This document shows, piece after piece, positions 1-64,000 of a stretch of DNA of 64,000 nt. The number at the start of each line of letters is the position of its first letter. Within the stretch, counting starts at the first letter, position 1. The stretch is from Chlorobaculum parvum NCIB 8327 (GTDB taxonomy: Bacteria; Bacteroidota; Chlorobiia; Chlorobiales; Chlorobiaceae). The translations under genes were made by a program, and so were the position numbers. Under the pieces are notes generated by a model, which was given only the letters and a program-made list of their open reading frames with translations, was not told the DNA's origin and did no database searches. Location of the stretch: assembly GCF_000020505.1 (NCBI RefSeq), contig NC_011027.1, positions 2,030,001 to 2,094,000 of the forward strand, in the 5' to 3' direction.

Positions 1-51
1 ATAGACTTACTTAACTAATCTTCTAATAATGACCTCAACTGATATATCCAT

Positions 52-90
52 AAAAAAAGCCCCGCTGAAACGGTAATTCCAACGGGGCTT
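52..90 (-). terminator. Rho-independent terminator of clpC
   Basis: A 7-bp GC-rich stem (AGCCCCG at 58-64 paired with CGGGGCT at 83-89) is followed, on the minus strand, by a run of seven T residues (complement of 52-58). It lies just past the clpC stop codon, as expected for an intrinsic terminator. Confidence 0.85.
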
Positions 91-119
91 CGGGGGAGTT
101 AAAAACGTTAAACTACGGG

Positions 120-2669
120 CTACTCCTTGTCGAGCTTCTCCTCTTTCTTGCCTTTTTTAGCAGGAGGCTCGGCAGTTCCTTCGCTGAAACGCAGCTCCTT
201 CTCCTTTTCGTCGAAGGTGATCTGAATCACGCTGCCTTCGGTGAATCTACCCTTGAGCATCTCCTCGGCGAGCGGATCCTCGACATACTTCTGCAAGGCC
301 CTCTTGAGCGGGCGTGCGCCGTACTTCTGGTCGTAGCCCTTCTCGACGAGGAACTCCTTGGCTTTCTCGTCGATTCGTACGTCGATGCCCATCTCTTTCA
401 AGCGCTTGAAGAGCTTGCCAGCCGTGATGTCGATAATCTGGAAGATATCCGACTTTTCGAGCTGGTGGAACACGATCGTGTCGTCGATACGGTTCAGGAA
501 CTCCGGATTGAAGACACGCTTCAGGGCATCCTCGATGGTGGACTTCATCGCCTTGTAGTTGCCCGTGGTGTCTTCGGGAGCCGAGAAGCCCATGCCGGTG
601 CCGAAGCTCTTGATCTCCTTGGCGCCAATGTTCGAGGTCATGATGATGATCGTGTTGCGGAAATCGACCTTGCGGCCAAGCCCGTCGGTCAACACACCCT
701 CGTCGAGCACCTGTAGCAGGATGTTGAACACGTCGGGATGCGCCTTTTCGATCTCGTCGATCAGCACCACCGAGTAGGGCTTGCGGCGCACCTTTTCGGT
801 GAGCTGGCCGCCCTCTTCATAGCCGACGTATCCGGGAGGCGCGCCAACCAGGCGACTCACCGAGAACTTCTCCATGTACTCGCTCATGTCGGCGCGGATC
901 AGCGCATCCTCGCTGTCGAACAGATAGCGGGTCAGCGCCTTGGCCAGCTCGGTCTTGCCGACACCGGTGGGACCGAGGAAGATGAACGAGCCGATGGGAC
1001 GCATGGGGTCTTTCAGCCCCGCGCGGGTGCGCTGGATCGCCTTGGTGATCTTCTTGATCGCCTCGTCCTGGCCGATGACCTCTTTCTTAAGCTCCGCCTC
1101 CATGTTGAGCAGCTTCTTGGACTCGGACTGCGCAACCCTGACCACCGGAATACCGGTCATCATGGCGATCACCGACGATATGTCGTTCTCGGTCACGTCG
1201 TAGACGCTCTCGGCGGACTCCTCTTCCCACTCCTGCTTGGCGTGGTCGAGCGCTTCGAGCATGTTCTTCTCCTTGTCGCGCAGTCGAGCAGCCTCCTCGA
1301 AGTTCTGCATCTTGACCACCTTGTTCTTCTCGGCCTTGACCTCTTCGATGCCCTTTTCAAGCTCGAGAATATCCTGCGGCACATGAATGTTGCTCAGGTG
1401 TACCCGCGCGCCGGCCTCGTCCATGACGTCGATCGCCTTGTCGGGCAGGAAGCGGTCAGTGATGTAACGCTCCGAAAGCTTGACCGCCTTTTCGATAGCC
1501 TCTTCGGAGTACTGCACGTGGTGGTGCGCCTCGTACTTGTTCTTGATGTTGTTCAGGATCTGGATCGTCTCCTCGACCGTGGTCGGCTCGACCATGATCT
1601 TCTGGAAACGGCGATCCAGCGCCCCGTCTTTCTCGATGTACTGGCGGTACTCGTCGAGCGTGGTCGCGCCGATGCACTGCAACTCGCCTCGCGCGAGAGC
1701 CGGCTTGAAGATGTTGCTGGCGTCGAGCGAACCCGAAGCGCCACCCGCGCCGATGATTGTGTGCAGCTCGTCGATGAAGAGGATCACGTCACGCGAACGC
1801 TCAAGCTCGTTCATCAGCGCCTTCATGCGCTCCTCGAACTGGCCGCGGTACTTCGTGCCCGCCACGAGAGCAGCAAGGTCGAGCGCCACGACGCGCTTAT
1901 CGTAAAGCACGCGCGAAACCTTGCGCTGCACGATCTTGAGCGCCAGCCCCTCGGCGATGGCCGTCTTGCCGACGCCCGGCTCACCGATCAGCACCGGATT
2001 ATTCTTCTTGCGGCGGCTCAAAACCTGCGCCACACGCTCGATCTCCTTCTCGCGCCCGATGATCGGGTCGAGCTTGTCCTCCATGGCCAGCCGCGTAATG
2101 TCACGCCCGAAGTTGTCGAGCACCGGCGTCTTGGTACGCTCGCCACGCTTCGACTCCGACTTTTTGGATGGGCGCTCGGATGCACTGCCCGTGGAGTAGG
2201 AACCCTCCATCGGCGGCTCGTCAGCCTCGCTGCGCCCGGTCGTAATGGTCATCAGTTCATCGCGAACCTGGTCATAGGTGACACCGAACTGTTCGAGAAT
2301 CTGGGCGGCGATGTTGTCGTCACCCTTTAGGATCGAGAGCAACAGATGCTCCGTGCCGATGATGGTCGACTTGCAGATCTTGGCCTCCAGATAGGTGATC
2401 TTGAGCACCTTTTCTGCCTGCTTGGTCAACGGCACGTTACCCATCTGGGTAGCCGGAACCTTGGGATGGGTGTTCTCCTCGATCTTCTGTTTCAGTTTGA
2501 ACAGATCGACTTTGAGGTTTTTAAGAATTTTAGCGCCGATGCCCTCTCCTTCCCGGATTAATCCAAGCAGAAGATGTTCGGTGCCGATATAGTCGTGCCC
2601 CAGACGCAGCGCCTCTTCGCGGCTGAGCCTGATCACGTCCTGAACTCTATTCGAGAAATTTCCTTCCAT
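120..2669 (-). CDS. clpC: ClpC-type AAA+ protease ATPase
   Basis: This is a Hsp100/Clp unfoldase that feeds substrates to the ClpP peptidase in the cytoplasm. At 849 residues it has the usual ClpC length and domain order. Two Clp N-terminal repeats fill about residues 1-145, marked by the paired GTEHLLL motifs. The first AAA+ module has Walker A GEPGVGKT at 229-236, a UVR-like coiled segment lies near 440-480, and the second AAA+ module has GPTGVGKT near 565-572. A conserved C-terminal D2-small domain follows. A lysine/glutamate-rich tail ends the protein. The UVR-like middle region separates ClpC from ClpA and ClpB. It is transcribed alone and ends at a clear terminator. No CtsR-type operator was recognised upstream. 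Confidence 0.96.
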
Positions 2670-2868
2670 TTATGATCCTGTATCGCTAAAATTGACGGGA
2701 AGCTCCCTGAAATGCGCTGTAACTCTGGCTATGAAGCACGACTGGGCACAACCGATCGGTTATTCGCTACATTCAGTTAAATAACTATAATTAAGACGTC
2801 ATCTCAAACCATTTCCTTCGATCAAAACAGTGGCGAGAAATTAATCGTTTCAGACCGCCCCTTGCGCT

Positions 2869-3339
2869 ATGACCGTCACCCACATACTCCTCGACGACCA
2901 GAACCCCCTGCACCGCGAACTGCCGATCTACCGAAGTGGCAAAATCGGCGCCGTCAGGCTTGCCGACAAGAGCTACAAGGTGTACGATTCGATGGAAATC
3001 TCCGCCCACGACTACACCGCCCTGTTCCACTACGGCGTCATCGAACAGCTCAACGCGCTACCGTTCATCTCCGAATCGAATAACGGGCTCGACAGTTGGG
3101 ACGAGGCATTTCTACCCTCTGGCGCGATTGGCAGAATGATTGAGATTATCGACGAATTCGTCGGAGAGATAAGCGGGAAAAGCCCCGAAAAGGTGATGCT
3201 CGGCTGGCAGGACGATCCGGAACGCATCGCCTACTGGCGCGAGATCGATCCCGAAAAGACGATTGATTTCCTGAGGAAATTCCAGGAATTCGCTACCAAA
3301 GTTCAGGAAGAGGAATACGATCTAGAATTCATTTTGTAG
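2869..3339 (+). CDS. Conserved-looking hypothetical protein, 156 aa
   Basis: I do not recognise this family. The 156-residue product is acidic and apparently soluble, with no signal peptide, membrane segment or cysteine cluster. It is rich in aromatic and charged residues and its C-terminal third (from about residue 120) looks helical (KTIDFLRKFQEFATKVQEEE). The ATG at 2869 is the first in frame, with no strong ribosome site in front. It is divergent from clpC and convergent with the epimerase-like gene that follows, so it is probably a single-gene unit. Codon use resembles that of its neighbours, which is why I accept it as real. Confidence 0.6.
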   Translation: MTVTHILLDDQNPLHRELPIYRSGKIGAVRLADKSYKVYDSMEISAHDYTALFHYGVIEQLNALPFISESNNGLDSWDEAFLPSGAIGRMIEIIDEFVGEISGKSPEKVMLGWQDDPERIAYWREIDPEKTIDFLRKFQEFATKVQEEEYDLEFIL

Positions 3340-3369
3340 GAACCGACCCTTCGCGTGACGAAGCGAAAA

Positions 3370-3394
3370 GGGTAGGCACAAGGCCTACCCCTAC
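3370..3394 (-). repeat. Dispersed GTAGGGG hairpin repeat, copy 1
   Basis: The segment contains a perfect 8-bp stem (GGGTAGGC at 3370-3377, GCCTACCC at 3383-3390) with CTAC added on one side. Read on the minus strand it begins GTAGGGG and folds into a hairpin. Three related elements occur at 16681-16842. It lies between two convergent genes, where it could also act as a weak terminator, but it has no T-run. Confidence 0.55.
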
Positions 3395-3411
3395 CGATCA
3401 ATTATCAACTT

Positions 3412-4251
3412 TCAATTGCCGCCCCGCGCCATGCCGAGTGGATCGGGATGCAGGAACTTGTAGTCCAGCTTTTTGACGAGCCAGTCACTGTTGACAATTT
3501 TGAAGTGGCTATTGCTGGAAGCCTCTTCCGGCAATGAGGCAAAACCGTGACTCTCAGCGGCAGCCTTATAGAGTTCACCCCGTGTCGGATGTTGCGGCGC
3601 GCAGGCGTTGAACACCTCACCCCAACTCCCCTGCCGGATGATTTCAGCGATCACGTGCACACAATCGTCGAGATGGATAAGGTTCACCGGATGAGCGGGA
3701 CTCGTGATTTCCGTCATGCGCTGGATGAACTCCGCCGGATTGCGTCCGGGGCCGATCAGCCCACCGAAGCGCACCACCGTGGTGTTGAACGCAGACTCCG
3801 AACGAAGCATCTCCTCGACGTACATCAACGCCCGACCGGCGGGAGAGTCCGCTTCATCAGGATCGGTAGCATCCGCTTCCACCACCTCGCCCCCGGTGGC
3901 GGGATAGACCGAGGTCGAACTGACGAAAATCACATGCTTCACCGGCGAATCGGCAAGCGCGTCGATCAAAAGCGAAATCTGTCCGACATGGTACTCGACC
4001 ACATCCGGCCGGCGCTGGGGAGGGATGTTCACCACGAGGATGTCGCTCTGAAGAAACGAAGCAATATCACCCTCGATGCTCTCGCCGATGGCGATCCGGA
4101 ACGGCTCTACGCCCGCCTCTTTCATCTTGGCGATTTTCGCCTCGCTGGTGGTCGAACCCTTGACGGCATACCCCTCGCCAACCAGAAAACGGGCCAGCGG
4201 CAAACCGAGCCACCCGCAGCCGAGGATGCTGATGCGTTGTTTTTCAGACAT
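3412..4251 (-). CDS. NAD(P)-binding epimerase/dehydratase-like protein (YeeZ-type SDR)
   Basis: The product has 279 residues and an N-terminal Rossmann fold with the dinucleotide motif GCGWLG at residues 11-16. An SDR-like segment IFVSSTSVYPATGG in the middle holds the Ser/Tyr part of an extended-SDR site, although the usual YxxxK spacing is not clean. This fits the extended/atypical SDR group annotated as NAD-dependent epimerase/dehydratase or YeeZ-like. The substrate cannot be told from the sequence. It is a single-gene unit on the minus strand, divergent from the RiPP cluster that starts about 300 bp away. There is no evidence that it belongs to that cluster. Confidence 0.8.
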   Translation of the reverse strand: MSEKQRISILGCGWLGLPLARFLVGEGYAVKGSTTSEAKIAKMKEAGVEPFRIAIGESIEGDIASFLQSDILVVNIPPQRRPDVVEYHVGQISLLIDALADSPVKHVIFVSSTSVYPATGGEVVEADATDPDEADSPAGRALMYVEEMLRSESAFNTTVVRFGGLIGPGRNPAEFIQRMTEITSPAHPVNLIHLDDCVHVIAEIIRQGSWGEVFNACAPQHPTRGELYKAAAESHGFASLPEEASSNSHFKIVNSDWLVKKLDYKFLHPDPLGMARGGN

Positions 4252-4565
4252 AATGATGAAGTTCAGAAGTTCAGAATCGCCCGTGACGGCCCCCCGGTTT
4301 TATGCCGGCTTTTTGTCTGGATAATGTATTCATTCCCCGTCAATTCTAAGCTATGCAGAATCCTTGTTGCCTCATTACCGTTGCAAAAAAAACGTTCCAA
4401 ATGCGCATTGAAAAACGAACCCATCAAATTGTTGCACTCCTGCAAATAGTGATAAAAAAACACGTCAAACCACCAAAAACGAATTCCAACTACACCTATA
4501 TTTCTATATATTAAGAAGTTAGTTGTCGTTTTTTCTTTTTTCCCTCACCTATAAACTGAAGGATC
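4252..4565. other. AT-rich intergenic region upstream of the RiPP cluster
   Basis: This 314-bp gap between divergent genes is much more AT-rich than its surroundings and must hold the promoters for both directions. A 10-bp palindrome AATGCGCATT lies at 4400-4409. TATATT/TATATA runs at about 4497-4510 are candidate -10 elements for the precursor gene, but I see no convincing -35 partner. Minus-strand frames here look non-coding. AAGGA at 4559-4563 is a likely but tightly spaced ribosome site for the precursor. Confidence 0.5.
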
Positions 4566-4787
4566 ATGAACACCCCTACCTTCGACAGCAGCACACTTAC
4601 GCTCTCACCAGAAACAATGCCCTCGATGCACTGTGACACGTGGGATCCAGACAAACCGACAGCACAGCCCGGAAAAATCTCCATGCACTGCGACACCTGG
4701 ACGCCTGACGAACCGTCAAAACGCACCAGCAGGCTCTCCATGCATTGCGACACCTGGGTACCCGAACCCGAAGAAGGAGACAAGTAA
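4566..4787 (+). CDS. Predicted RiPP precursor peptide with three SMHCDTW core repeats
   Basis: A 73-residue acidic peptide. The heptad SMHCDTW occurs exactly three times, at residues 20-26, 39-45 and 58-64, with a strict 19-residue (57-nt) period. Each copy is followed by x-P-[DE] (WDPD, WTPD, WVPE). The only cysteines (23, 42, 61), histidines (22, 41, 60) and tryptophans (26, 45, 64) sit in these repeats. The linkers between them differ freely. The three DNA copies differ at synonymous positions, so the protein sequence is what is conserved. Residues 1-19 would be a short leader. No double-glycine or signal-peptide cleavage site is visible. It is followed at once by three peptide-modifying enzymes. 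Function as a precursor is inferred from this context and repeat pattern; I know of no named family. Confidence 0.85.
   Translation: MNTPTFDSSTLTLSPETMPSMHCDTWDPDKPTAQPGKISMHCDTWTPDEPSKRTSRLSMHCDTWVPEPEEGDK
4623..4787 (+). repeat. Three 57-bp tandem units encoding SMHCDTW-x-P cores
   Basis: The units start at 4623, 4680 and 4737. The first 21 nt of each encode SMHCDTW and differ only at synonymous third positions (TCG/TCC, CAC/CAT, TGT/TGC, ACG/ACC). The remaining 36 nt vary. The third unit is truncated by the stop codon at 4785-4787. Confidence 0.9.
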
Positions 4788-4798
4788 TCATTCCTGCA

Positions 4799-4835
4799 CC
4801 TGCGGCAAGAATCGTGAATGGCTTCTTGCCGCAGG
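4799..4835 (+). promoter_or_regulatory. 13-bp perfect stem-loop between precursor and maturase genes
   Basis: CCTGCGGCAAGAA (4799-4811) and TTCTTGCCGCAGG (4823-4835) are perfect inverted repeats around an 11-nt loop. The hairpin starts 12 nt after the precursor stop codon and lacks a T-run, so it looks like an mRNA-stabilising or partially attenuating element rather than a full terminator. Such elements commonly raise precursor mRNA over enzyme mRNA in peptide operons; that role here is inferred. Confidence 0.75.
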
Positions 4836-4922
4836 CAACGCTTGGTCATGATAACGGCACTTCAGCCATCACCCCTTTCCCGATCCACCACCCAGACAAC
4901 AGCAAAAGGAGCGGACTCCGAA

Positions 4923-6200
4923 ATGCCCGCATACTCCATTGAACAGAAGGGTGATATAACCTTCCTTCAGCCGTCATCAGGCAAATTCTTCGTCGCGCTC
5001 GACAACCGCTGCGGCCGATGGCAGATGTTCGACGGCAATGCGTCCGAAGCACAAAAAGCTGAAATCGCGGCCAGCCTGAAAGAGTCGCCAACCCCCGATT
5101 TGATGGAGCCAGACGATGACTATCTGGAGGTGGTCATTTTCATCACCGACCGCTGTAACCTTGGCTGCGTCTATTGCAAATACGCCGATCTGACACAGCT
5201 TTCGGAGGTGCGGGGAACGGATGTCGAGCAAATCTGCCGGACGCTCGAAAAGCTGATCCGGGGAAAAAAACAGGTGCGAATCACCTTTCAGGGTGGCGAA
5301 CCCCTGCTCATGCACCGCGAGATCGACCAGATCTGCGCCTTCCTGACCGGCAACTTTTCGGAAATCGAGTTTTCGTTCGCCCTCCAGTCCAACGGCACCC
5401 TGCTGAATGACGCCATTCTGGAGATGCTGAAACAATACGAGATTACCGTCGGCATCACCATCGACGGCCCGGCAAGCCAGCACGACCTGTCGCGCCCGTT
5501 CAAAAACGGCGAAGGGAGCTTCGCGACGATCACAAGCAATCTCGAACGGCTACAAAAAAACAATGTGCGTTGCGGCGTGCTCTCGGTTATCCGCGATCCG
5601 GACGAACTGGAGGCACTGTTCCGCTTCAACCGAGAGGAACTCGGGCTGAACTCCTTCTACCTCAAGCCGCTGGAGTTCGCCGATTCGGGTGCGGAAAGCA
5701 GCGAAGAATTCTCCGCCTACTACGGCAAGCTGGCCGACCGTCAACTCGAATTGATACAGGAACTGATCCGCATTCACACAACGTCGGGAGAACGGATTCA
5801 CGAACAGATGCTTAAAACCGTGCTCGGCAAGATGTTCAGGCCTTCGTTCTACAACGACGGCTGCATCAGAACCCCTTCATGCGGCAGCAACGAGCGCTAC
5901 AAGAGCATGAATTGCGACGGCTCAGTGCAGTGGTGCGCCCATCTTAAAAATCAGCAGGACGAAGCAGTCAAGCAACGCTCGAAGGAGCGCTACGGCTTTT
6001 GCGCCGACTGCCCGATCAGCTCGATCTGCCTCTCGTTCTGCCCCGCCGTCATCCCCGGCTACCGCCACGGCGACCCCGAAGCCTGCTACCTGCCGCTCGC
6101 GAAACGATTCTGCACATACCGCCGCCAGATGATGATGAGCCTGTTCGAGCTGATGCACGAAAACATGCAGGCCGTCACCGCCTGTTTCATGCAGAAATGA
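4923..6200 (+). CDS. Radical SAM/SPASM peptide maturase
   Basis: The 425-residue enzyme probably modifies the adjacent SMHCDTW precursor. The radical SAM cluster motif CNLGCVYC puts the [4Fe-4S] ligands at C78, C82 and C85. GGEP follows in the usual SAM-binding position. The C-terminus is a SPASM domain with cysteines at 320, 331, 338, 360, 363, 369 and 373 and more beyond (CADCPISSIC), enough for auxiliary clusters. The first about 70 residues are a separate N-terminal module of unknown fold. I chose ATG 4923 because AAGGAG lies at 4907-4912; the open frame reaches back to 4818, but that part reads through the intergenic hairpin. SPASM enzymes typically form thioether or carbon-carbon crosslinks in peptides. 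Which bond forms here is unknown. Confidence 0.92.
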   Translation: MPAYSIEQKGDITFLQPSSGKFFVALDNRCGRWQMFDGNASEAQKAEIAASLKESPTPDLMEPDDDYLEVVIFITDRCNLGCVYCKYADLTQLSEVRGTDVEQICRTLEKLIRGKKQVRITFQGGEPLLMHREIDQICAFLTGNFSEIEFSFALQSNGTLLNDAILEMLKQYEITVGITIDGPASQHDLSRPFKNGEGSFATITSNLERLQKNNVRCGVLSVIRDPDELEALFRFNREELGLNSFYLKPLEFADSGAESSEEFSAYYGKLADRQLELIQELIRIHTTSGERIHEQMLKTVLGKMFRPSFYNDGCIRTPSCGSNERYKSMNCDGSVQWCAHLKNQQDEAVKQRSKERYGFCADCPISSICLSFCPAVIPGYRHGDPEACYLPLAKRFCTYRRQMMMSLFELMHENMQAVTACFMQK

Positions 6201-6207
6201 ATCCGCA

Positions 6208-7992
6208 ATGAGCAGCGCGCTTGAACAGATGCGAGTCGCCTTGCGCTCAACCGGGATGGAGGTTTGCGAAAAAACCCGTCAGGGCAGCGAACTGCCGTTT
6301 TTCACCACCATGCTCTTCGCAGGTAAAACTCCGGACGACGACTCCTTACCGCTGGTTTCCGGGCAAGGCATCACCGCCGAAGCCTCGCTTTTGAGCGCGT
6401 ACGGCGAGTTCTTTGAGCGGCTCCAGAACAACTTTATCATCGCCGGCTACCGCTACGCCTGCGCTTCGAATGGCGGATACGACCGGCTGCCAGAGCGGTG
6501 CCGTCAGCGCCTCGACCGGCAGGGCGGGCCGCTGGATTTTTTCATCGCGCCGGACGAAACGTGGATCGCGGCAGATCGGTTCGGTGCGGCGGAAAACCCC
6601 GACCTCATGCCGCGCCACCAGATGCCTGCGAGCAGTGGGGTCGATGGCGACACGCTCCTGTGCGTGCCGTTTTACTCGGTGTTCGACGATTCGGTACGGC
6701 TCTGCCCGATCGAACGGATGCTCTTCGCCAGCGGAAGCACAGGCTGCGCGGCCGGAAGGACTCTTGAACAGGCAATCGCCAAAGCGCTGTTCGAAATCTG
6801 CGAGCGGCATGTCTTTCACCGGATTTTCTCGGACGAGCCACCACTGCCGCTCATCCCGCGCGAGCTGTTACGGAACACCGAAGCTGACCGGATCATCGAA
6901 GCCATCGAAGAGCGCAGCACAAGCGTCACCTTGCTCGATTGCTCGCTCGGCGCACGATTTCCAGTCGTCGCCATGCTGCTCATCGACCGCCAGCGGCAGC
7001 GCTACAACTGCAACCTCGGAGCCGCAGCGACGCTCTCCGGGGCAGTCATCGGAGCACTGAAAGAGCTTTACGACGGCGGCAACGACTTCCACGCCCTGCC
7101 GCTCTCCGGCCTCGACAACCCGTTCGCGGCAACAACCGCCGATGAGAGCCACCGCCTGCGCTTCGCCAACTACTACGCAGCCAAAGCGTCGAGCACTGGC
7201 CTCTGGCCGAAATCGCTCTTCGCCAGCCGCAACTCCGCGTCACAGTGGATCGACGAAACCTGGAGCGACGAGCTGGCCGGCCGCCCACTCAAAGTCCTGC
7301 TCGAACGCTTCGCAAGCTGGACGCCCACGCTCTACATTCGCGACGTCTCGTGGCTCGGCATCCCGTCAGTCTACTGCTACGCACCCGGCCTGAGCGAGGT
7401 GAACTACACCACGGGTCGCAACGAACTTACCATGCTGCTTGAGCTGCGAGCCGAAAGCGAACGTCTGCAAAGCTCCGGAGAAATGGAGATGAAACGGTTG
7501 CTGCGAATCATGGAGCTTCACCGAAGTCTGAAACGCATCACCCTTCCGGCCTCTGTCAGGTTGCTGAACAGCTTTGCGTGCCCGAACCTCCCCGGCAGTG
7601 CCCGGCAGCGTGAAGCGACACTGCTCGCCGCACTCGCACAGCTTTTCGGCGACAAAACGCCACATGACGAATCGCTGCTTGATCGATGCATCCGCGACAG
7701 CAAACAGCTTGCGGATGAAAGCTGCAATGCGGCGGAAATCAACTCGCAATTGCGGCAATTCTATCCTGACAGCGTGGTCGATCTGGCCGCCCGGTGCAGA
7801 CAAGCGCCAGCAGAAGTCATCGAAAATGCGCTGCATTCAATCGAACTGCCTGGCAATGAATCGGCCTGCGACGACTGCCATTTCCTGAAAACTGTCGAAA
7901 CGGCGAGGCGGCTTCAGAAACGACAGATCACCAATCTGCCCGACCAGCGCCGCCTTGCAGAAATCCTCACAACCGCCAGGAACGAAACATGA
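6208..7992 (+). CDS. YcaO-domain peptide-modifying enzyme
   Basis: The 594-residue protein has both ATP-binding signatures of YcaO proteins: a G-x-G-I segment followed by E67-x2-E70-R71 (GEFFER), and a GCAAGRT segment followed by E196-x2-E199-R200 (EICERH). YcaO enzymes use ATP to activate a peptide amide, giving azolines from Cys/Ser/Thr, or thioamides or amidines with other partners. Cys in each precursor repeat is the obvious candidate target. No separate E1-like (ThiF/cyclodehydratase C) or TfuA partner is visible nearby. The C-terminus has no PxPxP motif and instead ends in a helical, Cys-containing stretch (CDDC near residue 554). It starts 7 nt after the SPASM gene and overlaps the next gene by ATGA. 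Confidence 0.9.
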   Translation: MSSALEQMRVALRSTGMEVCEKTRQGSELPFFTTMLFAGKTPDDDSLPLVSGQGITAEASLLSAYGEFFERLQNNFIIAGYRYACASNGGYDRLPERCRQRLDRQGGPLDFFIAPDETWIAADRFGAAENPDLMPRHQMPASSGVDGDTLLCVPFYSVFDDSVRLCPIERMLFASGSTGCAAGRTLEQAIAKALFEICERHVFHRIFSDEPPLPLIPRELLRNTEADRIIEAIEERSTSVTLLDCSLGARFPVVAMLLIDRQRQRYNCNLGAAATLSGAVIGALKELYDGGNDFHALPLSGLDNPFAATTADESHRLRFANYYAAKASSTGLWPKSLFASRNSASQWIDETWSDELAGRPLKVLLERFASWTPTLYIRDVSWLGIPSVYCYAPGLSEVNYTTGRNELTMLLELRAESERLQSSGEMEMKRLLRIMELHRSLKRITLPASVRLLNSFACPNLPGSARQREATLLAALAQLFGDKTPHDESLLDRCIRDSKQLADESCNAAEINSQLRQFYPDSVVDLAARCRQAPAEVIENALHSIELPGNESACDDCHFLKTVETARRLQKRQITNLPDQRRLAEILTTARNET

Positions 7993-9824
7993 CCATCGCT
8001 CTCACCATCTTTCCCTGCTTTTCGGACAAAACGCTCCCGCTCGGCCTGGCTTGCCTGAAAAGCGTGCTGGACGGCGAGGGCATCGAAAGTGAGGTGTTCG
8101 ATTTCGACCTGTTGCTGAGCATCGAAGACCCGGCGCTCTACTACCAGCTCCATCGCCTCGGAGCCAGCCCCGGCGCGGCGCTCGACGACCGGATGATAAA
8201 CTTCATCGGCTACCGCCCCGACCTCACCCTTGCGGCACTCTTCACCCCGCCCGAAGAGGCGCGAAAGCGGTTCGAAACGGACGGACTTGAACAGCTTTTC
8301 GACAAGCTCGACCACTTCCTCGAACGCGCGGTCACGCGGCTGCTCGCAACGGAGCCGGAGCAAATCTGGCTCTCCACCTACATCAGCAACCTCTGGGTTT
8401 CGATGCTCGCCGCCCGCAAACTGCGCGAACGCACGGAAGCGACAATCGTGTTCGGAGGCCCGGCGGTGTTCCCCGAAGAGGTGCAGCGTTTTCTGATTGT
8501 GAACGGTCTGGCCGACAGGGTCGTCGTGGGCGAAGGTGAACTGACGGCGCGGGAGCTGATCCGCGCGAACGGCAGGCCGGTGGCGGGCGCGGCGCAAATG
8601 ATCGAGGGGGAGTTCCGGTACGAGCCGCGCCACGAATGGCTGAGGCCAGAGGAGTTCCCGATGCCCGATTTCAAAGGATTCCCATTCGCGGACACGCCCT
8701 TCGACGCCTACCTGCGGCGGCGCTTCGAGGGCCTCCCGGTCTCCTTTTCGCGCGGCTGCGTCAACGGCTGTATCTACTGCTCCGAAAAGCAGATATGGAA
8801 GCGCTTCCGCCACCTCTCGCCCGAAGCCTCCGTCGAACGGCTCGCCGCGTACAAACAGCGCTTCGGCATCGGTCTCTTCTACATTTGCGACAGCCTCATC
8901 AACTTCAGCGAAGCGTGGCTGTCGGAGTTCTGCGACCTGATTCTGTCGAGCGATCTGCAACCGCTCTTCACCTTCGCCTTCTGCGACCTGAAGCACCTCA
9001 AACCGGAGCTGACCGCAAAGATGGCTGCGGCGGGATTCACGAGGATCACCTTCGGCCTCGAAAGCGCGTCCGAAAACGTGCTGACGAGAATGCACAAAAA
9101 GCTCGATCTCGACCTCGCCCGCGAAAACATCGTCGCGGCAACCCGCAACGGGCTGTCGATCCACGTATCAACCATCATCAACTTTCCGGGCGAACAGACC
9201 GCCGACGCGCTCGACACAATCCGGTTTTTCAGAGAGATCGACCGTGAGCTTGCTGGCAACAACCTGCCGATGACGCACCTGCCCCGCCGAAGCCTCAGCA
9301 ACCGCTTTCGGCTCGAACCCGCCTCGGCGATCTACCTGCACCCGGAGCACTACGGCATCCGCATGGAAACGACCGGAGCATCGTGGACGCCGCTTGCTGA
9401 AGAGAGCGCCTTTCTGGCCAAACGGTGGCGTTCGTCCGACGACCAGGAGCAACTGGAGTGGAACGCTTACCTGCTTTCCGGCTTTTCAAAAAACCCGCGA
9501 CCGTGGCACCTGCACGACAGCCAGTACAGAAAACAGGCCGAAGCCATTGCCCCGCTCATCGACAAGGAAAAGCATCGCTTCACACTCTCGCCGCATGTCG
9601 TATTGCGACAATCGACTCCCGAAAACGGGCTCATCCTGCACGATTACCGCGAAGAGTTCCAGCTCGACGACTGGCAATCCCAAGTTATCAGGCTGCTGGC
9701 AAAAAAAGCTTCTCTCCATGAAATTACGGAAAAGATCACCGCCCTCACCGAAGCGAAATCGGCTGGCGCAATCAGAGACTTCGTGCTTTTCCTCTATGTG
9801 AGAGGCATCGCCCGAATCACCTGA
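7989..9824 (+). CDS. Cobalamin-type radical SAM enzyme with C-terminal RRE/PqqD-like domain
   Basis: The 611-residue protein begins with a Rossmann-like half (about 1-200) containing GGPAVFPEE and VVGEGE, as in B12-binding radical SAM enzymes. No DxHxxG motif is present, which suits base-off cobalamin binding. The radical SAM core has C257, C261 and C264 (CVNGCIYC). It resembles the RiPP-maturation radical SAM C-methyltransferase type. The last about 80 residues (from about 530) read like a PqqD/RRE fold: a basic strand LSPHVVLRQ, a segment ending in FQLDDWQSQVIRLL, and a final helix DFVLFLYVRGI. That would let the enzyme bind the precursor leader itself. Translation is coupled to YcaO by the ATGA overlap. 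Methylation of the precursor is a reasonable guess, not shown. Confidence 0.88.
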   Translation: MTIALTIFPCFSDKTLPLGLACLKSVLDGEGIESEVFDFDLLLSIEDPALYYQLHRLGASPGAALDDRMINFIGYRPDLTLAALFTPPEEARKRFETDGLEQLFDKLDHFLERAVTRLLATEPEQIWLSTYISNLWVSMLAARKLRERTEATIVFGGPAVFPEEVQRFLIVNGLADRVVVGEGELTARELIRANGRPVAGAAQMIEGEFRYEPRHEWLRPEEFPMPDFKGFPFADTPFDAYLRRRFEGLPVSFSRGCVNGCIYCSEKQIWKRFRHLSPEASVERLAAYKQRFGIGLFYICDSLINFSEAWLSEFCDLILSSDLQPLFTFAFCDLKHLKPELTAKMAAAGFTRITFGLESASENVLTRMHKKLDLDLARENIVAATRNGLSIHVSTIINFPGEQTADALDTIRFFREIDRELAGNNLPMTHLPRRSLSNRFRLEPASAIYLHPEHYGIRMETTGASWTPLAEESAFLAKRWRSSDDQEQLEWNAYLLSGFSKNPRPWHLHDSQYRKQAEAIAPLIDKEKHRFTLSPHVVLRQSTPENGLILHDYREEFQLDDWQSQVIRLLAKKASLHEITEKITALTEAKSAGAIRDFVLFLYVRGIARIT

Positions 9825-9839
9825 ACAAGCCGGACCGGT

Positions 9840-10175
9840 TTATTTGCCCAACGAAGAGGAGGGGTTAAGAGACTGATGGTAGAGAATCAGCGATTTCATC
9901 TCAACCGATTCAAGCGGCAGGGGTTTGCCGCGTAACGCCCCGGCAATGCAAGTATTGATCTGCTGGACGAGCTTCGGATTCTGCCACGCATTTTCGACTC
10001 CCTTGCCGTTCGGGTGGCAACTCGCACAGGTTTTGGTTCCAGTCGCGCCGCCAAGTGTCGGATCATTGAACAGTTTTTTGCCAAGCTCCACGGAGGGAGT
10101 TTGTGCGGCCTGAGCAGCAGTACCCATGCCAACCATCGCAGCGACAAGCATCGCCGTTTTCACACTTTTCATCAT
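9840..10175 (-). CDS. Small periplasmic monohaem cytochrome c
   Basis: A 111-residue protein with a cleavable signal peptide (hydrophobic stretch about 7-24, ending AQA) and a single haem-binding motif CASCH at 50-54. Methionine 93, in MKSLILYHQSL near the C-terminus, is a likely sixth haem ligand, as in class I cytochromes c. An extra cysteine lies at residue 76. It is exported and would carry electrons in the periplasm; the partner is unknown. AAGGAGGAT sits just upstream of the start, an excellent ribosome site. It is convergent with the RiPP operon (15-bp gap) and therefore not part of it. Confidence 0.85.
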   Translation of the reverse strand: MMKSVKTAMLVAAMVGMGTAAQAAQTPSVELGKKLFNDPTLGGATGTKTCASCHPNGKGVENAWQNPKLVQQINTCIAGALRGKPLPLESVEMKSLILYHQSLNPSSSLGK

Positions 10176-10354
10176 ATCGAATCCTCCTTGCTGATTATCG
10201 TTTTCTGAAAAAACATCTCACTTCGGAAACGGTGTCACTGCTTCAGCCAATATAGGCAACAAACAGTGAGCGTCACATGAGGCTAATGTTGTTAAGAGCG
10301 TTACCTTGTCAGAAATCGACTGAATTGAAACCTGTGCCGACATTTGACTGCATC

Positions 10355-11185
10355 ATGAAACTGACCATTCTCACCGACAACCAGGCCGCACCCGGACTTG
10401 CCTGCGAACACGGCTTCGCGGTGCTGATTGAAACCGGCGGCAAGCGCATCCTTTTCGACACCGGCCAGCTCGGCGCATTCGACGCAAACTGCCGCGCGCT
10501 CGGCATCGACTTGTCGGACATCGACATCATCGTGCTCAGCCACGGCCACTACGACCACACCGGCAACCTCGCCGACGTGCTCCGAATCGCCGACCGCGCC
10601 ACGCTCTACCTCCACCCGTCAGCGCTCGTCGAACGCTACAGCATCCGCAACGGCAAGCCCAAACCCATCGACATGCCCGAAGCCGCCAAGCAGGCAATTG
10701 ACGAACTGCCGAAAGAGCGAATCGTGTGGGTTAGCGAACCGACGCGCCTGACCGATGGCGTCTTCCTGACCGGCCCGGTCCCCCGCCAGACAACCTTCGA
10801 GGATACCGGCGGCCCGTTTTTCTTTGATCCGGACGGAAAAACGCCTGACCCCATTGAAGACGATCTGTCGCTCTGGATCGAGAAGCCGGAAGGCCTGACC
10901 GTGCTCGCAGGATGTTGCCATTCCGGCATCGTCAACACGCTTGACTACATCGAGAGCATCACCGGGCAAAAACGGATCGCGACGCTTATCGGCGGAATGC
11001 ACCTCTCGGCAGCCAGCCCGGAGCGCCTCGACCGCACCGTAGCATCGCTCGCCGAGCGCGACATCGCCCGCCTCATTCCCTGCCACTGCACCGGGGAGGC
11101 AGCCGCAGAACGCTTCAGCAAAGAGCTGCCGTATCCAGTAGAGGCGGGTTATGCAGGCATGGTGGTGGAGTTAGGGAAAAAGTGA
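10355..11185 (+). CDS. Metallo-beta-lactamase-fold hydrolase (dihydropteroate-synthase-related COG1237 type)
   Basis: The 276-residue product (start at ATG 10355, beginning MKLTILTDN) has the metal-binding motif HGHYDHTG near residue 62, a later GCCHSG segment and a C-terminal CHCTG. This layout fits the MBL-fold group annotated as 7,8-dihydropterin-6-yl-methyl-4-(beta-D-ribofuranosyl)aminobenzene 5'-phosphate synthase-like proteins. The true substrate is not known for most members. An in-frame start at 10277 would add 26 residues with no family resemblance, so I rejected it. It probably forms a single-gene unit. Confidence 0.85.
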   Translation: MKLTILTDNQAAPGLACEHGFAVLIETGGKRILFDTGQLGAFDANCRALGIDLSDIDIIVLSHGHYDHTGNLADVLRIADRATLYLHPSALVERYSIRNGKPKPIDMPEAAKQAIDELPKERIVWVSEPTRLTDGVFLTGPVPRQTTFEDTGGPFFFDPDGKTPDPIEDDLSLWIEKPEGLTVLAGCCHSGIVNTLDYIESITGQKRIATLIGGMHLSAASPERLDRTVASLAERDIARLIPCHCTGEAAAERFSKELPYPVEAGYAGMVVELGKK

Positions 11186-11218
11186 GGCCATCTACCAAGT
11201 CCACTTCCCAAGCCTGTT

Positions 11219-11431
11219 TCACTCCCCCTTCGCTTCAGCAATGAGCCGGTCGAGGCAGGTGCTGCAGACGCAGGTTTCGTAGCGTTCGGCGAGGTAGTTC
11301 CTGACCGAATCGGGCACCACGCGCGTGGCGCACCAGCATGAGGTGGACATGCCGCAGGTAAATTGCTCACCGCACATCGGGCAAACGACGGTTTTCGGCA
11401 CGCCTTCTCCGGGATGATCGTTGTGTGTCAT
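11219..11431 (-). CDS. Small cysteine-rich CWC-type protein
   Basis: Seventy residues with eight cysteines in the pattern CPMCGEQFTC...SCWCAT...CVCSTC. The CWC core and spacing match the 'cysteine-rich CWC' family of small putative zinc-binding proteins, whose function is unknown. It lies 19 bp downstream of glycerol kinase on the same strand, with AAAGGAAG before the start, so the two are probably cotranscribed. Confidence 0.75.
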   Translation of the reverse strand: MTHNDHPGEGVPKTVVCPMCGEQFTCGMSTSCWCATRVVPDSVRNYLAERYETCVCSTCLDRLIAEAKGE

Positions 11432-11450
11432 CTTCCTTTGATTGAATGGT

Positions 11451-12902
11451 TTACGATACCAACGTCTGCCTCAGCGCCTTTTGCCAGCCCGCCAGCAATG
11501 TTTCCCGTTCCGCCTCCGGCATTGCGGGGGTGAAGACCCGTTCGACGCCATTGAGCGCTCGCAGTTCGTCGGCGGAGTTCCACACTCCGGCTTCGAGGCC
11601 CGCGAGGCAGGCCGCACCGAGCGCGGTCGATTCGATGTTGCGCGGGCGGTGCACCGGCACGCCGAGCAGGTCGGCCTGGAACTGCATCAGGAACTCGTTG
11701 CTCACCGCACCGCCATCGACGGTCAACGACTGCGGCTGGATTCCGGTGTCGGCCACCATCGCGCGGAAAACGTCGTGCGACTGGTAGGCGATCGACTCCA
11801 GCGCCGCGCGAACGATGTGCACCCGCGACGAGCCGCGCGTCAGGCCGGTAATCGTGCCCCGCACCTCCATGTTCCAGTGCGGTGCGCCAAGGCCGACGAA
11901 CGCGGGCACGACGTAAACCCCGCCGTTCGATTCGACCGACCGCGCAATCGCCTCGGACTCGGCGGCACTGCCGATGAGTTGCAAGCCATCGCGCAACCAC
12001 TGCATCACCGCGCCGCCGATGAACACCGACCCCTCCACTGCGTAGCAGCTCCGGCCAGCGCCGTCGAGCGCGAGCGTCGTCAACAGGCCGTGGCTCGAAC
12101 TCACGCACTTGTCTCCGGTGTTCATCACCATGAAACAGCCGGTGCCGTAGGTGTTCTTGACCGACCCCGACTCAAAGCAGCACTGCCCGAAGAGCGCCGC
12201 CTGCTGGTCGCCCGCCACGCCCGCAATCGGCACGCCGTCAAGCTCCGGAATCGCCCGCACCGCGCCGAACCCGCCCATCGACGGACGCACCTCCGGCAGC
12301 ATCGACAGCGGCACGCCGAACAGCTCGCACAGCTCCGCATCCCACCGCCGCTCGTGGATGTCGAACAGCAGCGTGCGGGATGCATTCGTCAGATCAGTTG
12401 CGTGAACCTCTCCGCCGGTCAGCTTCCAGATGAGCCACGTGTCGATAGTGCCGAAGAGCAAGTTGGACGGATCGGCCTCCGGGTGCGCATCGAGAATCCA
12501 GCGAATCTTGGTGGCGCTGAAGTAGGCGTCCACCGGCAGCCCGGTCTTCGCGCGAATCGCCGCCTCCTCGCCTCGATAACGATTGCAAAGCTCCGCCGTC
12601 CGGCGGCACTGCCAGACGATGGCACGGTGCACCGGCTCTCCGTTCCGCCGATCCCACACCACGGTGGTCTCGCGCTGGTTGGTGATGCCGATGGCTTCGA
12701 TGTGACCTGAATATGCGCCCCGCACCTCGACCACGCACTCGACCACCGTTTGCCAAATTTCCTTCGGATCGTGCTCGACCCACCCTGCCTGCGGGTAGCA
12801 TTGCGTCAGCTCTCGATACGCGCGGGCGAGCACGTTGCCCGAACGGTCGTAGATCATGCAGGTGGTGCCGGTCGTGCCCTGGTCGATGGAAAGAATGGCC
12901 AT
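11451..12902 (-). CDS. glpK: Glycerol kinase
   Basis: A 483-residue FGGY-family kinase that phosphorylates glycerol to sn-glycerol 3-phosphate with ATP. The N-terminal phosphate-binding loop DQGTTGTTC (7-15), the NQRETTVVW segment and the C-terminal DGGAVSNEFLMQ segment are typical of GlpK. Length is close to the usual about 500 residues. No glycerol facilitator (glpF) or glycerol-3-phosphate dehydrogenase is next to it. The following gene on the strand is the CWC protein. Confidence 0.93.
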   Translation of the reverse strand: MAILSIDQGTTGTTCMIYDRSGNVLARAYRELTQCYPQAGWVEHDPKEIWQTVVECVVEVRGAYSGHIEAIGITNQRETTVVWDRRNGEPVHRAIVWQCRRTAELCNRYRGEEAAIRAKTGLPVDAYFSATKIRWILDAHPEADPSNLLFGTIDTWLIWKLTGGEVHATDLTNASRTLLFDIHERRWDAELCELFGVPLSMLPEVRPSMGGFGAVRAIPELDGVPIAGVAGDQQAALFGQCCFESGSVKNTYGTGCFMVMNTGDKCVSSSHGLLTTLALDGAGRSCYAVEGSVFIGGAVMQWLRDGLQLIGSAAESEAIARSVESNGGVYVVPAFVGLGAPHWNMEVRGTITGLTRGSSRVHIVRAALESIAYQSHDVFRAMVADTGIQPQSLTVDGGAVSNEFLMQFQADLLGVPVHRPRNIESTALGAACLAGLEAGVWNSADELRALNGVERVFTPAMPEAERETLLAGWQKALRQTLVS

Positions 12903-13054
12903 AGGATTTGCGAGGAAAGGTTCAACGTGCTGTTGAAAAACAAGATACCGATTAACGGAAAAATTCCGACCCGCAGACGATTCGAGAGTTGCGCAAAGCG
13001 TTGCTGAATCTTACCTTCAAATCAAACCAGAACAGCCCCTCGACCACCACGACC

Positions 13055-13864
13055 ATGCCGCAACCGACAACCGACATCGCCATCCAGACCGACCGGCTCA
13101 CCCGCTCGTTCGGCTCGCTCGTGGCCGTTAACGAGCTAAATCTGACGGTGCGGTCGAGCGAGATTTTCGGGTTGCTCGGGCCGAACGGGGCGGGCAAGAC
13201 GACGACGATCAAGATGCTCACCACCATGCTGCCGCCGACGAGCGGTGCGGCGACGGTCGCCGGGCACAGCATCCTCGGCGACAGCATCGGCGTGCGCAAG
13301 CGTATCGGCTACGTGTCGCAGATGATTTCGGCGGACGGGGCGCTGACCGGCTTCGAGAACCTGCTGCTCTTCGCCCGCATCTACAACGTGCCGCGCCGCG
13401 AGCGCACCCGACGCATCGACGAAGCGCTCGCCTTCATGGGCCTCACCGACGCGCGAGACAAGCTGGTGCGCACCTACTCCGGCGGCATGATCCGGCGGCT
13501 CGAAATCGCCCTCTCGATGCTCCACCGGCCCGAGGTGCTCTTCCTCGACGAACCGACCATCGGCCTCGACCCAGCCGCCCGCCTCCAGGTCTGGAAGCGG
13601 CTGAAGGAGCTGCTCAAAACCTTCGGCACCACGATTCTGCTCACCACGCACGACATGGAGGAGGCCGAAGAATTGTGCGACCGGATCGCCATCATGAAGG
13701 AGGGAGTCATCGCCGCCGAAGGGTCGGCGAAAGAGCTGAAGCACCGCGCCGGAACAGACTCGATGAACCAGGTTTTCATTCACTTTGCAGGAGAGTTCAG
13801 TGACAGCAAGCCAAACTTCCGCGACATCAACCGCACTCGCCGGACGGCCAAACGGCTGGGCTGA
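13055..13864 (+). CDS. ABC transporter ATPase (ABC-2/DrrA type)
   Basis: The 269-residue ATPase has Walker A GPNGAGKT, the signature YSGGMIRRLE, Walker B VLFLDEP and the switch histidine in LLTTHD, in that order and at normal spacing. The resemblance is to DrrA/CcmA-type exporters. I chose ATG 13055 (MPQPTTD); the frame is open back to 12989 but those residues are unlike the family. Its 3' end overlaps the permease gene by 65 bp, which suggests strong translational coupling. The substrate is unknown. Confidence 0.88.
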   Translation: MPQPTTDIAIQTDRLTRSFGSLVAVNELNLTVRSSEIFGLLGPNGAGKTTTIKMLTTMLPPTSGAATVAGHSILGDSIGVRKRIGYVSQMISADGALTGFENLLLFARIYNVPRRERTRRIDEALAFMGLTDARDKLVRTYSGGMIRRLEIALSMLHRPEVLFLDEPTIGLDPAARLQVWKRLKELLKTFGTTILLTTHDMEEAEELCDRIAIMKEGVIAAEGSAKELKHRAGTDSMNQVFIHFAGEFSDSKPNFRDINRTRRTAKRLG

Positions 13865-14645
13865 AAAGTTCGACCCCGCCGGGTTCCTGCGCGACACGGC
13901 GGCCATCGTCGCCACCGAGCTGGCCAAGCTGCGCCGCGACCCGTCGGAAATCCTCAGCCGCTCGATCCAGCCCGCGCTCTGGCTGCTGGTCTTCGGCCAG
14001 GTCTTCGGGCGGATGCGCGCCATCCCCACCGGCAAGCTCGACTACTTCAGCTTCCTCGCGCCGGGCATCCTCGCGCAGAGCGTGCTCTTCATCGCGATCT
14101 TTTACGGCATCAACGTCATCTGGGAAAAAGACCTCGGCATTTTGCAGAAGCTGCTCGCCAGCCCCGCCCCGCGCAGCGCGCTCGTCTTCGGCAAGGCGGT
14201 CTCGGCGGGAATGCGCGCCATAGCGCAGGCAGCCATCGTCTATCTGATGGCGCTCGTCGCAGGCGTTCATCTGAACTGGTCGCCGCTCGCGCTCGGCGGC
14301 GTGCTCGTCGCCATCGTGCTCGGCGCGGCGCTCTTTTCGACCTTCTCGCTCATGATCGCCTGCCTCGTCCGGTCGCGCGAACGCTTCATGGGCATCGGTC
14401 AGGTCATGACCATGCCGCTCTTCTTCGCCAGTAACGCCATCTACCCGATCTCCATCATGCCCACCTGGCTCAAAATCGTCGCCCATATCAACCCACTCTC
14501 CTACCAGGTTGACCTCCTCCGCGCGTTGATGGTCGTCGGCGGCACGAGCACTTTCGGCATCGGGATGGATTTTCTGATGTTGATTGGAATGCTTGTTGCG
14601 CTGATCGTCGTGACATCGAAATTGTATCCGACGATTGTGCAGTAA
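13800..14645 (+). CDS. ABC-2 type transporter permease
   Basis: A 281-residue integral membrane protein with about six hydrophobic segments in the second to last thirds and the ABC-2 family pattern (LDYFSFLAPGILAQSVLF, then FASNAIYPISIMP near the end). It pairs with the ATPase just upstream as a drug, polysaccharide or lipid exporter. GTG 13800 is preferred over ATG 13785 because AGGAGAG at 13789-13795 sits directly before it. The start lies inside the ATPase gene in another frame. Confidence 0.85.
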   Translation: MTASQTSATSTALAGRPNGWAEKFDPAGFLRDTAAIVATELAKLRRDPSEILSRSIQPALWLLVFGQVFGRMRAIPTGKLDYFSFLAPGILAQSVLFIAIFYGINVIWEKDLGILQKLLASPAPRSALVFGKAVSAGMRAIAQAAIVYLMALVAGVHLNWSPLALGGVLVAIVLGAALFSTFSLMIACLVRSRERFMGIGQVMTMPLFFASNAIYPISIMPTWLKIVAHINPLSYQVDLLRALMVVGGTSTFGIGMDFLMLIGMLVALIVVTSKLYPTIVQ

Positions 14646-14652
14646 CACCCCC

Positions 14653-15390
14653 TCACTCCCCCTGCTTTTCAGTGAGATACTTCCAGTACTTCGCAGGCAT
14701 GTTGGATTGCTGAAGGCGGGGGTTTTTGCGTTCGGGAATGGCGATGGTTTTGAAGAAGGTTTGCCAGTGCTGCTGCACGACCCGTTCCTCCGGGGAGAGT
14801 TTCGGGCGGCTGAACTGTTCGAGATTACCGAAGCTGAGTGCGTGGCCGTTCCAGTGGGCGGCGCTGTGGCGGCGAGCGTCGTAGATGAACCACTCCTGCG
14901 CGCGCAGGCGGCGGCTGAAGTGGCGGGCGAGGGGCTGGATGACGTTGTGGTCAGGTTCCATCCGCGCCAGCCAGGAACCATCGCGGAGCTGCTCGAAGCG
15001 CAGCAGCCCTTTCATGCGGTGCAGCTCGCGCCCGGCCTTGCGGGCGATTGCAACGACCGCCTTGACGTCAGGATGCGTCAGATAGCCGTTGACCCGGTCG
15101 CCGTGCTCGAAGGCGAGCGCGATGTAGCGCAACAGGCTCGTCTCCAGCTCGCTGGTTTCGGCCATCGTGAAGTACCACAACGTCTGCACAGCGTCGGGCG
15201 CTCGCTGCCGGAGCCGCCCGAAAAGCGCTTCGGCAAAAGCGGAGTCGGTGCGCAGGAACAGCCCCTCCTCGAACAGCGTGTCCTGCCGGATACCAAGCAC
15301 AGTCTTTTCAGGATCATCACCGCTTTCGAGAATCGCGCCAATGGCCGATACCAGTCCTTCAGGCGTTCCGTCGTAGAGATACTTGTTCAT
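14653..15390 (-). CDS. DUF4130-type protein linked to DNA-repair radical SAM (TIGR03915-like)
   Basis: The 245-residue protein resembles the DUF4130/TIGR03915 family. Its members are encoded beside a radical SAM protein and are sometimes fused to a uracil-DNA-glycosylase-like domain. Here only the DUF4130 part is present; conserved stretches include YDGTPEGL at the start and YWKYLTEKQ at the end. It begins 5 bp downstream of the radical SAM gene and is surely cotranscribed with it. The biochemical role is unknown; DNA metabolism or repair is the family annotation, not something I can show. Confidence 0.78.
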   Translation of the reverse strand: MNKYLYDGTPEGLVSAIGAILESGDDPEKTVLGIRQDTLFEEGLFLRTDSAFAEALFGRLRQRAPDAVQTLWYFTMAETSELETSLLRYIALAFEHGDRVNGYLTHPDVKAVVAIARKAGRELHRMKGLLRFEQLRDGSWLARMEPDHNVIQPLARHFSRRLRAQEWFIYDARRHSAAHWNGHALSFGNLEQFSRPKLSPEERVVQQHWQTFFKTIAIPERKNPRLQQSNMPAKYWKYLTEKQGE

Positions 15391-15395
15391 GGCAA

Positions 15396-16649
15396 TCAGG
15401 CGAAAAGCCCAGGCAACACGAGCTGCCGTGGCTGTTTCTGCTCACTTCCGTCACCAAGCAGCAGGCGCTGGCGGAGGCGAGCGGGCTGCTGGTCGATTTT
15501 GTCGAACGGGCGGCCCGAGCAGGTAATGAAATACTTTGCCCGCTTCATCACCACGCCGATCTTTTTCATCCCCTCGTGCGTGACGGGCGCGAAGCGCCGC
15601 GCGGCGATGATGCGTTTGGCGGAGACGACGCCAATGCCGGGAACGCGCAGCAGGGTGGCGTAGTCGGCGCGGTTGATTTCGACCGGGAAAAACTCCGGAT
15701 GGCGCAGCGCCCAGGCGGTTTTGGGATCGAACGATTCGTCGAGGTTCGGCGCGTCGTCGGAGAGAATCTCCTCCGGCGAAAAGCCGTAGAAGCGCAACAG
15801 CCAGTCAGCCTGGTAGAGCCGATGCTCGCGCAGGAGCGGCGGGGCGGAGAGCACCGGCAGGCGGTTATCTTCATTGACCGGCACGAAGGCGGAGTAATAG
15901 ACGCGTTTGAGGTTCATCTTGCGGTACAGCCCCTGCGAGAGCTGGAGGATTTGCAGATCGGTTTCGGGACTCGCGCCGATAATCATCTGCGTGCTCTGCC
16001 CGGCGGGGGCGAAGCGCGGTGCCTTGCGGCTCTTGCGCCGCTCGACGAGGCTGACGCCCGCCTCCGTGCCGATCAGCTTCATCGGAGCGAGAATCGCCTC
16101 CTTCTTCTTCTGCGGCGCAAGCCGTTGCAGCGACTCGTGCGACGGCAGCTCGATGTTCACGCTGATGCGGTCGGCGGCAAGCCCGGCGCGGCGGACAAGC
16201 TCGTCGCTGCTGCCAGGAATGATTTTCAGATGGATGTAGCCGCCGAAGCGCTCCTCGTTGCGCAGAATCTCCGCGACGCGCACCATCTCTTCCATCGTGT
16301 GATCGGGACTCACGTTGACCGCCGAGCTGAGAAACAGCCCCTCGATGTAGTTGCGCCGGTAGAACTCCATCGTCAGATCGACCACCTCCCGCGCGGTGAA
16401 CGACGCGCGCGGCACCGGGTTGGACGAGCGGTTGACGCAGTAGGCGCAGTCGTAGCGGCAATCGTTGGAGAGCAGGATTTTCAGGAGTGAAATGCAGCGC
16501 CCGTCATCCGACCACGAGTGGCAGATGCCGCCTTGGGAGGTGTTGCCGACGCCACACGCCGACCCCTCGCGGCTGCTGCCGCTCGAAGCGCACGAGGCAT
16601 CGTAGCGCGCCGCCCCTGAAAGGATGGTGATTTTTTCCTGAAGCTCCAT
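15396..16649 (-). CDS. Putative DNA modification/repair radical SAM protein (TIGR03916-like)
   Basis: The 417-residue protein (from ATG 16649) has the radical SAM ligands C64, C68 and C71 (CRYDCAYC). Before them lies an N-terminal block with cysteines 20, 32, 43 and 52, a hallmark of this family. Near the C-terminus is a helix-hairpin-helix DNA-binding motif, LLRVPGIGVVSAKRI, which supports a nucleic-acid substrate. It forms a two-gene operon with the DUF4130 protein. A TTG start at 16664 would add five residues. The reaction is unknown. Confidence 0.83.
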   Translation of the reverse strand: MELQEKITILSGAARYDASCASSGSSREGSACGVGNTSQGGICHSWSDDGRCISLLKILLSNDCRYDCAYCVNRSSNPVPRASFTAREVVDLTMEFYRRNYIEGLFLSSAVNVSPDHTMEEMVRVAEILRNEERFGGYIHLKIIPGSSDELVRRAGLAADRISVNIELPSHESLQRLAPQKKKEAILAPMKLIGTEAGVSLVERRKSRKAPRFAPAGQSTQMIIGASPETDLQILQLSQGLYRKMNLKRVYYSAFVPVNEDNRLPVLSAPPLLREHRLYQADWLLRFYGFSPEEILSDDAPNLDESFDPKTAWALRHPEFFPVEINRADYATLLRVPGIGVVSAKRIIAARRFAPVTHEGMKKIGVVMKRAKYFITCSGRPFDKIDQQPARLRQRLLLGDGSEQKQPRQLVLPGLFA

Positions 16650-16680
16650 AGAACGAATATACAAGGAGAGGGAGAAAATT

Positions 16681-16842
16681 GTAGGGGTAATCCCTTGCGG
16701 TTGCCCTTATTCGCCAGCATTTACAAGGTTCAGTGGTGGACCGGAATCCGGGCATCCCGACCAGTCGGGACGCCCCTACAAAGGGAGAGAGAACCTATCG
16801 GTTTTCGGACGGTTTCTGTAGGGGCGACCCTCGCGGTCGCCC
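16681..16842. repeat. Cluster of three GTAGGGG hairpin repeats
   Basis: Three related palindromic elements lie between the radical SAM and FAD genes: 16681-16706 (plus orientation, degenerate), 16750-16779 (minus orientation, stem TCCCGAC/GTCGGGA) and 16818-16842 (plus orientation, stem GGCGACC/GGTCGCC). Each starts with GTAGGGG in its own orientation and folds into a hairpin. A fourth member is at 3370-3394. They look like REP-type dispersed intergenic repeats. Confidence 0.6.
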
Positions 16843-16856
16843 TGAACTCCGCACCA

Positions 16857-18329
16857 TCACCGCCCCAGCTTCGCGGCTCGCCGCAGCACCAGCTCCACCG
16901 TCCGGCGTGCTCCGGTGACGACGCCGGGCAGCGACTGACCTGGAAAGATCGAATCGCCGACGAGGAAGAGATTGGTGTACTTCGTGGCTGGCCCGCGCGC
17001 GCCGAAGAGCGAGGTCTGCGCATAGCCGCCGACCAGCCCGCGATGACGGCCCGTCCACTGTTCCCACGAATGCGGCGTGGCGGCTATCATCGAACGAATC
17101 GCACCGCGAGCTTCCGGAAGCTGCTCGTAAAGCAACGCGAGCGCCCGATCGGTGTACTCCCGCTTCAGCGCTTCATACGCCTCGCGACCCTGCCGCAGCG
17201 CCTCGAACCAGCGCTCCGGGCGGGTGTGCGTGGAGACGGTGACGGCTCGCTGACCCTCCGGTGCTCGTCCGGCATCGCCTGCCGGGGAGGCCGAAACGAA
17301 AAGACTGCGGCACTCGCCCAGCTCCCCCTCCGGTGCGACGATCTGTAAATGATCGGCTCCTGCCCGTTCGAAAAGCGACGAATCTACGCCGAGGTAAAGC
17401 ATAAAGGCGCTCCAACCGGAGGGGGCTGGAACTTCGGATTCCGGGGCGGAATCGTCGAGAAGAATGAATGAGTCAGGCGTAAGATTGGCCACAACCATAT
17501 CGGTTGCCAAGGCATCGCCATCGGCGGTTTCGACGCCCAAAACCTCACGGTTGATCGTATCGAGCCGGGTCACCTTTTTGCCGTACAGCACCGCCCCGCC
17601 GTCGCGCTCGATCGAGTCAACGAGCCACTGGGCGATCGTGCCGATTCCCCCCTGCACACTCCACGTGCCAGCCATCGGCAGATCGAGCGCAATGGCCGCG
17701 TTAAGCGCGTTGGCGTAGAGAGAGGTGGTCTGCACGGAAATCAGCAGCTGGGCGTCGATGAAGCGCACGAAGTCCGGATCGGCATGGAGTCGGTGCTGCC
17801 GGAGCCAGTCCCAGGCTGTGCGTCGCATGAAGGGCAGAAGCTGCGCAGAATCCGGCAATGCTGCAAGCGAGCGGCTGGCTAAATCGGCAACATCCCGAAC
17901 GCCGGAAACCGGCCACGGCAAAGCTTCCACGGAGAGCTGCCAGAGCAGTCGGGCAATCTTGCCCTGCTCTTCCCAGAAAGCTTTCGAGCGGGGAAATCGC
18001 GAGATGATCGAGTCACGCGAGGAAAGCAGATCGAGACGAAGATCGCGATGGCGGTACTGCCAGGCCAGCGGCTCGGCGTGAACCGGCCACTCGATGCCGA
18101 GTTCGCGGCCAAGCCGGTCGAGCGGCCCGCCGGAGTGAAAGCCGCACCCGACCGTCGCGCCCGCATCAAACCGGTAGCCTCCGGTCGAAAACGTGGCCAC
18201 GCAGCCTCCAGGGTAGCGTTGTGCTTCGAGCACCACCACCTGCACGCCACGCCGCGCCAGCAGCGCTCCGGCGGCAAGCCCGCCGATTCCGGCGCCGATG
18301 ACGATACAGTGCAGATCACGCAAATCCAT
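16857..18329 (-). CDS. FAD-dependent carotenoid isomerase/desaturase-like oxidoreductase
   Basis: The 490-residue enzyme has an N-terminal FAD motif GAGIGG at 12-17 and the CrtI/CrtISO-type C-terminal FAD segment NLFLVGDSIFPGQSLPGV. This places it in the phytoene desaturase / prolycopene isomerase superfamily. The C-terminal wording favours a CrtH (CRTISO)-like protein, but the fold alone cannot fix substrate or reaction. Green sulfur bacteria use several such enzymes to make chlorobactene-type carotenoids. No other carotenoid gene is nearby. The start codon lies only 4 bp after a terminator-like hairpin, with no ribosome site visible. Confidence 0.78.
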   Translation of the reverse strand: MDLRDLHCIVIGAGIGGLAAGALLARRGVQVVVLEAQRYPGGCVATFSTGGYRFDAGATVGCGFHSGGPLDRLGRELGIEWPVHAEPLAWQYRHRDLRLDLLSSRDSIISRFPRSKAFWEEQGKIARLLWQLSVEALPWPVSGVRDVADLASRSLAALPDSAQLLPFMRRTAWDWLRQHRLHADPDFVRFIDAQLLISVQTTSLYANALNAAIALDLPMAGTWSVQGGIGTIAQWLVDSIERDGGAVLYGKKVTRLDTINREVLGVETADGDALATDMVVANLTPDSFILLDDSAPESEVPAPSGWSAFMLYLGVDSSLFERAGADHLQIVAPEGELGECRSLFVSASPAGDAGRAPEGQRAVTVSTHTRPERWFEALRQGREAYEALKREYTDRALALLYEQLPEARGAIRSMIAATPHSWEQWTGRHRGLVGGYAQTSLFGARGPATKYTNLFLVGDSIFPGQSLPGVVTGARRTVELVLRRAAKLGR

Positions 18330-18332
18330 GGC

Positions 18333-18367
18333 AAAAAAACGAAAGGGTGAGTAAAAGACTCACCCTT
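18333..18367 (-). terminator. Terminator (or attenuator) directly before the FAD enzyme gene
   Basis: A perfect 10-bp stem (AAGGGTGAGT 18343-18352 with ACTCACCCTT 18358-18367) and a 5-nt loop are followed on the minus strand by seven T residues. It ends the GyrI-like gene but sits 4 bp before the ATG of the next gene on the same strand. Confidence 0.85.
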
Positions 18368-18398
18368 CATAATCGCCGAAACAGGAAGACAATTCCCG

Positions 18399-18875
18399 TT
18401 AATCTTCGCGCAGCAACAGATGAATCTGCGTCCTGAGCTTTTCAGGTGGCGTTTCGAAAGGGTCGTCCAAGTAAATTTCGTAGGCCTCGCCATTCATCTC
18501 GAGACTGTTCTCGGCAATCCACTTCATGAGCGCACTGTACGCAGGCTCGATTTCGCTGTAAGGCCCGATATAGAGGCAGGTTGCCGCTTTGCCGGAAGGC
18601 GTCGAGGCGGAGACCACCCGGCCACTGACCTGAACGTTTCCGTCGACGGGATAACCGAATTCGACATCGAGCGATCCTTCACTCATATCGTAATACCGCG
18701 CAAAAGACGGGGCTGAAGGTTGCTTGCCCTGGCTTTCAAGCACCTGCCTGATCTCGCGAAAGCCGGAGTCGAACAAAGGCCCGATTTCAGACACGGCTAC
18801 GCGTGTGCGAATAACAATGGCGGGAACGGGCGCAAGCTCTTTCAGCTCGCAGACGAACTGACATTCAAAATCCAT
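18399..18875 (-). CDS. GyrI-like / AraC effector-binding domain protein
   Basis: The 158-residue protein consists of a single effector-binding (GyrI/SOUL-like) domain, with conserved elements AVSEIGPLF near 27, CLYIGPYSEIEPAYSALMKWI near 100 and YEIYLDDP near 132. No DNA-binding domain is attached. Such stand-alone domains bind small hydrophobic ligands or act as hydrolases; the ligand here is unknown. It is a single gene with its own terminator. Confidence 0.8.
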   Translation of the reverse strand: MDFECQFVCELKELAPVPAIVIRTRVAVSEIGPLFDSGFREIRQVLESQGKQPSAPSFARYYDMSEGSLDVEFGYPVDGNVQVSGRVVSASTPSGKAATCLYIGPYSEIEPAYSALMKWIAENSLEMNGEAYEIYLDDPFETPPEKLRTQIHLLLRED

Positions 18876-18934
18876 AACTGAATTCCGGTTTGGTTACAGG
18901 TACGTATCCGGATGCTGAGGGAGGGTAATAAGAG

Positions 18935-19008
18935 TCGGCGTAGCGGGATTTGAACCCACGACCCCTTCCACCCCAAGGAAGTGCGCTACCAGGCTGCGCT
19001 ATACGCCG
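18935..19008 (-). tRNA. tRNA-Pro (GGG)
   Basis: The minus strand folds into a complete cloverleaf: acceptor CGGCGTA/TACGCCG, anticodon arm CTTCC-TTGGGGT-GGAAG with anticodon GGG, and T-loop GTTCAAATC. The discriminator is A and the 3' CCA is not encoded. Confidence 0.95.
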
Positions 19009-19071
19009 ATTAAGGACTGGATAATAAGAATATTCAGGAAATTACCCTAATGATTTTTACTGCGGATCATC

Positions 19072-19737
19072 TCAATCCGCGTTAAGTCCTGCCCGGCTAC
19101 GGAAGCGATGCTTCACATACTCGATGCCCGGAATCAGCACTGAAACCACGATAATACCGAGAATCAACAGCTTCAGATTATCCTTGAAAAACGACATTTG
19201 GCCGAACCAGTATCCGCTGTAGGTAAACACCGCAACCCACAGCAAAGCACCGACAACATTGTACATGATGAAACGTGAGTAGGACATGGCCCCGATTCCG
19301 GCGACAAAAGGCGCGAAGGTTCGGACAATAGGAACGAAACGGGCGATAATGATGGTTTTGCCGCCATATTTCTCGAAAAATTCATGCGTCTGGCGCAAAT
19401 GATCGGGATTGAAAAACCTCGACTTCTTGAAAGAAAACACTTTTGGCCCGAGCGCATGGCCGATGGAGTAGTTGACCGTATCTCCGAGAATAGCTGCAAC
19501 GCTGAAGATGACAAAAAGCCAGTGCGGGCTGAGCTGCGACATCGGGATCGACGCCAACGAACCTGCGGCAAACAAGAGGGAATCACCCGGCAAAAGAGGC
19601 ATAACCACCAGACCGGTCTCCAGGAAAACAATCAGAAAAAGAATCCCGTACAGCCAGAGACCGTACTCCGAAGCAAGAACCTGAAGATGCCCGTCAATAT
19701 GCAGGATAAAATCGGCAAGTGTCGAAAACAACTCCAT
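19072..19737 (-). CDS. DedA-family membrane protein
   Basis: About 221 residues from ATG 19737 (six more from 19755). The protein has the DedA/SNARE-associated pattern: EtGLVVMPLLPGDSLLF near the first long membrane segment, a GDTVNYSIG motif, and the basic FFEKYGGKTIIIARFVPIVRTFAPFVAGI segment that marks the family (quoted in part: ARFVPIVRTFAP). Several hydrophobic helices follow. Members act in membrane phospholipid turnover or undecaprenyl/PE flipping. It is a monocistronic gene downstream of no obvious partner. Confidence 0.9.
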   Translation of the reverse strand: MELFSTLADFILHIDGHLQVLASEYGLWLYGILFLIVFLETGLVVMPLLPGDSLLFAAGSLASIPMSQLSPHWLFVIFSVAAILGDTVNYSIGHALGPKVFSFKKSRFFNPDHLRQTHEFFEKYGGKTIIIARFVPIVRTFAPFVAGIGAMSYSRFIMYNVVGALLWVAVFTYSGYWFGQMSFFKDNLKLLILGIIVVSVLIPGIEYVKHRFRSRAGLNAD

Positions 19738-19947
19738 AAAATCACCACAATCCAAATTAACTTGATATAAAATCGTTCGTTACGCTATCAATTACATAGT
19801 CATCGCCACATGAGAAACAAACGATAATATAATCGCATAAAAACAATATCGAGCATAAAGGCAACTTTCGGCATGCGGCCTCCGGTATTCATCATTACAA
19901 ATAATGATATATTAAGGTTTTTGGCAGAGCGCAAACCATGCGAACCC

Positions 19948-20871
19948 ATGAGCTACCTTACAACATCCCGATGCCGGCTTTATTATGAGGATACGGCCGA
20001 GCAGGATCCTTCACAGAAAGAGAAACCTGCAATCCTGTTCGTCAACGGATGGGCCATCTCATCCCGTTACTGGAAACCGACCATCGAGTTGCTGAAGTCC
20101 GAGTACCGCTGCATCACCTACGACCAGAGCGGCACCGGCAAGACCTCCATCGACGGCCTGCATCCCGATTTGACGATTGCCGGGTTTGCCAATGAGGCCG
20201 GAGCGCTGATCGAGCACATGGGGCTCGACAAGAGCCGGAAGCTGCACATCGTGGGGCATTCGATGGGCGGCATGGTGGCAACGGAGCTGTGCCTGCGCTA
20301 CAAGGATGCGCTGCTCTCCTCGACCATCCTTGCCTGCGGCATTTTCGAGGAGACGCCGTTTACCTCGCTCGGACTCATGTTCCTCGGCGGGCTGATCGAC
20401 GTTTCGATGAGTTTCAGGAACATCTTCCAGGTCGAACCGCTGCGCTCGCTCTTCATCAAACGGGCTGCCACCGAACCGATCAGCAAGGAGTACAGCGACA
20501 TCATCATCGAGGATTTCACTACCTCCGACAAAGCAGCCACCAACGCTGTCGGCCACTTTTCCATCGACCCGGTGGCACTGCGCACCTACACCCGAAGCGT
20601 CATTGAAATCGCCTCGCCGGTGCTCTGCTGCGTAGGCATGGCCGACCACACCATTCCTCCGGAAGGCACCGTCACGCTTTTCGAAAAGCGCAAGGCCTCG
20701 GCCTCGTCGCCCACCCGGCTGGTGCAGTTCATGCACCTCGGCCATCTGCCGATGCTCGAAGATACAGCGCGCTTTGTCGAAGAGCTGAAAAAACATTTTG
20801 AATTTGCGCAACATTTTTATAAAAAGACTCAGCCCTCAGAGTCCCTTGCCGAGAGGGTGCAGATACCGTGA
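19948..20871 (+). CDS. Alpha/beta-fold hydrolase
   Basis: From ATG 19948 the product has 307 residues. The nucleophile elbow GHSMGG places the catalytic serine at 105. The oxyanion region is VNGWAISSRYW near the start, an acid in GMADHTIPPEG and the histidine in FMHLGHLPM complete a likely triad. The first in-frame ATG at 19873 adds 25 residues unlike the family. The reaction is unknown; such proteins include esterases and haloperoxidase-like enzymes. The end lies 84 bp before the PBP gene on the same strand, so cotranscription is possible. Confidence 0.85.
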   Translation: MSYLTTSRCRLYYEDTAEQDPSQKEKPAILFVNGWAISSRYWKPTIELLKSEYRCITYDQSGTGKTSIDGLHPDLTIAGFANEAGALIEHMGLDKSRKLHIVGHSMGGMVATELCLRYKDALLSSTILACGIFEETPFTSLGLMFLGGLIDVSMSFRNIFQVEPLRSLFIKRAATEPISKEYSDIIIEDFTTSDKAATNAVGHFSIDPVALRTYTRSVIEIASPVLCCVGMADHTIPPEGTVTLFEKRKASASSPTRLVQFMHLGHLPMLEDTARFVEELKKHFEFAQHFYKKTQPSESLAERVQIP

Positions 20872-20955
20872 CCACCGGAGCCTGACACCAGACCATCCGA
20901 CAGAAAGCGCAAAAGCACGAACCAGAATGAACCACCTTTTGAAATCCATGTTCAC

Positions 20956-23271
20956 GTGAGCACGAAAAGCAAAAAGACGAAAAAGAAAAGAAGCAAAACC
21001 AAAAAGCGCGGTACGAACATCACCATGAAAATCGCCGGACTACTCCTTGTTATCATTATCGGTGCCGGCTCGCTGTTCGGCATCAGCCTGTTCAAAGGGC
21101 TACCGAGCCTTGAAGAGCTTGAAAATCCCAAACCGAACCTGGCCTCGCTGGTCTACTCCGAAGACGGCGTCCTGCTGCACAAGTTCTTTCTGGAAAACAG
21201 AACCTTCGTGCCGCTCAAGTCGATCTCCAAGTGGGTGCCAAAGGCCCTGATCGCCACCGAGGATGTGGCATTCTACCAGCACTGGGGCGTCGATCTCCGC
21301 CGCCTGACCCTGGCGATGGGCGAAAATATCATCAAGGGCCGCACCCGCTGGCATGGCGCGAGCACCATCACGCAGCAGTTGGCCAAAAACCTTTTCCTGA
21401 CCCAGGAGCGCACCCTGAGCCGCAAGGCCAAGGAGTTGATTACGGCCATAGAGCTTGAAAAAACCTACACCAAGGACGAGATTCTGGCGCTCTATCTGAA
21501 CACGGTCTATTTCGGTTCAGGAGCGTACGGCATCGAAGCTGCCGCCAACACCTATTTCGGCAAGAAGGCAAGCGAACTGACGATTCCGGAAAGTGCCTCA
21601 CTGATCGCGACCCTCAAAAATCCAACCGCATACAATCCGGCCAAGAATCCGTCGACTGCTCTTGGACGCAGAAACCTGATCATCGGGCTGATGGAAAAAG
21701 AGGGCTTCATCACGCACGCCCAGGCGGTCAAGGCGAAAGCCACGCCGGTCACGTTGCACTACACGCCGAGCACCCATCACGGCCTGGCCCCCTATTTCAC
21801 CGAATACATCCGCCAGAACATCAAAACGAGCTCGCAGCTTGACGGAGTCAACGTCTATAGCGATGGCCTGACCATTCAGACCACGCTCGACAGCCGGATG
21901 CAGCGCTACGCCCAGGAGGCCATCGCCCAACAGGCCGCGGCATTGCAGGCAGAGTTCGACAAGCGCTGGACATGCAGCGACGCGCTGAAAAAGCAGTTCA
22001 TCAAGGAGAGCCCGCAGTATCGGGAGCTGGTGAACGAAGAGGGCGTTGCGCCGGCAACGGCACTCTCGAAGCTGCTGGCCGATAAAGTGTTCGTCAAGAA
22101 TCTGCTGCACGATAAAAGCCGTGTCCAGATGGCCCTGATCTCGCTCGATCCGACCAACGGCCATGTAAAGGCCTGGGTCGGCGGCACCAATTTCAGCCCG
22201 GATGACTACCGCTACCAGTTCGACCATGTCTGGCAGGCCAAACGGCAGCCCGGCTCGACCTTCAAGCCGTTTGTGTATTCGGCGGCCATCGATCAGGGAA
22301 TTCCGGCCAACTACAGGATTCTCGACCAGCCGCTGGCGCTGAGAGGCGGTGACGGCTCCGTCTGGATGGCTCGCAACTCCGAAGGCCAGTCCGGCGGCAT
22401 GACCACCTTGCGTGACGCACTCCGACGCTCGCTGAATCAGGTGACCATCAGGCTTGCCTACCAGTTCCTGACCCCGTCGGAAATCATCAGCTATGCACGC
22501 CGCATGGGCATTACCACCCCCATGCAGCCGAACCTTTCGATTGCGCTCGGCACCTCCGAGGTCTCCCCGCTGGTGCTGGCCCAGGCATTCACGACGTTTG
22601 CCAACAACGGCACCTGGAGCGAACCGCTTCCGGTCACCAAAGTGCTTGACAAGCGCGGGGGCCTCATTACCGAACACAAACCGGTCAGCCATTTCGGCCT
22701 TGATCCAGCGAGCAACTTCGTCATGGTCACCATGCTCAAGGATGTCATCGATCGCGGTACCGGTATCGCCGTTCGGGCGCGCTACGGCTTCGACGCCGAG
22801 GCCGGTGGCAAGACTGGCACCACCCAGAGCATGAGGGATGCGTGGTTCGCCGGCTTCACGCCGCAGCTCGTCACGGTGGTGTGGGCAGGCTTCGACGACG
22901 AACGGGTTCATTTCACCTCGATGTCGTACGGTCAGGGCGCCAGAGCTGCGCTTCCGGCATGGGCTTCGTTCATGAAAAAGTGCTATGACGACCCGGAACT
23001 CCATCTGGAAAACCGCTATTTCACCATGCCCGACAATGTGATTGCCGTGCCGATTTCAGCTGGTTCGGGCGATCAGGGAGACCTGTTCAACCGTGATGTT
23101 TATGTAGAGTACTTCACGCCGAAAGGCTTTGCCCGCTACCGCTCTGGCGAGCTGAACAATACGCCGCCGCCGGCCCAGCAGGAATCGGACAACCCGCAGG
23201 ACAGCACGAAAACGCAGACGGCACCGACACCGATACAAATGCCGGTGCTGACGCCTCAGGAACAGTATTAA
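20956..23271 (+). CDS. Class A penicillin-binding protein (transglycosylase/transpeptidase)
   Basis: The 771-residue PBP1A/1C-type enzyme polymerises and crosslinks peptidoglycan on the periplasmic side. A strongly basic cytoplasmic tail (residues 1-23, Lys-rich) precedes one membrane anchor at about 24-46. The GT51 transglycosylase domain has catalytic Glu102 (ATEDVAFYQHWG) and HGASTITQQLAKNLFL. The transpeptidase has the nucleophile in STFK (Ser434), SLNQ as the second motif and KTGTT (Lys619). The proline- and glutamine-rich tail is disordered. Translation starts at GTG 20956; an internal ATG at residue 24 would remove the basic tail. Confidence 0.93.
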   Translation: MSTKSKKTKKKRSKTKKRGTNITMKIAGLLLVIIIGAGSLFGISLFKGLPSLEELENPKPNLASLVYSEDGVLLHKFFLENRTFVPLKSISKWVPKALIATEDVAFYQHWGVDLRRLTLAMGENIIKGRTRWHGASTITQQLAKNLFLTQERTLSRKAKELITAIELEKTYTKDEILALYLNTVYFGSGAYGIEAAANTYFGKKASELTIPESASLIATLKNPTAYNPAKNPSTALGRRNLIIGLMEKEGFITHAQAVKAKATPVTLHYTPSTHHGLAPYFTEYIRQNIKTSSQLDGVNVYSDGLTIQTTLDSRMQRYAQEAIAQQAAALQAEFDKRWTCSDALKKQFIKESPQYRELVNEEGVAPATALSKLLADKVFVKNLLHDKSRVQMALISLDPTNGHVKAWVGGTNFSPDDYRYQFDHVWQAKRQPGSTFKPFVYSAAIDQGIPANYRILDQPLALRGGDGSVWMARNSEGQSGGMTTLRDALRRSLNQVTIRLAYQFLTPSEIISYARRMGITTPMQPNLSIALGTSEVSPLVLAQAFTTFANNGTWSEPLPVTKVLDKRGGLITEHKPVSHFGLDPASNFVMVTMLKDVIDRGTGIAVRARYGFDAEAGGKTGTTQSMRDAWFAGFTPQLVTVVWAGFDDERVHFTSMSYGQGARAALPAWASFMKKCYDDPELHLENRYFTMPDNVIAVPISAGSGDQGDLFNRDVYVEYFTPKGFARYRSGELNNTPPPAQQESDNPQDSTKTQTAPTPIQMPVLTPQEQY

Positions 23272-23301
23272 ATCAACATCTTCTTTGGTTTCAACCTCAA
23301 T

Positions 23302-24852
<1,551 letters not shown>

Positions 24853-24879
24853 AGAAAAAGAGAGATTTCTGGAGATATG

Positions 24880-24912
24880 AAAAAACCCCGTCGATTTCGG
24901 CGGGGTTTTTTG
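24880..24912 (+). terminator. Terminator of guaA, probably bidirectional
   Basis: An AAAAAACCCCG/CGGGGTTTTTT inverted repeat with a short loop and T-runs on both strands lies 28 bp past guaA. It could also end transcription of the convergent helicase gene. Confidence 0.88.
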
Positions 24913-24984
24913 TTGAGGGGAAGGAATGGTTAGCCAAAATGATTTTTGATGTGAAGAGATAAGATTAAAATAAAAGACTCGTCT

Positions 24985-27726
24985 CTACATTGTAACCTCA
25001 TCCAGCTTCTTACTAATCCTGTTTTGCTCGTCGCTACCAATCGTTGAGAGACGCAGAATCGGCAAGCCGCATTTTGCCAACACGGCATCTTTGAGGGCGT
25101 CACGTTCAGCCTGTCGCGTGCCTTCGCGATGGAACGCATAGCCATCAACCTCGACAGCAAGCACCGGACTGTTATCGATGGTGCGGTAGATCACAAAATC
25201 GACATGCGTCCACGGATGGGTGGCATAGGCCGCCTCTTCGGGACTCAGCCCATCGGTATTGCGCACCAGCATCGAAAGCGGAAGCTGGAAAACGACACCC
25301 AAGCCCTGCTTCTCCTGAAGCACCGACTCTATGACGCCATGCACAAGGTTCTCCGAATCGTAGCGCGAAACCCGCTTTCCCTTTTTCAGCATCTCCCGGC
25401 GCACGGCGGCGTAGTCGCGATAGAGAAGGTCAAAGACCGAACGAGCCTTGCCCGGCAGAACCTCGCCATTGTTGTACCGGATGTAACGGACTAAATCGGC
25501 GACGTTGCCACTCCCCTCCGCCATCTCCGTCGAGACGACCAGCCAGAGCCTCTCCTGCGCACGGGATACGGCCACGTTCAGCAGATTCGGGTTATCGACG
25601 AACTCGTTGGCATCGTTCGCAACGGTCGATATGACGATGACCCGCTTCTCCCGGCCCTGATATTTATGCACCGTATCGACCTCGATCTCCTCCGGGCCAA
25701 GAGTGGACTGCATCAGGTCGGCCTGTTTCCTGAATGGCGAAACGATGCCGATGTCGTCGGGGTTGACCGATCGTAGCTCCGGCAAAACCTGTTGTGTGAT
25801 TTCGTCAATCTGGCGCTGATTGATGGTGCCACGAGCGTGTCGCCCCTCGACGGTCACGATCGCTTTGAGCACCTCAGGCTCACCATGGTCGCGCGTCATG
25901 ATCAGGAGTTCGCCCCCATAGAACTTCCGGTTGCAGAACTGAATGATTTTCGGATGGCACCGGTAATGCTCCCGCAGCAGCGTCTCCGGAAGTTCAGGGA
26001 ACGCCGCACGCACGGCGGAGAGCAAGCTATGACGCTCGAAACGGCAATGCTCCGGAACATCGTAGCGCAACGCAACTTCGCTTGCTCTTTTGATATCCTG
26101 ACCGGTCATCACATTGGGCAACTGCATGGGATCGCCCACAACGACGAGCTTCCAGGCGCAACCCATCGCAAGCACGCCGCTGAGCAGATCGACCTGGCTC
26201 GCCTCATCCACGATGACGCAATCGAACAGATAACCAGACTTGAGCGATGTGATAACCGAAAAGGTAGTGCTGAGAATGACCGGATATTCATCAAGAAATG
26301 CTTTGGGCTCCCGCCTGAGATCATCGAGCGTGAATCGCTTCCGTGCGCGGTTGTTGTAGTTCCCGGCAAGACGGTGCCTCAGCAGTTGCATCGACAGCTC
26401 TGTCAAGCGCTCCAGACGCTCCTCAAACCGGAATCCCGCGAGTGACGCTTCGAGCCCTTTCCGCCTCGCCTCCAGATCGGCGATCGAGCGAAGGTAGTAG
26501 GCTCTTTGCAACAGGGCAATGCGCTCCTCAACGGTGAGCGCGAACAAGACTCGACCCGCCAGACCAAACCGGAGCAGAAAACGAATCTTCTCCAGAAAAC
26601 CGGCGCGATTGCCCGACGGCGAACGCTCCACCGCCTGACGCTTCATCTCCTCTTCACAGGCGAGCCAGTAGTTCAGCAGCTTTTTCGCGGAAGCTTTTGG
26701 CTTAAACGACCCCTCCGTCGCCTTCAGACTCCGCCCTCGGGTCTCCTCATAAAACTGTTCGAAGTGAACCATTTCAAGCCGGAGTGCATCGAGTTGCTCA
26801 ATGACGGCCGCCAAATCGTTCTGCTCGGCAAACGCCTTATCGAGCTCGCTGTTCAGACGCAGAATCTCCTCGCGCGCAGCAGCCTCCTCGTCCGGTTGGA
26901 GCATCGGCAACTGAACTCGCCCGTCGCTCTGTGCCTCGATGAATGCCTCTTTATTCTCGTTGCTTCCGAGAAATGCCGCCATGAAATCCAGCTCGTACTT
27001 CTGAAGCTTTTCCAGCACATTGGCCGTCGCCGAGTTGTTGTTGGAGACCACGGCGATCCGCTTGTTCTGAAGCAGCAGGTTGGCGATCAGGTTCAGGATG
27101 GTCTGGGTCTTGCCGGTGCCCGGCGGCCCCTGAATGACGGAGACAGGATGCTGCATCGCTCGCTGCACGGCCATCTTCTGGCTCATGTTACAGCCGAATG
27201 GAAAAATGAGATCGAGCGGCAAACGCTTTGCAGAACCGGGAAAACGAGCCTCCAGAAAACTGGAAAGAATACTGCGGGTCGCACCCTGTTTCAGGTGCCG
27301 ATACTTCATCGCCATCAGCGACTGGTCGTCAATCGACCGGAGAGGCGAACCTTCAGCGAGTTCCCGGAAATAGGCCAGAACATCCTGGCTTCGACCACTG
27401 GATGGCTCTGCTTGCTGAACATCAAGATCTGAAAACAGGCAAAGCCGCTGCTCTCCGCTTTTGTGAAAGAGTTTCACCCACTTCCCGAAATGGAGCACAT
27501 CATCTATGTCGGCAAGCTGTGCCCCTTGAACGAACACACGGCTATCCCCGGTTGGTATGCGCTCAGGATTTGAAAGCCACTCAACATTACCGCTGGCATA
27601 GCGATAGGTCTTTCCACCGACATAGGTCACCGCCATCCGCCCGGCAGTTCGCTCGATGCGTGTGACTTGATCGGTAAGCTCCTTGCCTTTGATAATGATG
27701 AGGTGCCGTCTTGGATTCATACTCAT
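24985..27726 (-). CDS. SF1 (UPF1-like) helicase fused to a C-terminal endonuclease-like domain
   Basis: The 913-residue protein has an N-terminal module of unknown fold (1-180), then an AAA_11/AAA_12-type SF1 helicase. Walker A is GPPGTGKT at 200-207, and motif II is DEAS at 507-510. Later helicase motifs include EHYRCHP, VDTVHKYQGREK and NVAVSRAQERL. The last about 130 residues carry D843 and E859-x-D861 (HVDFV...VEVDGYAFH), followed by RD and a GLPILRL strand. That layout fits a DUF2726/DUF559-like restriction-endonuclease fold. Helicase-nuclease fusions of this type are common in DNA defence or repair, but the role is not known here. It is a single-gene unit with no methyltransferase or other partner. 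Confidence 0.85.
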   Translation of the reverse strand: MSMNPRRHLIIIKGKELTDQVTRIERTAGRMAVTYVGGKTYRYASGNVEWLSNPERIPTGDSRVFVQGAQLADIDDVLHFGKWVKLFHKSGEQRLCLFSDLDVQQAEPSSGRSQDVLAYFRELAEGSPLRSIDDQSLMAMKYRHLKQGATRSILSSFLEARFPGSAKRLPLDLIFPFGCNMSQKMAVQRAMQHPVSVIQGPPGTGKTQTILNLIANLLLQNKRIAVVSNNNSATANVLEKLQKYELDFMAAFLGSNENKEAFIEAQSDGRVQLPMLQPDEEAAAREEILRLNSELDKAFAEQNDLAAVIEQLDALRLEMVHFEQFYEETRGRSLKATEGSFKPKASAKKLLNYWLACEEEMKRQAVERSPSGNRAGFLEKIRFLLRFGLAGRVLFALTVEERIALLQRAYYLRSIADLEARRKGLEASLAGFRFEERLERLTELSMQLLRHRLAGNYNNRARKRFTLDDLRREPKAFLDEYPVILSTTFSVITSLKSGYLFDCVIVDEASQVDLLSGVLAMGCAWKLVVVGDPMQLPNVMTGQDIKRASEVALRYDVPEHCRFERHSLLSAVRAAFPELPETLLREHYRCHPKIIQFCNRKFYGGELLIMTRDHGEPEVLKAIVTVEGRHARGTINQRQIDEITQQVLPELRSVNPDDIGIVSPFRKQADLMQSTLGPEEIEVDTVHKYQGREKRVIVISTVANDANEFVDNPNLLNVAVSRAQERLWLVVSTEMAEGSGNVADLVRYIRYNNGEVLPGKARSVFDLLYRDYAAVRREMLKKGKRVSRYDSENLVHGVIESVLQEKQGLGVVFQLPLSMLVRNTDGLSPEEAAYATHPWTHVDFVIYRTIDNSPVLAVEVDGYAFHREGTRQAERDALKDAVLAKCGLPILRLSTIGSDEQNRISKKLDEVTM

Positions 27727-28028
27727 CCACTTGTCTTTAAACTAAATCTCATTTAGCGATTTCCAGACTTGCTGAAATGGTCACATACGCTAATATCACC
27801 ATTCCAGATAAATATTTCTTTCGCCCAACCCGCCTTTACAGTAAATAACTCCAGCCACATCTCCGATTTCAGGAAACAGCGTACCCGCCCCCTCCTTTTG
27901 AAGGTTCGCAAAACAACGCTATCTTTCCCCGTGCTTCACCCGCAAACCGGGCAGAATCATAAGCCATTACAAGACAACGCCTTGCCGCTCTCCCTCCGTC
28001 GTGGAGGAATAACCGACACCTTCAGCAC
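27727..28028. other. Intergenic region between divergent helicase and serB genes
   Basis: About 300 bp, relatively AT-rich next to the helicase gene. It must contain promoters for both directions. I see no tRNA, hairpin or convincing small gene; a plus-strand frame that runs into serB has no coding character. Confidence 0.5.
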
Positions 28029-29252
28029 ATGCGCGAACTGCTGCTCATTACCATTTCCGGCCCGGACAAGCCAGGCCTGACCTCCAAAATCACCGAAGTC
28101 CTGGCACGCTACGACGTACCGGTGCTCGATATTGGCCAGTCGGTCATTCACAACCACCTCTCGCTCGGAATGCTCATCGAGGTGCCGAAAGCCTCCACCT
28201 CCGCGCCGATCCTGAAAGACCTGCTCTTTACGGCGCACACGCTCGGCCTTGTGATAGAATTTTCGCCGATCAACACGCGCGAATACCACAAATGGGTCGG
28301 CGAACAAGGCAAGCCGCGCTATCTGCTTTCGCTGCTCGGGCGGAAAATTTCATCGGAACATCTCGAACGGGTCACCACGCTGGTCTCGAAGCACGGCCTC
28401 AACATCGACACCATCAACCGCCTCTCCGGACGCCTGCCGCTCGAAGACGAGCGCGATCCGGGCCAGACCAAGGCGTGCATCGAGTTTTCGCTGAGGGGCG
28501 CGCTCAACGACGAAGAGCAGCTCAGGGCAGAAATGCTCGACATCACCGACAGCCTCGGAGTGGACATCGCGTTCCAGGAGGACAACATCTTCCGGCGCAC
28601 CCGCCGCCTCGTGGTGTTCGACATGGACTCGACGCTGATTACGTCGGAGGTGATCGATGAGCTGGCGAAAGAGGCCGGGTCGGGCGATCAGGTGGCGGCC
28701 ATCACCGAGCAGGCGATGCGCGGGGAACTCGACTTCACCGAAAGCCTGAAAATGCGGGTCGGCACGCTAAAAGGGCTGGAAGAATCGACGCTGCAAAAGG
28801 TGGCCGAGCGGCTGCAACTGACCGAAGGCGCAGAGCACTTGTTCCACAACCTGCACCGCCTCGGCTTCAAAACCGCCATTCTCTCCGGTGGGTTCACCTA
28901 CTTCGGGCGCTACTTGCAGAAAAAGCTGAACATCGACTACGTCTTCGCCAACGAGCTGGAGATTGTGGACGGCAAGATGACTGGCAACGTCATTGGCCAG
29001 GTGGTCGATGGCAAACGCAAGGCGGCACTGCTGGAAGAGATCGCCACCACGGAAAACATCCGCCTCGAACAGACCGTCGCGGTCGGCGACGGAGCAAACG
29101 ACCTCCCCATGCTCGGCAAAGCCGGACTCGGCATCGCATTCCGCGCCAAGCCAATCGTGCGCGAAACCGCAAAGCAGGCAATCTCTACGCTCGGCCTCGA
29201 CGCGATACTTTATTTGATGGGATTCCGCGACCGCGACGCGCTGGAGGTGTAA
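28029..29252 (+). CDS. serB: Phosphoserine phosphatase with N-terminal ACT domains
   Basis: The 407-residue enzyme performs the last step of serine biosynthesis. Two ACT-like regulatory domains fill about residues 1-85 and 95-175 (LLLITISGPDKPGLTSKI at the start). The HAD phosphatase domain has the nucleophile Asp198 in FDMDST, SGGFTYFG, and GDGANDLPML near 355. The double ACT arrangement suggests allosteric control by serine, as known in related SerB proteins; that is inference. It is followed by a bidirectional terminator. Confidence 0.95.
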   Translation: MRELLLITISGPDKPGLTSKITEVLARYDVPVLDIGQSVIHNHLSLGMLIEVPKASTSAPILKDLLFTAHTLGLVIEFSPINTREYHKWVGEQGKPRYLLSLLGRKISSEHLERVTTLVSKHGLNIDTINRLSGRLPLEDERDPGQTKACIEFSLRGALNDEEQLRAEMLDITDSLGVDIAFQEDNIFRRTRRLVVFDMDSTLITSEVIDELAKEAGSGDQVAAITEQAMRGELDFTESLKMRVGTLKGLEESTLQKVAERLQLTEGAEHLFHNLHRLGFKTAILSGGFTYFGRYLQKKLNIDYVFANELEIVDGKMTGNVIGQVVDGKRKAALLEEIATTENIRLEQTVAVGDGANDLPMLGKAGLGIAFRAKPIVRETAKQAISTLGLDAILYLMGFRDRDALEV

Positions 29253-29272
29253 GAAGCCGAATCAGGGAAAAG

Positions 29273-29304
29273 AAAAAATGGACGCTTATGACGTCCATTT
29301 TTTT
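29273..29304. terminator. Bidirectional terminator between serB and ferredoxin gene
   Basis: AAAAAATGGACG (29273-29284) pairs with CGTCCATTTTTTT (29292-29304) around a 7-nt loop. T-runs on both strands serve the two convergent genes. Confidence 0.9.
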
Positions 29305-29306
29305 CG

Positions 29307-29603
29307 TTAATCCACGTATTCCACAAAACGCTCGAACTCCCGAGGATCGGGCAACGTAATCGCGCCGGAGGGGCAGACGGGCACGCAGCGGGTACAGAGG
29401 ACGAGGCAATTGTAGGGATTGGCTACCGTCATTTTGGGACGCTTCACAACCTCCGCATTCTCTTCTGCCGAGCCAAGGGCGAACACGCCGGGACGGCAAA
29501 ATTCCGCACACTCCCCGCAGCCGTTACAGAGGTCTGAATCAATCGTCGGATACCACGCAATCTCCTCCCTCGGTGCAAGCAGCCGTTTCTTCTTTGCCAT
29601 CAT
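29307..29603 (-). CDS. 2x[4Fe-4S] ferredoxin-like protein, 98 aa
   Basis: Two cysteine clusters are visible: C26, C29, C32, C36 ([11 protein letters not shown]) and C66, C70, C73, C77 ([12 protein letters not shown]). The second has a CxxxC first spacing rather than CxxC. It is closely similar to the next gene upstream (shared [18 protein letters not shown] and WYPTI segments), so the two are tandem duplicates. It would be a cytoplasmic electron carrier; the partner is unknown. Confidence 0.85.
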
Positions 29604-29643
29604 TTCTCCATTATCAATTAATCAACTTTCCAATCTCTACTGA

Positions 29644-30132
29644 TCACTCGTCCAGATACTCCACGTACTTCTCGAAATCTTCTTTTTTCGGCAAGGTGAT
29701 TGCTCCCGAGGTGCAGATGGGCACGCAGCGGTCGCAGAGTACGATGCAGTTGTAGGGGTGGCCGACCACGAGTTTCGGGCGCTGAACGCCGGTCGGGTCG
29801 GGTTCGCCCAGCTCGAAGACGCCGGGTTTGCAGAGCACTTTGCAGTCACCGCAGCCGTTGCAGAGGTCGGGCTTGATGGTCGGGTACCACGGAATCTCCT
29901 CACGCGGCACGAGCAGCCGCTTTTTGCGCATAGGCTTGGAGGTGTTCGATTTCTGGCTGTTGCCGGCGAGCGTCTGCTCCACCGCTTTTTTCCAGGCCTC
30001 GTCTGAAGCATCGTCGCCTGCGTCCATTGAGCGTGCCTTGAGGGCGCGCCGCAGGTTGCGCACGGGCACCAAACCACAGCCATCGCAGGTTGGCTTTTCG
30101 CATTTTCCGAAAAAACAGTCGAGAATCAGCAT
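29644..30132 (-). CDS. 2x[4Fe-4S] ferredoxin-like protein with extra N-terminal cysteines, 162 aa
   Basis: The C-terminal about 95 residues match the neighbouring 98-residue ferredoxin, with clusters at C91, C94, C97, C101 and C129, C133, C136, C140. The extra N-terminal 65 residues hold C6, C11, C16 and C19 ([14 protein letters not shown]), which could bind another metal centre, followed by an acidic linker. It lies 25 bp from the end of alaS, on the same strand, and 40 bp before the shorter paralogue. The role is unknown. Confidence 0.85.
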
Positions 30133-30157
30133 AAGCTATCGTTATTCAGTGCGTTCA

Positions 30158-32815
30158 TCAGGCAAGCGCGGACTTGACCGAGGCGACGAAGGTTTCGATG
30201 GCTTTGCCGATACCATCCGGATCTTTGCCGCCGGCCGTGGCCAGTTCGGGTTTGCCGCCACCGCCACCTTTGACGCAGGCTGCAGCCTCTTTGACCAGCT
30301 TGCCGGCGTTGATCTTTTTCAACTTCACCGCCTCGTCGGAGGCGAAGCCTACGAGAAACACCTTACCATCCGTGACGCTGCAAAGCAGACCTGCCGCGCA
30401 TGAAGCCTGTTCACGCAAAGCCACGGCAGCCTGTCGCAGTTCGTCACCGCCAAGACCGTCGAGCTGCTCGGTCATGATGCGGCAGCCGCCGATCTCTGCA
30501 GCGCTGGCAAGCGTTGCCGAAAGCTGGTTGAGCAAGCCGGAGAGGCGGCTCTCCTGAAGCTGCTTGTCGAGCGCTTTTTTCTCGTCGAGCAGCTCCTTGA
30601 TTTTCGGCCCAGCCTCTTCGTCCGCCTTGAGCTTCAACAGATTTTTGATCTCCTGGAGGTTACGGTACTCCTGCCAGAGCAGCGCTTCGGCGGCTGCGCC
30701 CGTGACCGCCTCGATGCGGCGGATACCGGCGGCGACCGACGATTCGCTGACGATTTTAACCATGCCGATCTGGCCGATGTTGCCGACGTGGGTGCCGCCA
30801 CACAGCTCGATGGAGATGCCGGGCACATCGACCACGCGCACGCGGTCGGCGTACTTGTCGCCGAAGAAGGCAAGCGCGCCGAGTTCGAGCGCCTCTTCGT
30901 ACGGCACGTCGGCGTGCTTGGTGACGCCCGCCGCCTTGCGGATCTGGGCGTTCACTTCGTGCTCGACCTGCTCCATTTCCTCCGGGCTGACTTTCGAGAA
31001 GTGACTGAAGTCAAAGCGCAGGCGTTCGGGCGTCACCAGCGAGCCCTTCTGCTGCACGTGCTCGCCGAGCACTTTGCGCAGGGCGGCGTGAAGCAGGTGT
31101 GTGGCGGTGTGGTTGCGCTCGGTGGCGACGCGGCGATCGCGGTCAACGGCAGCCTCCACGCTGACAGCTCCCTCGAAGCTGAGGTCGGCGGGCGAAACCG
31201 CACAGTCGCGAACCTTGTCGCGCGCCGAGGTAACGAAATGGATAACAAGCTCGCCATCCTTACGCGTGTCGGTGACGTCGAGGCGATAGTCATCGGTCTC
31301 GATGGTACCGTGGTCGCCCACCTGGCCGCCGCTTTCAGCGTAGAATGGCGTCCTGTCAAGAACGACCATCAGCCGGTCGCCGCCAGTCTTGACGGCAGTA
31401 AGCGTCGCGCTGGTTTCAAGCGTGTCGTAACCGACGAACTCAGTCGGCGCTTCTGGCGCGAACCACTGCCATTCGCCGCCGTCGTCCTGCACCTGCATCT
31501 TGTCCTTGCGATCCATGCGGGCGCGTGTTTTCTGCTCGGTCATGCAGTGCTCGAACCCCTCCTCGTCGATGCCAAAGCCGACTTCAGCGGCCATCAGGCG
31601 AGTCAGGTCGAGCGGGAAGCCGAAGGTGTCGTAGAGCTTGAAGGCGTCCTCGCCGGAGATGGTCGTGCTACCGGAGGTTTTCATTCCGGCGACCACCTCG
31701 TTGAAGATTTCGGTACCGCGTCCAAGGGTGACAAGGAAGCTCTCCTCTTCGGCACGGATGATCTTTTCGACCGTCGGCTGCTGTTTTTCGAGTTCCGGGA
31801 AAACATCGCCCATCGTGCGCACCAGCACCTCGACCATTTTGTACATGATCGGTTCGTGGCAGCCAAGCGTGCCCGCGTAGCGCACCGCGCGGCGCAGAAT
31901 ACGGCGCAGCACGTAGCCTCGTCCCTCGTTGCCCGGCATCGCGCCGTCGGAGAGCGCAAAGGTAAGCGTACGGCAGTGGTCGGCGATGACGCGCATGGCG
32001 ATGTCGGTCGCGCTGTCGAGCGAGGCAGTGTAGCGCACGCCGGTCAACTCGGTGATCTTCTCGAAAAGCGGGGTAAAGACGTCGCTATCGTAGTTCGAGG
32101 ACTTGCCCTGAAGCACGGCCGTCACGCGCTCGAAGCCCATGCCGGTATCGACATGCTTTTGCGGCAGCGGCTGAAGGCTGCCGTCAGCCTGGCGGTCATA
32201 CTGGATGAAGACCAGGTTCCACAACTCGATCACCCGGTGATCGCCGACGTTGACAAGCGGGCCGCCCGAACCGTCGGGGGTCAGATCAATGTGGATTTCC
32301 GAGCAGGGGCCGCACGGGCCGGTTTCGCCCATCTCCCAGAAGTTGTCCTTGTCGCCGAACTTCAGGATATGCGAGTGCTCGATGTCCGTTTCGCTCTGCC
32401 AGAGCTTGAAACTCTCCTCGTCGTCGTGATACACCGTTGCGTAAAGGCGCTCTTTCGGCAGCTTCCACACATCGGTCATCAGCTCCCACGCCCAACCGAT
32501 CGCCTCTTTTTTATAATAGTCGCCGAACGACCAGTTGCCGAGCATCTCGAAAAAGGTGTGGTGGTAGGTGTCGCGCCCCACATCTTCAAGGTCATTATGC
32601 TTGCCCGAAGCACGGATGCACTTCTGCGTGTCGGCAGCGCGAGTGTACTCCCGCGTGCCCTTGCCGAGAAACACGTCCTTGAACTGGTTCATGCCGGCAT
32701 TGGTGAACAGCAGCGTCGGGTCTTCGGCCGGAATAACCGGAGCCGAGCGGACGATCCGGTGCTCTTTGGCGGCAAAAAAATCCAGGAATGACTGTCGTAT
32801 CTCTCGTGAATTCAT
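30158..32815 (-). CDS. alaS: Alanyl-tRNA synthetase
   Basis: At 885 residues this is a full-length class II AlaRS that charges tRNA-Ala. The catalytic core begins [15 protein letters not shown]. The editing domain has the zinc-site HTATH near residue 567 and CGGTHV near 670, used to clear Ser/Gly mischarging. The C-terminal coiled coil and DHHA1-type Gly-rich [14 protein letters not shown] end complete the family layout. Transcription continues toward the ferredoxin genes 25 bp downstream. Confidence 0.97.
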
Positions 32816-33157
32816 AAGTGTCTGTTGCTTGCGGGTGTCGGGAAAGCCATGAGCGGCACTCCGGAGACCCCCTTGTGGGTATGAGCTGTGAAGCCCTGAT
32901 TATGGCCGCGTACAGCGGTATATGGCCCGGAATTTAAGGTTTTTTACGCCTTCATGCCAGTGGATTTTGCGAGCAGCAAATTTGGCCGACAATGTCGCGA
33001 TTACAAGCCTTGAAAGTGGTCTTAACAAAAAAGACACTATATTATCTTTTCAGTAACGAGTGACAGGTAACAAGCGACATGGCCCAGGGAATCCACTCTA
33101 TCCCAAAGGCTCCATCGTTACCATTCCTTCTCTCAACCGTAAAGCGCAAGAGGCACC
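32816..33157. other. Intergenic region between alaS and a small unknown gene
   Basis: About 340 bp between divergent genes. The segment 33020-33050 is AT-rich (TTAACA, TATATT) and is the likely promoter area. The other frames look non-coding. No RNA gene seen. Confidence 0.5.
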
Positions 33158-33421
33158 ATGAGCTGGGGAATCGAAGATCCGAAAAAGAGAAAAGACATCC
33201 TCGACCTGATGGACATCGGAATCAGGAAAAACATGGCCAATCCGAACCATGTCAACGAGGTGAAAAAGAGTGAGATCGGCTGCTGGATGGAGCAGATTTA
33301 CGGCATCATGCGATGTGACATCTGCGACCTGAGCAGCGAGTGCCCCGTCAGGGAGGAGCAGGAGTGGCAGGCCTGGCTGAAAGAGAACAATATGGTGGTC
33401 GAGAAGAAAAAAGAGCAATAG
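33158..33421 (+). CDS. Small hypothetical protein with CxxC motif, 87 aa
   Basis: An 87-residue charged protein (MSWGIEDP start) with cysteines at 42, 53, 56 and 62 (MRCDICDLSSECPV), which could form a small metal site. The C-terminal end is lysine-rich. I do not recognise the family. AGAGG lies just before the start. It is isolated between alaS (divergent) and korA. Confidence 0.65.
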   Translation: MSWGIEDPKKRKDILDLMDIGIRKNMANPNHVNEVKKSEIGCWMEQIYGIMRCDICDLSSECPVREEQEWQAWLKENNMVVEKKKEQ

Positions 33422-33667
33422 CGCCCCCATCCTCTTGCATCAAGCCTTCAAGGACTTTATATTTAACAATTGGCAAAAATTTGCCTCGGGCTGAGCATTG
33501 TCTGCCCGAACCCTCCGTTAGTGAGATTTTCTCCATACAGCCACGACATCGACTTCATGCCATGATCTGGTCATGCTTTGGAGTTGTTTTTGTCGTCAAC
33601 AGACTTTTTCCTGGAAAACAGGAAGAAAGGTAACAGAGGTGACACTGCAATCTTAAACAATAACGAC

Positions 33668-35518
33668 ATGGTAACATCGAAAACCAGCGTGTCTGTGCTT
33701 TTTGCCGGTGACTCCGGCGACGGCATGCAGCTTACTGGCACCCAGTTCGCCAACACGGTGGCCGTTTATGGCTCGGACCTGAACACCTTTCCCAACTTTC
33801 CTTCGGAGATCCGCGCTCCTGCCGGCACCATCTCCGGCGTTTCGGGCTTCCAGATGCAGTTCGGCAGCAAGGCAATTTACACCCCCGGTGCGAAGTTCGA
33901 CGTCATGATCGCCATGAACGCGGCGGCCCTGAAAGCCAACCTGCATAACCTGCACCACGGCGGCATCATCATTGCTGACAGCGACGGCTTCGACGCCAAG
34001 AACCTGCGCCTCTCCGGCTATGGCGAAGAGAACAACCCGCTGACCAATGGCAGCCTTGACGATTACCGTGTCTTCGACATTCCGGTCATCTCTCTTACCC
34101 GCACAGCCCTGGCCGACACCGGCCTGAGCGTCAAGAACATCGACCGTTGCAAGAACATGTTCGTGCTCGGCGTGCTCTACTGGCTCTACAGTCTGCCGAT
34201 CGACACCACCGTCGATATGCTGAAGTCGAAGTTCAAGAACAAGATGGACATAGCTGAGGCCAATATCAAGGCGGTAAAGGCCGGTTACAACTTCGGCGAG
34301 ACCACGACCATGTTCTCCGACTTCGGGCGCTTCAGCGTTGCTCCGGCTGGCAAGACTCCCGGCACCTATCGCCGCGTGACCGGCAACGAAGCCTCCGCTA
34401 TCGGTCTGGCTGCCGCAGCTAAAAAGGCTGACCTGAAGCTGTTCCTCGGCTCTTACCCGATCACTCCGGCCACCGAAATTCTGCAGACCCTCGCCAACCT
34501 CAAGAAGTGGGGCGTCAAAACCTTCCAGGCTGAAGACGAAATCGCCGGCGTGCTGACCAGCATCGGCGCTGCCTACGGCGGTTCCCTGGCTGCAACGAGC
34601 ACCTCAGGCCCCGGCCTTGCGCTCAAGAGCGAAGCCCTCGGCCTTGCGATGATTCTCGAAATTCCGCTCGTGGTGGTCAACGTGCAGCGCGGCGGCCCGT
34701 CGACCGGCCTGCCGACCAAGCCCGAGCAGTCCGACCTTTACATCTCGATGTTCGGTCGCCACGGCGACGCCCCGGTGCCGGTCATCGCGGCCTACTCGCC
34801 GGTCGACTGCTTCTACGCAGCTTACGAGGCTGCCAAGATTGCCGTCGAATACATGACCCCGGTGATCTGCCTGACCGACGGTTACCTTGCCTTCAGCTCC
34901 GAACCGATGCTGATCCCCTCCGGCGATTCGCTGGCAAAGATCACGCCGGTCTTCGCCAAAGAGCGCAAAGCCGATGACGAACCTTACCTGCCCTACAAGC
35001 GTGACGAGCGCGGCGTAAGGGCGTGGGCTATCCCCGGAACCAAGGGCCTCGAACACCGCATCGGCGGTCTGGAGAAGTGGGATCAGACCGGCAATGTTTC
35101 GCACGACCCGGCAAACCATGCTCTGATGACGAAGCTCCGTGCCGAAAAGGTAGAGCGCGTCGTCGATATCGTGCCCGACCAGACCATCGACAACGGCCCC
35201 GAATCAGGCGACCTGCTCGTGCTCGGCTGGGGTTCGACCTACGGCGCGATCAAGATTGCTGTGGAGCGCGGTATTGAAGCGGGCCTCAGCGTCTCGCACG
35301 CACATCTGCGTTACCTCAACCCATTCCCGAAGAACCTCGGTGAGCTTTTCGGCAAATTCAAAAAAGTGCTCATCCCGGAGAACAACAACGGCCAGCTGGT
35401 GCACATCATCAGGGACCGCTTCCTTATCGAACCGGTCAGCTATACCAAGGTCGAAGGCCTGCCGTTCAACGAGATGGAACTCGAAGCAAAAATCACCGAT
35501 ATCGTAAAGGAGCTCTAA
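33668..35518 (+). CDS. korA: 2-oxoglutarate:ferredoxin oxidoreductase, alpha subunit (gamma-alpha fusion)
   Basis: This 616-residue subunit combines a gamma domain (about 1-190, [17 protein letters not shown] near the start) with the alpha pyruvate/2-oxoacid oxidoreductase domain ([12 protein letters not shown], and a [19 protein letters not shown] stretch in part: [10 protein letters not shown]). With KorB it catalyses reductive carboxylation of succinyl-CoA to 2-oxoglutarate, a key CO2-fixing step of the reductive TCA cycle in green sulfur bacteria. ATG 33668 is chosen; an upstream ATG at 33578 gives 30 residues unlike the family. korB follows after 3 bp, so the two form one operon. Confidence 0.95.
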
Positions 35519-35521
35519 ATC

Positions 35522-36550
35522 ATGACCGAAACCCATACCCAACTGACGGCGAAGGATTTCACGTCGAACCAGGAACCCAAGTGGTGTGCCGGCTGCGGTG
35601 ACCACGCCGTCCTCCAGCAGCTGAAAAGCGCCATGGCCGAACTCGGGCTCAAGACCGAAGAGGTTGCGGTGATCTCGGGCATTGGCTGTTCGTCGCGTCT
35701 TCCCTACTACGTCAACACCTATGGCCTGCACGGCATCCATGGCCGCGCCCTTCCGGTGGCCAGCGGACTGAAAGCGGCCAACCCGAATCTCAGCGTTTGG
35801 GTTGCGACCGGTGACGGCGACGCTCTCTCGATCGGTGGCAACCACTACATCCACACGATCAGAAGGAATCCCGACATCAACATCATCCTTCTGAATAACG
35901 AGATCTACGGTCTCACGAAAGGCCAGTACTCCCCGACCTCGAAACTCGGTCAGAGGACGGTCACCTCGCCACAGGGCGTCATCGATTATCCGATGAACAC
36001 CATCGCCCTCACGCTCGGCTCGGGCGGCACCTTCGTCGCAAGGGTCATGGATCGCGACGGCAAGTTCATCCGCGAGGTCTTCAAGCGTGGTGCCGAGCAC
36101 AAGGGCACGGCGCTCATTGAGATCTACCAGAACTGCCCGATCTTCAACGACGGCTGCTTCGCCCCGTTCACCGACCGCGAGCGCAAAGCCGACACGACCC
36201 TCTACGTCGAGCACGGCAAACCGCTGGTTTTCGGCAAGGACGACCAGAAGGGCATCCGCCTCGACGGATTCACCCCGAAGGTGGTCGATCTGAACGACTC
36301 GTCGGTTTCGAAGGATGATCTCTGGATTCACGACGAAAACGACTTCAACAAGGCGAACCTCCTTTCTCGCTTCTTCGACGATCCGAACGCCTCCGAAGAG
36401 GTGCTCCCGAGACCTTTCGGCATTTTCTACGTCGAGGATCGCTTCACCTATGAAGAGGCTCTGGACGCACAGGTCGCAAAAGCCCAGGAGAATGGCGAAG
36501 GCACGCTCGACGAGCTGCTTGCCGGAAAAAGCACCTGGACGATCAAGTAA
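35522..36550 (+). CDS. korB: 2-oxoglutarate:ferredoxin oxidoreductase, beta subunit
   Basis: The 342-residue thiamine-diphosphate subunit has the cysteine segments WCAGCGDHA (22-25 region) and GIGCSSR, plus the TPP motif [10 protein letters not shown] followed by [11 protein letters not shown]. The beta-type cysteines would bind the [4Fe-4S] cluster that passes electrons to or from ferredoxin. It is the partner of KorA. It ends at a strong terminator. Confidence 0.95.
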
Positions 36551-36573
36551 GCTGTACACAGCTGTACACCAAC

Positions 36574-36602
36574 AAAAAACCGGCTTCGAGCCGGTTTTTT
36601 TG
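36574..36602 (+). terminator. Terminator of korAB
   Basis: AAAAAACCGGCT, loop TCG, AGCCGGTTTTTTT. The T-run and tight stem make a strong intrinsic terminator 24 bp after korB. Confidence 0.9.
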
Positions 36603-36630
36603 TTACAAGTCTGACATGCTATGTCTTCAA

Positions 36631-36669
36631 TAAAAAAGCAGGCGTCGGAGAAAACTCCGCGCCTGCTCG
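36631..36669 (-). terminator. Terminator of accA
   Basis: A stem built from GCAGGCG (36638-36644) and CGCCTGC (36659-36665), with inner CGGAG/CTCCG pairing, is followed on the minus strand by six T residues. It lies just past the accA stop codon. Confidence 0.85.
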
Positions 36670-36687
36670 AAAAATGTCAACGATCAC

Positions 36688-37698
36688 TCAGGCTTCTGCC
36701 TCGTTCCATACTCCCATCGAAGAGAACTTCGCGATGCGCTCATCCACCAAAGTTGAGGCATCTTTGCTCAACAGCCCCTGCAACTCCTCGATCAGCATCG
36801 ACTTGAGGGTCGAAGCCATCACTTCCGGCTTCTGGTGCGCGCCACCGAGCGGCTCGGGCACGATGCGGTCGATGATTCCCTGGGCAAGCAAATCGTCAGC
36901 CGTGAGTTTAAGCGCTTCGGCAGCCTGCTCCTTGTAGTTCCAGCTCCGCCAGAGGATCGACGAACAGCTTTCCGGCGAAATGACCGAGTACCAGGAGTTT
37001 TCGGCCATCAGAATTCGGTCGCCGACGCCGATGCCGATCGCTCCACCGCTGGCGCCTTCGCCGATAATGACACAGATAACCGGCACTTTCAGCCCGGCCA
37101 TTTCGTACAGGTTGCGCGCAATCGCTTCGGCCTGTCCGCGCTCTTCAGCCTCGATGCCCGGAAACGCTCCGGGAGTGTCGATCAGGGTGATAACCGGCTT
37201 GCCGAACTTCTCGGCCATTTTCATAAGGCGAAGCGCTTTTCGGTAACCTTCAGGCTGCGCCATACCGAAGTTCCGGTAAAGGTTCGATTTGGTATCGCGC
37301 CCTTTCTGGTGGCCGATGACCATGACGCTTTGCGAAAAACCGGAATCCTTGTCTTCAAGACGAGCCAGGCCGCCGATGATCGCCTTGTCATCTCCAAATT
37401 GACGGTCGCCCGACAACTCGACGAAATCTTTCGTCATCATGTAGATGTAGTCGAGCGTGTAGGGGCGTTCCGGATGACGGGCCAGCTGCACCTTCTGCCA
37501 CCGGGTCAGGTTTTTGTAGATCGTTTTGCGAAGTGACTCAACCTTGGCTTCGAGGGCTTCGATCTCGCCTCTCAGCCCTTCGCGGCTTTCCGTACGGGCA
37601 TCAAACTCTCCGCTTTTCAGATACACCCTCATTTCGCTGAGCTTCTCTTCAAGCTCATAGAGGGGTTTTTCAAAATCAAGGACAACTTTGGCAGCCAT
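36688..37698 (-). CDS. accA: Acetyl-CoA carboxylase carboxyltransferase subunit alpha
   Basis: The 336-residue subunit transfers CO2 from biotin on BCCP to acetyl-CoA, with AccD. Typical stretches are [12 protein letters not shown] near the start, [19 protein letters not shown] (in part, DTPGAFPG), [15 protein letters not shown] and PESCSSILW. Length is a little over the usual 320. The biotin-related genes accB and accC lie 1.2 kb away on the other strand, and accD is not in the window. Confidence 0.96.
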
Positions 37699-37715
37699 AA
37701 CGTGCGTACTCCTGA

Positions 37716-37753
37716 TAAAAAAAGTCCATCACTGCGCAAGCATATGATGGACT
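37716..37753 (-). terminator. Terminator of hup
   Basis: AGTCCATCA (37723-37731) pairs with TGATGGACT (37745-37753). On the minus strand a run of seven T follows. It separates hup from accA. Confidence 0.9.
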
Positions 37754-37794
37754 CTTAACATTCGATCGATGATAACTTCTTTTTCGGTAGAGGG

Positions 37795-38070
37795 TTAACA
37801 GCCAATCTCGTCTTTAAGTGCCTTGCCCGGTTTGAACTTGACAACTTTCTTAGCGGCAATGGTAATGGTTTCACCAGTCTGAGGATTGCGCCCCTGACGT
37901 TCGGCGCGATCTCCGGTCGTAAAGGTTCCAAAGCCAACCAGAGTTACATCATCTCCACCTTTCAGGGTAGAGGTCACAACGTTGATGAAGGCGTTCACCG
38001 CTCTTTCGGCTTCCGCTTTGGTCATGCCGGTCTCTGCGGCAATTTGTTCTACTAACTCGGCTTTCGACAT
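37795..38070 (-). CDS. hup: HU-family DNA-binding protein
   Basis: A 91-residue histone-like protein that bends and compacts DNA as a dimer. The sequence follows the HU pattern throughout: [11 protein letters not shown] at the start, VTLVGFGTF in the middle, and the DNA-binding arm [13 protein letters not shown] with its proline tip, ending [11 protein letters not shown]. Gene has its own terminator, so it is monocistronic. Confidence 0.95.
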
Positions 38071-38305
38071 AAGAAGTGTGCGATTTACGTTGGAGGAAAA
38101 ATAGCTTATCTCTTTCCAATTACTACTATAAGATCAATTTACAGACTGACAAACAAACATCCAATTTGTTTTTACGCTTGTTCAGGGCGGGTTTCGACTC
38201 GTCATTGGTATTGAACGCCTGCGGTGTTATATTCATTTTCTTTTTTCTTTTAACCATTGTTTTGCAGGCACCGCTCAGAAATCGCCTGTTTCACCTAATC
38301 ACGTC

Positions 38306-38872
38306 ATGGTTTCAATAAGCAACGTCTCAAAAGGGGCCATCATCCGCTGGAAGGGTGAACCCCACAGCATCGAAAGCCTTGTGCATCGCACGCCAGGCAA
38401 CCTTCGCGCCTTCTATCAGGCCAGCATGAAAAACCTCAAGACCGGCCGCAACGTCGAGTACCGCTTCAGCGCCACCGAGCAGGTCGATGTCATCGTCACC
38501 GAGAGAAAGAAATACCAGTACCTCTATCGAGACGGTGAAGATTATGTCATGATGGATACCGAAACCTTCGACCAGATCAACGTGCCGGAAGTGGCCATCG
38601 GTTCTGCATCACGCTTCATCAAGGATGCCGTGATGGTCGATATCGTGTTTGCCGATGACGGCTCGATTCTCGAAGTTGAACTGCCGACCTTCGTTGAACT
38701 GGAGGTTACCGAAACCAACCCTGCAAGCAAGGATGACCGCGCCACCAGCGGCACCAAGCCGGCCATCGTCGAAACCGGTGCCGAGGTGAACGTGCCCATG
38801 TTTATCCAGACCGGCAGCATCATCCGCATCGACACCCGGAGCGGCGAGTACATGGATAGAGTTAAAAAGTGA
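38306..38872 (+). CDS. efp: Elongation factor P (atypical loop)
   Basis: The 188-residue protein has the three beta-barrel domains of EF-P, including the C-terminal signature [25 protein letters not shown] relieves ribosomes stalled at polyproline. In the functional loop, where Escherichia coli has PGKGQAF with the modified Lys34, this protein reads P30-G31-N32-L33-R34-A35-F36. Asparagine therefore replaces the lysine or arginine normally modified. accB and accC follow on the same strand (52-bp gap), so all three may form one transcript. Confidence 0.93.
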
Positions 38873-38924
38873 TTAACTTGCCAGTCATAACCGAATTGCG
38901 CGTAAAAATCTTAAGACCACACTC

Positions 38925-39404
38925 ATGAACCTCAAGGAAATCCAGCAGCTTATCGAGATTGTCAACGGTTCGTCTCTTGATGAAGTCGTCATCAAGAACG
39001 GCGAGTCCGAAATCACGCTGAGACGAAACAACTCGAAAGCCCAGGCTGTATTGCCGACCGCCCCTGCCATGGCGCAACCCGTTCAGGCAGCGCCGTCCGT
39101 GCCACAACCTGCAGCCGTGCAGGAACAGCCAGCTCCGGCTTCTGCCGCGCCAGCCGCCGCCGGGGATCTCATTGACATTCACTCTCCGATTGTGGGCACG
39201 TTCTACCGTTCGCCTTCCCCGGACGCCGAGGCATTTGTCAATGAAGGCGACAAGGTCAAGGCTGGCGATGTACTGTGCATCATCGAAGCCATGAAGCTCA
39301 TGAACGAGATCGAGGCAGAGGGTTCCGGAACCATCGCCGAAATTCTCGTTGAAAACGGTCAGCCTGTCGAATACAATCAGGTCCTGTTCCGAATCAAGCC
39401 ATAA
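38925..39404 (+). CDS. accB: Biotin carboxyl carrier protein of acetyl-CoA carboxylase
   Basis: A 159-residue BCCP. The C-terminal biotinyl domain carries the biotin-accepting lysine K124 in EAMKLM. Before it lies an Ala/Pro-rich flexible linker (about 45-80), and an N-terminal helical domain [12 protein letters not shown]. AccC 20 bp downstream carboxylates the biotin. Length is typical. Confidence 0.96.
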
Positions 39405-39424
39405 CTTTCAACCAGTACTGCACC

Positions 39425-40768
<1,344 letters not shown>

Positions 40769-40802
40769 GCGCTCTCGACAGAGCGCTCTGGCTCGTAACA
40801 GT

Positions 40803-40844
40803 AAAGCCCTGCGACCTCGATGGTTTGCAGGGCTTTCGTTTTTC
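40803..40844 (+). terminator. Terminator of accC
   Basis: AAAGCCCTGC (40803-40812) pairs with GCAGGGCTTT (40827-40836), followed by a TTTTT run at 40839-40843. Confidence 0.88.
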
Positions 40845-41146
40845 CGCCGTTTCAAATCAACAACAAACTGATAAGACACTGACCCTGCTGACCCCTCTTT
40901 GTGAAACAGAAGAATGTGCGAAAAAGCTTCTCCGGTCTCAAAAGCTATTGCATTGCTTACAACTGTGACATAAACTAAGACAACATTTGTAGAACCAACG
41001 GCACTCACACATTACACTCCTCTCCCTCAAAAGTGATCCCATTTATTGCACGTCCAGCATTATCTCTGAACAATAGTACTTCCGCATCCGAAAGATTACC
41101 TGGCACCTCTCAGGGAATAATCGATGTCGTTACAAAGAGCACTTGA
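40845..41146. other. Intergenic region between convergent accC and rpoC
   Basis: About 300 bp between two terminators. I find no tRNA, repeat or credible small gene; frames on either strand have no coding character. Confidence 0.5.
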
Positions 41147-41186
41147 CAAAAAAGCCACCCAGCCCGTTATAGGCTGGATGGCTTTG
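41147..41186 (-). terminator. Terminator of rpoC operon
   Basis: AAGCCACCCAGCC (from 41152) pairs with GGCTGGATGGCTT (to about 41184), one bulged/mismatched pair, with six T on the minus strand after the stem. It lies 40 bp after rpoC. Confidence 0.8.
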
Positions 41187-41225
41187 TAATCAGGAAATAA
41201 CGTAAGCTAAAAGCAGCTTTACCAG

Positions 41226-44200
41226 TTAGTTCTCCTCCTCTGCATCTCCAGTCGAAGCTGACTCAATGACGTCGACCTCTTCAGGTTCGTTGGACTGAAG
41301 CCTGATTGAGCGGTATTTGCGCAATCCGGTACCGGCAGGAATAAGCTTACCAACAATAACATTCTCTTTCAGACCGGCGAGATGATCGACCTTGCCAGCC
41401 ACGGCTGCATCGGTCAGCACCTTGGTGGTCTCCTGGAAAGAGGCTGCAGAGATGACGCTTTCGGTCTGCAAGGCGGCGCTGGTAATACCCAGTAACACCG
41501 GATGCGAGGTTGCCTGCAGCGCTGGCTCGATAGTAATGAGCGACTTGCTGTTGCGGCGTAGCTCGCGATTCAGCTTGGTGATGTCGCGCTGCTTGTAAAG
41601 CTGCCCCTCCTGGATTCTCGGCGGAGCGTCGCCACGATCAATCACCCTTACCTTTTCTGCCACAGCTTCGTTGGCTTCAATGAAGGTGCCCCTGTCGATC
41701 AGGTCACCCGGAAGCAGATTGGTATCACCGGCCTCCTCGACGCGTACCTTCTGCAGCATCTGGCGCACGATCACCTCAAGGTGCTTGTCGTTGATCTCCA
41801 CACCGGCGTTGATCTGATAAACCTTCTGAATCTCGTTTACCAAGTACTGCTGCACAGCGTTGGGGCCCTGGATTCGCAGAATGTCCTGCGGAGAAACCGC
41901 GCCGTCGGTCAGCGGATCACCGGCCTTGACCTCGTCGCCCTCGGTGGCCAGCACGTGCTTACCAACCTGGACGTAGTAGGTCTTCTCTTCACCAAAGTCG
42001 TTCTTGACCTTGATCTCCTTGCTGCTGCGGCGCTGCGAGCCGAAGCTCACGTAACCGTCGATTTCGGAAACGATTGCCGGATCGGTCGGGATGCGTGCCT
42101 CGAAAAGCTCGGTCACCTTTGGCAGACCGGCGGTGATGTCGCCGCCGACGCGGTCAAGGTTCCTCGGCACCTTGGCAATGGTGTCACCCGGATTCAGCTT
42201 CTGGCCATCCTCGACATAGAGGTTGGACTTGATCGGCACCGGATAGGTCTTCTTGATTTCGCCCGACTCGCTCACAATTGCAATACGCGGCTCACGGGTC
42301 TCGGATGCACGAAGCTTGGAGCGCCAGTTGATAATGGTGTGCTGGGCAAAGCCGGTCTGCGGGTCGACCTCTTCCTTGTAGGTGACGCCTTTTTCGATGT
42401 CGATAAATTTCGCAAAACCGGGCATCTCGGCGAGAATCTGCGTGCTGTTCGGCTCGCTGCTGAATAGCACCTGATCCTTGCGCACCATCTGGCCGTTCTC
42501 GACGTTGATGTGCGCGCCGTGAGGCACGACGTAACGCTTCAGCACCTTGCCCGAATCGGGGTCGATGATGTTGAGCTTGCCGTTCTTCTGGATGACGATC
42601 TGGCGAGTCTCCTCGATGCCGTCCTCGGTGATGATGGAGTGCTCGACGCTCTTGACATCCTCGAGCTCGACCTGACCTTCGTAGAACGCCTTGGTCTCGG
42701 TTTCGGAAATACCGCCCTGCGCCGCACCGCCCTGGTGGAAGGTACGAAGCGTCAGCTGCGTTCCTGGCTCACCGATGGACTGGGCTGCGATCACGCCGAC
42801 CGCTTCGCCCATCTCCACAAGCTTGTGGACCGACAGGTTGGTGCCGTAGCACTTCGAGCAGATACCAACCTTCGACTCGCAGGTGAGCACGGAACGAATC
42901 TCGGCCTCTTCGACGCCGATGTTGTCCTGAATGGCGGCGGCAAGCTCATCGGTGATAATTTCACCAGCCTTGACAACCACCTTGTCGTTAATGACATCGA
43001 CGATGTCGCGGGCCGCCACGCGCCCCTTGATTTTTTCGCGGAACTTGATCTGCCCGCTGGTCTCCTCCTCGATGTTGCGCTCGACGTGCAGACCGCGCGT
43101 GGTGCCGCAGTCGTCGATGGTGACGATCACATCCTGCGCCACGTCGTGCAGACGCCTGGTCAGGTAACCGGCGTCAGCCGTCTTGAGCGAGGTATCGGAC
43201 AGACCCTTACGGGCACCGTGCGTTGAGATGAAGTACTCGAGCACCGTCAGTCCCTCCTTGAGGTTCGAGATAATCGGGTTCTCGATAATCTCACCCGGCT
43301 GGCCGGACATGGACTTCTGCGGGCGAGCGATCAGACCCCTCATACCGGTCAGCTGCCTGACCTGCTCGCGGGAGCCACGAGCACCCGAATCGAGCATCAT
43401 GTAGAGCGGATTGAAGCCGTCGCGATCATTCTTGAGCTTCTGGTACGACTCGTCAGCGACCAGGTTCGAAGTCTTCTGCCAGACGTCAACGATCTGGTTG
43501 TAGCGTTCGTTGTCGGTCAGCGTACCACGGTTGTACTCCTTGACCACCTTGGCGCTGTCGCGCTGGGCGTTCTTGATATGCTTGACCTTGGTCTCCGGCA
43601 CGATCGCATCGGACAGACCGATGGAAAGGCCGCCCCTCATGGCGTAGCCAAAGCCGACCGCCTTGATGTTGTCGAGGAACTGCGCCGTTTCGACGTTACC
43701 GACCTGGCTTGAAAGATGAGCAATCAGCTCTTTTGCCACTTTTTTATTGATCAGCTTGTTGATGAAGCCGATCTTTTCAGGCATGTGCTGGTTGAAGATA
43801 ACTCTGCCAACCGTGGTGACCAGCACCTTCTTCTGCTCGATCTGGCTCTTCAGCCACGCTCTCCTTTCTGCCTGTTCTTCGGGGACAAGCGTATCGACCA
43901 GGCGAACCGGGTCGGAGACCTGGTCGACCTTGCCGTCGTACTTGACGAAAATCTGGGCATGGAGACCTGCGCGCTCCTCGTTGTAGGCGATGATCACCTC
44001 TTCCATCGAGTAGAAGAGCTGTCCCTGGCCTACATCTCCGAAACGCGCCTTGGTCAGGTAGTACATACCGAGCACCATGTCCTGCGAAGGAACCGTAACC
44101 GGCTTACCGGACTGCGGCAGAATGAGGTTGTGCGACGAGAGCATCAAGAGCGATGCTTCGAGCTGCGCTTCCTGCGAAAGCGGTACGTGCACAGCCATCT

Positions 44201-45710
44201 GGTCACCGTCGAAGTCAGCGTTGAACGCCGTACAGACGAGCGGGTGAAGCTGGATCGCCTTGCCCTCGATGAGGGTAGGCTGGAAAGCCTGGATACCGAG
44301 ACGGTGCAGGGTCGGAGCACGGTTCAGCAGCACCGGACGACCGTCGATCACCTTTTCGAGCACATCCCAGACCACCGGGTCTTTCTTGTCGATCAGCTTC
44401 TTGGCCGATTTGACCGATTTGGCGATGCCGCGCTCGACGAGACGACGAATAACGAACGGCTGGAACAGCTCGATGGCCATGCTCTTCGGCAAACCGCACT
44501 GATGGAGCTGAAGCTCCGGGCCGACCACAATAACCGAACGGCCGGAGTAGTCAACACGCTTACCGAGCAGGTTCTGGCGGAAGCGACCCTGCTTGCCCTT
44601 GAGGGCGTCGGAGAGCGACTTGAGCGGACGGTTGGATTCACCGGTTTTGACTGCGTTGGCTTTGCGCGAGTTGTCGAACAAGGCATCAACGGCTTCCTGC
44701 AACATGCGCTTTTCGTTGCGGAGGATGACCTCGGGAGCGCGAATGTCGATCAGCTTTTTGAGGCGGTTGTTGCGGATAATGACGCGGCGATACAGATCGT
44801 TCAGATCGGACGTGGCGAAACGGCCACCTTCGAGCGGCACGAGCGGACGAAGCTCCGGCGGAATCACCGGCACGACCTCCATCACCATGTACTCGGGCTT
44901 GTTACCTTCGTAGATGTACAGCTCAGGAGAATCCTCCTCGGGGAACAGGCCGGTCGATTTCTTGCGGGTACGCTTCTGGGGCTCGTAGCTTTTGCGGAAG
45001 GATTCTACAACCTTGAGGCGTTTGAGCGCATCGGCACGCTTCTGCTCCGAGCCGCTCTCCTTGAGCACCTTGCGGAGGTTGACCGCGATCTCGTCGAGGT
45101 TCAAGCCTTTCAGCAGCGTGTGGATCGCCTCGCCGCCCATCTTGGCGACGAACTTGGCCGGATCGTTATCTTCGAGGTCCTGGTTGTCTTCGTACTCGGT
45201 GATAATCTGGAAGTACTGCTCCTCGGTCAGGCGGTCGAACTTCTTGATGCCCTGCTTCTCGCCGGGCTCACCGGGGTTGATGACCACGTAGACTTCATAA
45301 TAGATAATGCGCTCGAGCTCCTTGGTCGAAAGATCGAGCAGCGCACCGATCTTGCTCGGCACGGAGCGGAAAAACCAGGTATGCACCACCGGTACGGCCA
45401 GCGAAATGTGGCCCATGCGCTCGCGGCGCACGTTTTTGGTGGTGACTTCAACGCCACAACGATCGCAGATGATGCCTTTGTAGCGCACCCTCTTGTATTT
45501 GCCGCAGTAGCACTCCCAGTCCTTGGTGGGACCGAAAATCTTTTCGCACATCAGGCCATCACGTTCCGGCTTGAAGGTACGATAGTTGATTGTTTCCGGC
45601 TTGAGCACCTCGCCACGCGAATGGGCCAGAATGCTCTCCGGAGAGGCGATGCTGAACTTTATCTTCGAAAAATCACCCTTGATCGGTGATGATCCCTGTG
45701 AAAATATCAT
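41226..45710 (-). CDS. rpoC: RNA polymerase beta' subunit
   Basis: The 1494-residue beta' subunit holds the catalytic aspartates in NADFDGDQM. The zinc-binding cysteines are [19 protein letters not shown] near residue 67 (in part CYCGKY, CDRC), and a second zinc site in the DPBB-distal region has [13 protein letters not shown]. It forms part of core RNA polymerase with RpoB, 102 bp upstream. The C-terminus ends with an acidic tail. Length is in the normal bacterial range. Confidence 0.97.
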
Positions 45711-45812
45711 GGTCGATTTCCTGTTAAAACAACCTTGTAATTATCCTCGTTACTGCTTTTCGGGCCAGTGCAGCTCCGCTCGGGAACTGCGCTGGCGTGT
45801 AGTCACACTGCC

Positions 45813-49724
<3,912 letters not shown>

Positions 49725-50134
49725 ATGCACCTCGCTTTTAGTCAATTGCAGGGAGTACTTAACAGTTAATGGGCAATTCTCTTTCGGGTCTCGTCGTTCG
49801 AAGTCGCAACCAATATGTATTCGCGACATCGATCTGGAGCCCGCTTTGCTCCGTTTTGCGACCGGCGACGTCAACCGGTGCTGCACTCCTTATGTCCCGA
49901 CAGGCCGGCACATTCAGGCTCCGCACTTCGACAACCGCTCACTCGAATCGCTCACGGCAGTAATCAGTGGTACTCTTTGGTCATTACAGGATTCGTCAAT
50001 ACCTTATCGAAGTGGGTCATCGTTCTGCGGTTTTTAAGCCGCGTAACGGTAAAAAGAAATTTCTTACCACAAACGGACAAAGCTCCGTCCCGGAAACGGC
50101 ACGGAGCTTGTCAGCTACTTGACCTTGCGAACGA
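49725..50134. other. rplL-rpoB intergenic region
   Basis: About 410 bp between rplL and rpoB on the minus strand, usual for this operon. It contains the hairpin listed at 50080-50109. The remainder holds no gene that I can support; the rest is upstream sequence of rpoB. A start for rpoB inside this segment (49886) cannot be excluded. Confidence 0.5.
50080..50109 (-). terminator. Partial terminator/attenuator between rplL and rpoB
   Basis: AAGCTCCGT (50080-50088) and ACGGAGCTT (50101-50109) form a stem, but the T-run after it on the minus strand is weak and interrupted. An attenuator here would make less rpoBC than ribosomal-protein mRNA, as known in other bacteria; that role is inferred. Confidence 0.65.
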
Positions 50135-50515
50135 TCAGTTCAGCTCGACTTCAGCGCCGGCGTCCTTGAGCTCTTTGGCGATCTTTTCAGCCTCGTCCTT
50201 GGAGACAGCCTCTTTGACGGTCTTCGGTGCACCATCAACCATCTCTTTGGCCTCTTTCAGACCAAGACCGGTGATTGCGCGAACAACTTTGATGACGTTG
50301 ATCTTCTGTGCGCCAGCAGCCTTGAGAACGACGTCGAACTCGGTCTTCTCTTCAGCAGCAGCAGCCTCACCAGCAGGAGCGGCAGCCATGCCACCAGCAA
50401 CAACGGCCGGAGCAGCGCTCACACCAAATTTCTCCTCAAGTGCTTTCACCAACTCGGAAGCTTCGGTAAGGGTAAGTTTACCAATCTCTTCTACAAGGGT
50501 TTCGATAGATGACAT
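50135..50515 (-). CDS. rplL: 50S ribosomal protein L7/L12
   Basis: From ATG 50515 the product has 126 residues: the N-terminal dimerisation helices ([16 protein letters not shown]), an alanine-rich flexible hinge and the C-terminal domain [18 protein letters not shown]. This is the factor-binding stalk protein. GAGAGG lies just before the ATG. A longer frame from 50590 would overlap rplJ with 25 non-family residues. Confidence 0.97.
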
Positions 50516-50570
50516 TATTTCCTCTCTCAGTTTGAATTGAAAATATTGAAGCTTTGAGTGCGTAATTCGT

Positions 50571-51089
50571 TTATTTTTCGAGCTTTCCAACCTGGTCGAT
50601 CACCGACACGAGGTCACGCATTACCGCATTCATCACCATCGGCACCGAAGCGATCATATTGTTGATCAGGCCTGCGGTACGGGCGATGTTATCGGTTTTG
50701 CTGAGCATTTCGGAAAGCTGCGGCAGTGCGTCGGCACCGAACACCGTGCCATCGACAGAGGCCATCTTGAACTTCAGCGCTTCGTTGTCTTTGCTGAACT
50801 TCTTGATGATCTTTGCCGGAGCGATCGGATCGTCGTAGCTGAACGCAACAGCGGTTGTATTCTTCAGCCCTTCAGCCAGTTTATCGGCACCGGCTGCATC
50901 CCTGAGCGCCTTCTTGATCAGGGTGTTCTTAACCACCTTGTACTCAATACCGGCTTTGCGGAATTCAAGGCGGAGCTGACCCATCTTCTGGACATCGAGG
51001 CCCTGGAACTCGGTAAAGTAGAAGCCCTGCGACTTCTGGAATTTCTCGGCTATCTGCTGAGCAATCTCTTCTTTTTTATCTCGCTTCAT
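50571..51089 (-). CDS. rplJ: 50S ribosomal protein L10
   Basis: About 172 residues from ATG 51089 ([11 protein letters not shown]); upstream codons would add up to four residues. L10 anchors L7/L12 on the ribosome and represses its own operon in other bacteria. The N-terminal [13 protein letters not shown] motif and the hinge near residue 140 are typical. The gap to rplA is only about 40 bp. Confidence 0.95.
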
Positions 51090-51128
51090 CATAACGTGCA
51101 CAATCGGTTTGTGTTAGGCCCGCTCGCG

Positions 51129-51818
51129 TCAGGCAACAAATTTATCTTTTTTGACCTTCACGCCCGGAGACATGGTGCTTGAAATCGTGATGCCCTGAAG
51201 GTACTGGCCTTTTGCGGCCGAAGGCTTCAGGCGCACAACCTCTTTGATGAAGCTGCCGATGTTGCCAGCAAGCTTGTCGCTGTCGAACGACACCTTTCCG
51301 ACGGGAGCGTGGATGTTACCAGCCTTGTCAACCCTGAACTCGATCTTACCAGCCTTGACTTCACTGACCGCCTTGGCCACGTCCATGGTGACCGTACCCG
51401 ATTTCGGGTTCGGCATCAGGCCGCGGGGGCCGAGGATTCGGGCAACCTTGCCAAGCTGACCCATGACGTCAGGGGTTGCGACAACCACATCGACATCGGT
51501 CCAGCCGTTCTGGATTTTCTCGATATAGTCTTCGAATCCGACGAAATCGGCACCAGCCTCACGAGCCTCTTCAGCCTTGTTCTCTTTGCAGACAACGAGG
51601 ACGGAAACGGTTTTACCGGTACCGTGCGGAAGCATGACCGTGCCGCGAACGACCTGATCGGCATGACGGGGATCGACCCCGAGCTTCATAGCGACGTCGA
51701 TCGTGGCGTCGAATTTGGTGGTGGTAATTTCCTTGACTTTCTCGATGGCTTCCGCAAGCTCATATTCCTGAGCGCGATCAACCTTCGCAGCAGCATTCTT
51801 GTAGTTCTTTCCTGCCAT
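51129..51818 (-). CDS. rplA: 50S ribosomal protein L1
   Basis: A 229-residue L1 protein (L1 stalk; also a translational repressor of rplKA in other bacteria). Conserved elements include [21 protein letters not shown] and [16 protein letters not shown] (in part, [10 protein letters not shown]). Length is typical. Confidence 0.97.
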
Positions 51819-51883
51819 TGATTGTGTTGTGTTAGTGGTTAAATAAGCGGCTTATCAGGCCTCCCACGATAAAAACTTATACC

Positions 51884-52309
51884 TCAGCCTTCGACAACGA
51901 TACCCATGCTGCGGGCAGTGCCCATCACCATCTGGGCGGCACCTTCGATATCGACCGAATTGAGGTCAGGCTTCTTCAGCTCAGCGATCTTGCGCACCTG
52001 CTCCATGGTAACCGTACCGACCTTGTTGCGGTTCGGCTCACCGGAACCCTTCTGCAGCTTGGCCTCCTTGAGCAGGAGCACAGCGGCGGGCGGAGTCTTG
52101 GTAACGAAAGTGAACGACTTGTCGGAAAAGACAGTAATCACCACAGGGATGATCATGCCGGCTTCAGACTGCGTCTTGGCGTTGAACTGCTTGCAGAACT
52201 CCATGATATTCACACCCTTCTGACCGAGTGCCGGTCCGACGGGAGGAGCAGGATTCGCACCTCCTGCAGGAATTTGCAACTTGATGAACCCTGTTATCTT
52301 TTTTGCCAT
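51884..52309 (-). CDS. rplK: 50S ribosomal protein L11
   Basis: A 141-residue L11 protein of the GTPase-associated centre. Family segments [23 protein letters not shown] (in part, [11 protein letters not shown]) and the C-terminal [12 protein letters not shown] are present. It follows nusG by 45 bp and precedes rplA by 65 bp. Confidence 0.97.
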
Positions 52310-52354
52310 GTGCTATCTCTCTTTCAACAGCGTGAATTAATACTATGATCTCTG

Positions 52355-52930
52355 TTATTGCGAAACCGACTTGACCTGGGAGAAATCCAGCTCGGTAGGA
52401 GTGCTTCTGCCGAAGAAGTTGATCATCACCTTGACTTTCATCCTCTCGGTGCAAACCTCATGCACAATGCCGGTAAGGGAGCTGAACGGGCCATCGATCA
52501 CCTTGACCGAGTCGCCGACCTTGAAAGGAGCCTCGACCACTGCGCGGTGCTCGACAGCACTTTCAGGAACAAGGATTTTCTCTACCTCATCAGGACGTAG
52601 CGGGGTGGGATTGTCATCAACGCCAAGAAAACCCATGACCGATGGAATATCCATGATCAGGTTTCTGGTCTGCTTGTCAAGAACCGCTTCAAGCAGCACA
52701 TAGCCGGGAAAAGCGTTCTTGGTCAGGCTTCGTTTCTTGCCGTTCTTAACTTCGACAAAACGCTCGTAGGGAATATAGACCTGCTTGATCTTGTCGACAA
52801 GACCATGACGCTCGGCCTCCATCTCGATCCCCTCTTTCACTTTGCGCTCATGGCCGGAATAAATCCTGAGAGCGTACCAGTGGAGTTGCGGGGGATGCTG
52901 TTCTTCCATCACCTTTTTTCTGACGCCCAT
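52355..52930 (-). CDS. nusG: Transcription antitermination factor NusG
   Basis: The 191-residue factor has the NusG N-terminal domain (WYALRIYSGHERKV, then AFPGYVLLEAVL) and a C-terminal KOW domain (FKVGDSVKVIDGPFSSLTGIV, in part VKVIDGPF). It binds RNA polymerase and couples transcription to translation or Rho. ATG 52909 is a possible alternative seven residues later; GAGGT sits upstream of ATG 52930, which I prefer. Confidence 0.95.
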   Translation of the reverse strand: MGVRKKVMEEQHPPQLHWYALRIYSGHERKVKEGIEMEAERHGLVDKIKQVYIPYERFVEVKNGKKRSLTKNAFPGYVLLEAVLDKQTRNLIMDIPSVMGFLGVDDNPTPLRPDEVEKILVPESAVEHRAVVEAPFKVGDSVKVIDGPFSSLTGIVHEVCTERMKVKVMINFFGRSTPTELDFSQVKSVSQ

Positions 52931-52957
52931 GCTGTGTACCTCGAAATCTCCTTAGTC

Positions 52958-53149
52958 TTACAATATTTTCCCCATCACGGTACTGATCACCCAGTCAACC
53001 GAGAAGGTGAACAAGGCAAGAATGCCTGAAACCGTCAACACAACAACCGTCATATCTTTCACCTCATCGCGGGTCGGCCACGAAACCTTGCGCATTTCGC
53101 TGACGACATCACGATAATACTTGCCTGCTTTGTCGATATAATTCTTCAT
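52958..53149 (-). CDS. secE: Preprotein translocase subunit SecE
   Basis: Sixty-three residues with an amphipathic N-terminal helix, the conserved VSEMRKVSWPTRDEV segment and one C-terminal membrane helix. This is the short single-span SecE. It lies between tRNA-Trp and nusG, its classical position. Confidence 0.95.
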   Translation of the reverse strand: MKNYIDKAGKYYRDVVSEMRKVSWPTRDEVKDMTVVVLTVSGILALFTFSVDWVISTVMGKIL

Positions 53150-53201
53150 GATTGAGCATCGAGGTAAAGATCGTGAACAGAATTCGAGTCCAGCCTGCCT
53201 G

Positions 53202-53274
53202 CACGTCAGGAGGGACTCGAACCCCCAACCTGCGGTTTTGGAGACCGCTGCTCTACCAATTGAGCTACTGACGT
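53202..53274 (-). tRNA. tRNA-Trp (CCA)
   Basis: Cloverleaf on the minus strand with acceptor ACGTCAG/CTGACGT, D-arm GCTC...GAGC, anticodon loop with CCA between CGGTC/GACCG-type stems, and T-loop GTTCGAG. Discriminator G. CCA not encoded. Confidence 0.95.
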
Positions 53275-53297
53275 GTAACCGCCCCTGCGGGAGCCGG

Positions 53298-53370
<73 letters not shown>

Positions 53371-53390
53371 TTGTCATCAACAAAACCAAG

Positions 53391-53472
53391 TGGGTAGGGG
53401 GGATTCGAACCTCCGAAGACATATGTCGACAGATTTACAGTCTGTTGCGTTTGACCGCTTCGCTACCTACCC
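53391..53472 (-). tRNA. tRNA-Tyr (GTA)
   Basis: Minus-strand class II tRNA of 82 nt with the long variable arm expected for bacterial tRNA-Tyr, acceptor GGGTAGG/CCTACCC, anticodon GTA in the stem CAGACTGTAAATCTG, discriminator A. Confidence 0.95.
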
Positions 53473-53488
53473 ATATTCTGACACTGCG

Positions 53489-53561
53489 AGCTGGCGATGG
53501 GACTCGAACCCGCAACCTGCTGATTACAAATCAGCTGCTCTACCAATTGAGCTACACCAGC
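53489..53561 (-). tRNA. tRNA-Thr (TGT)
   Basis: Minus-strand cloverleaf with acceptor GCTGGTG/CGCCAGC (one G-T pair), anticodon arm CTGATTTGTAATCAG giving anticodon TGT, T-loop GTTCGAG. First gene of the tRNA-secE-nusG-rpl-rpo block. Confidence 0.95.
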
Positions 53562-53586
53562 AGCTCACTAAAAATACAGGGCTGGT

Positions 53587-53615
53587 AATATAATTTCCGG
53601 ACCATAAAATCCAAA
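53587..53615 (-). promoter_or_regulatory. Candidate promoter of the tRNA-secE-nusG operon
   Basis: On the minus strand a -10-like TATATT (complement of 53587-53592) lies 17 bp from a TTTGGA -35-like hexamer (complement of 53610-53615). An AT-rich tract like an UP element sits upstream (53616-53633). The transcript would start about 20 bp before tRNA-Thr. The -35 match is weak. Confidence 0.4.
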
Positions 53616-53756
53616 GAAAAAAAACATAATTCTCACTTTTCCGAAAAGAGGAAGCCGGCGGCTTGAAAAGGATGCATTTCTCTTGCCGGTTTCGCTGAAA
53701 ACGCGGACGCTGCAAGCAAGATCGGCAAACAGGAAAACAAGATACAGGCCTTGCGC

Positions 53757-54542
53757 TCAGCGTTTTTCCTGAGCGCCGGCAAACAGACCGGCGAGCCACA
53801 CCACCATTTTTCTGGGCACAAAACGCTGCGTGAAGCGCATCATGCTGTCAAAGCCGGTCGGCAGAATGAGGGTCGAGTTACCGGCAAAACCGCGCCGGAC
53901 AGCGCGAATAACGACCTCGGGACTGGACACCGGCGTAATGATCCTGCTCCGGTCATGCCCTGCCCGGTTGTAAAACTGGTCGTTGTCGATGAAGCCGGGG
54001 CAAATAGCGAAAACGCGAACACCGGTCCCGGTGAGTTCCCCGGCGAGGGCTTCGGTCAGGGTAACCACGAACGACTTTGTTGCCGAGTAACAGGCCATAC
54101 CGGGCACGCCCTGAAACCCGCCGAGCGAGGCGATGTTGACTACCGCACCCTGGCGGCGCTGGAGCATGGACGGCAAAAACAAACGGGTCAACGTCGCCAC
54201 AGAGACCATGTTGACCATCGACATCCGGACAAGCTCCTCTTCGGGCATCCGCTCAAAGTTGCCGGTAACCGAAAACCCCGCACAGTTGACCAGCCGGTCA
54301 ACGGCGATGGCGCGCTCCTCGCAGAAGCGGAACACCTGTTTGGGAGCCCCTGATTCGGAAAGATCCTGAGCGCACACCTGCACATCGACTCCGTGTGCTT
54401 GTCGCAACTCCGAGGCAAACGCTTCCAGCTTCTCGCCGGATCGCGCCACCAGCACAAGATGCTCGCCGCTTTTGGCGCGATCTGCCGCGATAGCCTTGCC
54501 GATGCCGCTCGAAGCACCAGTGATCAGCGTGTACAACGTCAT
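53757..54542 (-). CDS. Short-chain dehydrogenase/reductase
   Basis: A 261-residue classical SDR (start ATG 54542). NAD(P) motif TGASSGIG, the NCAG segment (LVNCAGFS), catalytic Ser in NIASLGG, and YSATK with the catalytic Tyr/Lys. The C-terminal part is hydrophobic (VVWLAGLFAG). It overlaps the ispG stop codon by ATGA and is thus translationally coupled to it. Substrate unknown. Confidence 0.9.
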   Translation of the reverse strand: MTLYTLITGASSGIGKAIAADRAKSGEHLVLVARSGEKLEAFASELRQAHGVDVQVCAQDLSESGAPKQVFRFCEERAIAVDRLVNCAGFSVTGNFERMPEEELVRMSMVNMVSVATLTRLFLPSMLQRRQGAVVNIASLGGFQGVPGMACYSATKSFVVTLTEALAGELTGTGVRVFAICPGFIDNDQFYNRAGHDRSRIITPVSSPEVVIRAVRRGFAGNSTLILPTGFDSMMRFTQRFVPRKMVVWLAGLFAGAQEKR

Positions 54543-56623
54543 ACCGGATCGACCCACTTGCCGTTCTGGCGAATCAGCTCGATCAGCCGCTCAAGAGCCA
54601 CGTCCTCGGGCAGATTCTCCTCGACGCACTCCTTACCTACATAAAGGCTGATGCGCCCCTTGCCGGAACCGACATAGCCGAAATCGGCATCGGCCATTTC
54701 GCCGGGACCATTGACGATGCAACCCATGATGCCGATTTTGAGCCCTTTGAGGTGCGAAACCCGCTGCTTGATGAGCGCCGTGGTCTTTTCAAGCTCGAAA
54801 TAGGTTCGACCGCATCCCGGGCATGAAATGAACTCGGTCTTGGACATCCTGATCCTGGCGGCCTGCAGAATGTTGAAGCCGAGCGCAACCTCATCGGTGA
54901 CGGAGAGCTTGGTGTCAAGCGCCAGAATGTCGCCAATGCCGTCGCAGAACAGCGTGCCGGTCTGGATGGCGCTTTCGATCATCACACCGGAGCGCTCCCC
55001 TTCGCGGCGGCGGTAGCGCACCACAAGCGGATAATCGATCTCCGCCTTTTTCAGTTCAAGCGCCAGCTTGCGGACAGCGAAAAGCGGCTCGCGAGAGAGA
55101 ATAGAGAGCATCACCCGCTGCATCCCTTTGGCTTTCAGCTTGGAAGCAAGACGCACCAGTACCTCGGCGGGCACGTTCTCCGACGCATTTTCATGAATGA
55201 AGCAGAACTCGATGGCAGCCTCGTTGTCATGCAGCGAATCGATGAAGCCGGTCGAGAGCGCCTCACCCTCGACAATATCGAGCCGCACCCGCCCGCAGAG
55301 CGGCAGCAGACTTTCGACCAGGGCTGTATCGGCAGTGGAAACGACAACCTTTTGACGCAACTCACCAAGTGAATCGAGCACCCTTTCGAGCGGCGGCACA
55401 TCCTCAATGCTGCCGATAGCGATACCGACATATTCGGAGCGAATCGCATCGTCCGGCTTGTCCGGAGCAAGACGGTCGAGAATCTCCTGCGTCAGCGCAT
55501 CCGGATCAGAAACCGGTGTTTTGGCCATCGTCTCCACACCGGGCAAGGCGTCGGCGCCGACAGGATTGCCCGCGCCATCGATGCTGCAGGACGGGCGCCG
55601 CGAATAGCCGAACGGCTCGAACGGCAGAAGCTCGTGGCCCTGCTTGCGCATTTCATGCTCGACCACATGCTTCACCGAAAGATGCCCCTGGTCACCCTTG
55701 ACCAGCAGGCGATCGTTATATTTCTTCACGATCGCGAAACCGACCGGGACTTCGTTGACCGGGTCCTCGGTGAGCGAGACGCGAATGGTGTCGCCAAGAC
55801 CATCCTCAAGCAACGAACCGATACCCATCGCCGACTTGATTCGCCCCTCGTCGCCATCCCCCGCCTCGGTCACGCCGAGATGCAGCGGATAGGCGTAACG
55901 CAGCTCCGCATCCGCGCGAGCGACGAGCAAACGGTAGGCCTGAATCATCACCCTGACGTTCGAAGACTTCATCGAAAAGAGAATATCATAATACCCCTCG
56001 TCCTCGCTGATGCGCGCAAATTCAAGTGCAGCTTCCACCATACCTTCCGGCGAGTTGCCCAGACGACTCACGATCCGGTCGGAGAGGGAACCGTGGTTGG
56101 TGCCGATGCGCATCGACACGCCAAGCGACATCGCCTTTTTGACCAGCGGCGTGAACTCCTCGCGCACCTTGTCGAGCTCGGCCTGATACTGCTCGTCGGT
56201 GTAATCCTCGCTCGAAAACTTCGCACCGGTAGCGTAATTGCCCGGATTGATGCGAATATTCTCAACAAACTCCACCGCTTTCATGGCTGCCTTGACCGAA
56301 AAATGAATGTCGGCCACCAGTGGCGTATCGATACCGTCGCGCCTGAGCTGATCGCGGATGTTGCGAAGATTTTCGGCATCGCGCTCGGTCGGCACCGTCA
56401 GGCGGATGATTTCGCACCCCGCCTCGTACAGACGCCGGCATTGCTCGACCGTAGCCGCAGTGTCCATCGTGTGCGTGTTGGTCATCGACTCCACCCTGAT
56501 CGGCTGGTGGCCACCAAGAGTGATGCGGCCGAACGGGACCTCTCTGGTAAAGCGGCGGCGATAGCTGTACACCGGCACGGGATAGACGACGGACTGGGCT
56601 CCGGCAAGCGTTTCTTCAGTCAT
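54539..56623 (-). CDS. ispG: 4-hydroxy-3-methylbut-2-en-1-yl diphosphate synthase (long form)
   Basis: A 694-residue IspG (GcpE) of the non-mevalonate isoprenoid pathway, nearly twice the length of the short bacterial form. The N-terminal TIM-barrel part (IRVESMTNTHTMDT, LVADIHFS, RINPGNYATG) is followed by a large inserted domain and the C-terminal iron-sulfur part with CPGCGR and GCIVNGPGE cysteines. The long form with an inserted domain is known from Bacteroidetes/Chlorobi, Chlamydiae and plants. The pathway feeds the carotenoids, chlorophyll tails and quinones of this phototroph. Confidence 0.95.
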   Translation of the reverse strand: MTEETLAGAQSVVYPVPVYSYRRRFTREVPFGRITLGGHQPIRVESMTNTHTMDTAATVEQCRRLYEAGCEIIRLTVPTERDAENLRNIRDQLRRDGIDTPLVADIHFSVKAAMKAVEFVENIRINPGNYATGAKFSSEDYTDEQYQAELDKVREEFTPLVKKAMSLGVSMRIGTNHGSLSDRIVSRLGNSPEGMVEAALEFARISEDEGYYDILFSMKSSNVRVMIQAYRLLVARADAELRYAYPLHLGVTEAGDGDEGRIKSAMGIGSLLEDGLGDTIRVSLTEDPVNEVPVGFAIVKKYNDRLLVKGDQGHLSVKHVVEHEMRKQGHELLPFEPFGYSRRPSCSIDGAGNPVGADALPGVETMAKTPVSDPDALTQEILDRLAPDKPDDAIRSEYVGIAIGSIEDVPPLERVLDSLGELRQKVVVSTADTALVESLLPLCGRVRLDIVEGEALSTGFIDSLHDNEAAIEFCFIHENASENVPAEVLVRLASKLKAKGMQRVMLSILSREPLFAVRKLALELKKAEIDYPLVVRYRRREGERSGVMIESAIQTGTLFCDGIGDILALDTKLSVTDEVALGFNILQAARIRMSKTEFISCPGCGRTYFELEKTTALIKQRVSHLKGLKIGIMGCIVNGPGEMADADFGYVGSGKGRISLYVGKECVEENLPEDVALERLIELIRQNGKWVDPV

Positions 56624-56681
56624 GAAAACGTGGCGTTGAAATTGAAAAGAATTGTCATGGAAGGTATGGATTGGGCAGCAT

Positions 56682-56706
56682 AAAAAAAAAGCCGGCGAAC
56701 CGGCTT
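56682..56706 (-). terminator. Terminator of the FtsB-like gene
   Basis: AAGCCGG (56689-56695) and CCGGCTT (56700-56706) with a 4-nt loop, followed on the minus strand by a long T-run. It separates the FtsB-like gene from ispG. Confidence 0.88.
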
Positions 56707-56760
56707 AAAAACTATGGAACGGAGTCGTAACGAGGTTCAACAGCGTGCAGCGAAACCTCA

Positions 56761-57081
56761 TCATTCATCCTTGATGGTGAACACGGTCTCGTCGTCTTTG
56801 TGAAAATTGTAGCGCTCTCGTGCCACCTTTTCAACACTGTCCGGACTGTAGGCGTGTTTGATAACGGCCTGCTGTTCGACGATCTTCTGCTCTTCTTCGG
56901 CAAGACGCTTTTCGAGTTGCCGGTTTTCCACCTCCATGCTGATTCGCTTGATCAAACCATAATCACCGAAAATAAACGACAGAGCGAGCAGGCCCAAGGC
57001 CAGTCCGATCAGGAATTTTTTCGGATTTGAAAAGATCCAGTCCCGGATCTCCAAGAAATGGTTCATCATGGTTCGAAACAA
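56761..57081 (-). CDS. FtsB/DivIC-like septum formation protein
   Basis: The 106-residue protein has a short cytoplasmic N-terminus, one membrane helix (about 22-41, FLIGLALGLLALSFIFG), and a coiled-coil rich in Glu/Lys (50-72), then VEKVARERYNFHKDDETVF near the end. That is the DivIC/FtsB pattern of the divisome. It lies between eno and ispG. Initiation at codons 5 or 6 (ATG ATG) is also possible. Confidence 0.85.
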   Translation of the reverse strand: MFRTMMNHFLEIRDWIFSNPKKFLIGLALGLLALSFIFGDYGLIKRISMEVENRQLEKRLAEEEQKIVEQQAVIKHAYSPDSVEKVARERYNFHKDDETVFTIKDE

Positions 57082-57092
57082 TTGCCTTGGAG

Positions 57093-57125
57093 AAAAGGCA
57101 TATCGTTCATCCAGATATGCCTTTT
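57093..57125 (-). terminator. Terminator of eno
   Basis: AAAAGGCATAT (57093-57103) and ATATGCCTTTT (57115-57125) form an 11-bp perfect stem with an 11-nt loop, ending in a short T-run on the minus strand. Confidence 0.75.
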
Positions 57126-57164
57126 ACTGCAAAGGTTGGGCGGATAGAAAATCTCCGCTGAGGC

Positions 57165-58562
<1,398 letters not shown>

Positions 58563-58735
58563 TTATCGCCCTCAAGGTCGCATTAATGGTGACAATAACA
58601 GCGGATACAATATTTTTTTGATTAAGTTTTTGTTAAGTGCCGCAGGCTGAATTCCCTGCAAAGACCGTCGTGAAGCAGTAATCTCCGGCCACAGCGGACC
58701 GCTCCGTTCAACCAAACCAATAAAGGAGTACTGAC

Positions 58736-60814
58736 ATGCAAGCTGTTCCAACCGACCAATTGAGGAACATTGTCGTTACCGGCCATTCCGGAACCGGAAA
58801 AACCATGCTGTGCGAATCGCTTGCCCTGAGCATGGGGATAATCAACCGGCTCGGCAGCATTGAAGAAGGGACGACCCTGTCAGATTATGCATCCGATGAA
58901 ATCGAAAGAAAACACAGCCTGAACACCAGCCTCATTCACGGAAACTGGAAAGACAAGAAGATCAATATCATCGACACTCCCGGCCTGCTCGACTTTCACG
59001 GGGACGTCAAATCGGCTATGCGCGTGGCCGATACGGTGCTGATCACAGTCAACGCAGCCACGGGCGTTGAGGTAGGCACCGACACCGTCTGGGACTATAC
59101 GCAGGAGTACTACAAACCGACCGTGTTCGTGCTGACCAAGCTCGATGCCGATCGGGCTGACTTCGACACAACCCTCGAAGCTCTGCGCGACCATTTCGGC
59201 CATCTGGTCACGCCGATCCAGTTCCCAGTAGAAGAAGGCCAGAATCACCACATTCTGATTGACGTGCTGCTGATGAAGCAGCTTGAATTCAATCCCGACA
59301 AGCCGGGCAGCATGGAAATTTCCGAGATTCCCGACCTCTACCGGAAAAAGGCCGAGGAGCTTCACCAGCAACTGGTCGAGGCAGTCGCCGAAACCGACGA
59401 GGAGCTCATGAACCGCTTTTTCGACGTCGGCACCCTGGCTGAAGACGAGCTCCGGGCTGGCATCAAATCGGCGCTCGTGACGCGAACCTTCTTCCCGGTT
59501 TTCTGTACCTCCCCGCTTCATCTGATCGGTTCGGAGCGCCTGCTCAACGCCATCGTTAACCTCTGCCCTTCGCCGATCGAGCGCGGCCCGGAACACGCCT
59601 ACTGTTCGGTGATGAACGACGAAAAGCTGCTCGATCCCGACCCGGAAGGCCCGACGGTCGCATTCATCTTCAAGACCATGTCGGAACCGAGAGTTGGCGA
59701 AATCTCCTATGTACGCGTCTATTCCGGCCACATTGAAACCGGACATGAACTGATCGACGCCCAGACCGGGCAGCTCGAAAAGCTCGGACAGGTCTATACC
59801 ATGCTTGGACAGAAAAAAATCCCGGTCGACAAGCTCCTTGCCGGCGACATCGGCATGGTGGTCAAGCTCAAAAACTCCCACACCAACGACACGTTGGCCG
59901 ACAAAGGAGTCGATTGCCGCATCAGCCCGATCATCTTCCCCGAACCGGTGCTTTCCACAGCTATCGTTCCGACCACCCAGGGTGATGAGGAAAAGATTTC
60001 ATCCGGTCTGCACCACCTCCACGAAGAGGATCCGAGCTTTACCATCGAGCACGATACGGAGTTCAACCAGACCATTCTGAAAACCCTCGGAGAAACCCAT
60101 CTCGACATCATCATCAGCCGTCTGTTCAACAAGTTCAACGTAAAAGTCGAGACCGCCCCCATCCGCATTCCCTATCGCGAAACCATCAGAATCAGCGCCT
60201 CGGCGCAGGGCAAATTCAAAAAGCAGTCGGGTGGCCGTGGCCAGTATGGTGATGTGTGGATCAGGATCGAGCCTACGGAACGAGACTCTGGATTCGAGTT
60301 CGCCAGCGAAGTGGTTGGCGGCGTAGTGCCAACCCGCTATTTACCGGCTGTCGAAAAGGGAATACGCGAAACGATCACTCATGGACTCCTTGCCGGCTAT
60401 CCACTGGTCGATCTCAAGGCCGTAGCCTACGATGGTTCGCACCATCCGGTTGACAGCTCGGAGAACGCTTTTAAAATCGCGGCAAGCATGGGCTTCAAAG
60501 CCGCCTTTGACAAAGCAAAACCACTGATTCTCGAACCGCTCTGTTCACTCACCGTTCAGACACCTGACCAGTATACCGGTGAAATCGTCGGGGAAATCTC
60601 AAGCAAGCGAGGCCGTATTCTCGGCATGGATACCGACTCACGATTCCAGATCATCAAGGCGATGATTCCGCAAGCCTCGCTCTCGGATTTCCATCATGCG
60701 CTGACCAGGCTGACCCATAGCCGAGCCCGATACAGCTACACGTTCAGCCATTACGAAGAGGCTCCATCCGATGTAGCAAGCAAGCTCATTGCGGAGAAAA
60801 ACAACGAAAGCTAA
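58736..60814 (+). CDS. Elongation factor G-like GTPase (second EF-G paralogue type)
   Basis: The 692-residue translation-type GTPase has a P-loop GHSGTGKT at 16-23, DTPGLLDF for G3 and TKLD for G4, where NKxD is usual in EF-G. Later domains follow EF-G layout, including GGRGQYGDVW and the C-terminal GRILGMD segment. Divergence in G1, G4 and the switch region suggests an EF-G2-type paralogue rather than the main translocase; ribosome recycling or an unknown role are possible. AAGGAG precedes the start. It ends at a very strong inverted repeat. Confidence 0.9.
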   Translation: MQAVPTDQLRNIVVTGHSGTGKTMLCESLALSMGIINRLGSIEEGTTLSDYASDEIERKHSLNTSLIHGNWKDKKINIIDTPGLLDFHGDVKSAMRVADTVLITVNAATGVEVGTDTVWDYTQEYYKPTVFVLTKLDADRADFDTTLEALRDHFGHLVTPIQFPVEEGQNHHILIDVLLMKQLEFNPDKPGSMEISEIPDLYRKKAEELHQQLVEAVAETDEELMNRFFDVGTLAEDELRAGIKSALVTRTFFPVFCTSPLHLIGSERLLNAIVNLCPSPIERGPEHAYCSVMNDEKLLDPDPEGPTVAFIFKTMSEPRVGEISYVRVYSGHIETGHELIDAQTGQLEKLGQVYTMLGQKKIPVDKLLAGDIGMVVKLKNSHTNDTLADKGVDCRISPIIFPEPVLSTAIVPTTQGDEEKISSGLHHLHEEDPSFTIEHDTEFNQTILKTLGETHLDIIISRLFNKFNVKVETAPIRIPYRETIRISASAQGKFKKQSGGRGQYGDVWIRIEPTERDSGFEFASEVVGGVVPTRYLPAVEKGIRETITHGLLAGYPLVDLKAVAYDGSHHPVDSSENAFKIAASMGFKAAFDKAKPLILEPLCSLTVQTPDQYTGEIVGEISSKRGRILGMDTDSRFQIIKAMIPQASLSDFHHALTRLTHSRARYSYTFSHYEEAPSDVASKLIAEKNNES

Positions 60815-60853
60815 AGGCTTTCTTCTCAAGCGAGTAGACTTAATCAAACTTGT

Positions 60854-60902
60854 CAAAACAAAAGCGGCTGTACAATCATCGAGTACAGCCGCTTTTGTTT
60901 TG
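60854..60902 (+). terminator. Terminator of EF-G-like gene (20-bp perfect inverted repeat)
   Basis: The arms at 60854-60873 and 60883-60902 are perfectly complementary over 20 bp with a 9-nt loop, ending in T-rich sequence. It probably ends both this gene and, in reverse, the convergent glycosyltransferase gene. Confidence 0.88.
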
Positions 60903-60981
60903 TTCTGATATAGCTTAAACGTCTGGCGATCAGATCAGGTTAATTTTAAGGCTCACAGTCCCGCATTCTAAATCCCGAGCC

Positions 60982-61749
60982 CTATAACCGCCCGACAATT
61001 GAAAGTAGCTTAAGCCACCAGACCATCCAGACTGCCTCCACGATATTTTTTCTGGTCATTTTCGATTTTCCAACCGTCCGATCGACAAAGACAATCGGCA
61101 CCTCACGAATGGCTAACCCTTGCCTCCAGACCCGAAAGTCAATCTCGATCTGAAACGAGTACCCCTGCGAATGAACTCGATCCAGGGCAATGGCTTGAAG
61201 GGCTTTTCGGCTCAGGCATTTGAAACCGCTTGTTGGATCTGAAACCGGCATTCCGGTAATCCAGCGGGTGTAAATGCTGGCTGTTTTGGACAGGATAAGC
61301 CGCGAAAGGGGCCAGTTGATCACATTGACCGTGTTGTTCAGGTAACGCGATCCGATCACCAGATCAGCATTCTGTGCCTCCTTGAGCAAAGAGGTGATCG
61401 CAGCAGGATCGTGTGAAAAATCGGCGTCCATCTCGATGATCCGCTCATAGCCATGCTCAAGGGCATAACGGAAACCTGCAAGATAAGCCGTTCCAAGCCC
61501 AAGCTTTCCCGGCCTTTGTATAAGGTGGACTCGCGATTCGTTCTCGATGATCGATTCGATGATCGATGCCGTGCCATCAGGAGAGTTGTCATCAATCACA
61601 AGAATCTCAAGAGCTTGAGAATAGGAGCGGAGAATCGCCCCGATAAGGGGCTTGATATTCTCGGCCTCGTTGTAGGTTGGAATGATAACCAATGTCTTTC
61701 CGGTAAGCCCAGAAATATCGACAGGATTCTGAATCGGCTGCTCTAACAC
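60982..61749 (-). CDS. GT2 glycosyltransferase (polyprenol-phosphate mannosyltransferase-like)
   Basis: The 255-residue protein is a soluble GT-A family 2 enzyme like dolichol-phosphate mannose synthase. Motifs are IPTYNEAENI near residue 23, IDDNSPDGT, EMDADFSHDP (DxD-type) and RYLNNT near the end of the core, with a C-terminal SKM and basic stretch. It makes polyprenyl-phosphate sugar for cell-surface glycans; the sugar and lipid are not known. It lies downstream of pscB but behind a terminator, so is transcribed separately. Confidence 0.9.
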   Translation of the reverse strand: MLEQPIQNPVDISGLTGKTLVIIPTYNEAENIKPLIGAILRSYSQALEILVIDDNSPDGTASIIESIIENESRVHLIQRPGKLGLGTAYLAGFRYALEHGYERIIEMDADFSHDPAAITSLLKEAQNADLVIGSRYLNNTVNVINWPLSRLILSKTASIYTRWITGMPVSDPTSGFKCLSRKALQAIALDRVHSQGYSFQIEIDFRVWRQGLAIREVPIVFVDRTVGKSKMTRKNIVEAVWMVWWLKLLSIVGRL

Positions 61750-61792
61750 GCTTGTAAATTTTGTCGGAATGCGCCAGGCTTTTTACCAATAA

Positions 61793-61826
61793 AAAAAGCA
61801 TTGCTTCGTAAAAAGCAATGCTTTTT
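61793..61826 (-). terminator. Terminator of pscAB operon
   Basis: AAAAAGCATTGCTT (61793-61806) and AAGCAATGCTTTTT (61813-61826) pair over 14 bp with a 6-nt loop. A T-run follows on the minus strand after pscB. Confidence 0.93.
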
Positions 61827-61858
61827 CAAGTCCGTCAATACGGTATAGGGTTCTTGAT

Positions 61859-62545
61859 TTACCTGACCTCGCGATGGAAGCGATGCAGGAAGCGCAAATC
61901 AAAATCAAGCCTTTCCGGCGGCGTGTAGCTGAAGTCGAGCACTTCGCCATCAGGAAGCTGTTCGATCAAGGCACCTGAAGGACACTCGTCACCAGAGAAA
62001 CATGCCGAACATGAAATACATGCATCCTGATCGATGTAGCAGCGGAAGCCGCCTTCCTGAACGTCGCCATAGAACTTGTAACCAATAGCGTTGATCTTCG
62101 GCGGGCATTTGTCCAGACACAGTCCGCAGCCGACGCAGAGGTTCTCGATAATAAAATAGTGCTTCTTCGGACGCGGCGGAGCTTTCTTAACCGGTGCAGC
62201 AGCTTTGGGTGCGGCCTTTGCCACTGGCTTGGCTGCTGGAGCGCCCTCTTTCGCAACAGGAGCACCTTTAGCTGCCGGAGCACCCTTGGCCGCAGGCTTG
62301 GCTGCCGGTTTCGGAGGCGGCGCTGCCTTTGGTTTGACATACGGAAGCGCAGACTCCTGGCGAACACCGGAACGGCCGAGCGTAACATCAAGCGGAGACA
62401 GCCTTGCCTTGCCAGACTGCTTGGCGGCAGGCGCTTTAGCCTTCGGCGCAGCCGGACCTTTGGGTGCGGCAGGCGCGCCGCCTTTCGGAGCCGCTTTTGC
62501 TCCCGGAGCAGGTGCCTGGTTTTTGTTTTCAACAGGTTCGGCCAT
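61859..62545 (-). CDS. pscB: Photosynthetic reaction centre P840 iron-sulfur protein
   Basis: The 228-residue PscB carries the FA/FB [4Fe-4S] clusters that accept electrons from PscA and reduce ferredoxin. The cysteines are C137, C140, C143, C147 (CVGCGLCLDKC) and C176, C179, C182, C188 (CISCSACFSGDEC). The last spacing is five residues instead of three. The first about 125 residues form an Ala/Pro/Lys-rich tail with no aromatic core, unlike PsaC. It is cotranscribed with pscA, 90 bp upstream. Confidence 0.97.
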   Translation of the reverse strand: MAEPVENKNQAPAPGAKAAPKGGAPAAPKGPAAPKAKAPAAKQSGKARLSPLDVTLGRSGVRQESALPYVKPKAAPPPKPAAKPAAKGAPAAKGAPVAKEGAPAAKPVAKAAPKAAAPVKKAPPRPKKHYFIIENLCVGCGLCLDKCPPKINAIGYKFYGDVQEGGFRCYIDQDACISCSACFSGDECPSGALIEQLPDGEVLDFSYTPPERLDFDLRFLHRFHREVR

Positions 62546-62601
62546 ACAAACCCCCCTCTCTAAAATTGTTTTGCGTTGTAAACGTTATGACTCAAGATGG
62601 T

Positions 62602-62624
62602 CGAAGGGGCAAAAAGCCCCTTCG
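62602..62624 (-). promoter_or_regulatory. Stem-loop between pscA and pscB
   Basis: CGAAGGGGC (62602-62610) and GCCCCTTCG (62616-62624) form a perfect 9-bp stem with a 5-nt loop. There is no T-run on the minus strand, so it is more likely an mRNA processing or stability element than a terminator. Confidence 0.7.
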
Positions 62625-62635
62625 TACCTTAACTG

Positions 62636-64000
62636 TTACGCAATCAGTTTCATCAGCGTATCAACCAACTGGGCAAGCATCTGCTGTCCCGATACTGCTG
62701 CGTGGCTGACGGGAGGCGGCAGCGGAGAATCGGTCTGATAGAAGCCGTTGGCGATGAAGAGGAACACCAGCATGAAGGTACCGCCGAAGTACAGGAAAGT
62801 ACCAGCAAGCTTGGAGTCCGAAATGGTCAGCACCGGGAAGCGGAACTGGACGTCCCTGTTGAGGAACTTCTTGCCCAGCCAGCGGATGGTGCGGGTCTGA
62901 ATATCAGCACCTTCAAGACGCGAACCGCGATCCTCGAACCAGACAGCAAAGCTGATGAACCACACCAGGTGACCAATCATGAGAATGGTCGAGAGGTGCG
63001 AGCTGGAGAAGATCGTCACGGTCTCAGTCCAGAAGTAGTAGAAGATACCCGAGGTATAGTGATGATGCAGTCCTGCAATCGCATCCCAAGCCTTCGCATC
63101 TGCAGCAGGCACGCCGTACATCATCGATGCAATCCAAGCACCATCGATATACCAGCAAACTGCGGACAGACCTTTGATACCCCAGAGCATGGCGAACCAG
63201 AGCTGGTCCTGAATGGAGACACCGCAGGTACCGCCATAGACCGGACCAAGGCACGGGAAAGAGTAAGAGTTCTTCTTCAGACCCAGGTCATCCCACAGAG
63301 GAGAGGTATGAGCGAAGAAGGCGATACGAACAAGAGCGATCAGCGAGAAAAGCGAACCGGCCGTGATAACGTGGGCCATGACCCAGTCGTTGATGCTCGG
63401 GTCAGCGAACATCCACTGGAAGATCGGCAGCGGTTTGAGCCAGTAGAACGACATCATGATGTTGGTGCCGAAGATGTTCAGCTCGCAGATCGTGTTCCAG
63501 ACGATGACGGCATACACCGAAAGCATGGTCGAGAAGCAGAGAGCCATAACGGTACCGAGGATTTTGACCTGAACTTCCTGGTCGCGGCCCTTGGTGATCC
63601 AGATCGACTTGATCTGGTTGTAAATACCGTTGAGCTGGATCTTGAGGAGATACTGGCCACCATGATACACACCGGCAAACACATAAAGCACACCACAGAT
63701 GATGTGGTTGAAGGTAATGAGGTTTGTCACCACCCTTGCCATGCCGAACGAAGCGCCGTTCCTGGGAAGAATAGCGTACGGTGCGAACTCGGCAAACTCC
63801 TTGGAGCCGGAGATGATCTTGCCGCCCTGCTCAACGAAGTCGAAGCTGACGCGGTTGAACGGCTCACCATAGATATAGAACACCAGATTGTCGAGCTCTT
63901 TGTAGTAAGCATGGAACGACGGCTGCTGGAAGGCGACAAAGGCAATCACGCCAAGCGCGATGTTGATGTAGCCAATAGCGGTCAGGTGAACCGAGAACGC
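62636..64000 (-). CDS. pscA: Photosynthetic reaction centre P840 core protein (3' part)
   Basis: The C-terminal 454 residues of PscA; the frame runs open past the right edge, where the first two-fifths of the protein should lie. PscA is the homodimeric membrane core binding P840 and FX. The FX loop FPCLGPVYGGTC is visible (two cysteines eight residues apart). Many histidines in hydrophobic helices fit bacteriochlorophyll binding. pscB follows, separated by a hairpin. A GTG at 63947-63949 is internal, not a start. Confidence 0.97.
   Translation of the reverse strand, partial: AFSVHLTAIGYINIALGVIAFVAFQQPSFHAYYKELDNLVFYIYGEPFNRVSFDFVEQGGKIISGSKEFAEFAPYAILPRNGASFGMARVVTNLITFNHIICGVLYVFAGVYHGGQYLLKIQLNGIYNQIKSIWITKGRDQEVQVKILGTVMALCFSTMLSVYAVIVWNTICELNIFGTNIMMSFYWLKPLPIFQWMFADPSINDWVMAHVITAGSLFSLIALVRIAFFAHTSPLWDDLGLKKNSYSFPCLGPVYGGTCGVSIQDQLWFAMLWGIKGLSAVCWYIDGAWIASMMYGVPAADAKAWDAIAGLHHHYTSGIFYYFWTETVTIFSSSHLSTILMIGHLVWFISFAVWFEDRGSRLEGADIQTRTIRWLGKKFLNRDVQFRFPVLTISDSKLAGTFLYFGGTFMLVFLFIANGFYQTDSPLPPPVSHAAVSGQQMLAQLVDTLMKLIA

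Follow-up and report, generated by a model that had tools for sequence, protein, structure and literature searches.

A four-gene cassette of green sulfur bacteria combines a repeated SMHCDTW peptide with three predicted RiPP maturation enzymes

What might be made by a locus in which a 73-residue peptide with three exact copies of SMHCDTW precedes genes for a SPASM radical SAM enzyme, a YcaO protein and a B12-type radical SAM enzyme? This arrangement, with ATGA coupling between the last two genes, was described in a first-pass annotation of a 64,000-nucleotide stretch of the Chlorobaculum parvum NCIB 8327 genome (the window; positions 2,030,001–2,094,000 of the 2,289,249-bp single-contig genome), and every element of it was confirmed in the sequence and by domain searches. 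The locus is best explained as a self-contained RiPP maturation cassette in which each repeat would receive three modifications, a reading to which we assign a probability of approximately 0.6.

Organisation and borders of the cassette

The four genes lie on the plus strand of the window between positions 4566 and 9824, in the order peptide gene, radical SAM/SPASM, YcaO and B12-binding radical SAM, and the ATGA overlap of the last two can be read directly in the sequence. The features of the cassette are as follows.

4566–4787, plus strand: predicted precursor peptide, 73 aa, with a leader of approximately 18 residues (MNTPTFDSSTLTLSPETM) ahead of three repeats of 19 residues, each based on SMHCDTWxP(D/E)
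4623–4643, plus strand: core repeat 1, SMHCDTW
4680–4700, plus strand: core repeat 2, SMHCDTW
4737–4757, plus strand: core repeat 3, SMHCDTW
4799–4835, plus strand: RNA hairpin with a 13-bp perfect stem, between the precursor and enzyme genes
4923–6200, plus strand: probable radical SAM/SPASM peptide maturase, 425 aa, likely start at 4923
6208–7992, plus strand: YcaO, E. coli YcaO-like, expected to activate backbone amides using ATP, with a C-terminal domain of helices and a CxxC (C554/C557) specific to the cassette
7989–9824, plus strand: radical SAM protein of the B12-binding type, putatively a RiPP C-methyltransferase
9561–9821, plus strand: predicted RRE (PqqD-like), forming the C-terminal end of the B12 radical SAM protein

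The SPASM gene probably runs from 4923 to 6200. An open reading frame start at 4818 is disfavoured for this gene: it falls inside the hairpin, and the alignment with homologues begins only at the ATG at position 4923.

The borders of the cassette are given by its non-carriers. In three of these genomes (G003, G015 and G020), the epimerase and cytochrome genes that flank the cassette directly adjoin one another, and past this pair the MBL-fold, glycerol kinase and ABC genes follow in unchanged order; the joined flanks therefore define the cassette as exactly the four genes. Within the borders set by this comparison of carriers and non-carriers there is no transporter, protease, regulator or immunity gene. 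The MBL-fold gene itself, located next to that for the cytochrome (window positions 10277–11185), is missing from the carriers G016 and G002 (L038 and L039), where its neighbours are kept, and is present in the other relatives examined. On the 5′ side of the precursor gene, a short A+T-rich stretch at 4480–4530 contains facing CAACTA and TTAGTTG halves reminiscent of an operator, and similar, though not identical, stretches occur in relatives.

The stem between the precursor and enzyme genes is kept in five genomes, with 93.8% of cells paired as against 35–62% when slid. Four of its pairs are changed on both sides, which is modest evidence given that the five sequences fall into only two groups. 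The hairpin lacks a T-run, making a plain terminator unlikely, and it probably serves in transcript processing, stabilisation or attenuation. It may cut read-through into the enzyme genes or shape the transcript, with the precursor being made in excess over the enzymes. At the corresponding place the more distant carrier G058, described below, has a different stem of approximately 15 bp followed by a T-run.

Conservation of the repeat and linkage to the enzymes

The three SMHCDTW copies are spaced strictly at 57 bp, or 19 codons. Their DNA differs pairwise by 3, 4 and 1 bases, all of them synonymous, and thus these are repeats at the level of protein and not a fresh DNA duplication. The 21-base motif has no other site in the genome, and a control search with the reversed pattern also returned zero. 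Among close homologues the precursor has a dN/dS of approximately 0.10 in the sense frame (73 codons, with seven synonymous and three nonsynonymous changes), compared to approximately 0.33 for its only open antisense frame. The substitutions thus fit the sense frame better than the antisense open reading frame at 4511–4849 (minus strand, 112 aa), which seems to be a side effect of codon composition and was rejected as a gene; frames resembling it remain open in relatives. A match between the precursor and the Pfam family PssL (E = 8e-4 over 7 residues, below the cut-off) was taken as chance.

Across the 18 motif copies of six carriers, SMHCDT is invariant, as is a proline two residues past the Trp, while the Trp itself is present in 17 copies and is once replaced by Tyr. 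An Asp or Glu six residues after the Cys, giving CDTWxP(D/E), is likewise found in 17 of the 18, the missing case being repeat 1 of G002. Variation is concentrated in the residue between Trp and Pro, in the spacers and in the leader, although one element of the leader, F...[LF][TS]L, is conserved. The number of repeats per precursor is 2, 3 or 4, and the Ser codons of the motif are drawn from both the TCN and AGY families. A motif that stays fixed while its codons vary implies strong protein-level selection on the repeat, and a fixed motif set among variable linkers is what would be expected, at the sequence level, of a modified core requiring recognition by enzymes.

The precursor and SPASM gene were found together in 5 of 41 genomes searched, own genome included, and the YcaO in 6 of 98 genomes of the order. 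Five carriers are Chlorobaculum-type genomes that hold the cassette at one shared chromosomal site; the four close relatives among them have all four genes in the same order, with 3, 3, 3 and 4 motif copies (one of the four being SMHCDTY). The sixth carrier, G058, belongs to another genus and has the same four genes with enzymes that are 42–54% identical. Its precursor reads MNKNFCSSLFSVDNLTLKSGTKMPSMHCDTW...RLPSMHCDTWDPNDK, with one Ser encoded by AGT instead of TCN, and a leader-like DNLTLKSGTKMP returns ahead of the second unit as DNFSLSLSSRLP. The flanks of this copy are unrelated to those in Chlorobaculum, and the presence of the same four genes between different flanks argues for transfer as a unit. 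Just 3′ of the G058 cassette (L048, reverse complement 8056–9342) lies a gene whose product resembles leucine-rich-repeat proteins and has, near its start, a CxxC...CxxC stretch similar to a zinc ribbon.

Carriers outside these two genera were not found in a 394-genome sample of the phylum, which is a thin sample, and a scan of genome contigs with the B12 enzyme returned close relatives only. A plasmid collection yielded no convincing relative of the precursor (best E = 0.5) and only remote YcaOs, one of which, on a Sulfurovum plasmid, has neither a radical SAM gene nor a precursor annotated beside it. Two entries of that collection, CP054248.1 (L067; 542 kb, E. coli, with serC, ycaO and focA) and CP125156.1 (5.4 Mb, Klebsiella), carry chromosomal genes and are probably mislabelled pieces of chromosome. 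In viral contigs ATGCAYTGYGAYACNTGG occurs five times, in each case within a short, chance-like open reading frame, and these hits were discarded.

As a check on its proposal of a RiPP cassette with the repeated core as shared substrate, the first-pass annotation had suggested looking for different precursors beside these enzymes in relatives. None was seen: the SMHCDTW precursor lies directly 5′ of the same three enzyme genes in all six carriers, across two genera and two sites, even where the enzymes are only 42–54% identical. The proposal is borne out at the level of sequence, and we consider it very probable that this is a RiPP cassette whose substrate is the SMHCDTW repeats.

Predicted activities of the three enzymes

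The SPASM protein contains the radical SAM motif CxxxCxxC (C78/C82/C85) and a full SPASM pattern, C320-X12-G-X4-C338 ... C360-X2-C363-X5-C369-X3-C373 ... C397, and all of these cluster-binding cysteines are invariant in the six homologues. Its best NCBIfam model is the PapB ranthipeptide maturase NF047865 (114.5 bits, under the cut-off of 340), followed by the cyclophane-forming YhhB (106 bits), and its best solved relative is ChlB. The protein is probably a peptide-modifying, crosslinking enzyme, for which the type of bond can be suggested by analogy only. PapB accepts Cys-Xn-Asp substrates with n from 0 to 6 (PMC9413430); the motif offers n = 0 in the invariant CD pair and n = 5 in CDTWxP(D/E), both compatible with a PapB-type thioether. 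By this analogy the odds that the product is a Cys thioether are about even.

The YcaO protein (Pfam PF02624, E = 8.9e-39) contains both glutamate ATP motifs, EFFER and EICER, and residues E67, E70, E196, E199 and R200 are invariant. When a profile of the six homologues was searched against the PDB, it retrieved a single solved sequence, that of E. coli YcaO (E = 1.1e-24). A structure search also ranks this enzyme first, albeit with a poor YcaO model as the query; the full AF2 model (pLDDT 48.6) is of too low a quality for the active site to be located, and its C-terminal third is predicted to be helical. The two proteins share the ATP-site glutamates, a helical C-terminal domain and the lack of TfuA. 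E. coli YcaO is encoded without a neighbouring precursor gene; work from 2026 demonstrated that it thioamidates Met82 of uL16 in an organism without TfuA, and non-acidic YcaOs of its group sit in RiPP-like contexts (PMC13063428). The repeat described here also contains a Met. In contrast to the E. coli enzyme, the cassette YcaO is encoded in an operon with a short precursor and scores only 95.9 bits against the E. coli YcaO family model, for which the cut-off is 700. Furthermore, it is 23% identical to E. coli YcaO and has a pI of 5.4 (range 5.2–5.6 for the cassette YcaOs) as opposed to 4.4, from which we conclude that it is not the uL16-modifying orthologue. All six cassette YcaOs retain an additional C-terminal CxxC (554–557), which has no counterpart in E. 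coli YcaO and may be a zinc site or a sulfur relay.

The first-pass annotation had anticipated azoline formation by the YcaO (−18/−20 Da), which now appears less likely. None of the four cassette genes encodes an E1/ThiF-like partner, a fusion or a dehydrogenase, and no PxPxP is present at the C-termini of the six YcaO homologues. Moreover, with one Cys per repeat, an azoline and a thioether would compete and are unlikely to form on the same unit, which disfavours the predicted mass loss. A TfuA (PF07812) was not found in the genome using a search whose control was positive in Methanosarcina. Green sulfur bacteria oxidise sulfide. Some thioamide-forming YcaOs come from hosts living in high-sulfide environments, whereas others tend to use a sulfur carrier together with TfuA (PMC13063428). 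A backbone thioamide is thus favoured by the nearest solved relative, the lack of both TfuA and an azoline partner, and the sulfide-rich host, and we judge this assignment, made by analogy, to have roughly an equal chance of being right or wrong.

The third enzyme matches the radical SAM family PF04055 above the cut-off and the B12-binding family PF02310 more weakly (E = 1.3e-5, below the cut-off), and its CxxxCxxC (C257/C261/C264) is invariant. Its best NCBIfam model, TIGR03975, describes a RiPP C-methyltransferase and aligns over nearly the full length (98.6 bits against a cut-off of 282), suggesting by analogy that C-methylation is its likely activity. The last 87 residues are predicted with good confidence (pLDDT 89.9) to adopt an RRE-like fold, for which the top structural match is leader-bound TbiB1 (Z = 11.8; 81 residues superposed at an rmsd of 2.0 Å). 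The best matches, which also include ThcOx, TigE, a lasso B1 protein and PqqD, are domains that bind RiPP peptides. The C-terminus is confidently predicted to be a RiPP recognition element, and a modelled domain of the leader-binding type among the cassette enzymes points to a peptide substrate even when the adjacent short gene is left out of account.

Proposed maturation, alternatives and related systems

The genes and their domains, the conservation of the repeat, its linkage to the enzymes, the predicted RRE fold and the discreteness of the cassette are directly established, and a maturation pathway can be proposed around them. Each enzyme falls below the curated cut-off of every named family and consequently each reaction is assigned by analogy; the order of the steps and the fate of the peptide are inferred in the same way. 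The leader would be docked by the RRE of the B12 enzyme, perhaps helped by the other enzymes. The SPASM enzyme would couple the Cys sulfur either to the adjacent Asp or to the Asp/Glu six residues on, and the YcaO, fed with free sulfide without TfuA, would convert one backbone amide per repeat to a thioamide, most likely between Met and His by comparison with Met82 of uL16. The B12 enzyme would add one C-methyl group per repeat, with Asp, Thr and Trp as candidate residues, and the expected mass shifts are about −2, +16 and +14 Da per repeat. That thioamide, thioether and C-methyl are all placed on the repeat is hypothetical, with a joint probability well under one half.

With no transporter or protease in the cassette as bounded above, the product would either stay in the cell as a multi-copy peptide or rely on general proteases and export. 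Met, His, Cys and Asp can all coordinate metal, and a repeated metal-binding or redox peptide kept inside the cell, acting like a chalkophore or buffer in place of being cleaved and exported, would suit the repeats of these four residues, their varying number (2, 3 or 4), the lack of transporter, protease and immunity genes, and a precursor sequence with no signal-peptide-like N-terminus. Known thioamidated RiPP clusters may, however, also be without transporters (PMC8120280), and the Cys would be blocked if thioether-linked; we think this outcome rather unlikely, though compatible with the maturation cassette proposed here. It is unlikely that the cassette makes a RiPP of another kind, with the YcaO forming a thiazoline at Cys (or an oxazoline at Ser/Thr) and the SPASM enzyme forming a C–C cyclophane (His-x-Asp or Trp-x-x) that leaves the Cys free. 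The H-C-D and W-x-P-D elements do resemble aromatic-x-x cyclophane substrates, YhhB and ChlB are among the closest relatives of the SPASM enzyme, and the YcaO has a weak match to SagD-type cyclodehydratases (E = 2e-12), but this chemistry sits poorly with the missing partner proteins and PxPxP terminus and with a nearest solved structure that forms thioamides. It is very improbable that the short gene encodes no substrate and that the enzymes act instead on a housekeeping protein, in the way that E. coli YcaO, itself lacking an adjacent precursor gene (PMC13063428), targets uL16, given the repeat gene 5′ of the enzymes in every carrier found, its dN/dS of approximately 0.1, a motif unchanged between diverged enzymes, the predicted RRE, and a patchy spread through the order that misfits a housekeeping substrate.

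The maturation cassette can be compared with several characterised systems. As in PapA/PapB (freyrasin, a ranthipeptide), a SPASM enzyme would act on several Cys/Asp pairs of one peptide and PapB is the best model, but the score is far under the cut-off and CX3D is absent, its place being taken by CD and CX5(D/E). Unlike this cassette, the pap system presumably includes neither a YcaO nor a B12 enzyme. Bottromycin also differs in its macrolactamidine and thiazole and its single N-terminal core, and it is not known to involve a SPASM crosslinking enzyme. It nonetheless resembles the cassette in directing a YcaO and radical SAM C-methyltransferases to one peptide (PMC5103208). Predicted TfuA-YcaO RiPP clusters, some without transporters, pair a YcaO with a radical SAM enzyme of either the SPASM or the B12-binding type (PMC8120280), but they have TfuA, and none described there has all three enzymes and an SMHCDTW core. 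In TvgA/TvgB, each repeat of a short repeated core is modified by one radical SAM enzyme (PMC9062424); there, however, the repeat is TVGG, the product is cyclopropylglycine, and oxidase and peptidase/transporter genes accompany the system with no YcaO or B12 enzyme.

The initial claim that the cluster is unlike any characterised class therefore holds in part. Pairs of these enzymes and repeated radical SAM cores are already known; the set of three enzymes on a short multi-copy core appears to be the new part. The three-enzyme set is represented by no curated family in NCBIfam, Pfam or PADLOC, and a defence library gave only generic radical SAM (viperin) similarity. Neither MHCDTW nor the combination of YcaO, SPASM and B12-dependent radical SAM enzymes was found in open-licence papers, a scope in which a description in a subscription journal may be missed. 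The same literature yielded no description of RiPPs from green sulfur bacteria, a field that seems little studied.

With a 73-residue substrate, three enzymes and no accessory genes, this minimal system could be used to study whether YcaOs similar to that of E. coli introduce thioamides into RiPP precursors independently of TfuA when the cell is rich in sulfide, and in what order three chemistries take place on a unit of seven residues. It is possible, although on balance doubtful, that the cassette defines a new RiPP class in which each repeat carries a crosslink (thioether or C–C), a TfuA-independent thioamide derived from environmental sulfide and a B12-dependent C-methyl group. If so, the product in these sulfidic phototrophs would be a peptide of 2–4 decorated units that are almost the same, and it might bind metal.

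Follow-up and report, generated by a model that had tools for sequence, protein, structure and literature searches.

What does a cell make from a short open reading frame that spells the same peptide motif three times over, and what do the enzymes encoded beside it do with the product? The question is raised by gene A (4566-4787, + strand) in the window, i.e., the 64,000-nucleotide stretch of Chlorobaculum parvum NCIB 8327 (contig NC_011027.1, positions 2,030,001 to 2,094,000) analysed here. Gene A has a GAAGGA ribosome-binding site immediately 5', orthologues in five other genomes, and a translation of 73 amino acids (MNTPTFDSSTLTLSPETMPSMHCDTWDPDKPTAQPGKISMHCDTWTPDEPSKRTSRLSMHCDTWVPEPEEGDK, ORF 4566-4787, +), in which a short leader, MNTPTFDSSTLTLSPETMP (4566-4622, +, delimited by the precursor alignment), precedes three copies of one block on the same strand: core 1, SMHCDTW-D-P (4623-4649), core 2, SMHCDTW-T-P (4680-4706), and core 3, SMHCDTW-V-P (4737-4763). 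The original prediction, made from the letters alone, described an exact 57-nt (19-residue) period of MHCDTW, and this is what we find (starts at 4626, 4683, and 4740); TRF independently calls an array of that 57-nt period (4622-4757, 76% matches). That all Cys, His, and Trp lie in the repeats was likewise correct by residue position (3/3 of each), and synonymous changes do keep the repeated protein constant, since every DNA change within SMHCDTW among the three copies is synonymous. The Ser 5' of MHCDTW (codon 4623-4625) is also invariant, which extends the block to S-M-H-C-D-T-W-x-P, while all Lys and Arg except the C-terminal Lys sit in the linkers. SMHCDTW, at seven residues, is the longest peptide word occurring three times in the product; in 20,000 residue shuffles the longest triple word had four residues and appeared in eight shuffles, and together with the synonymous-only core differences this rules out a chance or non-coding repeat. 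The claim of three identical products holds for SMHCDTW itself and fails for products retaining x-P, which would differ because x is D, T, or V depending on the copy. A search for a second precursor elsewhere in the same genome (one contig, 2,289,249 bases) found none.

The precursor is present in six of 98 Chlorobia genomes, i.e., that of the window and five other Chlorobiaceae, with 3, 3, 3, 3, 4, and 2 cores. Seven core positions (S, M, H, C, D, T, and P) never vary among these 18 copies, and Trp gives way to Tyr in a single one, even as the core Ser draws on both of its codon families. Among the five Chlorobaculum-type genomes, summed over pairs, core codons differ synonymously 72 times (pS 0.58) and non-synonymously not once, against a pN of 0.096 and a pS of 0.46 for the linkers of the same genomes. 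Core-to-core spacing ranges from 19 to 39 residues, and in the distant orthologue (genome G041, of another genus in the Chlorobium group) the linkers are unrelated and longer, with a leader-like stretch, NDNFSLSLSSRLP, ahead of core 2 that resembles VDNLTLKSGTKMP ahead of core 1. These patterns are as expected for core peptides and spacers. The alignment of orthologous precursors that the original prediction proposed as its check thus came out in its favour, with conserved SMHCDT[W/Y]xP cores (pN 0), varying linkers, and a repeat number of two, three, or four. Linkers as conserved as the cores, or Cys, His, and Trp positions that vary, had been named as findings that would count against it, and overall neither was seen; still, a linker pN/pS of about 0.2 in Chlorobaculum points to constraint there too, and the G041 precursor has two additional Cys, both outside the cores.

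Gene A does not stand alone. At all six loci, four genes are adjacent and in the same order: the precursor (A), a radical SAM/SPASM enzyme (B), a stand-alone YcaO (C), and a B12-type radical SAM enzyme (D), with genes C and D overlapping by four bases, and the YcaO occurs in the same six of 98 Chlorobia genomes as the precursor. In the window, the operon is flanked by an epimerase-like gene and a small c-type cytochrome gene (3412-4251 and 9840-10175) and is encoded on the strand opposite to theirs, and in four operon-free Chlorobaculum-group genomes the cytochrome and epimerase-like genes stand side by side, which comparison of the junction sequences shows to be the empty site. The G041 locus has only A-D in common with the window and differs in its flanks, the operon there adjoining a glycosyltransferase-like ORF (13281-14288 of that locus) and not the cytochrome and epimerase-like genes. 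Hence, the empty site in relatives and the restriction of the shared genes to A-D indicate that the operon is a discrete cassette, and the different neighbour in G041 that this cassette occupies two different sites. Its G+C content is that of its surroundings.

Between genes A and B lies a strong intercistronic hairpin (4799-4835, +, z -3.5), found at the same place in all six orthologues with a different stem sequence (z -2.0 to -5.5 in the other orthologues tested) and ending, in the G041 locus, in a U tract like that of an attenuator or terminator. That its position is kept despite the changed stem suggests selection on structure, and the element may act as an attenuator or in RNA stability, which would yield more precursor than enzyme. 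A sigma-70 promoter scan returned nothing, and Rfam reported no RNA in the operon at its threshold.

How widely is this arrangement distributed? A YcaO-alignment scan of 84,980 species found close relatives in Chlorobiaceae only, and profiles of B and C run on 296 Bacteroidota genomes matched at the operon loci only (a single additional match, a partial one, came from the profile of D), on the understanding that such scans require conserved words or close similarity, so that remote relatives may escape them. No viral relatives of the YcaO were found in IMG/VR and no plasmid-borne relatives in the plasmid collection. Loci of deltaproteobacterial, Succinivibrio, and Burkholderiales YcaO relatives (L047-L096) had no B or D match, and these relatives are therefore taken as E. 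coli-type YcaO. Separately, a Clostridium tunisiense locus (1692-10831 of L046) holds another RiPP-like cluster with unrelated precursors. Its four small precursor-like ORFs alternate as two near-identical pairs; also present are a YcaO, a presumed SagB-like oxidoreductase, and B12-type radical SAM genes and ABC-transporter-like ORFs, two of each.

A general hallmark of RiPP operons, shown by genes A-D, is a short precursor whose core residues are conserved and whose gene neighbours those of modifying enzymes; a leader-binding domain would be a second. Gene D (7989-9824, +; 611 aa, CxxxCxxC at residues 257-264) supplies a candidate for the latter at its C-terminus. Its best model is TIGR03975 (rSAM_ocin_1), with residues 4-596 of 611 aligned at 98.6 bits, below the cut-off of 281.85, and residues 112-190, ahead of the radical SAM motif, match the cobalamin-binding domain PF02310 with an E-value of 1.3e-5 but a score below the gathering cut-off. 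The last 83 residues (9573-9821, +), a region in which no Pfam domain is reported, are predicted by AlphaFold2 with good confidence (pLDDT 87.7) to adopt an RRE (PqqD-like leader-binding) fold, which superposes on the leader-bound RRE of the lasso peptide protein TbiB1 with Z 11.0 over 81 residues at 2.1 A and on PqqD with Z 8.9; lasso B1 and PqqD are also the best Foldseek matches. The RRE expected of a RiPP cluster is, as judged from predicted fold, thus present at the C-terminus of gene D. Its partner may be the gene A leader, whose FD-S-[SG]-x-[LM]-T-L region is common to the orthologues and which, going by sequence, is a plausible RRE-binding element.

Gene B (4923-6200, +; 425 aa) is a radical SAM/SPASM peptide maturase. 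Its CxxxCxxC motif at residues 78-85 (C78/C82/C85) and the seven-Cys SPASM pattern running from C320 to C397 (C320-x12-G333-x4-C338; C360xxC363x5C369x3C373; C397), the two signatures of a SPASM radical SAM enzyme, are invariant in 6/6 orthologues. The best NCBIfam model is PapB (NF047865), which matches all six orthologues and scores 115 bits with gene B, short of its cut-off of 340; HxsB, at 100 bits, also falls short of its cut-off, as do the cyclophane models YhhB (105.5 bits, cut-off 445), GrrM (84.7/310), FxsB (74/370), XyeB (69.9/450), and AmcB (67.9/425). By sequence, the nearest solved relative is ChlB, described in a title within a reference list as a multiple-cyclophane synthase. Given near-equal PapB, YhhB, and HxsB scores and ChlB as the nearest solved relative, the type of bond that gene B makes cannot be read from homology. 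Its structure model is of low confidence (pLDDT 58), with 5why, a sactipeptide thioether enzyme, as top Foldseek match; in the same model, the first 55 residues (4923-5090) form four strands and a helix, not a three-helix RRE.

Two types of crosslink can be weighed against the cores, and we hold either only tentatively. In the first, suggested by the original prediction and triceptide-like, gene B would form a cyclophane with a bond from the His ring to the beta-carbon of Asp within H-C-D, an aromatic-x-polar triplet carried by 18/18 cores, and possibly another from Trp to Pro within W-x-P. This possibility draws on the kinship with ChlB, on the matches to the YhhB, GrrM, FxsB, and XyeB models, and on the invariance of His and Asp with an aromatic residue (W/Y) at the Trp position in all 18 cores, but PapB, a thioether enzyme, slightly outscores every cyclophane model (all of them far under cut-off), and the invariant Cys, Met, and Thr and the YcaO are left unexplained. 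We know of no described case of Pro as a cyclophane acceptor, a point against the W-x-P link. In the second, a ranthipeptide-like reaction that we regard as possible and little beyond, gene B would form a thioether between Cys and the Asp beside it, or between Cys and a different residue of the core (Thr or Trp, for example), in the manner of PapB, which uses Asp and Glu. PapB as top model for all six orthologues, the 5why match, and the invariance of Cys and Asp in 18 cores favour it, although the PapB cut-off is missed by a wide span and the model behind the 5why match is of low confidence. Substrate preference cuts both ways, in that PapB accepts Cys-Xn-Asp with n = 0-6 but takes directly adjacent Cys-Asp poorly (PMC9413430), and adjacent Cys-Asp (CX0D) is what 18/18 cores carry. 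The original prediction takes no account of the YcaO and the B12-type enzyme, and the full product therefore probably bears more than a crosslink.

Gene C (6208-7992, +; 594 aa) is a stand-alone YcaO that exceeds the PF02624 gathering cut-off of 25.7 with 134 bits and keeps both Glu-rich ATP motifs (SAYGE[LF]FER and ExCER). Its best family model is the E. coli-type YcaO NF040716 (95.9 bits, missing the cut-off of 700), and E. coli YcaO is its closest solved relative; its pI of 5.2-5.6 makes it less acidic than other relatives of that enzyme (4.5-5.1). Four Cys (458, 494, 554, and 557) are invariant, in a C-terminal region that has no Pfam match, and possibly form a metal site. Green sulfur bacteria live where sulfide is abundant. 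Some thioamide-forming YcaO enzymes stem from high-sulfide habitats, and a 2026 report showed that E. coli YcaO, using sulfide and ATP, thioamidates uL16-Met82 directly and needs no TfuA (PMC13063428); NF040716 still labels it an S12 methylthiotransferase accessory factor, as opposed to the uL16 thioamidase of that report. The activity of this closest relative, the sulfide habitat, and the invariant core Met make thioamidation the leading prediction, and by analogy gene C most likely installs a backbone thioamide. Both uL16 and S12 are disfavoured as its target, because among the 98 Chlorobia the YcaO is found only beside the precursor.

Among RiPP YcaO enzymes, the most frequent reaction is the formation of azolines, and the invariant Cys and Thr of every core could in principle become thiazoline and oxazoline, respectively. 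We consider it unlikely that gene C does this instead, since azoline-forming cyclodehydratases have a PxPxP C-terminus and a partner protein: the former is absent from all six gene C orthologues, and the four-gene operon holds no cyclodehydratase partner (E1-like/ocin-ThiF), nor any TfuA-like gene. A thiazoline would also consume the Cys that a thioether needs, and the closest characterised relative makes a thioamide (PMC13063428).

Taken as a whole, genes A-D (4566-9824) probably constitute a self-contained multi-core RiPP operon, an architecture that is well supported, and its three enzymes very probably modify each core copy chemically. This reading draws on the repeats, the selection on the cores, the operon, its co-occurrence across genomes, the predicted RRE fold, and the enzyme superfamilies; from these we infer the action of B, C, and D on A, the residues altered, the bonds formed, the processing, and the biological role. 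In the proposed scheme, gene A would provide a short leader followed by three cores (two to four in relatives) with Lys/Arg-containing linkers between them, and the RRE at the C-terminus of gene D would bind the leader and deliver the chain to the three enzymes. Gene B would then crosslink within the core, with Cys, His, Asp, or Trp involved; gene C would activate a backbone amide with ATP and swap its oxygen for sulfur from sulfide; and gene D would transfer at least one methyl group to carbon. Finally, a housekeeping protease might cut the linkers, so that each chain releases several small, modified, nearly identical peptides, perhaps for metal binding or signalling. All three enzymes lie far below the curated cut-offs of all named NCBIfam families shown, which makes the transfer of chemistry from relatives uncertain. 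It is a more speculative proposal, with the odds against it in full, that every SMHCDTW core receives a radical SAM crosslink, a YcaO thioamide (perhaps at Met, compare uL16-Met82), and a B12-dependent C-methyl group. This would define a RiPP class known to date from green sulfur bacteria alone and served by a YcaO related to the ribosomal thioamidase, and its product could be a metal-binding or redox peptide.

The scheme presumes that the chain is cut, and one reading holds that it is not, gene A then being a small protein for metal binding or redox work, with several HCD/W sites that are modified in place. His, Cys, and Asp can coordinate metals, the linkers are partly conserved within Chlorobaculum, and within the four genes no protease or exporter (and no immunity gene) was found; nevertheless, we judge this improbable, as two to four copies, spacings of 19-39 residues, and unrelated linkers in the distant orthologue speak for independent units more than for a single folded protein.

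How does a multi-core RiPP operon of this kind compare with known systems? The literature searched gave no description of the operon or its motif, nor of the enzyme combination, the SMHCDTWxP multi-core precursor, a B12-type radical SAM enzyme ending in an RRE, the restriction to Chlorobiaceae, or any RiPP from green sulfur bacteria. The general kind is already known, as radical SAM and YcaO enzymes also occur together in Itf-type and other RiPP clusters of Bacteroidales, in the same phylum (PMC10352776). However, the Bacteroidales clusters analysed have GG-motif leaders and peptidase-transporters, and the ItfB product is a C-terminal amidine (PMC10352776), whereas the operon here has no transporter and adds a multi-core precursor and an extra B12-type enzyme. 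Ranthipeptides (PapA/PapB) and other SPASM RiPPs share a small Cys/Asp precursor with repeated motifs and an adjacent SPASM enzyme; in contrast to PapA/PapB, Cys and Asp here are adjacent inside SMHCDTWxP, gene B scores under the PapB cut-off, and a YcaO and a B12-type enzyme are added. Triceptides (ChlB, YhhB, GrrM, XyeB, and FxsB) are alike in the H-C-D triplet and in ChlB as nearest solved enzyme, but gene B misses all of their family cut-offs, and an aromatic-to-beta-carbon bond is putative here. RiPP radical SAM C-methyltransferases (TIGR03975) align with gene D nearly end to end, at a score under the cut-off.

What sets this locus apart is a near-unchanging core paired with three enzyme classes seldom found together, and because the core copies are short and near-identical, mass spectrometry can test their chemistry directly; the calculated [M+H]+ values of the unmodified tryptic gene A peptides ISMHCDTWTPDEPSK and LSMHCDTWVPEPEEGDK are 1746.7462 and 1972.8415, respectively. 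The closest parallel for gene C is E. coli YcaO, likewise stand-alone and without TfuA or PxPxP; the E. coli enzyme acts on the basic protein uL16, whereas gene C belongs to a RiPP operon whose peptide is small and acidic, and the former needs a folded protein substrate, not a short peptide (PMC13063428). If gene C does make a thioamide, it would tie RiPP thioamidation to the recently solved thioamidation of uL16 and supply this branch of the YcaO family with a simple peptide as substrate.
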